Shown: in pieces, positions 1 to 64,000 of the stretch
Layout: each line of letters starts with the position of its first letter
Position numbering within the stretch: the stretch's first letter is position 1
Assembly (NCBI GenBank): GCA_963924555.1
Contig: OZ004581.1
Coordinates: forward strand, 1,922,001 to 1,986,000
Direction of reading: 5' to 3'
Source: Crambe crambe
Taxonomy: Eukaryota > Porifera > Demospongiae > Poecilosclerida > Crambeidae
Length of the DNA: 64,000 bases
The notes under the pieces: model-generated
Told to the model about the DNA's origin: nothing
Databases searched by the model: none
The model's input: only the letters and a program-made list of their open reading frames with translations
Position numbers and translations under genes: made by a program

Positions 1-432
1 TCTCTTGGTCATTTGTCTCTTGTTGACACTGGAGATTTTCTCAGCTTATTGGCTAAGGCCATCAATCCATCTTTAGGGATACTTAAAGTTTTGAAATTGA
101 GTATAATAAAGGGATTTGGTATCGTTGATAAACTTCTTGATTTATGCTTCAACCTTTCTTCCTTAGAAGAATTGCATATTTGTTTGGACAGATGGACTCC
201 CTCACACAAGTCGTTTGCCCTACTTGAGACCAATACTTGTCTAACTCACTTGGCAATATGGTATCTTGAATCATTCACATATGATCACATCTTCAAACGT
301 ATACTGCAAAAGAACTCTACCCTGAAATGTATAGCTTTGAAAGGAGTTTATCCAAGGCGCGAATGCACCTTAGCTGATCCTCGTGTCACTCACAGTACAG
401 ATAACACACTACCAACATTTTATGAGAGCTAG
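1..432 (+). CDS. 3' end of a leucine-rich-repeat protein gene (partial)
   Basis: The frame is open from the first base of the window to a TAG at 430-432, giving about 143 residues. The protein shows a regular leucine pattern typical of LRRs: LGILKVLKLS, LDLCFNLSSLEELHI and NTCLTHLAIWYL. Such repeats form curved binding surfaces. In sponges they are common in NLR-like and other innate-immune receptors, but no NACHT, death or transmembrane part is visible here, so the class is open. The last roughly 45 residues lose the repeat pattern and probably form the C-terminal cap. The start and any upstream exons lie outside the window. The ATG at 34 or TTG at 13 should not be taken as a start, because the frame continues leftward. 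Confidence 0.6.
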   Translation, partial: SLGHLSLVDTGDFLSLLAKAINPSLGILKVLKLSIIKGFGIVDKLLDLCFNLSSLEELHICLDRWTPSHKSFALLETNTCLTHLAIWYLESFTYDHIFKRILQKNSTLKCIALKGVYPRRECTLADPRVTHSTDNTLPTFYES

Positions 433-698
433 TGTAGCATCCATGGTGCATTTTCTTATGTGTTAGCACAATTATCAGTTTCCTTCATTTTCATAGTAAT
501 ATGCACTGTTTTATTCTTGATTGATTTTGTTGTTTTGTTTGGTAATGATCACTACTTGCTTGTAACATGCACCCTCCCACTTAGTAATTTTTTCTATCTC
601 TTTGGGAAGTGTGCTATTTTGATGACAAAGAAATCGTTATATAGTAATCTGTCAAACAATTCTAGTCTATAATTTACCTAACTTCATAAACTCTGTAT
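433..698. other. Non-coding 3' flank of the LRR gene
   Basis: T-rich sequence without a recognisable gene. A 70-codon frame at 460-672 is hydrophobic only because the DNA is T-rich, and I do not support it. No clear AATAAA follows the LRR stop. Confidence 0.4.
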
Positions 699-1049
699 AT
701 GGATGAAAATTGAACTGGCTGAAATTTACTATAGTTGAGCTGCTTGAAACTTAAATCTGATACACTGGAACCAGATTATGGAGGAGCAGCTGGACTCAGG
801 TACCAGAATCTGACTGGGGTGGACCTAAATCGGAATTGGTTCTGACATCTGGGAATAGGACTAGTTCTTTCAGGACCACTTTTAGGTTAAGGGGGGACAA
901 AATACGCTGATTTGGCATTTCTCTCACCTGATTGCTCTCCCCCTCACTCTCACTACAGTGAGAAATCCTAGAATCAAGGAAGGAAAACTGCTGGTCAATA
1001 AAGCACTTGGAAAATGGTAGACCCTTTACCCAGAGAACCCCACCCATGC

Positions 1050-4000
1050 AGGGGTAGTCTCCCTTTAAGGGTCTGCTGTGTCAGACTAACACAGGGGCAA
1101 TCAGTCTTCTGACACAGGACAAATTAATATCCTATGACTATTTTCCTACTGTTACAATAGAAAGGAGTATAGCAGGTGTTCAAAGTCAGTGCAAATTAAG
1201 TGCTAGCTACATGTCACGATCGTCAACTGAATTGCCCCTGCCTTAGCTACCAAGGTAAAAGAGAGGTGTCCTCATTTCAGGGGTGAACACTAATGAGTGG
1301 GACATAGAAAAGTGTTCTGATTAGTCATTTCAGGGGTGAGTTTAATACATAAGAAACAGAAAAATGTCCTGATTAGAGAACCTTTTGTATTTGTGATTGT
1401 GTCATTGTGGTTTCTATTCACTCAGAGTTTGGAATTTGTACGTATGTAGCTAGTGGAGAATATCCATGCATCATTTTAGTCAGGGATGGTAAGTGTTGCA
1501 GGAACACCTGTGGAGAGGAGGGAGAGGAGACAGTGGACCAGGAAGGGACGGAAGAGAGGATATCAAGGAATGGATGGGAGGGGGATAAGGAAGAGAAGGG
1601 AAGGAGAGGAAGGGACAAAGGAAGATATGTACTGGCATACCTGCCAAGTACATGTATTAGCTACAGCTTTTCTAGAAATAATGTGTGAGAAGTGGAGTAG
1701 TGCCTCATGTGCGATATAAATTATACACTTCCCCAAGCATACTGAAGCCATGTTGAAGCCATGTGGAGGTCATGTGACAATATGGCTCACTGGAGATTTG
1801 TGATGGATGTCTGCCTCACAAAGTGATGACTATCACAACACATACGTGCCACACCTGTAGTAAAATTAATTAAAAAAACCCAAATAAATAAATGAACAGA
1901 CTTAGCTATTAACCATTAAATAAACCAAGTACCTTTGAAGGAGGAAAAAATAATACATTACAGGCTCTTAGAATGTTAGCTAATTGAGAGTTAAGCAGCA
2001 CAACAATTATGGGAACTTCATAGTGTTGGAGCTGAATGGGATATATTAAAAGATGGGATGGCAATCAATGTAGGATGAAATATCAGCCAGAGTCACCATA
2101 CGTATCTTCAGCTTGCATATCAAAAAACTATGTAGTCCCTAGAGTGGTTTGGAGGGGAAATTAGCTCTATGCATAATATCTATTGTTTCAGATATTCATA
2201 AGGAAGTACTTAATTTACAATGCTATGAATATTATCATCACACAATGGGATGCAATTAATGTTTACATAACATCACTATTTCTCCACAGTTGCTATAGTG
2301 ACTAGAGGAAGTACTCGATTATCAACATCCTGCCATGTGCCAGCTCATCTTCTCCATCCCATCTATTCTGACTCTGGAGCAATACCTGATATGGTCACAT
2401 TATATTAATTGGATTCATAGCCTACTAGTTAGAGAATAGCATGATGAAAGATCAAGTATAGAGACTACAGTAAAACCTGCTACTGTGATCAGCTACTATT
2501 TGTGCTAGAACTGTTGGGACGTGGTGGAGTAGCCTTAATAGAGAGGTGGTCTCTCTAGGGAGGTTGAAATAGCTGGGCTGTTGGGACATGGCCAGGTGGA
2601 GGTCTCTTTAGAAATAGCTGGAATAGGTGCTGTTGGGACATGGTGGAGTGGCCAGGGAGGGTAGTTGGAATAGGTGCCCTACAGAGAGGCGATCTTTATT
2701 ACAGGGTGGTATGACCTCTGACTGTAAAAGTCTCAGAATGCTAGTCTCAGAATACTGCCTATTAGCTAAATTATCATGGCATTTGAGCCAAATTCAATTT
2801 AACTGTCCAACCGATGGGGTGACATTGTACTTAGCTGAAAGCCAATGCTATGAATACAGCATCATATTATGATGACTAACTGTAAAATTCTCCCTAACTG
2901 ATTATGAATAGCCAATAGGGACGCAGATCCATTTATAGCAATTAAAGATCTTAAGAGTCTATTCAAGTAACACGTGCAGTAGGCCAGTAGAGCTAGGGAT
3001 GACCTTTTGCCTATTATTTCACATGCTTGCTATCTCACACACTTTCATTTTACAATTAAGGTCTCTAGTGACTGGATCATTGGTCTGACTACAAATAGAC
3101 GTAACAGTCTAACACGATTAGCAGTGTAAGTGGGTGGAATGTTGAGTACCAAAGGTGGTGTTGTGATTTGAATGGCTGTCTGATGATAGTAAACACCTTA
3201 TGTCTGGCTTTTATATGTAGGGATAACTCTATCTCTGTCAAGTTGTAAGATAGCCATTACCCTGACAGAGTTAACTGGAATTTGATTAGACCCAAGTCAT
3301 GTGATTAGCACTAATTGTTTAGATCACTCCGATCTAGCTCCACGTGTTTTAATGCACTCAAATGATGCTCTTGGTTCGGCTCAATACAAAATTGGGTCCT
3401 CATTTAGGGGGTGGATTCATTTTAAGGGTGAATTACCTACTACCTACGTAGGACATCTGCCTGAGTCAATGTAAATTACCTACCCACAATGCAATCCAGG
3501 AGCTGAAATACATACAATACAGGGAGATCCCTGAGTCTAGACATTGATCTGATTGATCAAATATGGACCACATCAAAGGACGTGATAGCTACCACTATGT
3601 ATTATCAAAGAGAAGTGACCGATGGTCAATCATCAAAAGAAAATAACAATGAAATTTGATAAGGGACATAATGACATACTTTTACTATGATGCTATCTAC
3701 TCCCAATTATACGTCACATCTGTCATTTCACCATAATAGACCATGAAAAGCAAAAACAGGGTGAACCCTGAGTCAATAATTTAATTACGTCAAAAATTTG
3801 ACTGCTATCTGATTATTATGGAGTAGGGTGGGAATTTGATTTGTTCTCTGCACTTCAACATTTTGATTCTTAACAGGATTCAAATTTCATCACAACAATC
3901 ATAAGAGAATATTTGTTTACTGTTTATAAAGTTTCTCTGCTTTGAAGGAGAAACCTCACCAATATGGAGGTCAACTTCCAATAATCTGCACATATGAGCA

Positions 4001-5225
4001 GATTTTCTCAATACATCGGGTACAATTCCCTTACATATCTGGAGAATTGCTGAAATAACAGTAATTATTTTTCTTGGAAGCAGTCGTTTTTCAGTAAGAC
4101 ATCAGGATCTCTACCACCAAGGGGATCACAGTTATATGGGTTCTTGGGTTCCTCAAACTTTTCTGCCCATTCAACCCAGAGTCACCTTTCAGCCCAGAGT
4201 AGCTCTTCTGCCTATTAAGCCCAGAGTCCCAACTCGCCCCCCCCCCGGGTCAGATTTCGAATCATCATGTAGTCTTATGCTCAAGATCCAAATTTGAAGT
4301 ACGTACTACAGGTCATGTACCTGATGACTGATCCCCTTTGTGCCATTAATTAATAATACAATTTTGTGATTCAATTAGATAAGTCAATATGCCTGCTGTA
4401 TACTTGATCTGCTTACTGAGTTGCCGCTGTGTAGCCTGATACAATGGTCAAATATTTCATGGACATTGCAACAGCTTTGAAGTTTAATTTGTTTAACTAA
4501 TTACTGGAACAAGAGACCAACTTGAAAGGAAAGATGCATGCACACACCTACTAATGAGGCCGGGAGATTTTTTCCATTTATAGTGTTAGTCATCTTGGTG
4601 TAGGTTTTCAATGTCAGTCTTTTAGTGGGTTGCCATAGATACACACAAATTGGAGAGGTCCCCTGAACCTTCGTGTCTTGGTATAGCTAGGTTTTCAAAG
4701 TCAGTTAACCATACATTGGGCCTCCCTATGGATTCAACCAAACCTTATAGTGAAACCTGCCTGCTACGTATATTATAGGCCAAGGAATAAGTACATTGTA
4801 GTTGCCATGTGACTGTTCTGGTGTCAGTGGTGTGTGTTTGGCCAAGTCTAAACCCACTGTTGGGACATAGAGGTGGTCTCATTATAGGGCCTGGCTTCAT
4901 TGAAACTAAATTTTATTATTGTTTTTCCAGTCCATAGGGAATGTTATAGTGGACAAATAGGAAACTATCCGAATCATGTTCATACACATTTTGAGTATAG
5001 ATGGGCCTGAGAACCCCTCAATGCACGCTGCAGAGGATGTTTTCAACGTCTCCTTTGTAGTGAGGATGTTTAGGTCAGCACTTCTGATAAGACATGCAGA
5101 CTGGAAGCAAACATGAGCACTTAATTGACCATGTATTAAATCAATTATTCAAGAACAGCAAACCAAGCTTCAGTATTCTGTATGAACAAATTTTGCTTCT
5201 GATCGGCCATTGAGTGCTCAAAAAA
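1050..5225. other. Non-coding stretch of unit 1
   Basis: No credible gene. It holds a polypurine run at about 1510-1625 and pieces of a dispersed repeat with the words TCCTGATTAGAG and TTTCAGGGGTGA (about 1260-1385). A repeat with the words GTTGGGACATGGTGGAGTGG lies at about 2510-2690, and two copies of a block ending TTTCAAAGTCAGT lie at about 4595-4720. A C10 run lies at about 4236-4245. The open frames here are short and lack coding character. Confidence 0.5.
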
Positions 5226-5226
5226 A

Positions 5227-5613
5227 GTGATGCAATGTACATGTGTGTATACACAAGGAAGTACTCGAATCGCACTGCTTGGATCTGTCATACAACAACT
5301 TTCTCCAGTTCAAACAGATCACAGCAGAATTCTATTCTCTTCACAAAACGAAGTCTATAACTTCCAGGTGAGTCTTTTGCTCAACAATGCTCTTACAAGT
5401 AACCAGTTGCTCTAGCTTCACACACAGAAAGGACGAAGGATGTTCACTTACAATATGAGGAAACGGAAGAGAAGCTCACAAAACAGCTTCCCAAGTAGCG
5501 AGCAAGTAAACATTCTTACATTGGATGTACGTAATGGAACTGTTTTCTCTACACTCAAAATGTGTATGAAATGTAAGGGACATTTTCCTATTTGTCACGT
5601 AGCAACCCCCTGA
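5227..5613 (+). CDS. Possible two-exon coding remnant
   Basis: A frame open from 5227 to 5367 ends exactly at a good donor (CAG|GTGAGT). After a 60-bp candidate intron with a CACACAG acceptor (5426-5427), the same phase stays open from 5428 to a TGA at 5611-5613, for 62 codons. The joined peptide is not low-complexity: it contains FSSQNEVYNFQ, then a basic RKRKRSS stretch, then NILTLDVRNGTVFSTL. I do not recognise a family. I see no equivalent in units 2 and 3, so this segment is specific to unit 1. It could be a remnant of an inserted gene or pure chance. Confidence 0.22.
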
Positions 5614-6160
5614 AATGAGGAATTCCCTCTAATAAAGACACTTTTCCCTCTAAAACTAATGTGTATTAAAAATTTATGAAAAGAGGACACCCTCTGATCA
5701 GGACACTTTTATTCTATGTAAATGTGTATTGAAATCCCAAAGAGGACACATACCCCTCTAATCAGGACACTTAGAACTTCCTAAATGTGTATCAAGAGGA
5801 CACGTTCCCCTCTAATCAGGGCACTTGGAACTTCCTTCTAAATGTGACATGTACCTCTCTAATCAGGACACTTAAAGTGTATCAAGAGGACCCGTACCCC
5901 TCTAATCAGGACACTTAAAGTGTGTCAAGAGGACACGTACCCCTCTAATCAGGACACTTAAAGTGTATCAAGAGGACACGTACCCCTCTAATCAGGACAC
6001 TTAAAGTGTGTCAAGAGGACACGTACCCCTCTAATCAGGACACTTAAAGTGTATCAAGAGGACACGTACCCCTCTAATCAGGACACTTAAAGTGTATCAA
6101 GAGGACACGTACCCCTCTAATCAGGACACTTAAAGTGTATCAAGAGGACACGTACCCCTC
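5590..6160. repeat. Minisatellite, 43-bp unit
   Basis: Seven near-perfect 43-bp copies run from about 5867 to 6158. They are built around CTCTAATCAGGACACTTAAA and TCAAGAGGACACGTACC, and alternate between GTGTATC and GTGTGTC variants. Degenerate copies extend leftward to about 5590. The same core occurs singly at about 1370, 46060 and 48480, so the array grew from a dispersed repeat. Confidence 0.9.
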
Positions 6161-6636
6161 AACAACATAGTTATGCAATTAGCTACAAAGAAGAATACTA
6201 ATATCAGGATGGGACCATTGCAAGTGCAACAGTGTGATTCATGATTCACTATCAGCAGAGACTGCAAACTTGCAAAGTTACAAAGTTCAGAAATATAAAG
6301 TTAATTCGAGGATAAGCACCTACTGAATGATCTTTTTGATACTTGTGTTATTGTTATCGTTCTTCTATGATTAATTTGCTATCGAATTAGCCAGATTCCA
6401 GCCTTCTATTGGAGTCCCCCCTCCTACTTCACCTTTGATGCAATATACTTACTTAATATGCTATCATAGCAGTCCTCCAGCAAGTCCTTGAATTAGTAAC
6501 TCTCTGGTTTCCTACAGACAAAATATCGACAGACACACATCACTCAAGAAACACTAGAAATTGAATAAAAGGTTAGCAGCTTTTCCTATAAGCGCTTGCC
6601 ATATAGCTAAAGACTAAGGCACAGCTCCCTGTGACC

Positions 6637-6834
6637 CAGGGTTTCATCTAGGAATTTCATCTTGGGGGGGAAGCTCACTGATCACATGGCCTTAGGCCAC
6701 AGCAAGGGGGAGGGGGATGTGCCCCCTCCAGCGCAAAGCACGAAGGCAAAAATACTTAGTATCCCTGGTCCTTAGGTGACTGCATGTAATGGGGGGAAGC
6801 TTCCCCCCTGCACCCCCCAGTAGATGAAACCCTG
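6637..6834. mobile_element. MITE, hAT-like ends
   Basis: 198 bp with inverted ends CAGGGTTTCATCTA and TAGATGAAACCCTG, followed inward by G-rich and C-rich blocks that also pair. Terminal CAG/CTG suggests a hAT-type non-autonomous element, but flanking 8-bp repeats agree only in CTGT. The interior (CATGGCC, then a GGGGGAGGGGG run) resembles the interior of the element at about 22384-22733. Confidence 0.6.
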
Positions 6835-7149
6835 CTGTCTGGACCCTGTTGTAAGCCTTTCATCTTTCTTAATTGTTAAGTTGCTCACCTGTTTGTTTTG
6901 CTCAGCTGGCATATGTCTCTTGACAACCACACTAGCAAGGCTATCCATCTCAACATACCTGTATGATGTGACTATTAGTAATATTAGTTCCATTTATTCA
7001 TTTTTGGAAGCCATAATAACAGTGTGTGTGTGTGTATACATAATTATGCCTCTAAATTTGCCGCGGCTCCCCTGGAAATATCTAATACCTGTTGCAGAGA
7101 CGTAACAAGATGAGTTGTTCCATGTGTCTGTATGTCTTGGTCTGGCATG

Positions 7150-7304
7150 TACTGTATAGCAAAAAAAATTTGTGAGTCAAAATTTCGTGGTTTTGCAAAT
7201 ATTGATGTGTGAACCATATAAATTCCCTTATTCTCGTGTATTATTTTTCAAAACCACGAAATCCACGAAAATTTTGACCCACAAAATTTTTTCACTATAC
7301 GGTA
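7150..7304. mobile_element. MITE with TA target site, TACTGTATAGC ends
   Basis: About 155 bp, almost entirely palindromic. The left end is TACTGTATAGCAAAAA and the right end TTTTTTCACTATACGGTA, with inner paired blocks CGTGGTTTTG and CAAAACCACG. The TA at both ends fits a Tc1/mariner-type non-autonomous element. A second copy lies at 25534-25645. Confidence 0.7.
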
Positions 7305-10300
7305 TGTCTTAGATTTAGTACTATAACTCTTTTTCTTGTTCAAATTCCTCGTTTATAACCCACTTCAAGAATTGTTTTCCCTTCTCAAAGTGGACAGATT
7401 CAATATCCTGAACCGAAACGAGAAATCTCTTGAACAAAAAAATTTGAACCTGCCCTTGATTACAATGAACTTTGTCCTTTAATAAACATTGATGGCTCAT
7501 GACTCAGTGATTCCATAACCACCTCATTTAATCCTTTGCCTAATATAGAAAGCATGTCATATATATTCAACCACTTCAGTTAAAAATTCTATTAAATATT
7601 GGGTGGGAGTAGGACTAGGAAGAATTTAAACTTCTTGTACTTTGTGTCAACTTGGGAATAATCAAAACAATGACCTTTGCCCCTTTTCTAAACATGCTGA
7701 ATCCATATTCAACAGAATGTGAACCAAGGCAAGCAAAATTAAAGGAAGGTTGTTACAAACTTCCTAACTTATTTATGTAAACATTGTAGCTATTGCTTTG
7801 ATCTTGTATGTATAACTGGGTCATACTCCTTCATGTAGTATAGCTACATAATTATATTTAATATCAAAGTGACAATATCTAGTCTGGGAATTTAAACTTT
7901 CAAGATTGCATAATACACAATGTCACTAGGAAATCCCATACTGATTGACTTAGCTGATCTGAAAGGGCTACCATACAAGTCATCTATGTAACTATATTAT
8001 TATGTAGTCAGGGCCAATTGTAACAAATCTCAGTTGACATTTGATGGCAATTGCAGATTTCAAATTCATCCAGTTCTGCCTGGATATTTATCCTTAGTGC
8101 AAAGGGTTTGACAACAGTTTGTCAATTTGGTGTCCAATAAGAACTCTACTTCGCACCTTCTGACCACACTAATAAACTGTCACGAATTCTTTAACCTTTC
8201 AAACCACACTGGAATAGACACCTGCTTAAGCATCCCATAACCTGACCTCTGCTACTAGGGGAAATTTATTGCTATGAACTTTGCTTGTTTTTCTGACCAC
8301 ATACGTAGTGTTAGTATTAGCAGACATAATAGGTCAATTGGCATTTAAAAATTGTTACTGTGTTAATTTATTTTCGTTGTTACGGGTACAGTACAGGTAT
8401 TATTACACTAGCTACGTATTTTGTACAAGGTAATAATATTATTATTAAGCATGACCATGAAAATAAATTAACATCGAAATTTTCCCAATTTATAGTATAT
8501 GGGAGACACCACTATGTGGGACACTGTTATGACTATAATTATTATGGACATTGTCCTAGTGTTTACTCAATGGTGTAAAGTTCATTCATTTCAAGGCTGG
8601 TACTATTTTTAAAGGCTAAGGTTACTTAAATTAAATAACACGCTGCAGTGTAATAATGAACCCTTAGCAACTGTTTATATAATCGTGCAGTGTACCAACA
8701 AACACTCATAGCAACTGTTTTGGAACTTATTCTGGTAATATCATCTCATTAGCAGTGTATGTATATAGCTAGTTGATATGGAGCAATTATTGCTAATTAA
8801 AAGATGTAAGTGTATACTTTGAAATCACTGCCAAGAAAGCATCTGGTATAGTTGCTAGGTACCCTTCCCATAAGGAAATGTCTGCTGTTGAGTTGCTAGT
8901 ACCCTCCTCCACTTAGTGAAAGTCCCTTGAAAGTACAAGATGACTAGAAAAGGAGAAATGAATGATTTCACAGGATCGGCTTGAAAGCTAGTAAAGGGAA
9001 AATAAGTATCAAGGCCTGCTGTGTCACCTTGGTGATGATGACTAGAATGCATGCAATGACTTCACAAGCTTTAAAAATAGGTTACTACAACAGCAGACAT
9101 GTGACCGAAGTAGTCCTGGTGTATTAAGCAGGTGATTAGCTATGCCAGGACTCTATATGGAGATAATCATAACAGAATGACCTCACCTAAACAAATTGAG
9201 ACTGCATTCCTGGAGTATCACCATAGCAAGTGTGGATTTTTAGGAATGCAAATGAATATTAGGCTTTAGCCTATCCCCATAGAATCATATGGCGGTAACC
9301 ATGCATGGGCATTGCACATTTAATTATTATGGCATGGAATCATAGCATATGACACTGACATTGCATGTTTCTTAAGTGTAAGTGCCTTAGAATGTACTAT
9401 AGAAAAACATACAAGGAGTCATCTCCCAGGCAATAGTGAGTGCTATACTTATGTATGTTATAGAGAATCGCTTCATGGGGGGAAAAGAGTCTGCTGATTA
9501 ATCCTCATGACCTTGGCAAATGGTATTGGATGGCACAGAGAGATCTGGGAGGAGTAACAAGTATGCTATTATAATGCTTGCATCCTAATAAGAGGCTGTC
9601 TGTGGCATGCAGACAACTCTGAGAAAGCTCTCCAGTAGGTACTAGGTGGATCTGCTACCATTCAAACACATGCACTGCATGTACTGGGAGGGAATTATCA
9701 TAACATATTTAGCAGAAGTTTCTCTCCCTTTAATTGCATTCCACTCTGATTAAAATCTTACAAGTTTGCTCACTGGCAGGAAGGCAAAGCGCAGGTAGCT
9801 ACATATGTAAGAAGGCAATGTATAATAGCTAATGAACAGCAGACTGATATAAACTCTCACTAGAAAGCATTATGACCGAGCTTGATTCACCTGGTACATT
9901 CCATGCATTAAGAGAAGCATTATGCATGGCTCTCACTATAGTTATATAACAAGGAAAGAATGTATCAATGCATCCTTATGATTGGCCTTCACCTGGTAGA
10001 ATATTTCATCTGGTTAGTACATACACACTATCCATGTAGCCTAGAGAGGATATTGACTTACTAACAAGGGAATCTGGCACATGGCGAGCATGTACGGAGA
10101 CCATTGGAGAAACATTATATCTAGACCAAAATAATCACCTCCCCACTCAGGTCAGTATTGACAGGCTTGCAAGACAATATCAAAAGATATATGTACAGGA
10201 GTGCCCCATTACGTACTTACTACTGAGTCCTGACATGACAACTTCATATTAACTAGGTGCGTTTCAGGTGGTGTCCCACTTCTGCAGTGTATATAATTAT

Positions 10301-12373
10301 AGAATCAAGAATGTGAAGTATGCAAGAAGGTATGTGCTCAACTTCATAGTTGTGATGTCATAAAGTACTTGAAGTCCCTAAGAGTATATATGGAAATCAA
10401 GAATGTGAAGCATGCTAGGAGGTGGAGGCATGCACTGAGATTCATAATTTCACTAAAATTGTGACGTAAGAAGTCATACGTAGAACAAATATACTCAAAT
10501 TAGGCAAGGTTCATCATCAAAGGATGGGTCATTAACCTCTCATTAAGCACACACGAATGGTTGTGAATGATTGTATGTATAACTAGAGAAAAAATACTGG
10601 TATGAAACTCTATAAAATTATTTTCAGAGTAATTTTATTCTTCCATTCTAATTTATTGACATGATCAATCAAGGATATTACAGATTTAGAGAAATTAATC
10701 ATATTGTGGACACATTGGATACATACGATACGGATCTTTACCTCAATGACAGGAGGCCTAGTAGTCTGAGGACAAGGTGCAGGAGGGAGACCACACCCCT
10801 CTCCAAGAGGAAGTGGTGTTGAGTGGCAGAGGAGATGATATGAGAGGACTGTACGTGGGTGCCAAAAAACGCAATCCCTGCAGTACCAAATACGTAAGAA
10901 ACATACAACTGCTTCCCTCACAAAATTTCTTCATGATGATGATCATCATCATGCATGTGTGACAGTCTCAGGTAAAAATTGATCTGTTTTTTAGCTTTAT
11001 TGAAATTGCTATTTCTTAAAGTATGCTTTGATGAATTTCTCCAAACTTCTGTCATGTGTTCTATAATGGTTAGACTATCTCTACACCAAATTTCCAGACT
11101 ATGGCCACTAGTATAGTTGGAGTTATGGTGAGCCAAATAATAAAAAAAGTGAATAAGTCTAATATTTGATTATACTACTTGGGACTGTTCCATGTCTAAA
11201 ATGTCTTTTCCTCTGCTCTATTATGGCTACCACGAGAGGTTCTATGTATAATTTGGCTGACTTCCATTCTCGTCGATGTATAGAGGTTCAATAAGTACAA
11301 TCTAATAATGGTTATGGAAGTGTTGTATTAGCATATATCCTACTTCATATTTCCCATTCCTTGATCTAATAAAGCATACTTCACGTGCTTAGAGTTTGAG
11401 AGACCTTAAAAGTACTGCATTTTCACAAAGCTTAAGACTGCATGGCACAGTAGCTGATTGTGTTTGTGGAGATACGTAGAGCAATCAACAAGTGCCCATA
11501 CTAATATAATAGAAGTTAGCTTATTCAAACTTCCACTCTTTGAGTTTCAGAGATACCTTAGAAAGCATTGCATTCTCACAAATAGTAGTCAATTTAAGAG
11601 TGTTTGCAGAGATAGAGATGCTTATTTGCATCTCAAACTTCCACTCAGAGACCTTAAAAAGCATTGCCTTCTCACAGATAATTAGTGTCAATAAGTCATA
11701 CATTAATGCATGGTTTTAGTTGCTGTTTACTTCCCATTCCTTATCTGAAAGTATAAAGTTTAAGCTGTGTCTTTATTTGGAGACGCTACATTTAGAACCC
11801 TCATGTCAGCTAGCATGTGGCATTAGTCTTTACTGTAGTTTGCCAACCACTCCCCACCTTAATCAGCAAACACTTTTAAAGTAACTCTTCGTCATAATAA
11901 ATTTTGACCATAAATGTTAATTGATGATAGACTTCCATACAAAAAATTTAAAAGAGTGGAAGTCATTTGGAGATAAAGGTGACAGGTATGGTACATTCAC
12001 ATACATGATTATTTGGAACAACTGTTGCATAGATACAACTGTTGCTGTTGCATAGATACAACAGCATAGTCATTATGTCATAATAATACTAAAGTATAGA
12101 TACCACAGCTACAACAAAATTATGGTTTTTTTTATCAGAGAGAGCTCTTTTTTGTTTAAGTTATTAGCAGGGTCAGATGAATTATCAACGAATACAGAAC
12201 TTGCTAAGGCTATACTTTTCCAGTTGGGAATTGAAACATGCAGTGTTAAAAATTTGTTGACAATAACTCAGCTACCTCCATTATCTTGAGAAACAGAAGC
12301 AATTGAGGTATAGGAGAAACCATTGTACTAGTGTGTATGCTCACAAATGGCTATAAGCTTCATGATGTATATA

Positions 12374-12640
12374 CAAGGGGCTGGCTATTACAAGACTAGG
12401 CAGCCCTATGTCTTGTGACATGATGTATTATAGAGGCCAGCTATCATAAGACTATAGGCAGCTCAATGTCTTTTGACATGATATACTACTAAGAGGCCTG
12501 CTATCACAAGACTATAGGTATGCTCAATATCTTGCTATGTATGATAATGATGTATTACTAATTTCACAGCCTTGACATGATGTACATACTAGAGGCCAGC
12601 TATCATAAGACCCAATGTCTTGTGACATGGAGATGATACA
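12374..12640. repeat. Degenerate minisatellite upstream of gene A (about 60-bp unit)
   Basis: About four diverged copies of a unit containing GAGGCCAGCTATCATAAGAC and CAATGTCTTGTGACATGATG. Related units lie upstream of gene C (about 60508-60560 and 61332-61440), always just 5' of the conserved promoter block. None is evident upstream of gene B. Confidence 0.65.
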
Positions 12641-12675
12641 CTTATAAGGGTATACATAGTTGTGGGTTGGAGCTA

Positions 12676-12825
12676 GCCCACGCAAATTGAGTCAGCAAAA
12701 TTGTGGGCGGAAATGTTTACAAGTAATAGTTATCAGTGTTTCATAATGTGACCTCACGCGTCCAACACGTTATGTCGGGGGCGTAGGTCTGTATAAATAA
12801 AGAGGTGGGAATGCAAGCCTGCTAG
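12676..12825 (+). promoter_or_regulatory. Core promoter of gene A
   Basis: A TATA box (TATAAATA, 12792-12799) lies 90 bp before the ATG. Upstream blocks are nearly identical to those of gene C: GCCCACGCAA, GTGGGCGGAAATGTTTAC (about 12703-12720), TGACCTCACGC (about 12749-12759) and a GGGGGCG just before TATA. Conservation of these blocks inside otherwise diverged flanks suggests they bind regulators. TGACCTCA resembles a nuclear-receptor or CRE half-site, which is inference only. Confidence 0.65.
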
Positions 12826-12881
12826 AGTTCGCAGGCGCGAAAAATTGGCTCATATTAGCAGCAGCTCATCCGTTAACAAAG

Positions 12882-13954
12882 ATGGCAGTTTCAATTCCAC
12901 CAGGTATAGCTACGATATTTTGTATTGTTACCGCTAGCTCAGTCAGCTGGCTAGCTAGCTTCGGAAAAATCTATTACTGCCTGCAGGCATTTGCCTCAGG
13001 TTCTTTAGATCTCGGCATCCATCTAGCTATTTTTTTTATGTCACAGGTGTTCAAGCAGAAAACTGCTGCGGGAGTAACAGACTCGTATGCAGTGGAGAAG
13101 ACTGGAATAATTACACGTTTACTTGCCCTAAACATCAAGAAACACTGGAACATACTTCCACTCGTGCAATGCACTGTGCCGTATATTTACCGGGGCTGAA
13201 AAGTCGCCTGCAAGGAGACTACGCAGAGAAAGCCTATTCGTGGTCACAGTTGAGAGAAAAACGCCTGAAAGAAAGATCTATGCTAGTCACAGGTCACCGA
13301 GAAAGAAGAGATGACCTTGAAAAAGATCCTTTATCAGGTAAGGTAAGCTGAGACAACACTTGACTGTGAATTTGGCGCAGGCCTTTCTGTCCACTTCATA
13401 TGTGACACTCGGGTCTGAAAAAAATTTATATACGTAGGTAGCTTGCCGTCTAAAGCATTGATATTCATAGCTCATAAATAGAAAGCAGACAGCATGAATA
13501 CTAGCTAGTCGGCAAGCTAAATCAATAGCAGATTTAATAGCATTAGCCTAGTTTGTTTATTTGCATAGCTAAAAAAATAGCTGGCAAAGACAAGCATGAA
13601 TACCTTATAGCTATAGCAAAAAATGGATGCATGGATGCATCAACTGGTGTAGCTAGCTATAGCCTCATGCAGTTTCACTTTGTACTGAGTGATGATAACT
13701 GTTTCCCATTACAAAATGCAGGATTAGGCCACTTGCAACACCTCCAGCACGGAGACGAGAGAAACGTGTGGAGCTTGCAGCGTGCTGTGCCTGAGAACTG
13801 GGACGAGGGAGAGAGAAGAGGAGATTTGGAAGTAGGGAAAACACTTGTTGATAGCGTCCAAGTGTTTACCTGCTGCAGTCCTTTGAACTATTCAGTTCAT
13901 CTAGATTCAGACTATGATGTCATAGTGCTCCCAAATACAAAATACAGTCATTGA
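12882..13954 (+). CDS. Unknown small three-exon gene, copy A (181 aa)
   Basis: Exons are 12882-12903, 13047-13337 and 13722-13954, all with GT-AG introns and both junctions in phase 1, giving a 181-residue frame. Exon 1 encodes only MAVSIPP plus one base. Exon 2 has a cysteine cluster (CC at 14-15, C22, C34, then PKH) and an aromatic stretch (W27, Y30, F32). A long basic, probably helical stretch follows at about residues 58-100 (WSQLREKRLKERSML). Exon 3 starts LGHLQHLQHGDER and ends with a more conserved domain: ENWDE, GDLEVGKTLVDSVQVFTCC, DYDVIVLPNTKYSH. There is no signal peptide or membrane segment. I do not recognise the family. The start is set by alignment with copies B and C and by the TATA box. 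Reading past the second donor would give an alternative short form ending SGKVS. An alternative acceptor at 13727 would drop two residues. Confidence 0.75.
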
Positions 13955-14018
13955 TTTCTCTCTCTCATTCAATTATGTGTATACATTTTCTGTTTGTCAT
14001 ACCAATCTCACTCTTGTT

Positions 14019-14024
14019 AATAAA
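14019..14024 (+). terminator. Polyadenylation signal of gene A
   Basis: AATAAA lies 65 bp after the stop of gene A and is the first such signal downstream. Gene C has ATTAAA at 62605-62610 in the equivalent place. Confidence 0.5.
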
Positions 14025-17000
14025 CCAATTATAATTCATCTGCAATGGTTAAGTACAGTGATTATCAAACCATAGTCCATTCCTGTGGTCACTTAGTGGT
14101 AGAGATTGTAATGAGAACTAGCACACGTGAATGTACCAAAGGGTCTGCTTAAAACAAAAGAAAGACTGCTGCAGTGCAGCTAAGTAAACAACCACAAAGT
14201 TTTATCTCTCAAAATGTACAGTAGCTCCCCTATTTAATTAATTGAAGTCCCATTGAAAATAGCTCCCCATAGTGAAATGTAGTGTCTGATTTCAAACGGC
14301 TAGATATGCAAGAAGCATCATTAAGTTTCTTACCACACTGCAGCAAGTAAGAGCTTGATCATAGTACAGCAGAGACCCACCTGAAGGTCATAATAAAGAC
14401 CTCCCTAAATTCAACTTTAAGAAACGTCATTGACGTTACTAGCCCTGTTATTATACTAATAATAAGGTCAGAGTATGGCATACTCATTGCAACTATTGTA
14501 ATTTTTGTCCCTTTTTTGATAATACTCATGAAAATTTTCTAGCTAGCTGATGTTTGCTAGCCTAGTCAACTTTTTATTTCTGGTACCAATAAAGTCATCG
14601 GATTTGTTCATTCAAACCATGACAGTAGGCCTACTTATATTCCAGAGATGAGCTTTGGCTTGAGCAAGACGTAATAATAGCTATATGTATAGCTGAATAA
14701 ACTTATACGATTAAAGCCAAACTTTCAACACCCCATTACAATGCAGGGAATTGGCATTGATATTTCTATATACTTAAGGCTGAACGGAGCTTAATTATGA
14801 TTCGATTTATTACCCTTATAGATCCGTGAGGAAAAGTGAATGCATAGGAGTGTAGTCATGGAGATTGCCAGGCAACTATACTTGGAATCTCCACTGTCTG
14901 TGATATGTAACACTATAGCTTTCAAGTGAAACAGCATGAGGCCACTATCTTTACTGAGCCTCTATTGAATACCCTATAACCTCTATCAGCATTTATTGTA
15001 ACCTCTATATAATACATAATAGCCTCTATCTTTATTGAATACATTATAGCCTCTATGAATACTCTATCAGTAGCTAGCTAAGAACACAATAGATCAGCAA
15101 TCAAGGCCAGATCAATAGAACTTAGCTATAGTTATCTACGTACTTGGTAGATTCTTAAGGCTATAGATGTTATAGGAATATTGTAAAACCTGAATGAAAA
15201 ATATCCCTAATGATGGCTTTTCAAAAATTTGAAACTGAGACGATTATGAAATCATTTTATCACTTTGATGGTCTACAATAGGATCCCCAGATGTGTGCTA
15301 TAGCTATATCTCATGGCCATGTAGTCATGATGATCTCGTTGAACATTAATTTTTTGTCTCTCCTCGCAATTACATATAGCTATATGATAACAATAAAGGG
15401 AGACCAGAGGACTATCAGATAGCAATACAACTTCCCATTTACTACCAGGTTCTCCTTTCCAATTAAGCCTTAACATGGAAATCTGGCATACAATGAAAAG
15501 GCTATATTAAAAAGAAACACAATTTCCTAGTTATTACCTCAATGCCAAGGAGCAGGAAGTATTGTCTTCCACATGTAAATGGAAATCTTGCAGGAACTTA
15601 TTAAGGAAGACCAGGGGGTTATATGATTATATAAATAGCAACACAATTTCCCAATTAGCTACTATCAATTGCCATGGATGGAGCAGGAAGCCATTGGCTT
15701 CTACAGTGCATGATTGTACTGGCTGGGTTTGATTTTCAATGAGATCACATTATTATTCCAGACACCATTACCACATTGTTGATACACAATTCCTCAAGCC
15801 TTATATATCATTTCCCAAGGGATTCAGGAACGATTGCATGGCTTCCACAGTGTATCCTCCATCAATTGCCAAGGAGCTAGGGATTCAGGAAAGATTGTCT
15901 TCTACAGTGCATGATAATAAATAGAGTTGGTGAGTATTTGTGTATATATACATTGCTACTTCCTTTAATTTTGAATGAGATCACAGACACCACATTGCTG
16001 ATTATGGATTATGAGACAACACTTCCAGAAGCACCTCAATGAGGATATTTTATATTAGGAAGAGTATCAGGATGAAAAATTGTCACTACATTAGACATCT
16101 CATGATGTGTGTAATTTGATACTATTTCATTAATTTAGGCACCAGGATCTGCACCATGCATGCAGACTCATACATACATAAGGTTGTAGCCCGTGAGACA
16201 GAACAAATGAGACAGTTAGCTAGTTGGTAGCAGTATTGGCAGCAATTGGTAACCAGTAATTAGTAGCAGGCTTATTATAGAGTGGCTATAATTACATATT
16301 ATAATTATAATAATCAAGTCTGGTGAACCATCCCCATGCAGCCACTTCCGCAGCACTGGATGTATTGCATGCATTACCAGCATGCAGAAACTGAATTGCA
16401 GAACACAGCAGTTATGTGGCAGACATAATTGAAAGAATGTGTGCCTATACGTGTATATAGAATTAAATAGTCATTCAAATTCAAATATTGCCGAGTGCGT
16501 ATGTAAATGAATAATATGCTGCAAGTCCTATTATAGTTATTAATTACAGGTAGTCACTGCTAGATACCAGGATACACTTCTATGTCTTTGTGAATTGAAA
16601 TGGTCTATGTTTGGCAGAAGGATAGAGGAAGGGACTCTTTTGGATGCTGATTCTCAGCATGCTCTATATATGCAAAGAAACCAATCTTAGAATTTTCCTT
16701 CCTTGAAGAAGTCCTTTTTGTGAATTGAAATTGTCTGTTTGGCTGAAATGATAGAGGAAGGGACTCTTTTGGATGCCAATTCCCACTCCCTGCATGCTCT
16801 TAGAATTTCCCCTCCCTGAAGAAGTCCTTGAATTTCGTTGTATTTGTTGCCATATTAAGAAGGTCTAGCTTTGAATTATTAACTAGGCATTAATTACTAT
16901 TATTATCATGCAGGTTCACTATTATTCTACTCCAAAACACATGATGCAAGAAACCTTAGCTATAAAAGATTCTGCATGCTTCCTTCATCTCCTTTCTGAT

Positions 17001-17546
17001 TGATTCCCCCTACACTTTCTTCCATGTGACAAGTGGAGGACTGACAGAAGCTCTATGATTAACATCATTATATCCTGCTCATCGTGTGCACATTGCACAT
17101 TCTTCCTGTAAAACACAATCAAATACCTCTATTTATAGCAATAATGGCTCGTGTATGTCTACGTACGTCAATTGCATAATAGTGCTCATCACAGCTTTTT
17201 GACTACCGTTCCCCACGCTTACAGTTTATACAGCAATGCTATTTATAGTAAATATAATTATACACTATCACAGCCGTATCAAGAGTAGAGTTGGGCTTGC
17301 TGAATCCATCTCAAATTGGGAAATTTGATGTGTGGTTCAGTGGTTGGAGTTCTTTGGGAAACTTGCACTGTATTAACGCATCATTGAGTCATAGCAGGGA
17401 CAGAGGACCACTTAGAGGACAGATCTAAAAATGATGTAATGGTATAAGCAGGTGAATATAGTAATCATATGGAACATGCCATTGTGAGGTTCTAAGAGTT
17501 ATGTATTAGTGTGAACTACAATAGTTGCTATATACTATGTAGTAAT

Positions 17547-17697
17547 GTCTATTTGCATTCACCTTGCCCCTTGATTATTCACTATAACTAACTTTCTCAA
17601 TTTTTAACCAAATTTCAAATTTCAAACATCAACAGAGAGCTGATTAGCAGAGAGTGGATAATCAGCTCTCTGTTGATGTATTGAACTAGATAGCTCA
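17547..17697. mobile_element. Palindromic MITE with GTCTATTTGCATTCACC end
   Basis: The left part reads GTCTATTTGCATTCACC and then CCTTGATTATTCACTATAAC. A central hairpin is built from GAGAGCTGATTA and TAATCAGCTCTC. Fuller copies are at 43361-43562 and 45029-45208. Degenerate copies are at about 21880-22030 and 54985-55100. The right end of this copy is eroded. Confidence 0.6.
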
Positions 17698-18208
17698 ATT
17701 TGGTTGGTGGTTTAGTTCAGTGCCTGTGGGTTGGAGATTTGCACTGTAACACATCATTGAGCATTGAATTGCAGCAGGGACTTGGAGGATAGGCATAATG
17801 TTACTAAAATGATGTAATGGTATGAGTAATAATAATCATACTGTTATATATGGATGAAGTACTGTGCCATTATGAAGTTCTATTTACTGGTTGCTGTACA
17901 AAAGTATGTCACTGTATGTACGTAGCTATAGCCAGATGGTCACTGATGATTTTTGGAATGTGCAAAGACAATAATTATAATATCACTTGCCTCCGCATGC
18001 AAAGCAGTGGATCCTAGTTAGGCATGCTATTCCTCCCCAAAGAATGTGCCAAGTCTAACAGCTGCTAAACATTACTAAAATTTAAAGGATTTTCTTCTTC
18101 TTAAAAGGGATAAAGGTCAATTGATCCTTGGAGTCTACATCCAGTCAATTATTTTGCTGCTGGATTGCATGGCATGGTAGAGAAGTTATTTACTGCCTAC
18201 AAAGACGC

Positions 18209-18382
18209 TACAGTGGAACCTGCATGGTTATAAGCAGGTCACCTCTCTATAACAGCCAAAGGTCCTAGTCCCAAGAGGTCTTTTAGTGTACATTTCAACC
18301 CGAGTTACTTAGCAGGCCACCTCTTTATAACAGCCATTTCTTGTTGGCCCAAGGGTGACCACTATAACTAGGTTCCACTGTA
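18209..18382. mobile_element. pogo-like MITE with TA target site
   Basis: About 174 bp bounded by TA. The ends are CAGTGGAACCT and AGGTTCCACTG, and the interior has two copies of a block containing CCTCTTTATAACAGCC. The ends and TA duplication fit the pogo/Tc1 group. A related element lies at 47062-47230. Confidence 0.7.
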
Positions 18383-20770
18383 CTCTATAGAAAATACGTA
18401 GCTACCTCCTTTAAAGCAGCAAAGCAGCTAGAAATAGCTGAATAGAATTAATGGTCTATATGTCACTATACGCAATCAGCATTAGGCCTGAAGCGAATTA
18501 ACATCTTGTTTGGTAAACAGCCTATTAGCTACTAATGCAAAGATGTTAAAGCTAATGTCAATCTCCAAGACACTCTTTTGTGTGCATGTGCGTGTAAAAC
18601 TGCGTGCCACTCCTTGAGGAAATGCAACCACAAGAATTCCACTGGATCTGATCCATTCTTGTAGAACAGATATGATAGTGCTTATCCAGTACGCATTGAA
18701 ATTCCAATGTCACACACAATGAGCATGAAATTCCCTAACTTGTGTGGCCCTAGGGCATGTATTGAACAAAACAATGGAAACAATTTCACCAATTTTACGT
18801 TTTTTCCCCCCAGACTAATTGGGCTGTAATGAGCAAGGTTTCATTATGCAATTTTTATGCTTTTTAAGTTTCAATGATCCAGCAATAAGATGAAGGTATA
18901 CTCATCAAATGCCTTGCATTCTAGCAGAAACAGTTTAGTATAACCTCACTATTACTACTAAGATGCTCATTATTCAATAGTAATAAGCTTATTATGAACA
19001 TTATGAATAGGCCTCTTTCATTAAGACTGAGACTACCTTTTGGCTGCCCACAACACACTTTAAAAGGGTGCCACTGCTTACTGCAGGGAGTCTCAGGAAA
19101 ATAGTTTTTAGCCAAAAAATGGCAAGTCCACATGCCTAATTTTTGTGCCTACATAGATTATGTGAGATTATCTGCCATAGTCATAATCTTGGCAGCCATA
19201 ATACTTCAATTCAGCTGAACTACTCCACCTCATGGCAGCACCTGAAGGACACCTTCCATGGGGCAACATGTAGACATCATGGAAGGCCCTGACAGACGTT
19301 CCAAAGGCTGTGCTGTTGTCTGGTTTGAGACAGCTGAGGCAGCCAGGAAGGCCATAGGTAAAGGTTACATCAGGGATAGATAGAGCTGAGGCAGCTAGGA
19401 AACTAGCAAACATTCAACACTTCTTTTTAAAACAAACATTGCAACATTCATGATTCATTGTTTATCTTGTCACGAGAATACCATGGGACAATGCTTCACC
19501 ACAATTACAATGCTTCACCACAATTACTAAGTATAGCTGTTATTGTTAAATTCCCTGGTTGCTGGTAAAATTCCCAGTTTCAATCTGCACATATGCTATC
19601 CCCACTTTAGTCTCATGGGTATGTCTACACTGATTAAAATATTATCACCACTGAATAATTATATTACCAAAAAAAGCAATATGAGATGGAAAAATGTGTG
19701 TTGAGAGCCAAAGAACCAGGGCAGACTAGGGAGAATCTTCATAATAAATTTGAATACATACGTGTGTGGTGCAGGAAGGGAGTGTATGGTTCATTGTAAT
19801 AATATTGTGATATCATTATTATCACTGATACCCTTGAGGAGGATCACTGAAAAAAGATAATGACGAGAACCCTTGATCATGCACTGGAAAGTATGCGTGC
19901 TGAGAGCCAAAGGACTGGGGCAGATCTAGACTAGGGTGTACATTTGTCTACTTATTATCAGCAATTATGGTCGAGTGTACGAGTGTACGTACGTAATAAT
20001 ATATAATAATATTATTACTTCAAAATATTATTTTGTATTATTTCTAGAGGGGAAGGGAATTAATACACGATCATGCACTGGAAAGAATAATGTGTGCTGA
20101 GAGCCAAAGGACCAGGGTTATTAGGGTATTCAGAGAGTGTGGGTTAGAGGGGAAGGAAAGCATGCTTCATCCTATCTGGGGGAATACTGCCTTCAGGTTG
20201 GTGATACATCCTACATATGACATGTATGTTCAAGAGTGCTAGGCTAGTGAGGTACAAGATCACAAGGTTTCCAGAATCCCTTGAATCCTTCAGTGGGTTG
20301 AAAGTACCATTGAGTGGGTTGGAAGATCATTGTGGTAATTCTTGAGTGGGTTACGGAGTATCATTGTGGTAAAATTACTGCAGGATTCATTATTATGTGG
20401 TTTAAGGATTAGTGGGTTGAAAGAAGGAATATAGAAATATGATTACACTAACAGGTGCACAAAGGAATTCAGTTATTGACAATATTTAGCCCCAATCACT
20501 AAAGTTAGTATTCCAGTGGTTAACCAAACAGAACATATTTTCCCACTGCAGATATTATGTAATATGCCTGATTAAACTGGGTTTCAGTACTTGCTCACAA
20601 TGATTAGTGAACTTTGATCTAGCCTCATACCCAGGCCCTCATTATAATTAAAAACTCTACAAGCTATTATTATGACACATGCTCTTTCTAATCCATCTTT
20701 CTCTGAATTTGGTGTAGCTAATGATCTAATTCATAAGCGATGAATGAAAATTGAACTGGCTGAACTTTAC

Positions 20771-20922
<152 letters not shown>

Positions 20923-22289
20923 GTTATTATACGTATTACTACACAGCCACACAATACTGAGAAAAACACCAGTTAAGTAAACTCAATTCCACCACTCTTC
21001 CCACCACCGACCAGGTGTCTCATTTCTGTCAATACAATCAATAGACACTTGTGTTTATACAGCACATGTGGCATAGGTTACTCCACATCCCAAACATGAG
21101 AAACACTTATCAGTAAAGCAGGGAGACTCCATTATCTGTTCAGCAGAGCAAGACTGGCTGGTAGGATAAGTGACTCCTATCAATAAGAGATGCTGTAATC
21201 ATATTTATCTAGATGCTGGACAGGTGACTCCAATCACTCCTATCACCATGCATATTTAGCTGGCAGTTTGGACAGAATCTGAGGTGACTTTGTCATATGT
21301 TTAGCTGGCTGCAGGACAGGCATTCTGTATGCTTGGAGGCTGCATGTCTGTCTTCACTAATGAGACTTGGCTCAGTCATAACTTTCTTATGGGAAGTGGA
21401 GTAGTGGCACATGTGGTATATACAATACTTCCTTCAAGCAAGGTAAAGCAACCATAGGAGGACGTAGATGGTTTATGTCCAATCTGAGGTTTCAAACATT
21501 TTCCACTCAGAGGTTTCAAGCATCTGTCATCAAAGAACTAGCCACTCTGAGTTTCATGTACTAAACAAATTTTCTCAATACCAGCTTCAAAAAACTCATT
21601 CAAACAACCAATGTATCAGCCTTCATCAGGGTGATACAATGTAATCGTAGCTAAAGGAGAAACTTGGATTCCTCTACTATTGAGTATGTTGCTGTTACAG
21701 TCTCAATAGAGATAAATATTTGCTGACCTTACAGAGTGGGGCCCAGATTCTTGTTTCTTCCAGACTTGGCCTATCTCCAGTTTCAATATTCTCCAATAAT
21801 CGAATTAACATTGGAAAAAATATACATAATATTTTAATTTTTAGCTATGGAAATAATTCCTCTATTTCAATTAACCTTGCACTGTCATTTGCTATAATAG
21901 CTATAAATTTCTCAATTCTTAACTGATTTTCTAATTTAATGTATCATCAACAGAGAGCTGATTATTCACTCTCTCTGCTGGTGTTTGAAGATAATTGGTG
22001 AAGAATTGAGAAAGTTAGAGTGGTTTTTGAGGGGATCACACTAGCTCTACATCTGTTTCAGATAAAGGAAGTAGCTATACTCAATTACAAATGCTATGAA
22101 TTATATCACACTATGGGATAAGTGATTTGATAATAATTATTACATAACATTATTTTTCTACGGTTGCTATAGTGATAAATGACTAGAGGAAGTACTTGAT
22201 TATCAACATCCTGCCATGTGCCAGCTCATCTTCTCCATCCCATCATTTAATTATAACTCTGGATCAATTCCTGATATGGTCACATTATA

Positions 22290-23090
22290 AGCTAGCCCTA
22301 TGGACCACTACAAGCAATGCGGGAGTGGCCTGATAGAGGTTAAAATAGTTTGAATTGGTGCTGTTGGGACATGGTGGACAGGGGAGTAGCCAGGTTTTTT
22401 ATTTCACTGAGGCAAAATTGGGGGTACAGTGGATCGCATGGCCGTAAGGCCACGACAAGGAGGAGGGTGTGGGAGGGGGAACCCCGCATGGAACGAAAGC
22501 TACTGATGAGCTCATAAATAGATGAATTTTCTATAATTCATGATTCAGACATTGATATGGTTAATCTATAATTTATAGTGATGTATGTAGCCAATTCTTA
22601 AGTGCTAAAGATGTCAGGAAGGGTCAGCACTGCAAACCTCTCTGTTGATCATGTACTAGCTAATTTCCTAAATTTTTCACTGAGGCAAGTGCCTCAGTTG
22701 CCTCAATGGTAGCTACTCCTCTGGTGGAGTGGCATTAACTTAATAGAGAGGTGGTCTCTTTAGGGAGGTTGAAATAGCACTGTGGAATGGCCTTAATAGA
22801 GAGGTAGTCTTTTTAGGGAGGTTGGAATAGCTGGAATAGGTGCTGTTGGGACATGGTGGAGTGGCCCTAATAGAGAGGTGGTCTCTTTAGGGAGGTTTAA
22901 ATAGCTGGAATAGGTGCTGTTGGGATATGGTAGCTATGATGGTAGAGTGTGCTGTTGGGACATGGTGGTGTGGCTCAATCATTGCCTTGATAGAGAGGTG
23001 GAGGTTGGAATTGGTGCTGTTGGAACATGGTGGAATGACCTCAATAGAAAGGTTGTCTCTCTCTATTAGGCCATCCAAACTATTTCAACC
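22290..23090. repeat. Degenerate tandem array around GTTGGGACATGGTGGAGTGG
   Basis: About five to six diverged copies of a roughly 75-bp unit combining TAGGTGCTGTTGGGACATGG with AGAGAGGTGGTCTCTTTAGG. The array is interrupted by a MITE-like insertion at about 22384-22733. The equivalent in unit 1 is the shorter array near 2510-2690. Confidence 0.7.
22384..22733. mobile_element. MITE-like insertion inside the tandem array
   Basis: The ends read CAGGGGAGTAGCC on the left and GTAGCTACTCCTC on the right (imperfect inverted repeats). A TTTCACTGAGGCAA block occurs just inside both borders in the same orientation. The array unit TGGTGGA appears on both sides, consistent with a 7-8 bp target duplication as in hAT-type elements, although the array itself is repetitive. 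Confidence 0.5.
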
Positions 23091-24694
23091 TCCTTAAATA
23101 GACTTTAAACTGCACATGGCTATAAAGTAGCTAGCTTAGTACGTAATACTACGCATACAAAAAATGAAGAAGCAAGGTCAAATTCTACAGGTGCTATGAA
23201 CAGTTTTCAAATTCAAACTAAAAAACATTACTTCTCATCACTGGCTGATTTTTGATTTTTAGCTTTCTAGCACCACTCTCTAAAAAATTACAGAAGGGTT
23301 TGTCGATATCTATTAATTTATTTTTCGATTTAGCCCAGGAACTTAAATGCTCACTTTTGGGAACTCAAAAAGTAAAGTAGATACCAACAAATCCTTCTGT
23401 AATTTTGTAGAGAGGGCTACTAAGAAGCTCTAGGCCAAAAATCAGCCACTTAATTCCAGTGGTTGGTGAGAAACAATGCTTTTTATCTCTAAAGAGTAAA
23501 AAAAAACTCATAGCACCTGTAAGAATTAACCTTTTTCCATCGTTTTTAGTGTGTATTAGTGATATACTACCTTATAACTCTGTGCAATTTGAAGTCCATA
23601 GCTATAGTAATTTCGGAGTTATGTAAGAAAGACTAAAATTTAATTGTCAGCACATGCGTTGCGATGTGCCACCATCCTTAAAGAGACCACCTCTCTATCA
23701 AATCAACTCCACCATGTCCCATCAGCACCAATTGCAACCTCCCTAACAGCAGGGTGGTATGATTATTAACTCACTCCCACTAATAAGTAGGATGTGATTA
23801 GATCTTGAAAATAATTGTTTAAGCAGTAAACACCATGGATACAACATCAAATTAGAATCCTCAGAATAATAACTGTCTGGTCGATGGGGTGACATAGTTT
23901 ACAATGCTATGGATACTGACCACTTTAGAGTTTTCTGGAATACTGCTTATTAGCTAAGCCAAAAAAAGTTTCGTTTGAGTGATTTTATGGCATTTGAGCC
24001 AAATTGAATTAAACTGTCCGACCAATGGGGTGACATTATACTTAGCTCAAAGCCACAATGCTATGGATACAGCATCATTATGACTACTGTAAAATTCTCC
24101 CTAACCGATTAGTCTCAGAACTGCCAATATTATACTTATAGATACTTGTAGATCTATTTATAACAAAGGTCCTACATACGATTCTATTTTTAAAACATCT
24201 GGTAAGTAATGCAGTAGGCCAGTCAGTCTTAGCTATGGACCTCAAAAAGGTTCTGACTTCTAGATACTTTTAGATCTACGAAGGTCCTACGATTTCCATT
24301 TAAAAAATATCTGGTACGTAGCAGACCAGTCAGTCTTACGTATGGACTGCAAGCTCTACATAAACTCACTATTATAACAGGCACTTATATAAACCTGATA
24401 TACTATTCCCAATATAAGCCATCTTACATATAGCTATCTACCTTGATACAATACAATGATATAATTAAAGCAGTGTGTTCTTATTTGGGGGAGTAATTCA
24501 TATCTACAATAATTTCATAGGGGACTATGATGCAATAGGACTCCTAATAATTGTATTTCAGGGGTACGTACTAGTACACATTGCGGGGTTTTCATAATCA
24601 GGGTATGTTCCACTGTATTAGTAAATCAGAGAGCCCACGTTGAGGTAGGTGGTTGCTGTGGACTATGAAGGACAGACACTCGCATGCTTTCAAG

Positions 24695-24815
24695 AATGCC
24701 TGCAAGGAGGGAGGGAGGGAGGGGAGGAGGGGAGAGGAGAAAAGAGGAGGAGGAGGGAAGGGGGAGGGGAGGGGGAAAGGAAGAGATAGGGAAAAAAGTG
24801 AATGGGAGGGAGACA
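24695..24815. repeat. Polypurine tract
   Basis: About 110 bp of almost pure A/G on the plus strand with many GGAGG and GGGGAGG runs. A weaker counterpart lies at 1510-1625. Frames called across it (for example 24598-24831 minus) are low-complexity artefacts. Confidence 0.85.
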
Positions 24816-25404
24816 ATGCTATTATCACCACAATTTACTGTATCAGCAGTTCTCTCCTTGCTGACAACAATACTGCAATGGCTTCAATAAACTACAACCC
24901 CTTTGAAGTTTGGATTGCAGTAGCTACCAGTTCAGGATGTAAGGATAAGCCACTGAGATAAAATACAGGGGAGATCCCTGAGTCTAGACCATTAATTAAT
25001 GCACTTAAAACATCAAAGAATCAAGTGATACTACTATATCAAAGCAAAGCAGCCAACGGTCAATCATCAAAAGAAAATAATGATGAATTCACGGAACTGA
25101 ATAGTATCATTCTAAAGGGAAAAGGGAGAAAACCTCCTGTATAATAATAGTATGTGCTATTTACTTCGATGCTCACTATGTCACATCCATCAATACCAGA
25201 CCACTAGAAACAAAAAATGGGGTGAGCTTTGAGTTAGCTAATTACATTAAAAACTCTACTGCTGTCACTAACCCAACTCTATATTAAATTTGGAACATAC
25301 TGCTTCAACAGACTGTCTTTTTGAAGGGATAAACAATCATACCAGTTCAACAGACTGTCTTTTAAACTTTACAGGATTCTATTAGGTATCACCAAACAAA
25401 TTAA

Positions 25405-25533
25405 ATTTTTAAAAAATATTTGACCATTGTATCAGACTACATAGTGGCAACTGAGTAAGCAGATCAAACTCTCAGACATACATCTAATTGAAAATATATT
25501 ACGTAGTAATGAACTCAAAGGGGATCAGTCAGG
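25405..25533. repeat. Inverted piece of the duplication unit
   Basis: The reverse complement of this stretch reads like unit 1 at about 4315-4455. It has CTGATCCCCTTTG, then GATCTGCTTACTCAGTTGCC, then TGATACAATGGTCAAATAT. Unit 3 (about 51.64-51.73 kb) has the same orientation as unit 1, so unit 2 carries the inversion. Confidence 0.7.
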
Positions 25534-25645
25534 TACTATATAGCGAAAAATTTTCGTGGTTTTGCAAATATTGATGTGTGAACCATATAAATTCCCACAA
25601 AATCCACGAAAGATTTTACCCACGAAAATATCTTGTTATACAGTA
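25534..25645. mobile_element. MITE with TA target site, second copy of the 7150 family
   Basis: It begins TACTATATAGCGAAAAATTT and ends TTGTTATACAGTA, with the shared interior TTTTGCAAATATTGATGTGT. It is shorter than the 7150-7304 copy because part of the right arm is missing. It abuts the inverted block at 25405-25533. Confidence 0.65.
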
Positions 25646-27019
25646 CATGATCCATGGGACTATCGTATGAATGACATATTGTCCCACTGTCTCTTGCCTC
25701 CCACCATTGAAGCTAGAGAAAGTTGGTCTCATTACTAAGCTGAAATACTAGCCTCGTTTCCAGGCACTATACAGGCCTGGAAACAGGAGCCCTTAATACC
25801 AATGTAGTCTTCAATCTAATTGACCTCATGTTGAGGGGTACGTCCCCCCACATCTAAATGACCTTAAGGTATTTGTATTGTCCACATTGACACTAATCTG
25901 GCACTAATAGCAATGATAATTATCATAATATCACACTTATCCACTTAATTAGAATATGCAGAAGTATTACCTAACTAGTTCAAAGTTCAAACTGATATTA
26001 TTCCTGCTTCAAATACTCATAAATACCTTGAGTGGTGAAGGCATGGGTGTAGTATCAATAGTGTGTTGAAAATTTTCTTTGCGGCTGCTAAATTAATACC
26101 AAAAATTGAAAAATCACTAAATATTGTACCCGTAAATAAAAGTTACCTTAAGGCATAATTGAACAAATATTTTTTTCTGGTAATAGCTACTATACAGTCA
26201 TACCATTGTGCCCCACTTATACAGCTTGCCCCTGTGATAATTGGTTTGGGACTATGTGACAGTCCCAGGTAGAAATCCCATTTGTAAGTGAATGGGAAAT
26301 TTCTTTGATGAAATTGTCCCAAAGTTCTGTCATGTGTTCTATATTGAACTACGTATTGCTATAGCAAATTTCAAGACCTGAGGCCACTAGTAGTCATGAG
26401 TCCCAGACTTGATTTGTGGTTTGTTTACTTCCCCCTATAGCTATGTATATGAGAGAAGAATGCATTTTCTATCATTCTTCATTTATTTTTATCAGTATAC
26501 TTTGTGATCTATTTGGTTTGCTGACTTGGCTATTCTTCATAGATAATCCCCTCTATCTTAACGACATTCAATTCTGTAAGTGCTCAGTGCATAGGATGTC
26601 ATTAGGGACATGCAAATTATGCCGGCATAGTTTTGGGCATAATGGGTTGAACCTTAATGCCAGGACAATGCTGGAGATTTTTACTTCCAGGGGGTTGGCA
26701 GATATGGAGGCATTGATGTCGACTCTTGAGTTTCTTTGTATAAACTGCTGAATTAGAGTAGCCACCTATGTAAATGGTGGTGGTAACAAAAAAACTATTA
26801 CAACTGTCTTCTGCTGCTGTTTTCTTTACTAAAAGTTGCAGAAAACTAACTAAAAGAGGCTGCAATTATGCTACAATAAACCATGCATCACTTATTAATT
26901 TTCTTATCAATTTTTTAAAGCATAATAGGCGTTTTTGTTGAGCATAATAGGGCAGGGGTTCTGGCATTGGAGCATAGCAGAATAAGGAAGGGAAAAAAAG
27001 CATAATTTGCATGTCTCTA

Positions 27020-27098
27020 GATGTCATGGTGTAATTGTGTCTGCTGCTTACAATATAAATATTTAGAGCCACAGCAGACACGATTACACCATGACATC
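27020..27098. repeat. Inverted repeat (27-bp arms)
   Basis: Arms at 27020-27046 and 27072-27098 pair with one mismatch around a 25-bp spacer. The right arm plus its flank matches unit 3 at about 53460-53560, where only one arm exists, so the left arm appears to be a later inverted copy. Confidence 0.75.
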
Positions 27099-29631
27099 CT
27101 ACACACTGAGCACTTTATGATCAAGAGTGGAGGTAATTGCCCATGTAATGAAGTTCAATCAGAAGTTGTGACGTGTGATCAGTAACTAGTGGGCTGTTCT
27201 TCGTAGATAATCCCCTCTATCTTACGACATTCAATTCTGTAAATATCTTATGTCTAGGATCTGGCCTTTCTCCTCTTTCTTTTTGGCTCAAATTTCTCGT
27301 CATGAACCATGTTTAGAAAAGGGGCAAAGGTCATTGTTTAGATTATATTCCCCAGTTGATACAAAGTACATGAAGTTAAAATTCTTCCTAAGTTCTACTC
27401 CCACCCGATATTTAATTAGATTTTCAACTTTTGAATAATGTAATGTCTAATCTTAATTATGACATTGAATCAATTCTATATCTTGGATCTGGCTTCCAAT
27501 ACAAAAAAAAAAGGTTTCAAAAAACCACACACATCTGATCTGCTACATATAGAAGTATAACCTGAGCTAATTGTCTCAATACTTAGCCATCATTGCCAAA
27601 GTATAACATGTGGTTACCACTAACATATTCAAGATGACATACTGGCAACTCGGGTTTTCAGATAACATAATGGGGGATGCTTACTACTATCCATCCACCA
27701 AGTGGACTTCTATTTCTTCATGTTGGGAAGCCATTTCTTATCCAAACAAGCCATGAAGGAGACCAGAATCTGACCTTTGTGTCATAGGATGAAAGATAAA
27801 CCAAAGGAAGTACGTACCATGTGTTGTTTGCACATAACTTCCCTCGTTTCAAAACCTTTTAAACCTCAGTTCACAAATCATTGCCTTCCCCTCTATCCCA
27901 CCCTACATTCAATTTGTTTCTTTCACTGTCCAACTATTATTTAGATCTGGCCTTTTTTTCCGGTTCAAATTCCTTTGTTTAACTTCAAATTCCTTGTTTA
28001 AAAACTTTTTTAACCTCACGTCATAAATCATTGCCTTCTCAAATATTTACAAGTTGACAGATTTAATGTCATGAAAGAAATAAATTTTAAACTAATTACA
28101 ATGAACTTTGTCCTTTTATAAACATTAAAAAAATAAGTTCATGACTCTAGAATAACCACCCAGCCCAACTATGTGGACCCTCTGCCTATATATAGCAAAC
28201 CTGTCAAGGGAGAAGAGAGATAGCAAGCATCATTGGATTTCCTAGTACTGAACTGTAAATTCCCACATCAAAAGGTCATTATTCCCCAGTTGACACAAAA
28301 GTACAAGAAGTTTAAATTCCTAATGCTAATTAGATTTCTTTAAGTTATTGGTGGCATACAAGTCACTCTAACTGCTTGTAGTTATAACTATGCTAATTCT
28401 ATCATAGATGATCTGAAATTGATGGCATACGTAGCACTGAATTTGCACACTGATATCTAACACTCCATTGTAATAGAGTCAGACCAATAATAAAATTGGC
28501 CGGTGAAACTGCAGGGCTATAACTGTTGTCAGTAGGCATGGGGCTAATATGTTGGCATTATAATGGGAATAATATGGAATAGCAGCATAATAGGTTAAAT
28601 AAACAGAATAATACGTAGGCCGCAGTCATTGTTAGCTCACTCCCTTGCCTACGTACATTTGGGTGCCATTCTGAGCAAGTTTTTTTTTGTTAACATCCTT
28701 TTGGGGATTAGCAAGAAAACTGTTGGCAAAAAATTACATCTTAAATGCTATGAGAGAGTAACATACTTTACTCCCATGATAACCTGCCAACAAACGTAAC
28801 AGTATGATAATTGATAAGAAACTGGGAGAGCAATTTCATGTTGGAAGATATGAAAACATATTACATGTTTTTTTTTGTGAAAACAGCAATCTGACCTTTC
28901 ACCTTTATAATACCTACTTGTTTGTGTCATATTGTGCAAGCACCTCTTGTACTCTATAACTAAAACCATGTATAGCACTAAAGGCAAGTACTTAAGAACT
29001 AAAAAATAAAAAATGTACAGCACTAAAAAGGCACTTTACTATAACTAAACCATGCATGTACAGCACTAATAAGCTTGACCTTGTGGGGAGGATATTAACA
29101 AGATCTTTATTTGGCACATGGGATCCTTGTAGGGAAGTTATAATAGTTTTCACCTTTAGAAAGGTGATATGCCAACACCTAGCTACATGTAAAGAAAATC
29201 ACCCCCAGACTGGTCATTCACTGGCTTGCATGCTAGCAGATAAAATACCCTACTAGCTACATGTACTACAACATCAAAGGATATAATTTAATGCAGGTGT
29301 TTTGTGCTTTGACCTTAGGGCCTTAGGGCTTATCAGAGGTCACTAAATTGCCAAGTGTGTAATGTGACGCATGTTAGGAAATTTCATGACATCACTAGAA
29401 TCATGACGTCATAAAGACTGTTGAACAATTGAACAGTGTCATTCCCCCTATGGGCTTATCCTCTGTGGTTAACCACTCATTAAGGGTGCTTGCAATAGCA
29501 ACGCCCGTGCTTCTATTTCTAGAGTTTGAAAAGGTTGTCCTGCACTTATACTGCAGCTAGTTGGATAATTTTATAGTCTTATCTTCAGATAGGATCAATC
29601 TACACACTATGTAATAATTATAAAGAGGGGG

Positions 29632-29717
29632 TACAATTGACATAAACCCTACATCGCTGCAAGGTGTAGCCAAAAGGATAATATGGCAGCAGCGATGTAG
29701 GGTTTATGTCAATTGTA
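29632..29717. repeat. Perfect inverted repeat (29-bp arms)
   Basis: Arms 29632-29660 and 29689-29717 are perfect reverse complements around a 28-bp spacer. The transcript would form a strong hairpin. No gene adjoins it. Confidence 0.9.
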
Positions 29718-29909
29718 GGGTTTGTCAATTCTGTAGAGCCTATGAAGTACATAGCCAGCACCTTGTTTCCGTACTTTTTATAGTCATGTACTCAAGCCTA
29801 CATCACTCTTTCATTTAGAAGAAATGTTTTTACTCTCATAGCTATTAAAATTGCTCTATATTTCAGAGTGATAGTATATTATTGTTCAGTGCTTCTTCTT
29901 TTTTTTTGC

Positions 29910-29935
29910 GGGGGGGGGGGGGGGGGGGGGGGGGG
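29910..29935. repeat. G26 homopolymer
   Basis: Twenty-six consecutive G follow a T-rich run. The exact length may be affected by sequencing or assembly error. Confidence 0.9.
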
Positions 29936-30089
29936 CAAGCCATTCTTTAGGGGCAAAAGCCTCTTCAGGAGAAGTGGTGTTGAGTGGCAGAGGAGATGAC
30001 ACGAGGGAGGTGGGAGGACACATCTTTCAAAAAAAGTCGAACACAATCTCTGCAAGAAACATATCTCGTGATATTCTAATACGAGAGGT

Positions 30090-31310
30090 CATAACATGCA
30101 GCTCATGGTCCCAGCAGTATATATACATAAATATATATTTGTCTAATGAATACACTGTTGCTTACTTGTTGACACTCAGCACTAATATGAGAGAAGTCAT
30201 ATTATGTTAAAAACAACTGCTCATGCCCCAGCAGTAACTGTGAATCATAAGAGTCACTTATGACTTCTCTTATGAGAGAAGTCATATTATGTTACAATGT
30301 CATATGTCCCAGCAGTAACAATAAGAAACATACATACAACTGATTTCATAGCACTAATATGAAAGAAGTCATGTTATGTTTTAAAAAAAACAACTGCAGT
30401 GGCATGCAGCTCATATGCCCCATGTAGCAGTAACATACAACTGATTTCACAGCACTAATATGAAAGAAGTCATGTTATGTTTTAAAAAAAACAACTGCAG
30501 TGGCATGCAGCTCATATGCCCCATGTAGCAGTAACATACAACTGATTTCACAGCACTAATATGAAAGAAGTCATGTTATGTTTTAAAAAAAACAACTGCA
30601 GTGGCATGCAGCTCATATGCCCCATGTAGCAGTAACATACAACTGATTTCACAGCACTAATATGAAAGAAGTCATGTTATGTTTAAAAAAAAACAACTGC
30701 AGTGGCATGCAGCTCATATGCCCCATGTAGCAGTAACATACAACTGATTTCACAGCACTAATATGAAAGAAGTCATGTTATGTTTAAAAAAAAACAACTG
30801 CAGTGGCATGCAGCTCATATGCCCCATGTAGCAGTAACATACAACTGATTCACAGCACTAATATGAAAGAAGTCATAAAACAACTGCATGACATGCAGTT
30901 CATGCCCCAGCAGTAACTGACTCTTATGATTCATAGCACTAATAATATTAGTGCTGTGAATCATAAGAATCAGTTATGACTTCTCTTATAATGAGAGAAG
31001 TCATATTATGGCATGCAGCTCATGTCCCAGCAGTAAAATATACAACTGATTCAAAGCACTAATATAAGAGAAGTCATAATTATTATGTTACAGCCCATGC
31101 CCCATCAGTAACACTTTTATGATTCACAGCACTAATATGAGAGAACTCGTATATTATGTTGTTTTTTTTAATGCAATGGCATGCAGTTCATGCCCCATGC
31201 AGCAGTAACAATAAGAAACATACAATTGGCTCTTATGATTCACAGCACTAATACAAAAGAAGTCACATGTTAAAAACAACTGCAATATGGCATGCACCTC
31301 ATGAATACAT
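30090..31310. repeat. Tandem array, about 103-bp unit
   Basis: Five nearly identical copies of about 103 bp lie at roughly 30340-30880. Each contains AGCACTAATATGAAAGAAGT, an A-rich run, CAACTGCAGTGGCATGCAGC and CCATGTAGCAGTAACATACA. Diverged, partly deleted units flank them on both sides to about 30090 and 31310. Some of these carry palindromic joints such as ACTTCTCTTAT next to ATGAGAGAAGT. Not a CRISPR: the whole unit is repeated and there are no unique spacers. Confidence 0.9.
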
Positions 31311-31892
31311 GTTGCCCTAACAAGATTTAACACACTGAGCAAAGTCATGTTTTATAACCGTGCAATAAAAACAACTGCACAGTTTCACTGTTTATAAACC
31401 ACACACACTGATTTCGTTATACGTAGTTAGCCCATATTAGATTTGGCCAACTTCCATTCTTGTCATCAACTCAGCTGTTATTATGGATTGATATCAGGAG
31501 GCTCACGTTATATGTATGGAAACAAGTAATGATGTAATCAAAATAGTCTAAAATGGTTATGGAAGTGTTGGCCGAGTGCAGTTATGACCTTAATAGCATA
31601 TCATAGTTCCCATTCCTAGACCTTTAGGGATACTTCATGCACATTCTTTAAGTTTGCATTCTTAGAAGAGAGTGTGGCCAATAATTATGATAGTTAGCTT
31701 ATTTGCATCTCAAACTTCCACTCCTTGAGTTTAAGAGACCTTATTATGACAAAATTAACTAAACTTCGACCTTGCATTCTCTGTAAGAGTCATTAGGTTG
31801 CCCGGCATGACTGCAGCCACAGCCAGCCTATTAATAGTATTATTTAGCCTATTCCAGTGAAGCCCTTTATTATACCAGCATAATTATTATTA

Positions 31893-31960
31893 GGCTCACG
31901 CATGCCTAGCGCGCGAATGTCTCGGGATAAAAGAATGTGAATGCAATCGATTTACAAACA
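31893..31960 (+). promoter_or_regulatory. Diverged promoter region of gene B
   Basis: A weak TATA-like GATAAAAG lies at about 31926, some 82 bp before the ATG. The GTGGGCGGAAATGTTTAC block and TGACCTCACGC block present in genes A and C are not visible here, so the promoter seems decayed or replaced. Confidence 0.35.
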
Positions 31961-33001
31961 GAGTGCTAAAAGAAAAAAAAAATTTGCATCCATTAATAGT
32001 TAACCAAGATGGCAGATTCAATTCCACCAGGTAGCTACAGCTATGAGTAGTTAGCTCGAGTGTTGTAGCCAACTAGCTAGCTGCAAAAAAACAACACTAG
32101 AGACTAGTCTAGCTACTTTGTACCTGCAAGCATGCATTTTGCCTTATGCTCTTTACATCCATCCAGCTAATCTCTAAACCGTGTCCAGCTAAATTTTTTC
32201 CCTGTTTATTTCACAGGTGTTCAAGCAAAAAACTGCTGTGGGAGTAACAGACTTGTATGCAGTGGAGAAGACTGGAATTACACTTATACATGCCCTGAAC
32301 ATCAAGAGACACTGGAACATACTTCCACTCGTGCAGTGCACTGTGCTGTATATTTACCCAGGTCCCGCCTGCAAGGAAACTATGCAGAGAAAGCCTATAT
32401 GTGGTCACAGCTGAGAGAAAGATGCCTGAAAGAAAAATCCATGCTAGTCACAGGTCTCCGAGAAAGGAGAGATAATGACCTCAAATTGTCAGGTAAGGTA
32501 AGCTGAGACAATAATAGCTACCTGATCGTGGGGTGGAGCTGAACTTGGCAGAGGCCTTGATCGTCTTGCCCATGCAGCATAGCTATAGTATTTAGCTACA
32601 TAGCTAGCTTGCATGAAGTACGTATAGTTTGATATTTATAGTTTGCATGAATATAGTTGGCAGACGATAGCTAAGTATGAATACTTAATTGCTATAGCCA
32701 GAAAGTGCATAACTAAAATCAACATTCAACATGCAAAATTAGCTATAGCAAAATTGAATACAACAAATTGATTGATGTACATTCTCAATTAGCTATAGGA
32801 TTAAGACAGTTGCAACACCTTCAGCAAAGAGATGAGAGAGACTTGTGCAGCTTGCAGCGTGCTGTGCATGAGAACTGGGCCGAGGAAGAGAGAAGAGGAG
32901 ATTTGGAAGTAGGGAAAACACTTGTTGATAGTGTCCAAGTGTTCACCTGCTGCAGTTTGAACTATTCTGTTCATCTAGATGCAGACTATGATGTTATAGT
33001 G

Positions 33002-33180
33002 CACTGTAAAAAAAAAAGTGGGCACCTCACACCTAATGTGGTGTGTCAGCTTTGTCCCAATAGACACACTTTTTGAAGTGTGCTTAACACACCACTATTA
33101 TAAGCGTTCCTCACACACCATTAATCTGTGTGTTTTGCACACTTATATTGGTGGGTTCATCACACACTCTTATTAGTAGC
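33002..33180. repeat. Left subterminal repeat region of the CACTA-like element
   Basis: Repeated CACACC, GTGTGC and TGTGTG words in both orientations within 180 bp, for example TAATGTGGTGTGTC, GTGTGCTTAACACACC and GTGTGTTTTGCACAC. These are likely transposase-binding sites, by analogy with plant CACTA elements. Confidence 0.6.
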
Positions 33181-33196
33181 CCAGCTGAAAATTGAA

Positions 33197-33197
<1 letters not shown>

Positions 33198-33256
<59 letters not shown>
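33198..33256. repeat. (AAT)n microsatellite
   Basis: About 19 AAT triplets, between the subterminal repeats and the 3' end of the SAMD3-like gene. A frame reading poly-asparagine through it is not a gene. Confidence 0.95.
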
Positions 33257-33258
<2 letters not shown>

Positions 33259-33341
33259 AACTGAGGATCATGGTCAGTTCTTGGACAATAAACTAGTATA
33301 CAAATGTTTGACAGAGGCCGGGGCCTTATCAATAGGATAAT

Positions 33342-35989
33342 TCATGACAATAACTTCCATAAACGAGTAAAAGTTTGAACAGGTTGGAGTATAACATAAT
33401 CAAAGACAAAAAAAGATGCCATTAGCAATAACGGAATCATAGGAATACGAACTTCCATTATAACTTTTGCATCGATCACTAGAAAAGCCTGGTCCTGGTC
33501 CTTCGGAGATCCAATAACCATTATATATGGATTCAGTAACTTGTTATCTTTGGCAATACCTTCAACATTAGCAGCACCCTAGATTAAAAAACAAAACAAA
33601 AAAACAAAACACAGTCATAATTATGTATCACACCAAACTAATAGAAAGAATGTTGGTGATAGTTACACATGTGCACTGAAGCAATTCTACATTTAAGATT
33701 AGTGAGCCAAACTATACTGTAAACATTAGGGATATGAGAGAGCAAACCAAAAGAAAGTGAGAAAGTTCTGATCCAGTCTATAGGAGTTATATGAAGAGCA
33801 ATGAGAGCAAAAGGAGGAAAGCCATACTCTCATTACTGTGTTGTTAATTATGAACTCAAAACTTATTACAGTAGATCCTCACTAACTTGAAACTAGGTTA
33901 CTCTCGCTGACTTACAATTACACACAAAAGTTCAAAGTTCAAAATGCACCCTGTGACAGAGCGCTGTTAAGTTAGTGAGGATCTACTGTCATTAATTATT
34001 ACTTGCTTTTAATTTTTTGCTCATTCATGCTACATTCTTTGGAGTGCACATGTGCAGCATGTATACATGATTATTATTATAAAGTATAGTGGGAAAATTT
34101 GGCAAAAGTTTTATTTGAAAAACTGCTGTCCAAAGCAATACTTTAAACTGTATTTTAGTCATAATTTTTCACAATACAAAATAGTCATTACATATGGGTC
34201 ATGGAATCTGTCACAGCTAGCTAGTACACTCCCATAGTGATTAATTTACCTCAGTAAAGAAGATAACTTTATTACTATCTGGCTTTGTCCTTACATCTGG
34301 AAGCATATACACTAAGCACATTATGGCCACAGGGATATTAAAATCTGCAAGAGTTATTTTATAAAATATTAAATTTAAACAATAATCTATAGCTATAGCT
34401 AGCCACAGAGGCTTCACCAGGGCAAGGGGATCCATGCATCATATTAGAGTAGATATTCTGATTAATAGCTAGTAATAAGCATGCGTGTCCTGACTTCCAC
34501 CAAAAAAATTTTTCTTTGTATGCAAGCCTATAGCTACCTACACTCACCGTCAATATCAAGGTCTTTTACAGCATTTTTCAAATGTGTGTTGCTAACCATT
34601 TCAAGCTTTGCTTGTCTCAATATTTTTGGAACAATCATGTTCAACCTTTCATCTGACTGCTTCACAATGTCACACTTCAGATATCTCCCAAGATCTCTGA
34701 TCAGCTACATTAAAAAAAAAAGAGAGTGAGCACTGCATGAAAGCGGAATTGGAAGCTCAAAAATAACCTAGAGAGCTAGCTATAAAAATTTTGATTAGCA
34801 GCAGCCCACGAGAAAAGTGAAAAGTACATGTTGACTGATATAGTTGACTACAGTATAGAACCTCGGTTATCTGGATAGGTGAAAGAGTATTATTTTCCAT
34901 GGCAATTCTATTTAACACACACCAAAATTGTTAAGAATATTGTTAATTTGCCATGTGCCAGATAATCAAGGTGCTGAGGTCCAGATAACCAAGATTCTAC
35001 TGTACCCAATGATCAACTTACATGGCTGCTGCTTTGAAGAAAAGGATAACTATCAAATACTGAGTCAAGGTCGTGGCTCTCTGAGTGGAGATCATCCCAA
35101 CGCATTGCAAATGACTGCTCCATCAATTCATCCACGAGGCTCTGGTTATGTGATTTTTTTTTCCACTCAGCTTTTAGCACATTATTGTGTCTATTAAAAG
35201 ATGTTTTATCCTCTCCTCGAGGAATTTGTGGAGAGGTGATAGGACAAGTGATACCAGGGGACTTTGGTTTAGCAGCCACCAAAACTTGGGAAGGGTTAGA
35301 ATCTCTTGGCTTTCGTGGTTTTTTCTTCCGCCGAAACTCTTTGAACCTGTCACTCAATGATTTCACTATACCTCCCTACAAAATAAAGGTAATACATCAT
35401 TGAAATGATACCTAGTTATCGCACAGATAGGTACACAGTAAACACACACTTCATCCCACAAGACCTGAAGTAGGTTGCCGGTCAGAAACACACACAACAC
35501 TTAATTCTGCCTACAAGACCCGAAAGCAGGTTGCCGGTCAGAAATACACATACATACACAACACTAATTCTGCCTACAAGACCCGAAAGCAGGTCGCCGG
35601 TCAGAAACACACATACACAATGATTCTGCCTACAAGACCCGAAAGCAGGTCGCTGGTCAGAAACACACATACACAATGCTTCTGCCTACAAGACCCAAAA
35701 GCAGGTCGCCGATCAGAAACACACATACACAATGCTTCTGCCTACAAGACCCGAAAGCAGGTCGCCAGGTCGCCGGTCAGAAACACACATACACAATGAT
35801 TCTGCCTACAAGACCCGAAAGCAGGTCGCCAGTCAGAAACACACATACACAATGATTCTGCCTACAAGACCCGAAAGCAGGTCGCCGGTCAGAAACACAC
35901 ATACACTTCTGCCTACAAGACCCGAAAGCAGGTAGCCAGTCATACACAATGCTTCTGCCTACAAGACCCGAAAGCAGGTCACCGGTTAG

Positions 35990-36065
<76 letters not shown>

Positions 36066-37106
36066 GACCTGGAAGCAGGAAACTACAGTTAATACTTACA
36101 TATGTTGCTCCTACTGGTGACTTCATAAATGGATACTTCACTATGATGCTTCGAGCAACGCAGCAGTGGTCATCTTTACTTGGATATTTTTTGTAATTTA
36201 GCATTGCTGAAGCAACTGCAGATAAAAAGGTGCTTCTAGTTTCTTGAGTAAGTTCTCCCGATTTCAGTGCAATTTCTACATCAGATCGATAATTCTTGGG
36301 GAGAGGAAAGGGGTCAGGCAATGGTATATTGTCATCTTCACTCTTGACAAGCTTTCTTTTCTTCACAGCAGCAAGTTGGACTTGAAGGGGTTTAACACCA
36401 CCATCATCACCCTCAGAGCTATTTGAATCATCTTCCAGAAGACACGTTCTGCGATGCATGCTGACTCTTGAAGCAGTTGGTGTATCTACTGATGCAGACT
36501 AAAAGAGAGAAATGATATAGCCAGTATTAAAACGCAAACCTTTTCAGGGCTCACAGTAACAACACTCAGGACATGATTATCTAATAGCAGTTTTAAATGT
36601 ATAGCTATAGTAGGAAAATTGGTCGGATAAAGGCAGAAAATGACTGAACAAATGAAGAAATTGACCAGAAAATGTCCTGTGACTGACTGTTATTGTGAGC
36701 CCTACCTTTTATATATAAGTTAAATAATTGGCATATTACTAGTACTAATAAGTTTCTATTTAATTCAATTACTTACATCACTGAATGTGTCTGAAGAAGG
36801 TGATAAATCATAACAGCGTGACACTGGTAGTGTTTCATGCATACCACTTGATGTCTTTGAAGTTACAATAGCCTTAACCTTGTCCTTATGCAGAAGAGTA
36901 TCGGTCAAATCAAGATCAATATATTCATCCCATCCACTATCATATTGTTGAAGAGTCACTGAAACATTAGAGCTGTCTTCAACAGAAAATAGCTTTATGA
37001 ACTCTCCTGTTAAAAATTGTAAGTCGCTATCAACTTTATGATTGAGGGGAATTTTTACGAGTTTCTTCTTATCCAAGTAGGTAACAAGAACAGTCACTGA
37101 TGTCAT
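33342..37106 (-). CDS. SAMD3-like protein carried by the transposon (523 aa, six exons)
   Basis: Exons in coding order: 37106-36777, 36498-36100, 35375-35022, 34704-34548, 34344-34250, 33578-33342. All introns are GT-AG and the joined frame is open for 523 codons. Residues 1 to about 85 look like a PB1/ubiquitin-like fold (TVLVTYLDKKKLVKIPL and following). Exon 2 has an acidic/basic linker, then PDPFPLPKNYRSDVEIALKS and TFLSAVASAMLNYKKYPS, and ends KYPFMKSPVGATY. Exon 3 has a basic KRF/RKKK region, then GEDKTSFNRHNNVLKAEWKK and LVDELMEQSFAMRWDDL. Exon 6 has NPYIMVIGSPKDQDQAFLVI. These signatures match, from memory, proteins labelled SAMD3-like in fishes and invertebrates. The SAM domain itself is not seen. 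Function is unknown, and its place in a transposon suggests a role in mobility or in controlling it. Two MITEs, a minisatellite and a (CA)n tract sit in its introns. Confidence 0.7.
33867..33990. mobile_element. MITE nested in the transposon (3' of the SAMD3-like exon 6 acceptor)
   Basis: The inverted ends TACAGTAGATCCTCACTAAC and GTTAGTGAGGATCTACTGTC are nearly perfect over about 21 bp. pogo-like in style, although a clean TA duplication is not visible on the right. It lies in intron 5. Confidence 0.65.
34849..35004. mobile_element. pogo-like MITE nested in intron 3 of the SAMD3-like gene
   Basis: TA on both sides. The ends CAGTATAGAACCTCGGTTAT and ATAACCAAGATTCTACTG pair imperfectly, with a further CTGGA/TCCAG pair inside. 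It inserted 18 bp from the donor of exon 3 without touching it. Confidence 0.65.
35455..35990. repeat. Minisatellite, about 56-bp unit, in intron 2 of the SAMD3-like gene
   Basis: About nine copies of a unit with TTCTGCCTACAAGACCCGAA, AGCAGGTCGCCGGTCAGAAA and a CACACATACACAAT tail. Units vary slightly in the tail and one is partly duplicated inside. A partial copy follows the (CA)n tract at 36065-36085, just inside the donor of exon 2. The frames called here on both strands are artefacts of the repeat. Confidence 0.9.
35992..36064. repeat. (CA)n microsatellite
   Basis: About 36 CA dinucleotides, apparently grown from the CA-rich tail of the adjacent 56-bp unit. It inflates a poly-Cys-Val frame on the minus strand that extends the exon 2 frame past its donor at 36099. 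Confidence 0.95.
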
Positions 37107-37332
37107 TCTTACCTATTATTTAACAGATATAAAAAGAATAATCAACCTGGCTAGTAACGCACACACGTCTATTGGCTATGCTAGCTACTTACTTCTTACA
37201 AGCTTATCGGTCAGTGCAGCAGCGGCTATTCCATTCGTTTCTAGATCCTCGAGGTAAGATGTCAGCAGCTGCTTTTCGGCCCATATGCGCATGCGCACTA
37301 TCGATGTCATAGTAATAGTACATGTCATAAAG
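37107..37332. promoter_or_regulatory. Short bidirectional promoter inside the transposon
   Basis: 226 bp separate the ATG of the SAMD3-like gene (minus) from the ATG of the C2H2 ORF (plus). It contains a perfect TGCGCATGCGCA palindrome at 37286-37297, the consensus site of NRF1 (alpha-Pal), which is common in animal bidirectional promoters. No TATA box is evident. Confidence 0.5.
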
Positions 37333-37686
37333 ATGAAGGTTACCTGTTGGATTTGTCACAGATATGCAGCGCCTACTTTTAAGCTAGTATTGCGCCACAT
37401 GGCTGCTGTACACGCCCACGATCCAAATTTTCACACTATTTGTGGAATTGAAGAATGCCCCAGGACCTACACTAATTTCTATTCATTTAAGAAACATCTG
37501 TACCGCAAACACAAGGAAGTTCTGAACTTAGTACCTTCCCTACAAGAACAAAATGTAACAATAAATGTTGATGAAGACAATGAAGATGATTCTTTGATTT
37601 GTGAGGAAAATGGTTATGATACACAAGAAAATGATGAGATGAAACATTTGGTATTGTTCATTCTTGAACTTCCTTCACATAGTTGA
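37333..37686 (+). CDS. Two-finger C2H2 protein start, probably truncated transposon gene (117 aa)
   Basis: The ATG at 37333 gives MKVTCWICHRYAAPTF. Finger 1 is C-x2-C-x13-H-x4-H. Finger 2 is CGIEECPRTYTNFYSFKKHL followed by YRKH, a C-x4-C-x12-H-x4-H form. An acidic tail follows (VDEDNEDDS, EENGYDTQENDE) and the frame ends at 37684-37686. From about 37640 it runs antisense into the end of the coiled-coil gene, so the rest of a longer protein was probably removed by an internal deletion. Paired C2H2 fingers of this style precede large uncharacterised transposase-like regions in animal elements (recalled, not searched). It may be the DNA-binding start of the missing transposase. Confidence 0.55.
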   Translation: MKVTCWICHRYAAPTFKLVLRHMAAVHAHDPNFHTICGIEECPRTYTNFYSFKKHLYRKHKEVLNLVPSLQEQNVTINVDEDNEDDSLICEENGYDTQENDEMKHLVLFILELPSHS

Positions 37687-38665
37687 TTTCTCCAGAAATC
37701 CTGGACGATTTCTATCTTCCGGTTCAGAGTATCGTTTAATTCACGCTTTTCCCTTTTCAGTCGCTCTGCTAAGTTATGATATAATAGAGCATTTAACTCA
37801 GCTCTCTTGTCATTCTCGACCTCAGCAACTATAGCAGTACGTTCAATATTACTAAGCTTCAATCCCTTGTTTGTCAAACTTTGTGAAACCGCCTTTTCTG
37901 ACTGCATCTGTATTGGCAAAAGTAGAGAGTCTGATTGTTGTGTATGTGATTCTTTCTCAGCCTGTCTGTATTTCATATTAATATCTTCAACGAATGCTTC
38001 ATATTGCTCTTTTTGCTCCATATTCCTCAGCCTTTTCATTTCAGCATGTTCCTCTTCGATCCGTTTCTCCTTTTCTCGCAACTCCATTTCTTTGCTCTCT
38101 TCTCTCTCATGTGCTTCTTTTCTTCACTTCCATCTCAGTGCATGTTTCTTTGTCCATCTGTATCTTATTCGCTTGAGTCGTATTGTTTCCAATCTTTTAG
38201 GCTTTCTTGGAGGCTGCATGTAATTAATAATTATATAGCTAGTTTGAACAGTGATCTCAGAAACCCAAAAAGCCATTCCCTAATGGGCAGTAAAATTCAT
38301 TGGTCACATTATATCTACCTCTCCCTTGCTCACAACTGCAGAGGCTCATGTCATCATACATTATGAATATACTGGTGCTATAGCTGTATACTATGCCCAA
38401 TGGCCTGCTTCAATTAAGAATGCCTGTGGGCCTAAAATTATAGCTAGACATGTAGCTATAATAGCTAGCAAATAGCTTTAAAGTGAATCCAGCTATAGAA
38501 GCTATAGCTAGCTAGCTATGATCATTCACATTGTATACATCTTACCTTAAGCATATCAAAATCAAGTTTTCTTATTGTGCCAGAACTGATGGTTGAAAGA
38601 TTAATAGACTGGGAGATATCAGGTGTATAACTGCTATTAACATCTTCAGTAAAATCAGTAGCCAT
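37614..38665 (-). pseudogene. Coiled-coil gene of the transposon, one in-frame stop
   Basis: Two exons: 38665-38546 (40 codons, MATDFTEDVNSSYTPD... to DFDMLK) with donor GTAAGA, and 38213-37614 after a CATGCAG acceptor, both in phase 0. Exon 2 starts basic (PPRKPKRLETIRLKRIRYRW) and meets a TGA at 38124-38126. It then continues in the same frame with a long charged coiled coil (EESKEMELREKEKRIEEEHA and following) and ends with IVQDFWRNQLCEGSSR. A single stop in an otherwise open frame suggests recent loss, possibly a CGA-to-TGA change. The last residues overlap the C2H2 frame antisense and may not be native. The role is unknown: perhaps dimerisation or an accessory factor. Confidence 0.5.
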
Positions 38666-38734
38666 GTGATAGCTATCTGACCTTTGCACTGCATGATTCA
38701 TGCATGCAGCTGCCTTTCGATAGGGTGTGAAATG

Positions 38735-38931
38735 CCCACTTGCAATGGTGTGTACAGTACACTTTAACATCATAAGGTGTGTTGTATACACCTTAAAGGG
38801 TTGCACACCATAATCTCTGTGTGAAGTCTACACCATTCAATTGCTAGGTGTGCTGAACACTCCCTAAATAGTACCACACCAAGGGTGTGCAAAGATTTTG
38901 GTGTGCTACACACACAACCGTTTTTACAGTG
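38735..38931. repeat. Right subterminal repeat region of the CACTA-like element
   Basis: Mirror of the left end: GGTGTGTACAGTACAC, AAGGTGTGTTGTATACACC, TTGCACACC, AGGTGTGCTGAACAC, ACCACACCAAGGGTGTGC and GGTGTGCTACACACAC within about 200 bp, mostly as GGTGTG...CACACC pairs. Confidence 0.6.
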
Positions 38932-39602
38932 TGCTTCCAAATACTAAATACAGTCATTGATTGTTTGCCAATCTCTCACACTTAAAATTATTTTAATAGC
39001 TAATTATTAATATTGAAAATTAAAAAAATTCAATTTTTTGGTTGTATAATAATAATAATTATAGTATCATACAAACCATATAGTCCATTCCTGTGGTCAC
39101 TTAGTGGTAGAGATTGTTATTGTCCAATTCATGTGCAAGCAACAGGGATGAGTTTCAGAACTATATATACTTCCACCATACATGCATGCCTGAATGTAGC
39201 TATGTACTTCAAAGGGTCCTCTTGAAATGGGACTGCCAAAGACTATAGCCACGTAAACAAACCACGAAGATTCTCAAGTTTTGTTTATAACACTGTCACA
39301 ACATGTATGGCATTAGGTATACAGTCCCATCGAAACAGCCCCCTAAATTCCCACAGTGTGGTTGGTTCAGATTATGGAGAACAGGCATGATCAGCAAGAT
39401 TATAGGCAGCTATGAATGCAACACCCCATTTGTATACCGAAAGAAATCGTTGCTAGTATACATATAGTCAAAATTCAGACACAGCTTATGACAACTCCTC
39501 CTTCTGGAGCGAGTAGCCCAACCCAATCTGGAGCGCAGATGAGTAGATAATTTATGCTCTAGTCCTATCAATAAATTACAAGTGTATCTAGCTATTGTAT
39601 TC

Positions 39603-39726
39603 TTCAATAGAATTAGTTCTCATAAAATTAGCTTATGAAACAAACCTGATGAAGGCTAGAGTATTCTGGTCGAAACGTTGGTGGTTTGTTTCATAAGCTA
39701 ATTTTATGAGAACTAATTCTATTGAA
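39603..39726. repeat. Perfect inverted repeat (44-bp arms) around a CTGATGA...CGAAAC loop
   Basis: Arms 39603-39646 and 39683-39726 are perfect reverse complements. The 36-bp loop starts at the end of CTGATGA (39646-39652) and contains CGAAAC (39671-39676), the two conserved boxes of hammerhead ribozymes. CCTGATGAAGG...CGAAACGT blocks are also known from repetitive elements of many animals. Confidence 0.7.
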
Positions 39727-39979
39727 TTTTTATCATGTTAGCTGAGAATAAGCAGAGTATTGTATTCTTGATTGCCAATTATACCCCCACATGACCCGGA
39801 AGGTTATAAATCAACTTAGAGACCAGTTGTGAATCAGCTTTGTGGATACAGGACAATCATGAATGACTCCGAACCAGCACCCAAGGTCGTGACTATGCCG
39901 AAATTCCAGCTGTCCAGTAAACAAGAAAGGTAGCTACTACCCTACCACTACTGGGAGAAGATGTTAATATTTTGCTTCT

Positions 39980-40157
39980 TTTGTTAATCCAATCAAGTTA
40001 TCATAACGCAAGAGACAGAGATACTGAGGAATTTATCTAATTAGATTACACCATTGTTATTGTGACTTTGTTAATCCAATCAAGTTATCATAACGCAAGA
40101 GACAGAGATACTGATCGAGGAATTTATCTAATTAGATTACACCATTATTATTGTGAC
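39980..40157. repeat. Direct tandem duplication, about 90 bp, two copies
   Basis: Two near-identical copies of a block containing TTAATCCAATCAAGTTATCA and ATTTATCTAATTAGATTACA. They differ by a four-base insertion and one substitution, so the duplication is recent. Confidence 0.85.
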
Positions 40158-41264
40158 TTTGGTAACCTGGCCCCCTTTAATGAGGAAATCTAAATCATCA
40201 TTGTGATTTTGGAAAGCCTGATCCCCCATAAAGGAGTAACATAGCTAATTATTAAAATTTTCTTAGCACTACTATCGGAGTTTTTGAAACCATGGAGAAT
40301 CATATACAAGAAACAGCCCAGCTAGTTTGTACTTTTCAATGCATCACAATGTCATGCAAACTCTGAACTTGGTCAGGAAACACTATTTTTTGTATGCAGA
40401 TGTTCAATGAGTATAGTACGTAGATCAGATGTGAAGTGTGGTTTTGTAAATTTATTCTACGAGAGGAAAACATACTGCTGATTCAGCAATGTGAAATTCG
40501 ACATCATTCCTGGATGGTTGGTGGCTTTCTTGAAATTTGAAACTCAGATAAGTGTGAGATAGTTTTACCACTAATATTGATAGGATCCCCCCATTCACTC
40601 AGGTGGCACATGCAAAAGGTAGCCATACTGCTCTCAAATCCCATGGGAAGCTGATGCTTCCTAGATCCTTAACTCCTTGGCAATAGTAGCTAATTTGTGT
40701 TGCTAATTGTACAATCATGGTCCCCAGATCTTCCTTTATTGTATAGAAATACCTGTCAGATTTCCATTTATTTGTGAAAGCCAATGCTTCCTGGATCCCT
40801 ACGTAGTTCCTTGGCAATTGATAAGGCAGAGGATGGAGGTAGTAATAGAGCTATTCGTCAATCATAAAATGTAGCCCCCTGGTCTTTCAGAATTGATTGT
40901 AAGAAATATTTTGGTTAAAGGATGGATATTGTATTATGATTTCCAAAATTGCTTCTATCACTCAAGCCCAATAAGCTTACTGAGAACTGCTGCTACATGT
41001 CTGGCATAAGTTAGACTACTTCACGCAAGATGGTTTCCATGATGTGCACCTGACATTTCATGTGTGTAATTTGATGCCTCCATGCAGTTGTAGCCCACCA
41101 GACAAAAAGTCTGGAAAGAGCTAGACAGTAGTCTGGAAATAGTAAAATATGTAGGCAGAGGGTCAGTCCAGCGTCATAAATCATCACTGTGACAGAAACC
41201 ACCTGATAGTGATGCAGCACTTGGAGGGGATTCCTGCAAAGAAACTATATTTTGCTGTGCTCAT

Positions 41265-43362
41265 CAAGGTGAATGCAAATATAGACTTCAGCTGTAAACT
41301 CCATTTTGTAAAATAGCTATAGCTATAATACATAGTAGAGATCTACGTAGCTGCAACAATTAAGACATGACCAACTTGCAAAGCATTATTGTGCATAAGT
41401 GTATCCAATCACACTCATTGTACATACTGTAGCTAGCTAATATAACAGATTAGTATTCGCATTTGAGACATGAAGCCAATAATTATGATCCATAATGAGC
41501 TCTAGGGAGCACCTCATCCATGGACATCACACTACCACCATCTCCACCATAATCACCCTCATCATCATAACGATGTTGCACATCATACATATAGCTAGCT
41601 ACTGCATAACAGAAGCAGCAAATCCCAGATGTTATCTCCATGAAATGTCATCTTGCTGAGTCTTATTTATTTCTGCGAGAAATAAAATCAATAAGATTCA
41701 GATGTTACTGCTAATTACAACTGTATTTGGTTAAAAAAAGGTCATTTTATGTATCAAGAAGTTGTGTACAAACAGAATTAAACACTTCAACCTCACACTG
41801 ATACACTGTCAGTTGCTGGGGAAAGAGAGTCCCATGCATCATTGAGCTCTTGAAGGAATTCTGTTTTGTGTCACTACGTAAGTGTACACCCTTCAAAGTC
41901 GAAAAGGAATACGTAGTTCCCAAGGTAGACATGGACTAGTCAGTCACTCAGACAGTCCATTTAATAGCATCTTTTTTACAGAATCCTCTTGGAAGATGTT
42001 CATTGCAAAATCAAAAAGGTAATAGATGTGGACTTCTCTGATAAAACTGCATGGTGACTAGCCAGTCAGACAGTCCATTTAAGAGCATCTTGTCGGAAAA
42101 TGTTCATTGTGAAATCAAAAAAGGTAAAATTTCCCAAGGACATGGTACGACTGGTGACTGGCCAGTCCAGTCACTCAGATAGGTTCAGTCCATTCAAGAG
42201 AATAGCAGCATCCTGTTTACAGAATCCTCTGACACATCTCCTCAGTAAAAAAAGTACCTGGTTAGACTGATAGTCGGCCAGTCAAGAGAATCATGATCCA
42301 TATTGCATGTTTACAGTACGTAGGAAAGCTCTCGCATGTCTCCTTGGTAAAAAACGCACCTGAAAAGTCAATGTACATATTTTGGTTGGCCAGTCAACCT
42401 CACTGACGAAGAGAATCATGATCCAGCATTGTTACGGTAGAAAAGGCTCTCACATGACAAAAAAAAACAACAACAATAACTGCTAGCTATTTACAGTAAA
42501 AAAGACTCTTGGATGCAAATTTCCTGGAAAAGATGGAATGAGGTTTTATGGTCTCCTACAGAATGAGGTTTTATGGCCTCCTCCAGAATGAGGCTTTATC
42601 ATATGGCATGGTCTCATCCAGAATGAAGTTCTTTTATCATGGTCTGACTCTCATCAAGAATGAAGCCATGTTTTCTTTTATCTTCAATGACATTGACTTA
42701 AGCTGAAGATATTCCATATTGTCTAGAGTATCTGAACTTCTTCCTCAATATTGCCCTGACTTGCTTCTGATCATGATCAGCATAAATTTTTTAAAGTGTC
42801 TCAAAACACTTTATACGCATGCTCACACTGTCATAAGTCACCTGTCAAAGTCAAGAAGGTAAAAATTTTCCAGAGGAAGCAGTGATCTCCTTACCATATC
42901 TTAAGCATAGGGGCCCACTATGCCTTCAAGTACATCTTTTCTTTTGATGTGGTCAATAGAACGCTGATATCACTGGGAAGATATGTGCATTAGACAGGTA
43001 AGACTGGTGGATCGACAATTAAATTCACAGTTTTGATAACATCCTGTTTATAGCGTGATAGGGATGTTCTTGCGTGTCTCCTCAGTAAAGACCTTCAATC
43101 ACAGGGTTCCTGAAAAAGGCAATGTATCACACTGGTGGTTGGCCCAACCCTACTGATAAAGAGAATGATGATCCATTGTGTAAGCATTCTGTAAACAGTG
43201 CTTGGAAAAAGCTCCTTAAAGAGAATTCAGACGGTAAGTTTTCCAGGAGATAATTATTATAGAATGTAAATAATAGACTTCATGGTTGGCCAGACAGTAC
43301 CTACTCAATCAACACTCTGAATAAATTTAATAACACCTCATTATCAGTGTATCAATTAAGAG
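41265..43362. repeat. Tandem duplication, first copy
   Basis: It starts with a MITE end followed by AGACTTCAGCTGTAAACTC and contains a long series of motifs shared with 43540-45030. These include GGTTAGACTGATAGTCGGCC, ATGAGGTTTTATGGTCTCCT and GCCCTGACTTGCTTCTGATC. It is repetitive in itself, with several CAGTCCATTTAA and GGCCAGTCA blocks. No gene is seen. Confidence 0.8.
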
Positions 43363-43562
43363 TCTATTTGGATTCACCTTGCCCCTTGATCATTCACTAT
43401 ATATAACTGCTATAACTTTCTCAATTCTTAACCAAAATTTCAAAGTTCAAATAGCTACCAGCAGAGAGAGTGGATAATCAGCTCTCTGTTGATAGAAATT
43501 TGGCTAAGTTAGCTATAGCAGTATAGTGAATGAACAAGATGCGAGGTGAATGCAAATAGACT
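43361..43562. mobile_element. Palindromic MITE between the two duplicated segments
   Basis: 202 bp with ends AGTCTATTTGGATTCACC and GGTGAATGCAAATAGACT. Inner arms are CTTGATCATTCACTATA and TATAGTGAATGAACAAG, and the centre has CAGAGAGAGTGGATAATCAG. It sits exactly at the joint of the tandem duplication. Confidence 0.75.
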
Positions 43563-45028
43563 TCAGCTGTAAACTCAAATAGCTATAAATCTAGCTGCAA
43601 CAAGACATGAAATCTGCCAACCAATTAGCAAAGCATCATTGCACATATGTAAGTATAATATCTCATTGCACATACTGTACGTATATGTAACAGATTAGGA
43701 GACATGAAGGCAATATGGTCACTCAGACAGTCCATCCTGGTCAGTCCATCCTGGACAGTCCATCCATCCTGGACAGTCCATCCTGGACAGTCCATCCAGT
43801 CACTCAGACAGTAGCATCCTGTTTACAGAATCCTCTGACACATCACCTCAGTAAAAAAGTACCTGGTTAGACTGATAGTCGGCCAGTCAAGAGAATCATG
43901 ATCCATATTGCATGTTTACAGTAGGAAAAACTCTCGCATGTCTCCTCGGTAAAAACGCACCTGAAAAGTCAATGTACGTATTTTGGTTGGCCAGTCAACC
44001 TCACTGACGAAGAGAATCATGATCCAGCATTGTTACGGTAGAAAAGGCTCTCACATGACAAAAAACAAACAAACAATAACTGCTAGCTATTTACAGTAAA
44101 AAAGACTCTTGGATGCAAATTTCCTGGAAATGATGGAATGAGGTTTTATGGTCTCCTACAGAATGAGGTTTTATGGTTTCCTCCAGAATGAGGTTTTATG
44201 GCCTCCTCCAGAATGAGGCTTTATCATATGGCATGGTCTCATCCAGAATGAAGTTCTTTTATCATGGTCTCATCCAGAATGAAGCCATATTTTCTTTTCT
44301 CTTCAATGACATTGACTTAAGCTGTATTGTCTAGAGTATCTGAACTTCTTCCTCAATATTGCCCTGACTTGCTTCTGATCATGATCAACACAAATTTTTT
44401 AAAGTGTCTCAAAACACTTTATACACATGCTCACATAAGTCACCTGTTAAAGTCAAATTTTCAGTGATTCTTCTTAGCATATCTTAAGCATAGCCCCCCG
44501 CTATGCCTTCAGGTATATTTTCCTTTGATGTGGTCAATAGAATGCTGATTAACCACAAATACCCTTTGATGTGTGAAACCACCCTATTCCTTCACTAATA
44601 TCACTGGGAAGATATGCGCATTAGACAGGTAAGACTGGTGGCAGATTGACGATTAAATTCACAGCTCTAGAAAGGATAATACCCTGTTTTGATAACATCC
44701 TGTTTATAGTATAGCGCGATAGGGATATTCTTGCATGTCTCCTCAGTAAAGACCTTCAATCACAGGATTCCTCAAAAAGGCAATGTATCACACTAGTGGT
44801 TGGCCAGTGATAAAGAGAATGATGATCTATTACATAAGCATTCTGTAAACAGTGCTTGGAAAAAGCTCCTTAAAGAGAATTCAGACGGTAAATTTTTCAG
44901 TAGATTATTATTATTATTATTATGGGAATATTGAATGTAAATAATAGACTTCATGGTGGCCAGACAGTCCCTACTCAACCAACAGATTGACTCTGAATAA
45001 ATATCTTATTATTGGCGTATCAATTAAG
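43540..45028. repeat. Tandem duplication, second copy
   Basis: Repeats the order of the first copy: AGACTTCAGCTGTAAACTC just after the MITE, GGTTAGACTGATAGTCGGCC near 43870, ATGAGGTTTTATGGTCTCCT near 44140, GCCCTGACTTGCTTCTGATC near 44365. It is shorter than the first copy through deletions. It includes a local 16-bp array of GGACAGTCCATCCATCCT-type units at about 43730-43800. Confidence 0.8.
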
Positions 45029-45208
45029 AGTCTATGTATTTGCATCCCTTGATCATTCACTATAATTGGTATAACATCCTCAATTCTTAACCAAATCTCT
45101 AATTTCAAACACCAGCAGAGAGAGTGGATAATCAGCTCTCTGTTGATGAATTTTAAACTATTGGTTAGGAATTGAGAAAGTTATAGTGAATGATCAAGGG
45201 GCAAAATA
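45029..45208. mobile_element. Palindromic MITE closing the second duplicated segment
   Basis: Same family as 43361-43562. The arms are CCTTGATCATTCACTATAA and TTATAGTGAATGATCAAGG, with a central CAGAGAGAGTGGATAATCAG. The outer TATTTGCAT end is kept on the left and worn on the right. Confidence 0.7.
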
Positions 45209-45763
45209 ATACTTTTAACTATGTATGGAGATACAGTACAGTGCCTCCAACCTGTGAACTTTGATTTCAGTACAAATTGTCTCATTTTCAGTATTTTTAC
45301 TGTGACTTTCAGTATTTTCAGCCATTTTTATAAGTAATAAAATGTGTATAGTGAATTTGCTAAATTTCAGTATTTTTGGTCAAATTTCAGTAAAAAATAT
45401 AATGTTCTGAGAGTAAAAATGGAAATCCTCAACAAGGTCATTACATGCTAAAATCTCCATAATTAGGATATTTTTTGTATTCATTTCAGTAAAGATGTGC
45501 TAGCTATATCCAAGACAAGAAATCAATAATTGGCTGCTACAACTAATTAAAAAAAAGTCAAATCATACCAAATTGATCATCCTCAAAATCTTCTAAATAA
45601 TGTTTGGAGCAAATTTCACAGTTGAATGAGCTTAAAAAAAACATTTCTTAGCCTTGATTCGATTCTTATCCTTGTGTGTGTGTTGTGTGTGTGCGTGTGA
45701 AACTGCCTCAAGGATCTGCTAAGATAATCAACCACAAGAATTCCACTGGATGGGTGGATCTGA

Positions 45764-45963
45764 TCTATTCTGCAACTGCTTGTTGCAAAACAGATATCAT
45801 TTAGCTACATCCTGTATGCAATAGTGTTTGTAGTTCTGCCACACAAAATACAGGATACACTACTAGCAACTGCTTGTTGCAAAACAAATATCATTTAGCT
45901 ACGTACATCCTGTATGCAATAGTGTTTGTAGTTCTGCCACACAAAATACAGGATACACTACTA
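45764..45963. repeat. Direct tandem duplication, about 100 bp, two copies
   Basis: Both copies contain CAACTGCTTGTTGCAAAACA, CCTGTATGCAATAGTGTTTG and ACAAAATACAGGATACACTA. They differ by a few bases. Related single copies occur near 18.65 and 48.02 kb. Confidence 0.85.
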
Positions 45964-47061
45964 GATAGATATATGCAGAGGATCCCCTAAATGTGTATTC
46001 CCTGAAATACAGAAAACCTCTATATTATATTCAGGACACTTTTTGTGGATTCCAAGGACACCTCTTAATCAGGATACTCATTACTGGTCCCAAAAAGTAA
46101 CCAGATTTAAAGGTTACACCGTACGTGTATGACTTATTGAATGAAAGTGCATCTTCCAACCTCACAAACACACAGGGGATCTACTTGTATTGACTGACAA
46201 TAGATAAATAAACAATAAACAAGAAACAAGAAATAAGTTATGGTACGTAATAATGGTACCAAAATAATTTTCGCCAAATAATTTTTTCCCACGAAACATT
46301 ATGCTACAGACTTATCAAGTACATAGTTATTAATAATATACGAGAATCAGGTGACACACAATTATAGTTTCAAATTCTCAGGCCACTTGCACACAATACA
46401 CAATACACACCTGCAAGCTTACTCAATCTGCATTCCAAAACACTCACTCAGACTTAACACTCACTCAGACTTAAACACACTTGCATAACTATATGAATTG
46501 TTATATAATCAATGACCAAAATTTACCCAGGGACGAAATTCATTTATCCTTAATTGGATGCATGTAGTCTAACAGAAGCACGCTCACACGGCAAGAGAAA
46601 GGTATATCTCCACACCCCAGCCTTAGTTCCTGGTGTATGTCTGGTCCTAATGAACGAACAAAAATGCTTTGGCATTGATGGGGCAGTTTCTGAAGTAATA
46701 ATATGTATGTAGGAAATTCTGCTGTTTACTAGTTGGAAAAAATTTGGCTATGATCTCATATCTGTGTTCATGTACAACACACTAATTATTATGGTCATGC
46801 TTCTGCCCAGCAAGACAGGAAGTATGCAACACACCATTCGACTTTTGATGTTGAAGGGAAAAAAAAGAAGAAATATTTAACTGTCGACAAGAGACTCAGA
46901 GAAAGAACATTCATCGCATTCAATTGATTATTATGCAAAAAGAAAGTTCCACCATCATATAGGGTTATACATTCGCTATCTCAATCACGGTTGGACTTAG
47001 GGGGTTTTTGAATGGACCACTTTTAAAAAGCTGCATTTTGGTGATAAAAAGGTTTTACAGA

Positions 47062-47230
47062 TACAGTGAAACCTTTGAACAAGAGGACTGCAAAAAACAG
47101 TCAAACTCTCTACAACAGCCAAACTGAATGGAGTGAAATGACCTTTCCTAACCTCCAAGAAGGGCCAGCTTCTCTACGAAAGTCAAAAACCCTGCCCCAA
47201 ACTTGGCTGTTGTTCAGAGGTTTCACTGTA
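47062..47230. mobile_element. pogo-like MITE with TA target site
   Basis: Bounded by TA, with ends CAGTGAAACCTTTGAACAA and TTGTTCAGAGGTTTCACTG and inner pair CAACAGCCAA / TTGGCTGTTG. A frame at 47066-47317 reads across the element and is not a gene. Confidence 0.75.
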
Positions 47231-48192
47231 CGCATGTTTGAAGGCAGCATCAAGCCTAGAAAGAAAAAAAAAATTTTTTTGCATTTTTTAAATTTTATTT
47301 TATGCTTCAACTGGTGATACGTGAGCTACCACTGCCACATAAACCTTGCCTTTTGTGGTCACATTCTATCCCTATGACCACGTTCTATCCCTATGACTGC
47401 TGGCTGAATTACACATTCAAGCACTTACTTGCACTTGTGTCGCATTAATTCATCGTTGAATAGGGATACCTTGCTTGATACCTCATTGCAAATAGTGTTC
47501 TCTTTGCTACTTGCAGGGGACACTTTAGAAAGCATCCTATTTCAAGGGTGAATAAGGGGAGAGATGTGACAATCCCTTGCTTCCGAGACCCATAATTATA
47601 CATACATAGGTACATACTTGCAACAGGGCCCAACTCCAAAGTCATTTAAAAGGAGGGTTTGGGTTTTGCTGTTCTGGATTCATGTTGCAAGATGCAATCT
47701 GTTGTAAAAGTGTAATCTGCTGTATCATGCATGGGAGCCTGATTGCTAGTAATATAAGAAGAGATTGAATTACACTTAATTGACCAGGACGAGAGGTCCA
47801 CCAATCAGTAATTGAATTTGATTTGGGATTATTAACCGTGCTACCCATAAATATGCTCAGAACAAGTGAATGAGTTTTCCAAAGCTAAGAGACATTACAC
47901 ATTATTAGATGGACCTATGTATAGTGGTAACTCTTGTGTGTGCATGTGAAACTACCGGCCACTCCTCGAGGAAATGCTAAGACAATCAGCCACTGGATCG
48001 AGGGGTCTGATCTATTCTACAACTGTTTGTAGAACAGAACAGATATCGAAATATTGATTGTGTTTTGCCATTCCTATCCTGTATGTACAGTATGTATGCA
48101 ACACAATAGACAGAGATACACTATGTGCTAATGTATACAGTGGAATATACATATGTACCATTAAAATTAATGTGGACTCCCTGAAATGCAAA

Positions 48193-48428
48193 TTATAATT
48201 ATCACAGTATTGGGGGGAGAACCCTTTAATCATTACAGTGTAATATAATTATCACAATAATGGGGGGAGAACCCTTTAATCATTATAGTGTAATATAATT
48301 ATCACCGTATTGGGGGAGAACCCTTTAATCATTACAATTATCACAGTATTGTGGGGAGAACCCTTTAATCATTACAGTGTAATATAATTATTACAGTATT
48401 GGGGGGAGAACCCTTTAATCATTACAGT
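48193..48428. repeat. Minisatellite, about 50-bp unit
   Basis: Five copies of a unit with TATAATTATCACAGTATTGG and GGGAGAACCCTTTAATCATT. The fourth copy is shortened. Confidence 0.9.
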
Positions 48429-51069
48429 GGCACCAAATGTGGACTCCCTTAAATCCTCTAGATTCAGGATACTTTTGTGCAGTATCAATCCACCCCTGGA
48501 TTAAGGATAGCTACAGGACACTTATAACTGGTCTCAAATATTTAGAGGCTTATGAATGGAAGTGTATCTTGCAACCTCAGCTCATTGTATGGGGGAAAGC
48601 ACCCATGCATGCATGCATGCATGAGTGCTTTCTTTGATTTTTCTCCCTTATTGCACAGCACATTAACACTAAACAATCAGGTGATCCTGTTTGTCGGATG
48701 ATCACAGGGGATTATCCAATAGTCCGTGAGTCATGAATTCTCAGACCCAATTAAGGAACTCAAATTCCCAGACAAATTATACACAGACAATCAAAGGAAT
48801 CATTACGTACCAGAGAAGTATCAGACAGACTTGGTGCATATTATACAGACCTAGGGCTCGCAATAACAGTCAGTCACACACAGGACATTAATTTTTCCAG
48901 CCCTTAATTTTGTCCGGTCATTTTCCACCTTGGCTATCATTAGTGTAGTGTTGTGCTTGACTGCTTGAATGGCCTTGTTTCACTACTTTGAAGGATAACC
49001 TAACTGTCCTCCAGCCAAGACCATGTTATCAACTTCAATCTTTCTTGGAACATGGTCTACAAGAAGCTTCAGATTTCAGCACAGCCATGGCAATAATGTC
49101 ATGAGGGTTGTCATGTTCTCACTGACATAGTTAGTCGTTCGTTTGCCTAGTGCAGCAGCCCAAATTTCTCAATACTGAGGTAGCTAGCCTTGAACCAAAA
49201 CTAAAGAGCCATTATCAATCATGTGTGTGCATGCACATGCTTGATCTGAGGGGGCACAGTCTCATAATCATGAATTTTGTTCCCACAAATTATATCTGCA
49301 ATCCACGAATATATTACCCCTCGAAAATAACCCGCTATATATAATCAAGCCCTGTCTGTCAGACCATAGATGGTCTTCAACTTAACCCCCTGAGTGGAAA
49401 TAGAACAATACGTACGTAAATAGTACAATTTACCCAAGGGGGAATTCAAAGGATGCAGTTATTAATAAATCAACACAACAAATAAAGGTGTGCCTCCACA
49501 CCTGGGAAAAATACTTCAGCATGAAAATAATAGGAGATTCTGTTGACTAGCTTGAAGACACTTCTGGCAAGACGAAATGTACACAATGCAGTTTCTAGCT
49601 ACGTACTTGTTTAACGGATTTCCCTGCCCTACTTATTTTGATAGAATTGAAATAAATTTAAACTTGTATATCCTCAGTATACTGTTGTTTATCTTTGTAT
49701 ACTAGATCCCAGTATACGTACTCCTGTTTCTTTGTATACTAGAGCACATGAACATGATGAAAGGTATTTTAATTTTATTTCGTCCTGCCTGCCTATAAGA
49801 AAGGAGAAAAAATCTGTTAAATAAGTGATTTGTTTAGAACTGCCTAATATACTCTTAGCTATTATTGTCCAAACATTATTACCTAATGTAGAACATAATA
49901 TTGATCAGACAAAGGCAGAAAATGACCGGACGATTGAAGAAATTGACCGGAAAATGTCCTGCAACTGACTGTTATTGTAAGCACTGAATATCCCATTGAT
50001 GTAGCTATTTACATTAAGAGAGAGGAAGAGGCCCATGTGTAAGGTTCAAAATTTCATGGAACAAGAGAGTTGTACTTCTCGTACTTTCAATAGCCACACC
50101 CATATCACTATCCCTACTTCACTCCCTGGGTGGGAGGCAAGATACGTAATCAGAATCCATAACAGGGGGAGTGAAGTTGGGGGTGGGGGTGCTTCATTTT
50201 GATGCAAGAATAATTAAGACATAATATTATTACGTGGATCATAGTGAAAAGAACCTCTATCATTTATTTATTTACACTGAAACATGATATGGATGCATGC
50301 AACTTCCTTGAAGGATATAGCTAATATACCCAGGGGGAATTCAATTATCCTTAAGGAATGCATTGCTGTCTAACCCAAAACCCTATTAACGCTACAAATA
50401 AAGGTATCTCGATCCACACCCCAGCATTTGTTCCTGGATTATGTCTACTCTTTGTTCTGGAGTGTGTCTACTCATAATTGAAAACTCTTTTGAAGAAATT
50501 TGGTTTATGATCTCATGTCTGTGCTGAGAGATGTGGTCGTGCTTTCTGGCAAGATTACAATACCCACATCAATGATACATTTATTCATTTGTTTAATAGA
50601 GAAAATATTCCCGAAGAGCCTGGGTGTGTCTAAACATAATAATTATGTATTTCTTGCAGAACACCAAAAAAAGATAGCGAGGAGAACCCCTATTGTTCAG
50701 CGACACTGATACGTGATCATGCAACTGGAAAGTATGTGGTTTGGTCAACCATAATCTCTGGTTACTCATCTTCACTTCCCTTCTAGTCTATACTCTCTGA
50801 ATATGTCATACATGTAATTGCATATAAATGAAGATCAGTGTTAAGTATACACCAATAAAATTATGATTACACTTTAGTCTTAATGTCTCGTGTTGCCCCT
50901 GCCATCAGTGGGGAAATATACACCATGATTTTGGCTCTTAATATTAAAATATAGTCTGGAGTGCTAGTGTGGTCATTACAATGAGATCACAATATGAACC
51001 TAATAGCTAATAAGGTTGGAGAGGTCCAACTACGTACGTATGTTATTATGTTAACTAGCAAGGGAAATG

Positions 51070-51374
51070 CAGTGGCGGATTCAGGATGTGGGAAAGGGGG
51101 TTGCGCGTGTTAGCGGCGTGCGAAAATTTTGGTTGGGCCACGCCCATTTTAGCTGACCACACCCACTTCTGAGGCTGACTGCTGTGACATCGTAAGACTT
51201 AGGCAGCTAAATTTTAATAGATATAGCTAGATAGAGGTAATAGAAGATAAAGAGGATGAAATTAGTCTGCTTACATCTGAGCATGCTCAATAGGCATAGC
51301 GCGCTGCGCTGCTGGAATAGCGACCCAAAGGGGGTTTCAATGGAAACCTTCAAACCCCCCTGGATCCGCCACTG
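51070..51374. mobile_element. hAT-like MITE (305 bp)
   Basis: Inverted ends CAGTGGCGGATTCAGG and CCTGGATCCGCCACTG, each followed inward by a G or C run (GGGGG / CCCCC). A direct AAATG flanks both ends. Only five bases of target duplication are visible, whereas hAT elements normally give eight. Confidence 0.7.
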
Positions 51375-52233
51375 AAATGGAAAGTATTGTGGTGAGCGAA
51401 GCTTTAGCTGATGACGTCAACTTATCACAAAGAATGGAATCAGAACTACGTAGCTACGTAGGGTATGTTTGTGTAGCATATTCAATTGTCTGGGGTAATG
51501 GCTTTCAGGCTATGTGACTATGTAACTATGAGTGCACGCTGCAAAAATAGCTGCAAAAATAGCTGAAGATGGTTTACCATACTACGTAGCTACTGACCAT
51601 TATAAGTATTACATTCAGATCATTTACATACGTACTTAACTGATCCCTTTGAGCACATCATTTTATGGTAAGTTAATATGCCTGCCTTTGATCTCAGTTG
51701 CCATTATGTATGGTCAAATATTTCATGGATACTGCAATGACTCCGGTTTAACTCATTGCTGGAACAAGAGATCCAACCTAAAAGGGGAGCTGCAAACACC
51801 TAACAATGAGACTGGGAGATTTTTTCCCCATGGTGTACGTTAGTCATCTTGGTGTAGGTTTTCAAAGTCAGTCTTTTAAAGCTTTTAACTGGAGTGGGTT
51901 GCTATAGCTACATCAGGAACATCCCCATTAGTAACTGAATAGATATTAAGTATTCTAATAAGGAAAGGTGATTCTGAGTCTTCATGCCTTGGTGTAAGCT
52001 TTCAAAGTCAGTCTATAACAAGTTGACATATCAATAGCTCCCCTTAAGTAAGTAGATACTTCAAATTAGACAAAAAGGGCCTTCATGTCTTGGTGTAGGT
52101 TTCAAAGTCAGTCCTTTAAAGATTTTAACTAGCTAGAGCGGGTTGCTATAGCTACATTGGACCATCCCCATTAGTAACTGAATAGCTACCTTACCTCAAG
52201 TATTCTGATAAACATGTCTTCTTGGTGTACAGG

Positions 52234-52391
52234 AGATTGCAGTTATCTTGCAATACAAATCCAGAACAGCAAAACCAAAATTTACATAGCCTCCTTTCAA
52301 GTAGCCCAACTCCAAAACCATTTGAAAGGAGAGGCTATATAAATTTTGGTTTTGCTGTTCTGGATTTCATGTTACAAGATCAGCTGTAATC
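52234..52391. mobile_element. Inverted-repeat element with about 66-bp arms
   Basis: Almost the whole element pairs with itself: GATTGCAGTTATCTTGCAA on the left with an imperfect reverse complement ending CAGCTGTAATC on the right. The left arm also has CCAGAACAGCAAAACCAAAA and the right TTTTGGTTTTGCTGTTCTGG. It interrupts a local CTTGGTGTAGG...AAAGTCAGTC block, copies of which nearby show the empty site. A one-armed relative lies at 47622-47701. Confidence 0.75.
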
Positions 52392-55140
52392 AAAGTCAGT
52401 CTATAGGGGTTGCCATGTATTGGAACCTCCACTTTAGTAGCGAAGTGAATACTTCAAGTTGGAAAAGTGTTACGTTAAGAGAGGTACGTATACTGCATGT
52501 CTTGGTGTAGGTCAGTCTATAGTATAATTATAATTATATTTAACATAAGGTAAGGCGGGGCAATAATGAGGAATTCCGACACTGTAAAAATAGTGATATT
52601 CCAGTCGGTCTAGTTGAAGAAACAAAGATTATCAAAAAATGATGGAATTGCCCCACCCTCGAAATTGTCCTGCCTTACCTTACATTGGAACCTCTCTATG
52701 ATGGATACTTCAAATTGGAACCAACCTTATAGTTACATACGTGCTAGTGAAATCAAAACCTAACGCTATTGGTGGTTGTGGTTGGACAGTGTTACGTACC
52801 ATGTGACTGTTCTGGTGTCAGTGGTGTGTGTTTGGCTAAGTATAAACCTCACTGTTGGGGACAGGCCATAATAGCAGGTTGATCTGGCTTCATTGTAATG
52901 AAGGGTTGTTATGTTTGCATGCACCATGGGACCATGTGACTGTTGGGGACAGGTCACAATAGCTAGAGGTGCAGGTTGATCTGGCTTCATTATAACTACC
53001 TATTCAAAGGGTTGATATGTGGTTGGTGGTTGTGGTTGCACCATGGGATCATGTGAGTGTTTTGGTGTCAGTGGTATGTGTTTAGCTACGTAAGTCTTAA
53101 GCCACCACAAAGTGGTCTCTTTTTTTAGCTAAGTGTATTCAGGCCAGAGAGGGGAAATTCATTGTACGTAGCTATGTATGGTCCATAACATTTTGAGGGG
53201 TTCTCAATTGACTCCAGGCATTTGTTACCATCTATAACATTGAGGGTAGTCCCCTATCTAATGACCTTAAGTTACGTCTATATTGACACTTTTCTAATAC
53301 CACTTAATCACTTAATTGTCTTGATAATGATCAGATAATTATTTCAGGGTTAGGGCTAGCCCCTGTGATGATTACTTTTGGTTAGGGACTCTTAATTATG
53401 TACCATTTAGAATAAATTTAACAATCATTCACAAGTGGACATTTCAATCAGACTAAATTTAGAGCCATGGCAGACACGTTTATACCATGACATCCTACAC
53501 AGAGTACAACATGAGTAATTGTCCATGTAATAAGGTTCAATTGGAAGTTGTGACATCTAATCAAACTCATGGTGCACTAATCAAAACTATTTGGGTGCAA
53601 TTCTCATGCTTAGGGTAGCTATATATGGACTTAATTACAAATTATGTAATTCACATTCAATTCTGATATTAGAAATCACTGAATGCCTTGATCATTAATT
53701 TAATTGGCTCTAACTTTCTCAATCCCCCACTTTACGAATTGTTGCAATATTTACAATCGATTAATTTTCGGACGGCAAAAGATGGCCAAGACATCAATCA
53801 GAGATACCTCAAGTGAGTTTTATGTATGAGCCTAACTGCTGTCTACAATAGTCTTAAAGGAGTTCTAGCTTGCAAGCTTCTTGCTACATTGCAAGCCTCT
53901 TGCTTAGTCTTCTTGTGCTTGAAGTACAAGAAGACTTGTTTCATGGCTTTAGCTACATACATTATGGTCATGAAGATGAAAGCATTCTGCTGCCAATTAT
54001 AAAATGATGCATAGCTATATGATACTGGCTTCTAGAGTTACAGTGTTACAATGTTCTCTTGCTTCTGTATCAGTGAACATAAAATAACCACAGTTTTACC
54101 TTTCATGGTTATCAACTCATAAGTAACGATCATAATAATTTTATGTTTAGAAGTGCTCTAAATCAGCAGCATTCTGCTAAACAAAAAAAAAATCTGAACC
54201 ACATAGCTATACATATGTGTAGTTATGGCCCTGGTCCTTGAATAATGTACAATGAACTTTGTCCTTTCATGAACACAAGTAAATAATGTGGGCTCATGAC
54301 TCATAACTCAGTAATTCTAGGAATAAAGGTTATTAAATCCAGTTGAACCCTTTGCCCAATATTATAGAAAGCATGGGAAGGAGGAAGAGGTGACCTGATA
54401 TTCAATAATAAAACCACTTAAAAATATCTGGTGGGAATAGGACTGGTAAGAATGTGTACTTTATGTCAACTGAAACAATGACCTTTGCCCTTTTTCTAAA
54501 CACGCTGAATCCATATTCAATGCAACCAAGGCATTGCCAAGCAACTTATGTAAGTCACACAGGAAGCTTATCGTAACTTTCCTAATATTATATTATTAAT
54601 GTAAACATTGCTTAGATCTTTATAGCTGGGTCATATTCCTTCCTACGTATATAAATATGTTGGGGAATTTAAAGTTCAAAATTGCATAATATATAAAGTC
54701 ACTAGGAAATCATACTAATTAATAAATTTACGTAGCTGTTCTGAAAGGGGTACCATAAGTCATCATACGTATACGTATATAGCTATTATACTTAGCTGTG
54801 ATAAATTGCATGTTATAATGCATGTTGACCTGACATTAATTTTGTGAATTGAAATACCTGCTAACTATGTAATATGTATTATGTACATTGAAAAAAAATC
54901 TATGCAAACACTAACTTGCTGTAACAGTACGTCAATTTGAAGCTTGCTGTCAATTTGAAGCTACTCTAGACTACACAGTCTACATCCTTTGATAATTCAG
55001 TTTACTCTAATTCTTGACCAAACTTCACATTTCACAGAGAGCTGAAGTTTGAAATGTGGTCAAAGTTATAGTGGTCATAAAATGGTATCAAGTGAATGCA
55101 AATAGAGAATACAAGCATAAATTGAAACACTCATGGACCT

Positions 55141-55222
55141 TCTGGTGATTATGGCCAAATAAACAACCTTATCCTCGGGCTGCGCCCTCGGATTCGGTTG
55201 TTTATTGGCCATAATCACCAGA
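55141..55222. repeat. Inverted repeat (27-28 bp arms) with GC-rich loop
   Basis: Arms 55141-55168 and 55196-55222 pair with one bulged base. The loop holds CCTCGGGCTGCGCCCTCGG, strikingly GC-rich against the AT-rich surroundings and itself able to fold. Confidence 0.85.
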
Positions 55223-56197
55223 CTACCGTGTTCTAACTATTACATAATTCCCTAATGCAGTAACGATATCATGTAGCAAGTGGTCAGGTATCTAAGTGTC
55301 TATTGTGGTTCCAACTTAGAGATACATAGCTAGCTAGTGCAAAGATGTAAATTGTTATGATTTTCACACATTATCAATAACTTTGTACCTTCCGACCACA
55401 ATAATAACTGCCACGAACTTTATGACCTTTCAAACTGCACTGGAATAAAAATGGCTTAAGCATCCCATAACCACTTGCTCTTTTCTAACCACACATACAA
55501 TTATACAATTAGCTACAATATCACTTATTAATCACTTCTTAGACATTTAAAAAATGGCAACCAACCTTCCACCTTTAGAGATGCACACTAGCTACGTACG
55601 TATGTATGTTGGTCACATTGTAGGATGGGTCACTATAATTATGGTATACTATGTGGGACTAGCTATATGCATTCTTGTGGAAATAGCCCAAGAGCCCAAG
55701 AGTTTTGGATCCCAATAATATTATTTATTTAACTGGTTAAGCATAGCTACATAATACTATTCATGGCCTGCTTATCAAAATGGCCCATTTGAGTATGGGA
55801 ATTGGAAAATTCATAGAGCACTTCTTCTGACCTAACAAGGGTAAAATTAAGTCTCACACATTTCTTCTACTCTTTTAGTGAGATGAATAAACTTTGCACC
55901 ATTCTAAGAGTTGAAGTAAACACTTGGGACTATGTTTTGATATCCCTGAACTTCACTATATGATATTCCAATTCTATTTTCCTTTTTTCTTAGTAGTATG
56001 TATCTTGTATTATGATATTACCACCAAGCAACATAGCTATGTAGCTACGTAGCTAGATCAGATGCTATAGGAGACAAAAATCAAGTAAGTATACTAAACT
56101 GGTTGCCACAGGTAACGTACTAAGAGCACTGTGACAGAATGATAGGTACTTAAAAGCTCTTTTATAGCTAGCTATATAGCTAGAACAGTAAAACTAG

Positions 56198-56242
56198 TAT
56201 CCCCTGAGGAATGCCTGAGCACCAGGCCGAAACGTCGGGATA
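56198..56242 (+). ncRNA. Hammerhead-ribozyme-like motif
   Basis: Order of parts on the plus strand: TATCCC (56198-56203), CTGAGGA (56204-56210), a stem-loop GCCTG-AGCAC-CAGGC (56213-56227), CGAAAC (56228-56233), GTC (56234-56236), GGGATA (56237-56242). TATCCC/GGGATA form a 6-bp closing helix I. CTGANGA and GAAA are the conserved core boxes, GTC is a permitted cleavage triplet, and helix III is minimal, as known for the hammerheads of Penelope-like retroelements and retrozymes. The base of helix II is imperfect (an extra AT on the 5' side). It could instead be a non-catalytic repeat relic. No accompanying open reading frame is present. Confidence 0.4.
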
Positions 56243-56716
56243 TGTGAAAATAATTTTTAAGCTAGTATCTAGAGACATAGCATATGCAACTAGCTGAGAG
56301 AGTAGTAACAACAACAGTCGTATGACCTTTGACCCACCATCCCTATACTTGGAGTTTGCCAACACATTCTCTGATAAATGCCCGCATGACTTCTAGTACA
56401 AAAGTCCCTAGAATCCTCCTTAGCCAGAGGGTCATTTACATATCCTCACAACTTCCGAAATTGAGTCACAATAATAAACTTTTATGACCTCATCATAATG
56501 CCAATTATACACGTTTGCTCATAAATTGTGAGTCATGAGTGACTAGCTAGGTGCTGAGGAAACGTTGTAGCTACGTATGCTTACTAGCTACAATCAGCAT
56601 AATTATTTTTTAACCAAAGCAGCTGCTAAACATGTGCCATGCCGAACTTCTAGTTGCCTCCATGAGTCAGTACATATAGCTACCAACAATAGATGCTTCA
56701 TTGCTAAGTATAGAAT

Positions 56717-56722
<6 letters not shown>

Positions 56723-56767
<45 letters not shown>
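56723..56767. repeat. (CT)n microsatellite
   Basis: About 22 uninterrupted CT dinucleotides. Confidence 0.95.
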
Positions 56768-56771
<4 letters not shown>

Positions 56772-57407
56772 TTTGTCATCATTAATTATGTGTCATGCGT
56801 AGGGTGTCTATCAATTAACCTTTAACAAAAACCCTTAGCAACTGTTTTGGCTATATGACGTACAGTGTACCAATAGCAACTGTTTTGGAACATATCTTCT
56901 CATTAGCAGTGTGGAGAAATTAAAAGGTGTAAGTGTGTATTAAATCACTACCAAGGAATTAAGCATCTGCTATGGTTGCTATGTACGTAATCCCCCTGAC
57001 CTTGGCATATTGGAATGGCGTTGCATGGCACGAGAGATCTGGGAGGAGTAAACCTAATCATGCAATAATCATACTTACACCCTATAAGTAAAGAGGACCT
57101 CTGTCTGTGGCATGCAGACAACTCAGGTACCAGGTGGGTCTGTTACAGATAAAATGTACTCTGGAGGAAATTTCATGACATATTTAGCAGAAATTTCCCC
57201 CAATTAATTGCATTCCACTCTGATGTAATCTTACAAGTTTGCTGGCTGGCAGGAAGGTACGGCATAATATGTGCACCTAGCTAGGAAGGAGCTGCAGATT
57301 CCCTATTTGTTAGTTAATATCACATACACACAATGTGCCAGACGAACTGCAATCATAATGCTTGGTTAATACATACCCTCCCGACATATCCTCAATGAAC
57401 TTTTCCT

Positions 57408-57835
57408 TATTTTTATACTTGTACAAGAAGATACTTGTACAAGAAGATACGTACTTGTACTTGTACAAGAAGATACTTGTACCAACTTGTACAAGAAGAT
57501 ACTACTTGTACTTGTACAAGAAGATACTTGTACTAACTTGTACAAGAAGATACGTACTTGTACTTGTACAAGAAGATACTTGTACTAACTTGTACAAGAA
57601 AATATGTACTTGTACTTGTACAAGAAGATATGTACTTGTACAGGAAATAAGAATGACACTTTTAAGTATGTAAGTACATGCCTGCATGAGTTGCTAATAC
57701 CCTCTGTTCAAGAAGATACTTGTACTTGTACAAGAAGATACTTGTACTAACTTGTACAAGAAAATACGTACTTGTACTTGTACAAGAAGATATGTACTTG
57801 TACAGGAAACAAGAATGACACTTTTAAGTATGTAA
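57408..57835. repeat. Minisatellite of CTTGTACAAGAAGATA words, in two blocks
   Basis: A short unit (ACTTGTACAAGAAGATAC, about 18-24 bp, with a higher-order period near 46-55 bp) is repeated about ten times to 57640. After an about 65-bp unique stretch (AATGACACTTTTAAGTATGT, GCCTGCATGAGTTGCTAATA) the array resumes at about 57706-57810, and the same stretch follows again. The flank was therefore duplicated together with array units. The frame reading LYKKILV is an artefact. Confidence 0.9.
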
Positions 57836-60726
57836 GTACATGCCTGCATGAGTTGCTAATACCCTCCTCCATGCTAGTTTAATGCATAAATGTCCCTTGA
57901 AATTCCAATAGCCAGTACGGAATAATGGCGCAATGATTCACAGGATTAGCTTGAAAGCTAGTTAAGGGGAAAATAAGTATCAAGGCCATGTGTGTAGCCT
58001 TAGCTATGATGGCTAGAATGCAATGATTTCACAATACACCTATGGCTAGTGTCCTGATAAACATTCTCTGTTTGTTGTTGCTAAGGGAAAGGTACAAAGT
58101 TCACAAGATTCACTAATATTAGCTATGATGTCACAATTATAAAAAATACATCTAATGGTTACATTCAACTAAAGTGCTGGTACCATGGTCTATTAGTGGG
58201 TGATTTTGTGGACTCTATATGGAGATAGTCATGATAGAATGACCTCACCTAAACAATGAAGACTGCATTCCACCATGGCAAGCTGGAGCATAATGTTTGT
58301 TAGTATAGTACCTCTCTACATGTATGGCATGTGTCAGGTGAAGGTCAGGTTAGGGGAATATTGTTCTATGGTTTACACAACTGCATAGATTGTATAGACA
58401 TGAAAGGATCATGGTTTCTTAGCTCCTTGTAAGCCACTACCTATTTCTCATTCCTCATGGACAACCATCCTGAAATCTACAGAAAATTATTCTGCCACGT
58501 GTCAGATACTGGATAAAATTCTCATCAACAAAGAAAGCATTATGACTTCCTGACAACTGAAATGGACAGTATTTTCCACTCGTAACCACAAAAAAATCAC
58601 CTCCCCAGTATTGACCAGCTAGTGCCCCACTAACCCAGTATTGACCACTAACCCAGTATTGACCACTAACCCAGTATTGACCACTACTAACCCAGTATTG
58701 ACCACTAGTGCCCCACTACTAACTATAACTGTTGGTCTGAACCAGGTGTGTTTCAGGTGGTCATGTTAGCTATGCCACTCAACTTCACTATTATACGTAG
58801 AATCAAGAATGTGAACTCAAATTTACTATGACATCACAAAGTCATAGATCAGTCTTTTCCCCCTGGGCAACATACTCAAATAAGGCATGCAAGGTGCATC
58901 ACCTTGTAAACTTCATCAAAGGTTGGGCTTGTCCTTTGTCAGCACCCACAGATGGTTGTGAATGTGAATGAAGCTCTATAGTGATGATAATTACTGTTCA
59001 GTATTTACAGTATATTTATGCTAATAAATTTGTCTGTGCTATTTATTTCCCCTAGGTTATTGAACATCACCAAGGACATTAACAAAATTACTACACTTAC
59101 GTAAAGTATGGACACATTGGATCGGCCTCTCCTGTCAGTGCTATAATATTGGCATGAACCTAATGAATAATGAAATATTATGTAGACCATACAATATCTT
59201 TCTTGATGATGACGATCTTACTTTCCTGTTTGCTAATGTTGGCATGAACCAGGTACATGTGTCTGATCAATGAAAATCCCTCCAGCTCTTTTGTCTGCAT
59301 GCTATGCAAGTATATTTAATGCAGTATGGTAAGCTAAAGGCAGTTCATGAGTATTATGTCCCATTCTGATTCACAGCAGTGCAATGGCATCTCATGATTG
59401 CTAATGATATTGGCGAAGCCCTCAGACAAAATTGTGGAAGCCTGACAGTGCTTCACATGGCTAGGAGTCACATAACTCATACGTAGATACAACATAACAA
59501 CTGCAGATAATCACATTCACAGTAGACACAAATTTATCAACTGGCTAGAAAGTCATGGAGAGCAAACGACCACATCTATCATAATTAGCTAGTTCAGATA
59601 CACTCCAAAAAAACACAAAAAGACAACAAAAAACAAAACAAAAAACAATTAAACAAACAAACAAACAAGCAAACAAACAAAATTGGCCCATATTAACCTC
59701 CATTCTCATCATTATCATTTCTATTATATAGGTTTGTGTTGTGTTGGATGACTTCCATTCTCGTCTATGTCTGAACATCTGCTACCAGGCAGGAGAAAAG
59801 GAAATAAATATTACTGATGTGTACAATCTGAAAATGGTTATGGAAGTGTTGACTGAGTGTAGTCATGGCAATGTTAGCTTATTATCATCCTGGTTCGTGT
59901 TGTGTTGGATGACTTCCATATGTATGTCTAAATATTATATTATATATGGCTACCAGGCCGGAGTAAAGGAAATAAATATTACTGATGTAATGAAAATGTA
60001 CAATCTGAAAATGGTTATGGAAGTGTTGACTGAGTGTAGTCATGGCAATGTTAGCCCATTCCTCGACCTAAAAAAGGATCTTAGAGTTTGAGAGACCTTA
60101 AAAAGCACATGCACAGAAAGTGGCAGGTATCCACATGACTAAGTTAACTTATTTAACTTTAGTTGCCGTTACTTCCCTGCGCTGAGTTAGCTAAAGGTAA
60201 ACAACATAGTTGTTTAGAATAACTGTTGCATATAACTATAGTCATTATGTCATGCATTGGAATTTGCTTACATACAGTTAGGCTTCCATGACAACACAAA
60301 GATTACTCAAAATTACGGTTTTTTTATCAAGTCTGAGAGACCTTTTTTAATTAGCAATAGGCCTAGCTACTACCAAAAGCTTAGACAAAATGATTGCTAG
60401 GGGAACAGTTGGGATTGAGGCATGCAGTGTTAAACACTAGAACTCAGCTAGCTACCTCCATTAATATCTACTAGTGCACATGCTCACAAATGGTCAAGCC
60501 TAAGTCTTATGATGTACACTGGCTATCACAGGTCTAGGCAGCTCAGATCATGATGCACTGTAGTCTCGTTCCCAGGCTCTCAGTGAAACGGGAAATGTGG
60601 GGGCGGAAAGGAGAGCCTGGTTTCTACTGCACGCACGGGCGTGTAAATTTTGACCACATAATTATATTCATAACACGATTGATGATGTAATTATTAAGTA
60701 AACGTCACAATTAGTACAAACGCGCG

Positions 60727-60975
60727 ATGGATGCATGTCGCTTGTGTGAGCAGAGTGCAGCTATTGCCTTGTTTAGCAGTTCTGGATTATCATAGAAGTA
60801 GGATCAACAAACTCCTGGATGTCCCTGAGCTAGCTCCAGATGACCCCTTCCCATCACACGTCTGTCAAGCTTGCAAGAGGAGAATAGTTTCCTTGGAGAA
60901 GGCAACTGCAAACATTACTAGCTTCAAAGAGCTGGCCAGATCTTCTTTGCGGAGATCCCTTGAGAGCAGGGGCAC
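60727..60975 (+). pseudogene. ZAD-like zinc-binding domain ORF start (frameshifted)
   Basis: The ATG at 60727 gives MDACRLCEQSAAIALFSSSG and then a stop at 60793. In another frame the expected continuation follows: RINKLLDVPELAPDDPFPS, then VCQACKRRIVSLEKA and SFKELARSSLRRS. The C-x2-C pairs at both ends, the ALFSS motif, and the hydrophobic RIN-LL and DD-P-VC spacing match the ZAD (zinc-finger-associated) domain, a protein-protein dimerisation module. A single frame change between the two halves breaks it. The C-terminal part is missing. Confidence 0.55.
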
Positions 60976-61182
60976 GAACACGAACATATCCTTGCCATCA
61001 AATACAGCTCGGATAGCCAGCTTCTGCTCTTCCTTCAGCAACAGTTCGGGTAAACCAAGCATTGACAGGGCATGAGAAAGCGCTTGCGGATAGTGGGAAC
61101 TTGAATCGCTTGAAGAAACGCTAGAAGAAACACTCTCAGAAACGAACTCGCCATCTTGCACAAAAAAACGCTGATTAGACAA
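60975..61182 (-). pseudogene. RecQ-like helicase N-terminal fragment
   Basis: Reading leftward from about 61182: MSNQRFFVQDGEFVSESVSS, a serine-rich stretch, then LGLPELLLKEEQKLAIRAVF and DGKDMFVFVP. LKEEQ-AI is the helicase motif 0 and GKDMFVFVP is the lead-in to motif I of RecQ-type SF2 helicases. The P-loop (expected TGxGKS) is replaced by sequence antisense to the ZAD ORF, so the helicase body was deleted at about 60975. Confidence 0.55.
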
Positions 61183-61461
61183 AAATTATAATTATGATGA
61201 AATCAAAAACGGGAAAGTACGGAGGGAATCCAAATCCCCCGGAATGTGAGGGATCCGGTCTGCAGTAGAAACCAGGCTCTCCTTTCCGCCCCCACATTTC
61301 CCGTTTCACTGAGAGCCTGGGAACGAGGCTAGATGCACTGTAGAGGCTGGCTCAGCAACTGGCTCTCACAAGACTAGGCAGCTGATGCACTAGAGGCTAG
61401 GCTAGCTGGCTCTCACATGCAAAACTAGGTCATGTGAGAGTTGGCTAGCAGCGTATGGTTG

Positions 61462-61600
61462 TGTGCCCACGCAAGTCGAGTTGTGGGCGGAAATGTTTAC
61501 GCTGATTATCATAAACAAAAATTTGACCTCACGCCGTCTTAACACGAAATATATGTGGGGGCGAGCTCTTGTATAAAAACGAGGTGCGAACGCAGTCTTG
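61462..61600 (+). promoter_or_regulatory. Core promoter of gene C
   Basis: TATAAAAA at 61572-61579, 110 bp before the ATG. Upstream it has TGCCCACGCAA, GTGGGCGGAAATGTTTAC (about 61483-61500), TGACCTCACGC, AACACG and GGGGGCG in the same order as gene A, with similar spacing to TATA. GAGGTGCGAA follows TATA as GAGGTGGGAA does in gene A. Confidence 0.65.
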
Positions 61601-61681
61601 CAAGCGCTAGAAAAAAACAACAAAAAAATCGCATATACTATTATTGAATTGGCTCATTATTAGAAGATCTGTTAACAAAAG

Positions 61682-62594
61682 ATGGCAGATTCAATTCCTC
61701 CAGGTACAACTAGCTACGATACCTAGCTACTGCTAGCTCAAGTGTTGCAGCCAGCTGCAGAAAAATCTTATACGTACCTGCAGGCATTTTGCCTCAGGTC
61801 CTTTAGATCTCGGCATCCATCTAGCTAATTTCTCTATCTTCTTATTTCATAGGTGTTCAAGCAGAAAATTGCTGCGCGAGTAACAGACTCGTATGTGGAG
61901 AAGACTGGGATAACTACACTTACACTTGCCCTGAACATCAAGAAACACTGGACCATACTTCCACTCGTGCAGTGCACTATGCCATATATTTACCGGGGCT
62001 GAAAAGTCGCCTGCAAGGAGACTACGCAAAGAAAGCCTATTCATGGTCACAGCTGAGAGAAAAACGCCTGAAAGAAAGATCTATGCTAGTCACAGGTCAC
62101 CGAGAAAGAAGAGATGACCTTGAAAAAGATCCCTTGTCAGGTAAGGTAAGCTGAGATAATAATATTATAATTAATATTCATAGCTTGCACCGCACAATTG
62201 CATTAGCTAGCTATAATAATGGTTAACCCAGTTTATTTACATATTTGCAGGCAAGCAAACCTTAAAATACATAGTAGCTAGCTAAGTACATGCATGGCTT
62301 AGCTATTATAGCCCTTTATATTTGTATAGCTAGTGATGATAATTATCATTTCTCCATTACAAAATGCAGCAGTTGCAACACCTCCAGCAAGGAGATGAGA
62401 GAGACTTGTGCAGCTTGCAGCGTGCTGTGCCTGAGAACTGGGATGAGGAAAAGAGAAGGGGAGATTTGGAAGTAGGGAAAACATTTGTTGACAGCGTCCA
62501 AGTATTTACCTGCTGCAGTTCTTCGAACTATTCTGTTCATCTAGATGCAGACTATGATGTTATAGTGCTCCCAAATACAAAATACAGTCATTGA
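61682..62594 (+). CDS. Unknown small three-exon gene, copy C (179 aa)
   Basis: Exons are 61682-61703, 61853-62145 and 62370-62594. Exon 1 encodes MADSIPP. Exon 2 contains NCCASNRLVCGEDWDNYTYT, CPEHQETLDHTSTRAVHYA and the basic helix WSQLREKRLKERSML. Exon 3 reads QLQHLQQGDERDLCSLQRAV, ENWDEEKRRGDLEVGKTF, VFTCCSSSNYSVHLDADYDV and IVLPNTKYSH. Here the frame is kept only if the second of two overlapping donors (GTAAG|GTAAGC) is used, since exon 3 starts in phase 0. In copy A the first donor is needed. The cysteine at residue 51 of copy A is tyrosine here. Function is unknown. The lack of a signal peptide or membrane segment suggests a soluble intracellular protein. Confidence 0.75.
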
Positions 62595-62604
62595 TTTCTC
62601 TTTC

Positions 62605-62610
62605 ATTAAA
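62605..62610 (+). terminator. Probable polyadenylation signal of gene C
   Basis: ATTAAA, the common variant, lies 11 bp after the stop in the 3' flank. Confidence 0.35.
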
Positions 62611-63518
62611 TTCTTATTTACTGATGTGTCATTTTTTTTTGTTTGTCCACCAATTATGATCCAAGGGTACGTATTGGTGGTATTTGGAAGACAGCCAAAG
62701 GACTGGGAGTTATTAAACAGACTAGTGTATTAATATTTAGAGAGTGCAGAAGGGAAATTGATTAGTGTATAAAGTCAGCCTTCACTGGTGAATCATCATC
62801 CCCTGGAGGCCTGATGATGCAATACATCCTGCTAGCCAGCTATCTTATACGTACAATGGTGACTTTTCACTGTTCTTGCAGAATGCTCTCATGGATGCGG
62901 AAATGAATTCAGCTTTCCAGATGATACCCCTTGTAACCAGAAAAAAATCTAAAATGACTGCTACACATGATCATACTGAAAGCTAGCCAATTTTGATCCT
63001 TCTATCCTTTACCAATTCTTGTACGTACAGTGGTAAATTCTTGAGTGTGGGTTGTATCATTATGGTAAATTCTTGAGTGGCCGGTATCATTGTGGTATAT
63101 AATCACTTCAGGATTCATTACCTTTTTTATTATGTTGTATAAAGATATGCTGAAAACAGTGGGTTGAAAGAAGGAATATGGAACTGTGACTCCAGGTTTC
63201 ACTACCTTTTATTATATGCTAACAGGAATTAAGTTATTGACAAGTCACACATATTTAGCCTCAATGGAAAATGGATGGCTTCTAGGCATTTCCCATTGTG
63301 GCTGTAGTTTGCCTGCTAAAAGGGGTTTCAATGATTGTTGGTAACGATATCAGTGTGAACTTTGATTTAGTACTGATCCATGTTATTCGTGACACATGCC
63401 CTTTCTAATCACCAATACTCATTGGTCTGAATTTGGTGTAGTTAATGATTAATAATTGAATGTTCTAGTTTATTAATAAAGAAATTAACTAAGAAATAAT
63501 TATTTATAAACTGTATAC
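62611..63518. other. Non-coding 3' flank of gene C
   Basis: Homologous to 20.1-20.75 kb of unit 1: the words TCTTGAGTG...GTATCATTGTGGTA, AGTGGGTTGAAAGAAGGAAT, AGTTATTGACAA and GAATTTGGTGTAG. No gene. Confidence 0.5.
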
Positions 63519-64000
63519 GGATGAAAATTGAACTGGCTGAACTTTACTAGTTGAGCTGCTGGAAACTAAATCTGATGCACTGGAACCAGAATATGGAGGA
63601 GCAGCTGGACCTAGAATGGGACCCATGATAGACCCCGGTACCGGAATATCTGACTTGAACCTTGATTAACAACAGAGACGTGACTTGGAATGGAGCCATG
63701 GGGTGAAATATGTTGGGGTGGACTGGAATCAGGACTGCTGGATTCATTAAACTGGTTTTGGGATCCAGGAATGGGACTAGTTCTTTGGGTGGGGTTTGAG
63801 CGAGGGTTATGAGGGGAGGGAGGGTGATGGGGAAGGAGGGGTCTGCTTCGGAGGAGGAGGACAGAGAAGGAATGCGGACCATAGAGAAATTGGACATTCC
63901 TCTACTTGATCTGTTCCGACATCCTTGGTTCTTGAAGGCAATGCTTCTCGTGGTGACAGCAACTGTGTAGGTGACTTTTCATGTGAAAATAATTCCGACA
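63519..64000. repeat. Start of a fourth segmental-duplication unit (cut by the window end)
   Basis: About 150 bp from 63519 match 699-830 closely. They contain the same GATGAAAATTGAACTGGCTG block followed by GGAGGAGCAGCTGGAC, then a GGACTAGTTCTTT block shared with about 856-870. This means another unit begins at the right edge and more gene copies may lie beyond it. Confidence 0.55.
63547..64000 (-). CDS. Possible 3' part of a gene entering from the right edge
   Basis: Minus-strand frames here are proline- and serine-rich. One frame (63547-63897 and further to the right until a stop near 63980) includes PPLITLAQTPPKELVPFLDP. Another is open from the window edge and reads SELFSHEKSPTQLLSPREA. 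I cannot choose the frame or name a family. The homologous stretch in unit 1 (796-1047, minus) does not keep the same frame, which argues against coding constraint. Confidence 0.2.

Follow-up and report, generated by a model that had tools for sequence, protein, structure and literature searches.

A recently active DNA transposon with CACTG ends and a SAMD3-like gene in the sponge Crambe crambe

Introduction

Among described systems, the closest to the locus presented here are the CACTA/EnSpm elements and two fungal transposons, CNEST and ESTA. Subterminal repeats of Spm, a CACTA/EnSpm element of maize, are putative binding sites of the TNPA protein. Animal CACTA/EnSpm members, for example TRC elements such as SmTRC1, possess 2-bp duplications and inverted-repeat ends according to the passages of PMC1636069 devoted to them. 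The same passages report a D-x-(L/M)-H motif and a CXXC in the transposase, and in the case of Spm a second protein besides the transposase, and in both respects the element from Crambe crambe is alike (PMC1636069). It differs in that its ends are CACTG, and not CACTA as in plants or CCC as in animal TRC elements (PMC1636069, same passages), its transposase has no PF02992 match and bears N-terminal C2H2 fingers, and its second gene, SAMD3-like, is a divergent gene of its own and not a splice form. TNPA, a second protein encoded by Spm and required there in addition to the transposase according to those passages (PMC1636069), is regarded here as a functional analogue of the SAMD3-like protein, with no sequence relation claimed.

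CNEST (PMC12810828) and ESTA (PMC12730594) are presented in the relevant parts of these papers as fungal EnSpm-like elements with TA duplications, and CNEST is grouped there with unclassified animal transposases (PMC12810828). By description (PMC12810828, PMC12730594), 2-bp duplications, CA-type ends and a CMC-type transposase are shared with the group to which our locus belongs, where the duplication is TA at four of the six insertions examined and TG at two. The differences, apart from the fungal hosts, are that the ends of CNEST begin with CACGG and its passages name a transposase and no SAMD3-like gene (PMC12810828), whereas the passages on ESTA give a transposase and a TET/JBP gene, again with no SAMD3-like gene (PMC12730594).

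The window, i.e. the whole stretch of 64,000 nucleotides which was analysed, contains a recently active mobile element that has kept the SAMD3-like partner gene and lost most of the transposase. Its features are as follows (window positions, strand, description, basis):

33000..33001, no strand: left target-site duplication TG (exact 2-bp duplication just outside the end)
33002..38931, no strand: whole non-autonomous DNA transposon, 5,930 bp (same end points in four copies with different flanks; empty sites for two sibling copies)
33002..33012, plus: left terminal inverted repeat CACTGTAAAAA (the C3 relative has this 11-mer at either end)
33013..33200, no strand: left subterminal region, GTGTG/CACAC-type repeats in both orientations (repeat count)
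33342..33578, minus: SAMD3-like exon 6, last 18 codons frame-shifted (splice model, copy comparison)
34250..34344, minus: SAMD3-like exon 5 (splice model)
34548..34704, minus: SAMD3-like exon 4 (splice model)
35022..35375, minus: SAMD3-like exon 3, with a basic stretch, SLSDRFKEFRRKKKPRK, close to where it begins (splice model; relatives)
35458..36064, no strand: 56-bp minisatellite and (AC)n run in intron 2 of the SAMD3-like gene (region length varies between copies)
36100..36498, minus: SAMD3-like exon 2, with a domain of about 75 aa conserved in ten diverged sequences (splice model, alignment)
36777..37106, minus: SAMD3-like exon 1 (splice model; relative in the C3 element)
37333..37686, plus: stub of 117 aa from the C2H2 N-terminus of the transposase gene (SAMD3-like gene arranged head-to-head with it; longer gene in the C3 relative)
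37614..38123, minus: coiled-coil ORF, in place of the transposase body (genome matches only at the four elements)
38546..38665, minus: candidate first exon of the coiled-coil gene (splice model; in each of the four copies the spliced reading terminates ahead of the coiled coil)
38700..38920, no strand: right subterminal region, with many GGTGTG/CACACC repeats (repeat count)
38921..38931, minus: right terminal inverted repeat TTTTTACAGTG (ends of other copies and of the C3 relative)
38932..38933, no strand: right target-site duplication TG (exact 2-bp duplication just outside the end)

The element and its copies

The CACTG...CAGTG ends, the TG duplication and the subterminal repeats were read in the original prediction as marks of a mobile element, and this is borne out by four copies with shared end points and by empty sites. 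The search for other copies in the same genome with the terminal sequence, which had been proposed as a check, yielded three more full-length ones in the host assembly with identical end points (C8:5056209-5062084, C3:5106504-5112285 and C3:1808103-1813925). They start and end with the same bases as the window copy, their 50-bp flanks are different and their duplications are TA. The first 201 bp are 100% identical across the four copies, and the window copy differs from that on C8 by 24 substitutions in 5,225 compared positions (16 aligned regions). Genome matches to the left end were these four only, and those to the right end were the four and two relatives, on C3 and C13, with 82% identity over the outer 60 bp or so. 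The genome search with both ends revealed no longer element that shares the ends of the window family.

Paralogous empty sites were sought for six insertion sites, 40 of 102 candidates being scored. Of the 40 scored rows, 32 showed the uninterrupted joined flanks of C3:5106504, with 94-100% identity along some 220 bp, and the other eight those of the C8 copy (95-100% identity), so that among these 40 there was no empty site for the remaining four. These paralogous sites mark clean insertion of two sibling copies.

The 2-bp duplication is exact at all six insertions examined, being TA at four of them and TG at two. CACTG stands at the termini of all six, with the CACTA core absent from each, and the 5'-CA..TG-3' termini and 2-5 bp duplications that the pertinent passages of PMC12730594 give for the CMC/CMCT clade were found in six of six. 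In the window element, 5,930 bp long, 12 of the 14 GGTGTG/CACACC hexamers lie within 250 bp of one end or the other; in the C3 relative these hexamers crowd less towards the ends (6 of 16), and its shorter GTGTG/CACAC words fall in the outer 500 of 9,196 bp in 16 cases out of 41. Genome-wide, CACTGTAAAAA occurs 1,211 times in comparison to 234 occurrences of the reversed control word, and 21 close facing pairs of ends of this type were counted among the first 100 places; these numbers imply that short elements ending in this way are numerous.

Longer relatives and the transposase

A relative of 9.2 kb (C3:951799-960994) has ends that match those of the window element and bears the same SAMD3-like gene. 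Its SAMD3-like exons on the minus strand are followed by the C2H2 exon on the plus strand and then by DDE-type transposase exons to 959400, hence the longer form that had been looked for, with transposase exons behind the C2H2 exon, was found here. Several of the transposase matches run across stop codons, probably into introns, and the splicing of the exons is predicted. The C13 relative, with TA duplications, is a 7.2-kb second copy of this element without about 2.1 kb from the middle of the transposase, and its aligned parts are 99.1-99.8% identical to the C3 relative; therefore such non-autonomous copies arise by internal deletion. The expectation that SAMD3-like genes would be flanked by such termini elsewhere held in this distinct element and its second copy, the termini being observed only in the window family and in the C3/C13 relatives.

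Because the longer C3 relative has transposase exons behind the C2H2 frame, the window copy is a non-autonomous derivative in which the transposase body is gone and the C2H2 stub, the SAMD3-like gene and the termini are kept. Continuation of the C2H2 frame inside the window was rejected, as it stops after 117 aa. The predicted C2H2 gene start stands as this stub, whose relatives retain the C/H pattern, but Pfam C2H2 models match it below cut-offs only (zf-C2H2 15 bits vs 25.2). A coiled-coil gene had also been predicted; the coiled-coil ORF is present (Pfam matches below cut-offs only), but the splice model places an in-frame stop between the start of the gene and this ORF in four of four copies. 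It was rejected as a general component, since its genome matches are confined to the four copies and the spliced reading stops early in all of them; judging from these sequences, it looks like an interrupted passenger with no relatives found beyond the four copies.

The motifs Y(Y/F)D(D/E), (A/G)DN, CxxC and D-x-MH-x2-LEG of the transposase are present in the aligned loci reaching so far, CxxC in all 13 aligned rows that reach it, and the H(3)H and the E are visible in the C3 copy only. Between GDN and FEGKH the C3 transposase has CRQC and HYLVH, both of which occur also in 16% of shuffles of this stretch. No match of the transposase to PF02992 (Transposase_21) was obtained at E<=1 or 10, and none of the 24 PF02992 places across the genome coincides with SAMD3-like/transposase loci. 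Searches of Pfam and PDB at E<=1 gave no match, and one weak Pfam match below the cut-off, PAS_13, concerned the last piece. By its motifs the gene appears to be a C2H2-DDE transposase of CMC-like (CACTA-Mirage-Chapaev) type, without a Pfam match.

The SAMD3-like gene

The gene was predicted as intact, with 523 codons in six exons. The six exons, their GT/AG borders and the 523 codons stand, but a small indel in the window copy puts the last 18 codons in a frame other than that of copy C8 and the C3 relative. The corresponding reading comprises 546 codons in copy C8 and 503 in copy C3b (shift in exon 6), and in copy C3a it stops after 9 codons (shift in exon 1). SAMD3-like is the label of the first reading of this DNA; SAMD3 is sterile alpha motif domain-containing protein 3, from which the window protein differs in that no SAM domain was detected in it. 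With E<=1 as the limit, the 523-aa protein matched neither a Pfam family nor a sequence in PDB, and a further search returned one chance-level ribosomal protein only. Ten SAMD3-like members compared with Pfam gave five families, each in one member and none shared (best E 0.025). Single-sequence fold predictions for exons 1 and 2 were poor (pLDDT 33 and 44), dN/dS was saturated and no relatives were found in the viral and prokaryotic contigs scanned. The domain of exon 2 presumably resembles the SAMD3-like predictions of fishes. A literature search with SAMD3, SAMD3-like and sterile alpha motif found no title or beginning of an abstract tying the name to a transposon.

Pairing of the two genes

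Genome-wide, 33 of the 49 SAMD3-like clusters have a transposase cluster of this type no more than 8 kb away, as compared with 0.45 neighbours expected by chance, and the paired genes are head-to-head (divergent) in 33 of 33. The pairs include near-identical copies and reduce to 11 families at a 5% threshold, two fragments being dropped. The C2H2 and SAMD3-like distance matrices are correlated with r=0.845 for 11 families (0 of 5000 permutations), 0.754 for ten (0 of 5000) and 0.592 for nine (2 of 5000). In the window family and in the C3/C13 relatives, 210-260 bp separate the matches on either side of the region shared by the divergent genes, and this distance is longer in others. No transposase was found within 8 kb of 16 of the 49 SAMD3-like clusters, and 18 of the 51 C2H2-bearing transposase clusters had no SAMD3-like match; the pairing is not universal at the search sensitivity used. 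Because of the constant head-to-head arrangement and the co-divergence of both genes, the SAMD3-like gene is a long-standing component of this transposon group, and it looks like a functioning part of the mobile element, not like an ordinary host gene. The same evidence favours the earlier suggestion that its product is a mobility component, the biochemical role of which we infer.

Proposed mechanism and alternatives

It is highly probable that we are dealing with a non-autonomous copy, mobile until recently, from a group of DNA transposons with two genes each, with the SAMD3-like co-factor and mobilisation in trans included in this reading. The longer form has two genes transcribed apart, the SAMD3-like gene and the C2H2-DDE transposase, between CACTGTAAAAA ends with a 2-bp TA/TG duplication. 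Transposase supplied from elsewhere would cut at CACTG and insert at T(A/G), and the window lineage would in this way be mobilised in trans. The SAMD3-like protein may be a nuclear co-factor whose binding partner is either the transposase or the GTGTG/CACAC subterminal repeats, and as a putative DNA-binding transposition co-factor it could help to assemble or regulate the transposition complex, which is the job of TNPA in maize Spm.

It is rather unlikely that the SAMD3-like protein is instead an element-encoded regulator or counter-silencing factor, acting on the shared promoter or on host silencing and outside the strand-transfer complex. Both genes do face away from one short shared region, TNPA acts on the Spm promoter (PMC1636069) and element-encoded epigenetic helpers are known or proposed, such as TET/JBP in fungal transposons (PMC12730594), as far as the passages on these systems go. 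Nevertheless, no regulator-type domain was recognised in the protein, and from sequence alone a regulator and a co-factor lead to the same expectation.

Far less probable is a captured host gene, a Pack-type passenger of a CACTA-like element with no role in transposition. Captured genes are known cargo of CACTA-like elements, the neighbouring coiled-coil ORF, interrupted and matched only in four copies, is passenger-like, and the 16 SAMD3-like clusters with no transposase nearby would suit such an origin. A single late capture cannot, however, produce one arrangement in 33 of 33 pairs across 9-11 diverged families together with the co-divergence of the genes, and this co-divergence would not be expected from repeated captures; recent capture was rejected. 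Finally, a solitary repeat or a tandem or segmental duplicate with CACTG ends by chance is practically inconceivable and was rejected, because chance may account for an isolated CACTGTAAAAA, given that the genome has one reversed control word in roughly every 0.6 Mb, but four copies on three contigs with the same end points, different flanks, exact duplications and two empty sites cannot be explained in this manner.

Conclusions

Beyond the two-gene transposon proposed for this sponge, a wider reading is possible and is put forward tentatively. The many animal genes annotated as SAMD3-like might be the second gene, an obligate DNA-binding partner, of a widespread two-gene CMC-type superfamily with CACTG ends, T(A/G) duplications and a C2H2-DDE transposase, and the single-copy ones without a transposase, possibly including vertebrate SAMD3, might be domesticated leftovers. 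If this is true, a family that annotators usually enter as a host "SAM domain protein" would become a transposon gene, and annotations in which expansions of SAMD3-like genes are taken for evolution of host gene families would have to be revised. The SAMD3-like gene and the transposase would then constitute a two-component transposition system open to testing.

Mobile element and its copies

Assembly G000 (143 Mb, 119 contigs) contains three further copies of the window element with identical ends, so the mobile element with CACTG...CAGTG termini and a TG duplication proposed in the original prediction is confirmed. The features discussed are as follows.

33002-38931: window element, left end CACTGTAAAAA, right end TTTTTACAGTG, TG adjoining each end on the outside
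33853-34004 and 34856-34999: two inverted-repeat units of about 120-150 bp resembling miniature elements, in introns of the SAMD3-like gene
35458-36064: 56-bp minisatellite (about 10 copies), then an (AC)36 tract, in intron 2 of that gene
36546-36703: repeat of ~160 bp with inverted ends AGGGCTCACAGTAACA and TGTTATTGTGAGCCCT, in intron 1
C3:951799-960994: longer relative of 9,196 bp on contig C3, starting CACTGTAAAAAATTAAG and finishing TTTTTACAGTG, TG duplications
C13:4111602-4118771: second copy of this relative, 7,170 bp, TA duplications

In the genome search the left 201 bp was found at four places with 100% identity, where the right 232 bp is 99-100% and the interior 95-100% identical. 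The window copy and the C8 copy differ by 24 substitutions in 5,225 positions (summed over 16 aligned regions); length variation among the four copies lies mostly in the minisatellite/(AC)36 region, with shorter indels elsewhere. CACTG and CAGTG mark the precise limits of homology in all four, beyond which the 50-bp flanks are unlike each other. An exact 2-bp duplication borders all six insertions studied, namely the four window-family copies and the two of the longer relative (TA four times, TG twice). The flanks of these six sites were joined by script and searched against the genome, and 40 of 102 candidates were scored. Each of the 40 reads straight through one of two sites: that of copy C3:5106504 in 32 cases (94-100% identity along about 220 bp) and that of the C8 copy in eight (95-100%). 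The empty sites have a single TA; both copies therefore inserted into members of repeated families. Among the same 40 of 102 candidates no empty site was noticed for the other four insertions, the window's own included. The element is thus mobile and generates 2-bp duplications. The predicted subterminal repeats were also recovered, 12 of its 14 GGTGTG/CACACC hexamers lying within the outer 500 of 5,930 bp.

A lone CACTGTAAAAA is located at 52580; the window's one exact end in facing orientation is the element's own at 38931. Genome-wide, CACTGTAAAAA occurs 1,211 times, and the reversed control word 234 times. The first 100 places listed are all on C1 and include 21 pairs of neighbours that face each other across less than 700 bp (18 of these pairs are 91-124 bp long), against five other neighbouring pairs, which points to many miniature elements with ends of this type. 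The intron 1 repeat, found at 36 other places with 84-89% identity, is a distinct miniature element lying inside the larger one.

Gene content and the longer relative

The SAMD3-like gene (minus strand) was predicted to be an intact gene of six exons and 523 codons; exon and codon counts hold, and the frame of the final 18 codons is unlike both the C8 copy (546 codons) and the C3 relative, hence the gene is nearly, not fully, intact. No match of its protein was found in Pfam or PDB. Conservation is strongest in a domain of ~75 aa encoded by exon 2, after which comes a basic stretch; three helices are suggested by a model of low confidence (pLDDT 44, not relied on).

The anticipated C2H2 gene start is present solely as a 117-aa stub, with matches to Pfam finger models below their cut-offs. 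Its continuation was found through the right end of the window element, which recurs at two further places (82% over about 60 bp). On its minus strand the C3 relative has SAMD3-like exons and, 260 bp away between matches, a C2H2 exon on the plus strand, after which predicted transposase exons extend up to 959400; the C2H2 frame thus appears to run on into a transposase, as had been expected of a longer form. Several transposase matches cross stop codons, probably reaching into introns. A two-gene longer form exists, and the window copy has lost the transposase body. In the C3 relative 6 of 16 GGTGTG/CACACC hexamers and 16 of 41 GTGTG/CACAC words fall in the outer 500 bp.

The C13 copy, 99.1-99.8% identical to the C3 relative in aligned parts, is a deletion derivative lacking about 2.1 kb midway through the transposase (C3:956388-958468); its SAMD3-like gene aligns with that of the C3 relative in the part examined. 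Two lineages with independent deletions of the transposase have therefore both retained the SAMD3-like gene. Immediately beyond the C3 relative, a minus-strand ORF (locus L045, 5643-6410) bears a SWIM-type zinc-finger-like motif (CSCKDW..LPCKHFF) and may resemble Mutator-like transposases.

The predicted coiled-coil gene survives as an ORF in all four copies, its only genome matches; it lies on the opposite strand to the C2H2 stub, whose end it overlaps, and its predicted spliced reading is interrupted by an in-frame stop ahead of it in all four. The ORF can be read as a putative passenger that replaced the transposase body.

Pairing of the two genes

Scoring of the best genome-search candidates gave at least 51 C2H2 matches, at least 69 and 39 SAMD3-like exon matches (window protein and a second query) and at least 93 and 72 transposase exon matches, which together with eight profile hits were merged into 49 SAMD3-like and 68 transposase clusters (51 with a C2H2 part). 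A transposase cluster lies within 8 kb of 33 of the 49 SAMD3-like clusters, head-to-head in 33 of 33, and 16 are without one; 18 of the 51 C2H2-bearing clusters have no SAMD3-like match. Clusters placed uniformly at random (10-kb reach, contig boundaries disregarded) had a mean of 0.45 chance neighbours and a maximum of 4 in 1,000 trials. This model understates chance somewhat because near-identical copies were counted and both genes are plentiful on contig C3; the orientation result is unaffected by this. By profile, 20 of 26 C2H2 loci (L051-L076, 1.5-kb flanks) have a SAMD3-like domain in opposite orientation upstream and one further locus (L053) its N-terminal part alone; none was found within these flanks at five, and at one of the five, L063, a match lies just past the flank. 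Matches in another family with three copies, on C1, C8 and C10, are 96-99% identical, so these pairs are likewise multi-copy. Four SAMD3-like fragments in mirror-image layout, with no transposase match near, occupy C11:4363795-4393828, possibly an inverted duplication or SAMD3-like genes outside transposons.

At 13 loci, pairwise distances for the SAMD3-like domain track those for the C2H2 part, with a correlation of 0.896 (0 of 2,000 permutations). With fragments L056 and L073 and near-duplicates dropped, and L051 and L052 represented by the C3 relative, the value is 0.845 for 11 families (0 of 5,000), 0.754 for 10 (0 of 5,000) and 0.592 for nine (2 of 5,000). Hence the two genes have long travelled together.

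Placement and possible role

The transposase of the C3 relative carries, in order, YYDD, GDN, CRQC, DVMHDCLEG, HYLVH and FEGKH. At other loci, the aligned rows that extend far enough contain Y(Y/F)D(D/E), (A/G)DN, CxxC and D-x-MH-x2-LEG. The CRQC and HYLVH pair, arising in 16% of shuffles of the stretch, is by itself weak evidence for the CMCT clade. No Pfam family was matched at E<=1, and a search in pieces at E<=10 gave nothing but one weak match below the cut-off. Judged by Transposase_21 and by CACTA ends, the element falls outside CACTA/EnSpm. In a profile search of G000, none of the 24 places of PF02992 fall at the transposase loci. Contig C3 (9.7 of 143 Mb) holds 14 of these 24, and also many transposase and SAMD3-like matches, as if collecting such elements. 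Fish genomes may contain similar SAMD3-like and transposase-like proteins. No literature linking SAMD3-like genes to transposons was found, as judged mostly from listings with Repbase reports outside the scope. In ends, duplication length and motif order the elements agree with the CMCT clade as defined in PMC12730594. The TA duplication, present at four of the six insertions beside TG at two, is reminiscent of those of ESTA (same source) and of CNEST in PMC12810828, where the CNEST transposase clusters with unclassified animal proteins.

A related transposase supplied in trans would move the window element. The SAMD3-like protein would serve as a co-factor at the subterminal GTGTG/CACAC repeats, with Spm TNPA as its analogue. 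The main rival, in which it regulates or counters silencing, accords with the same data.
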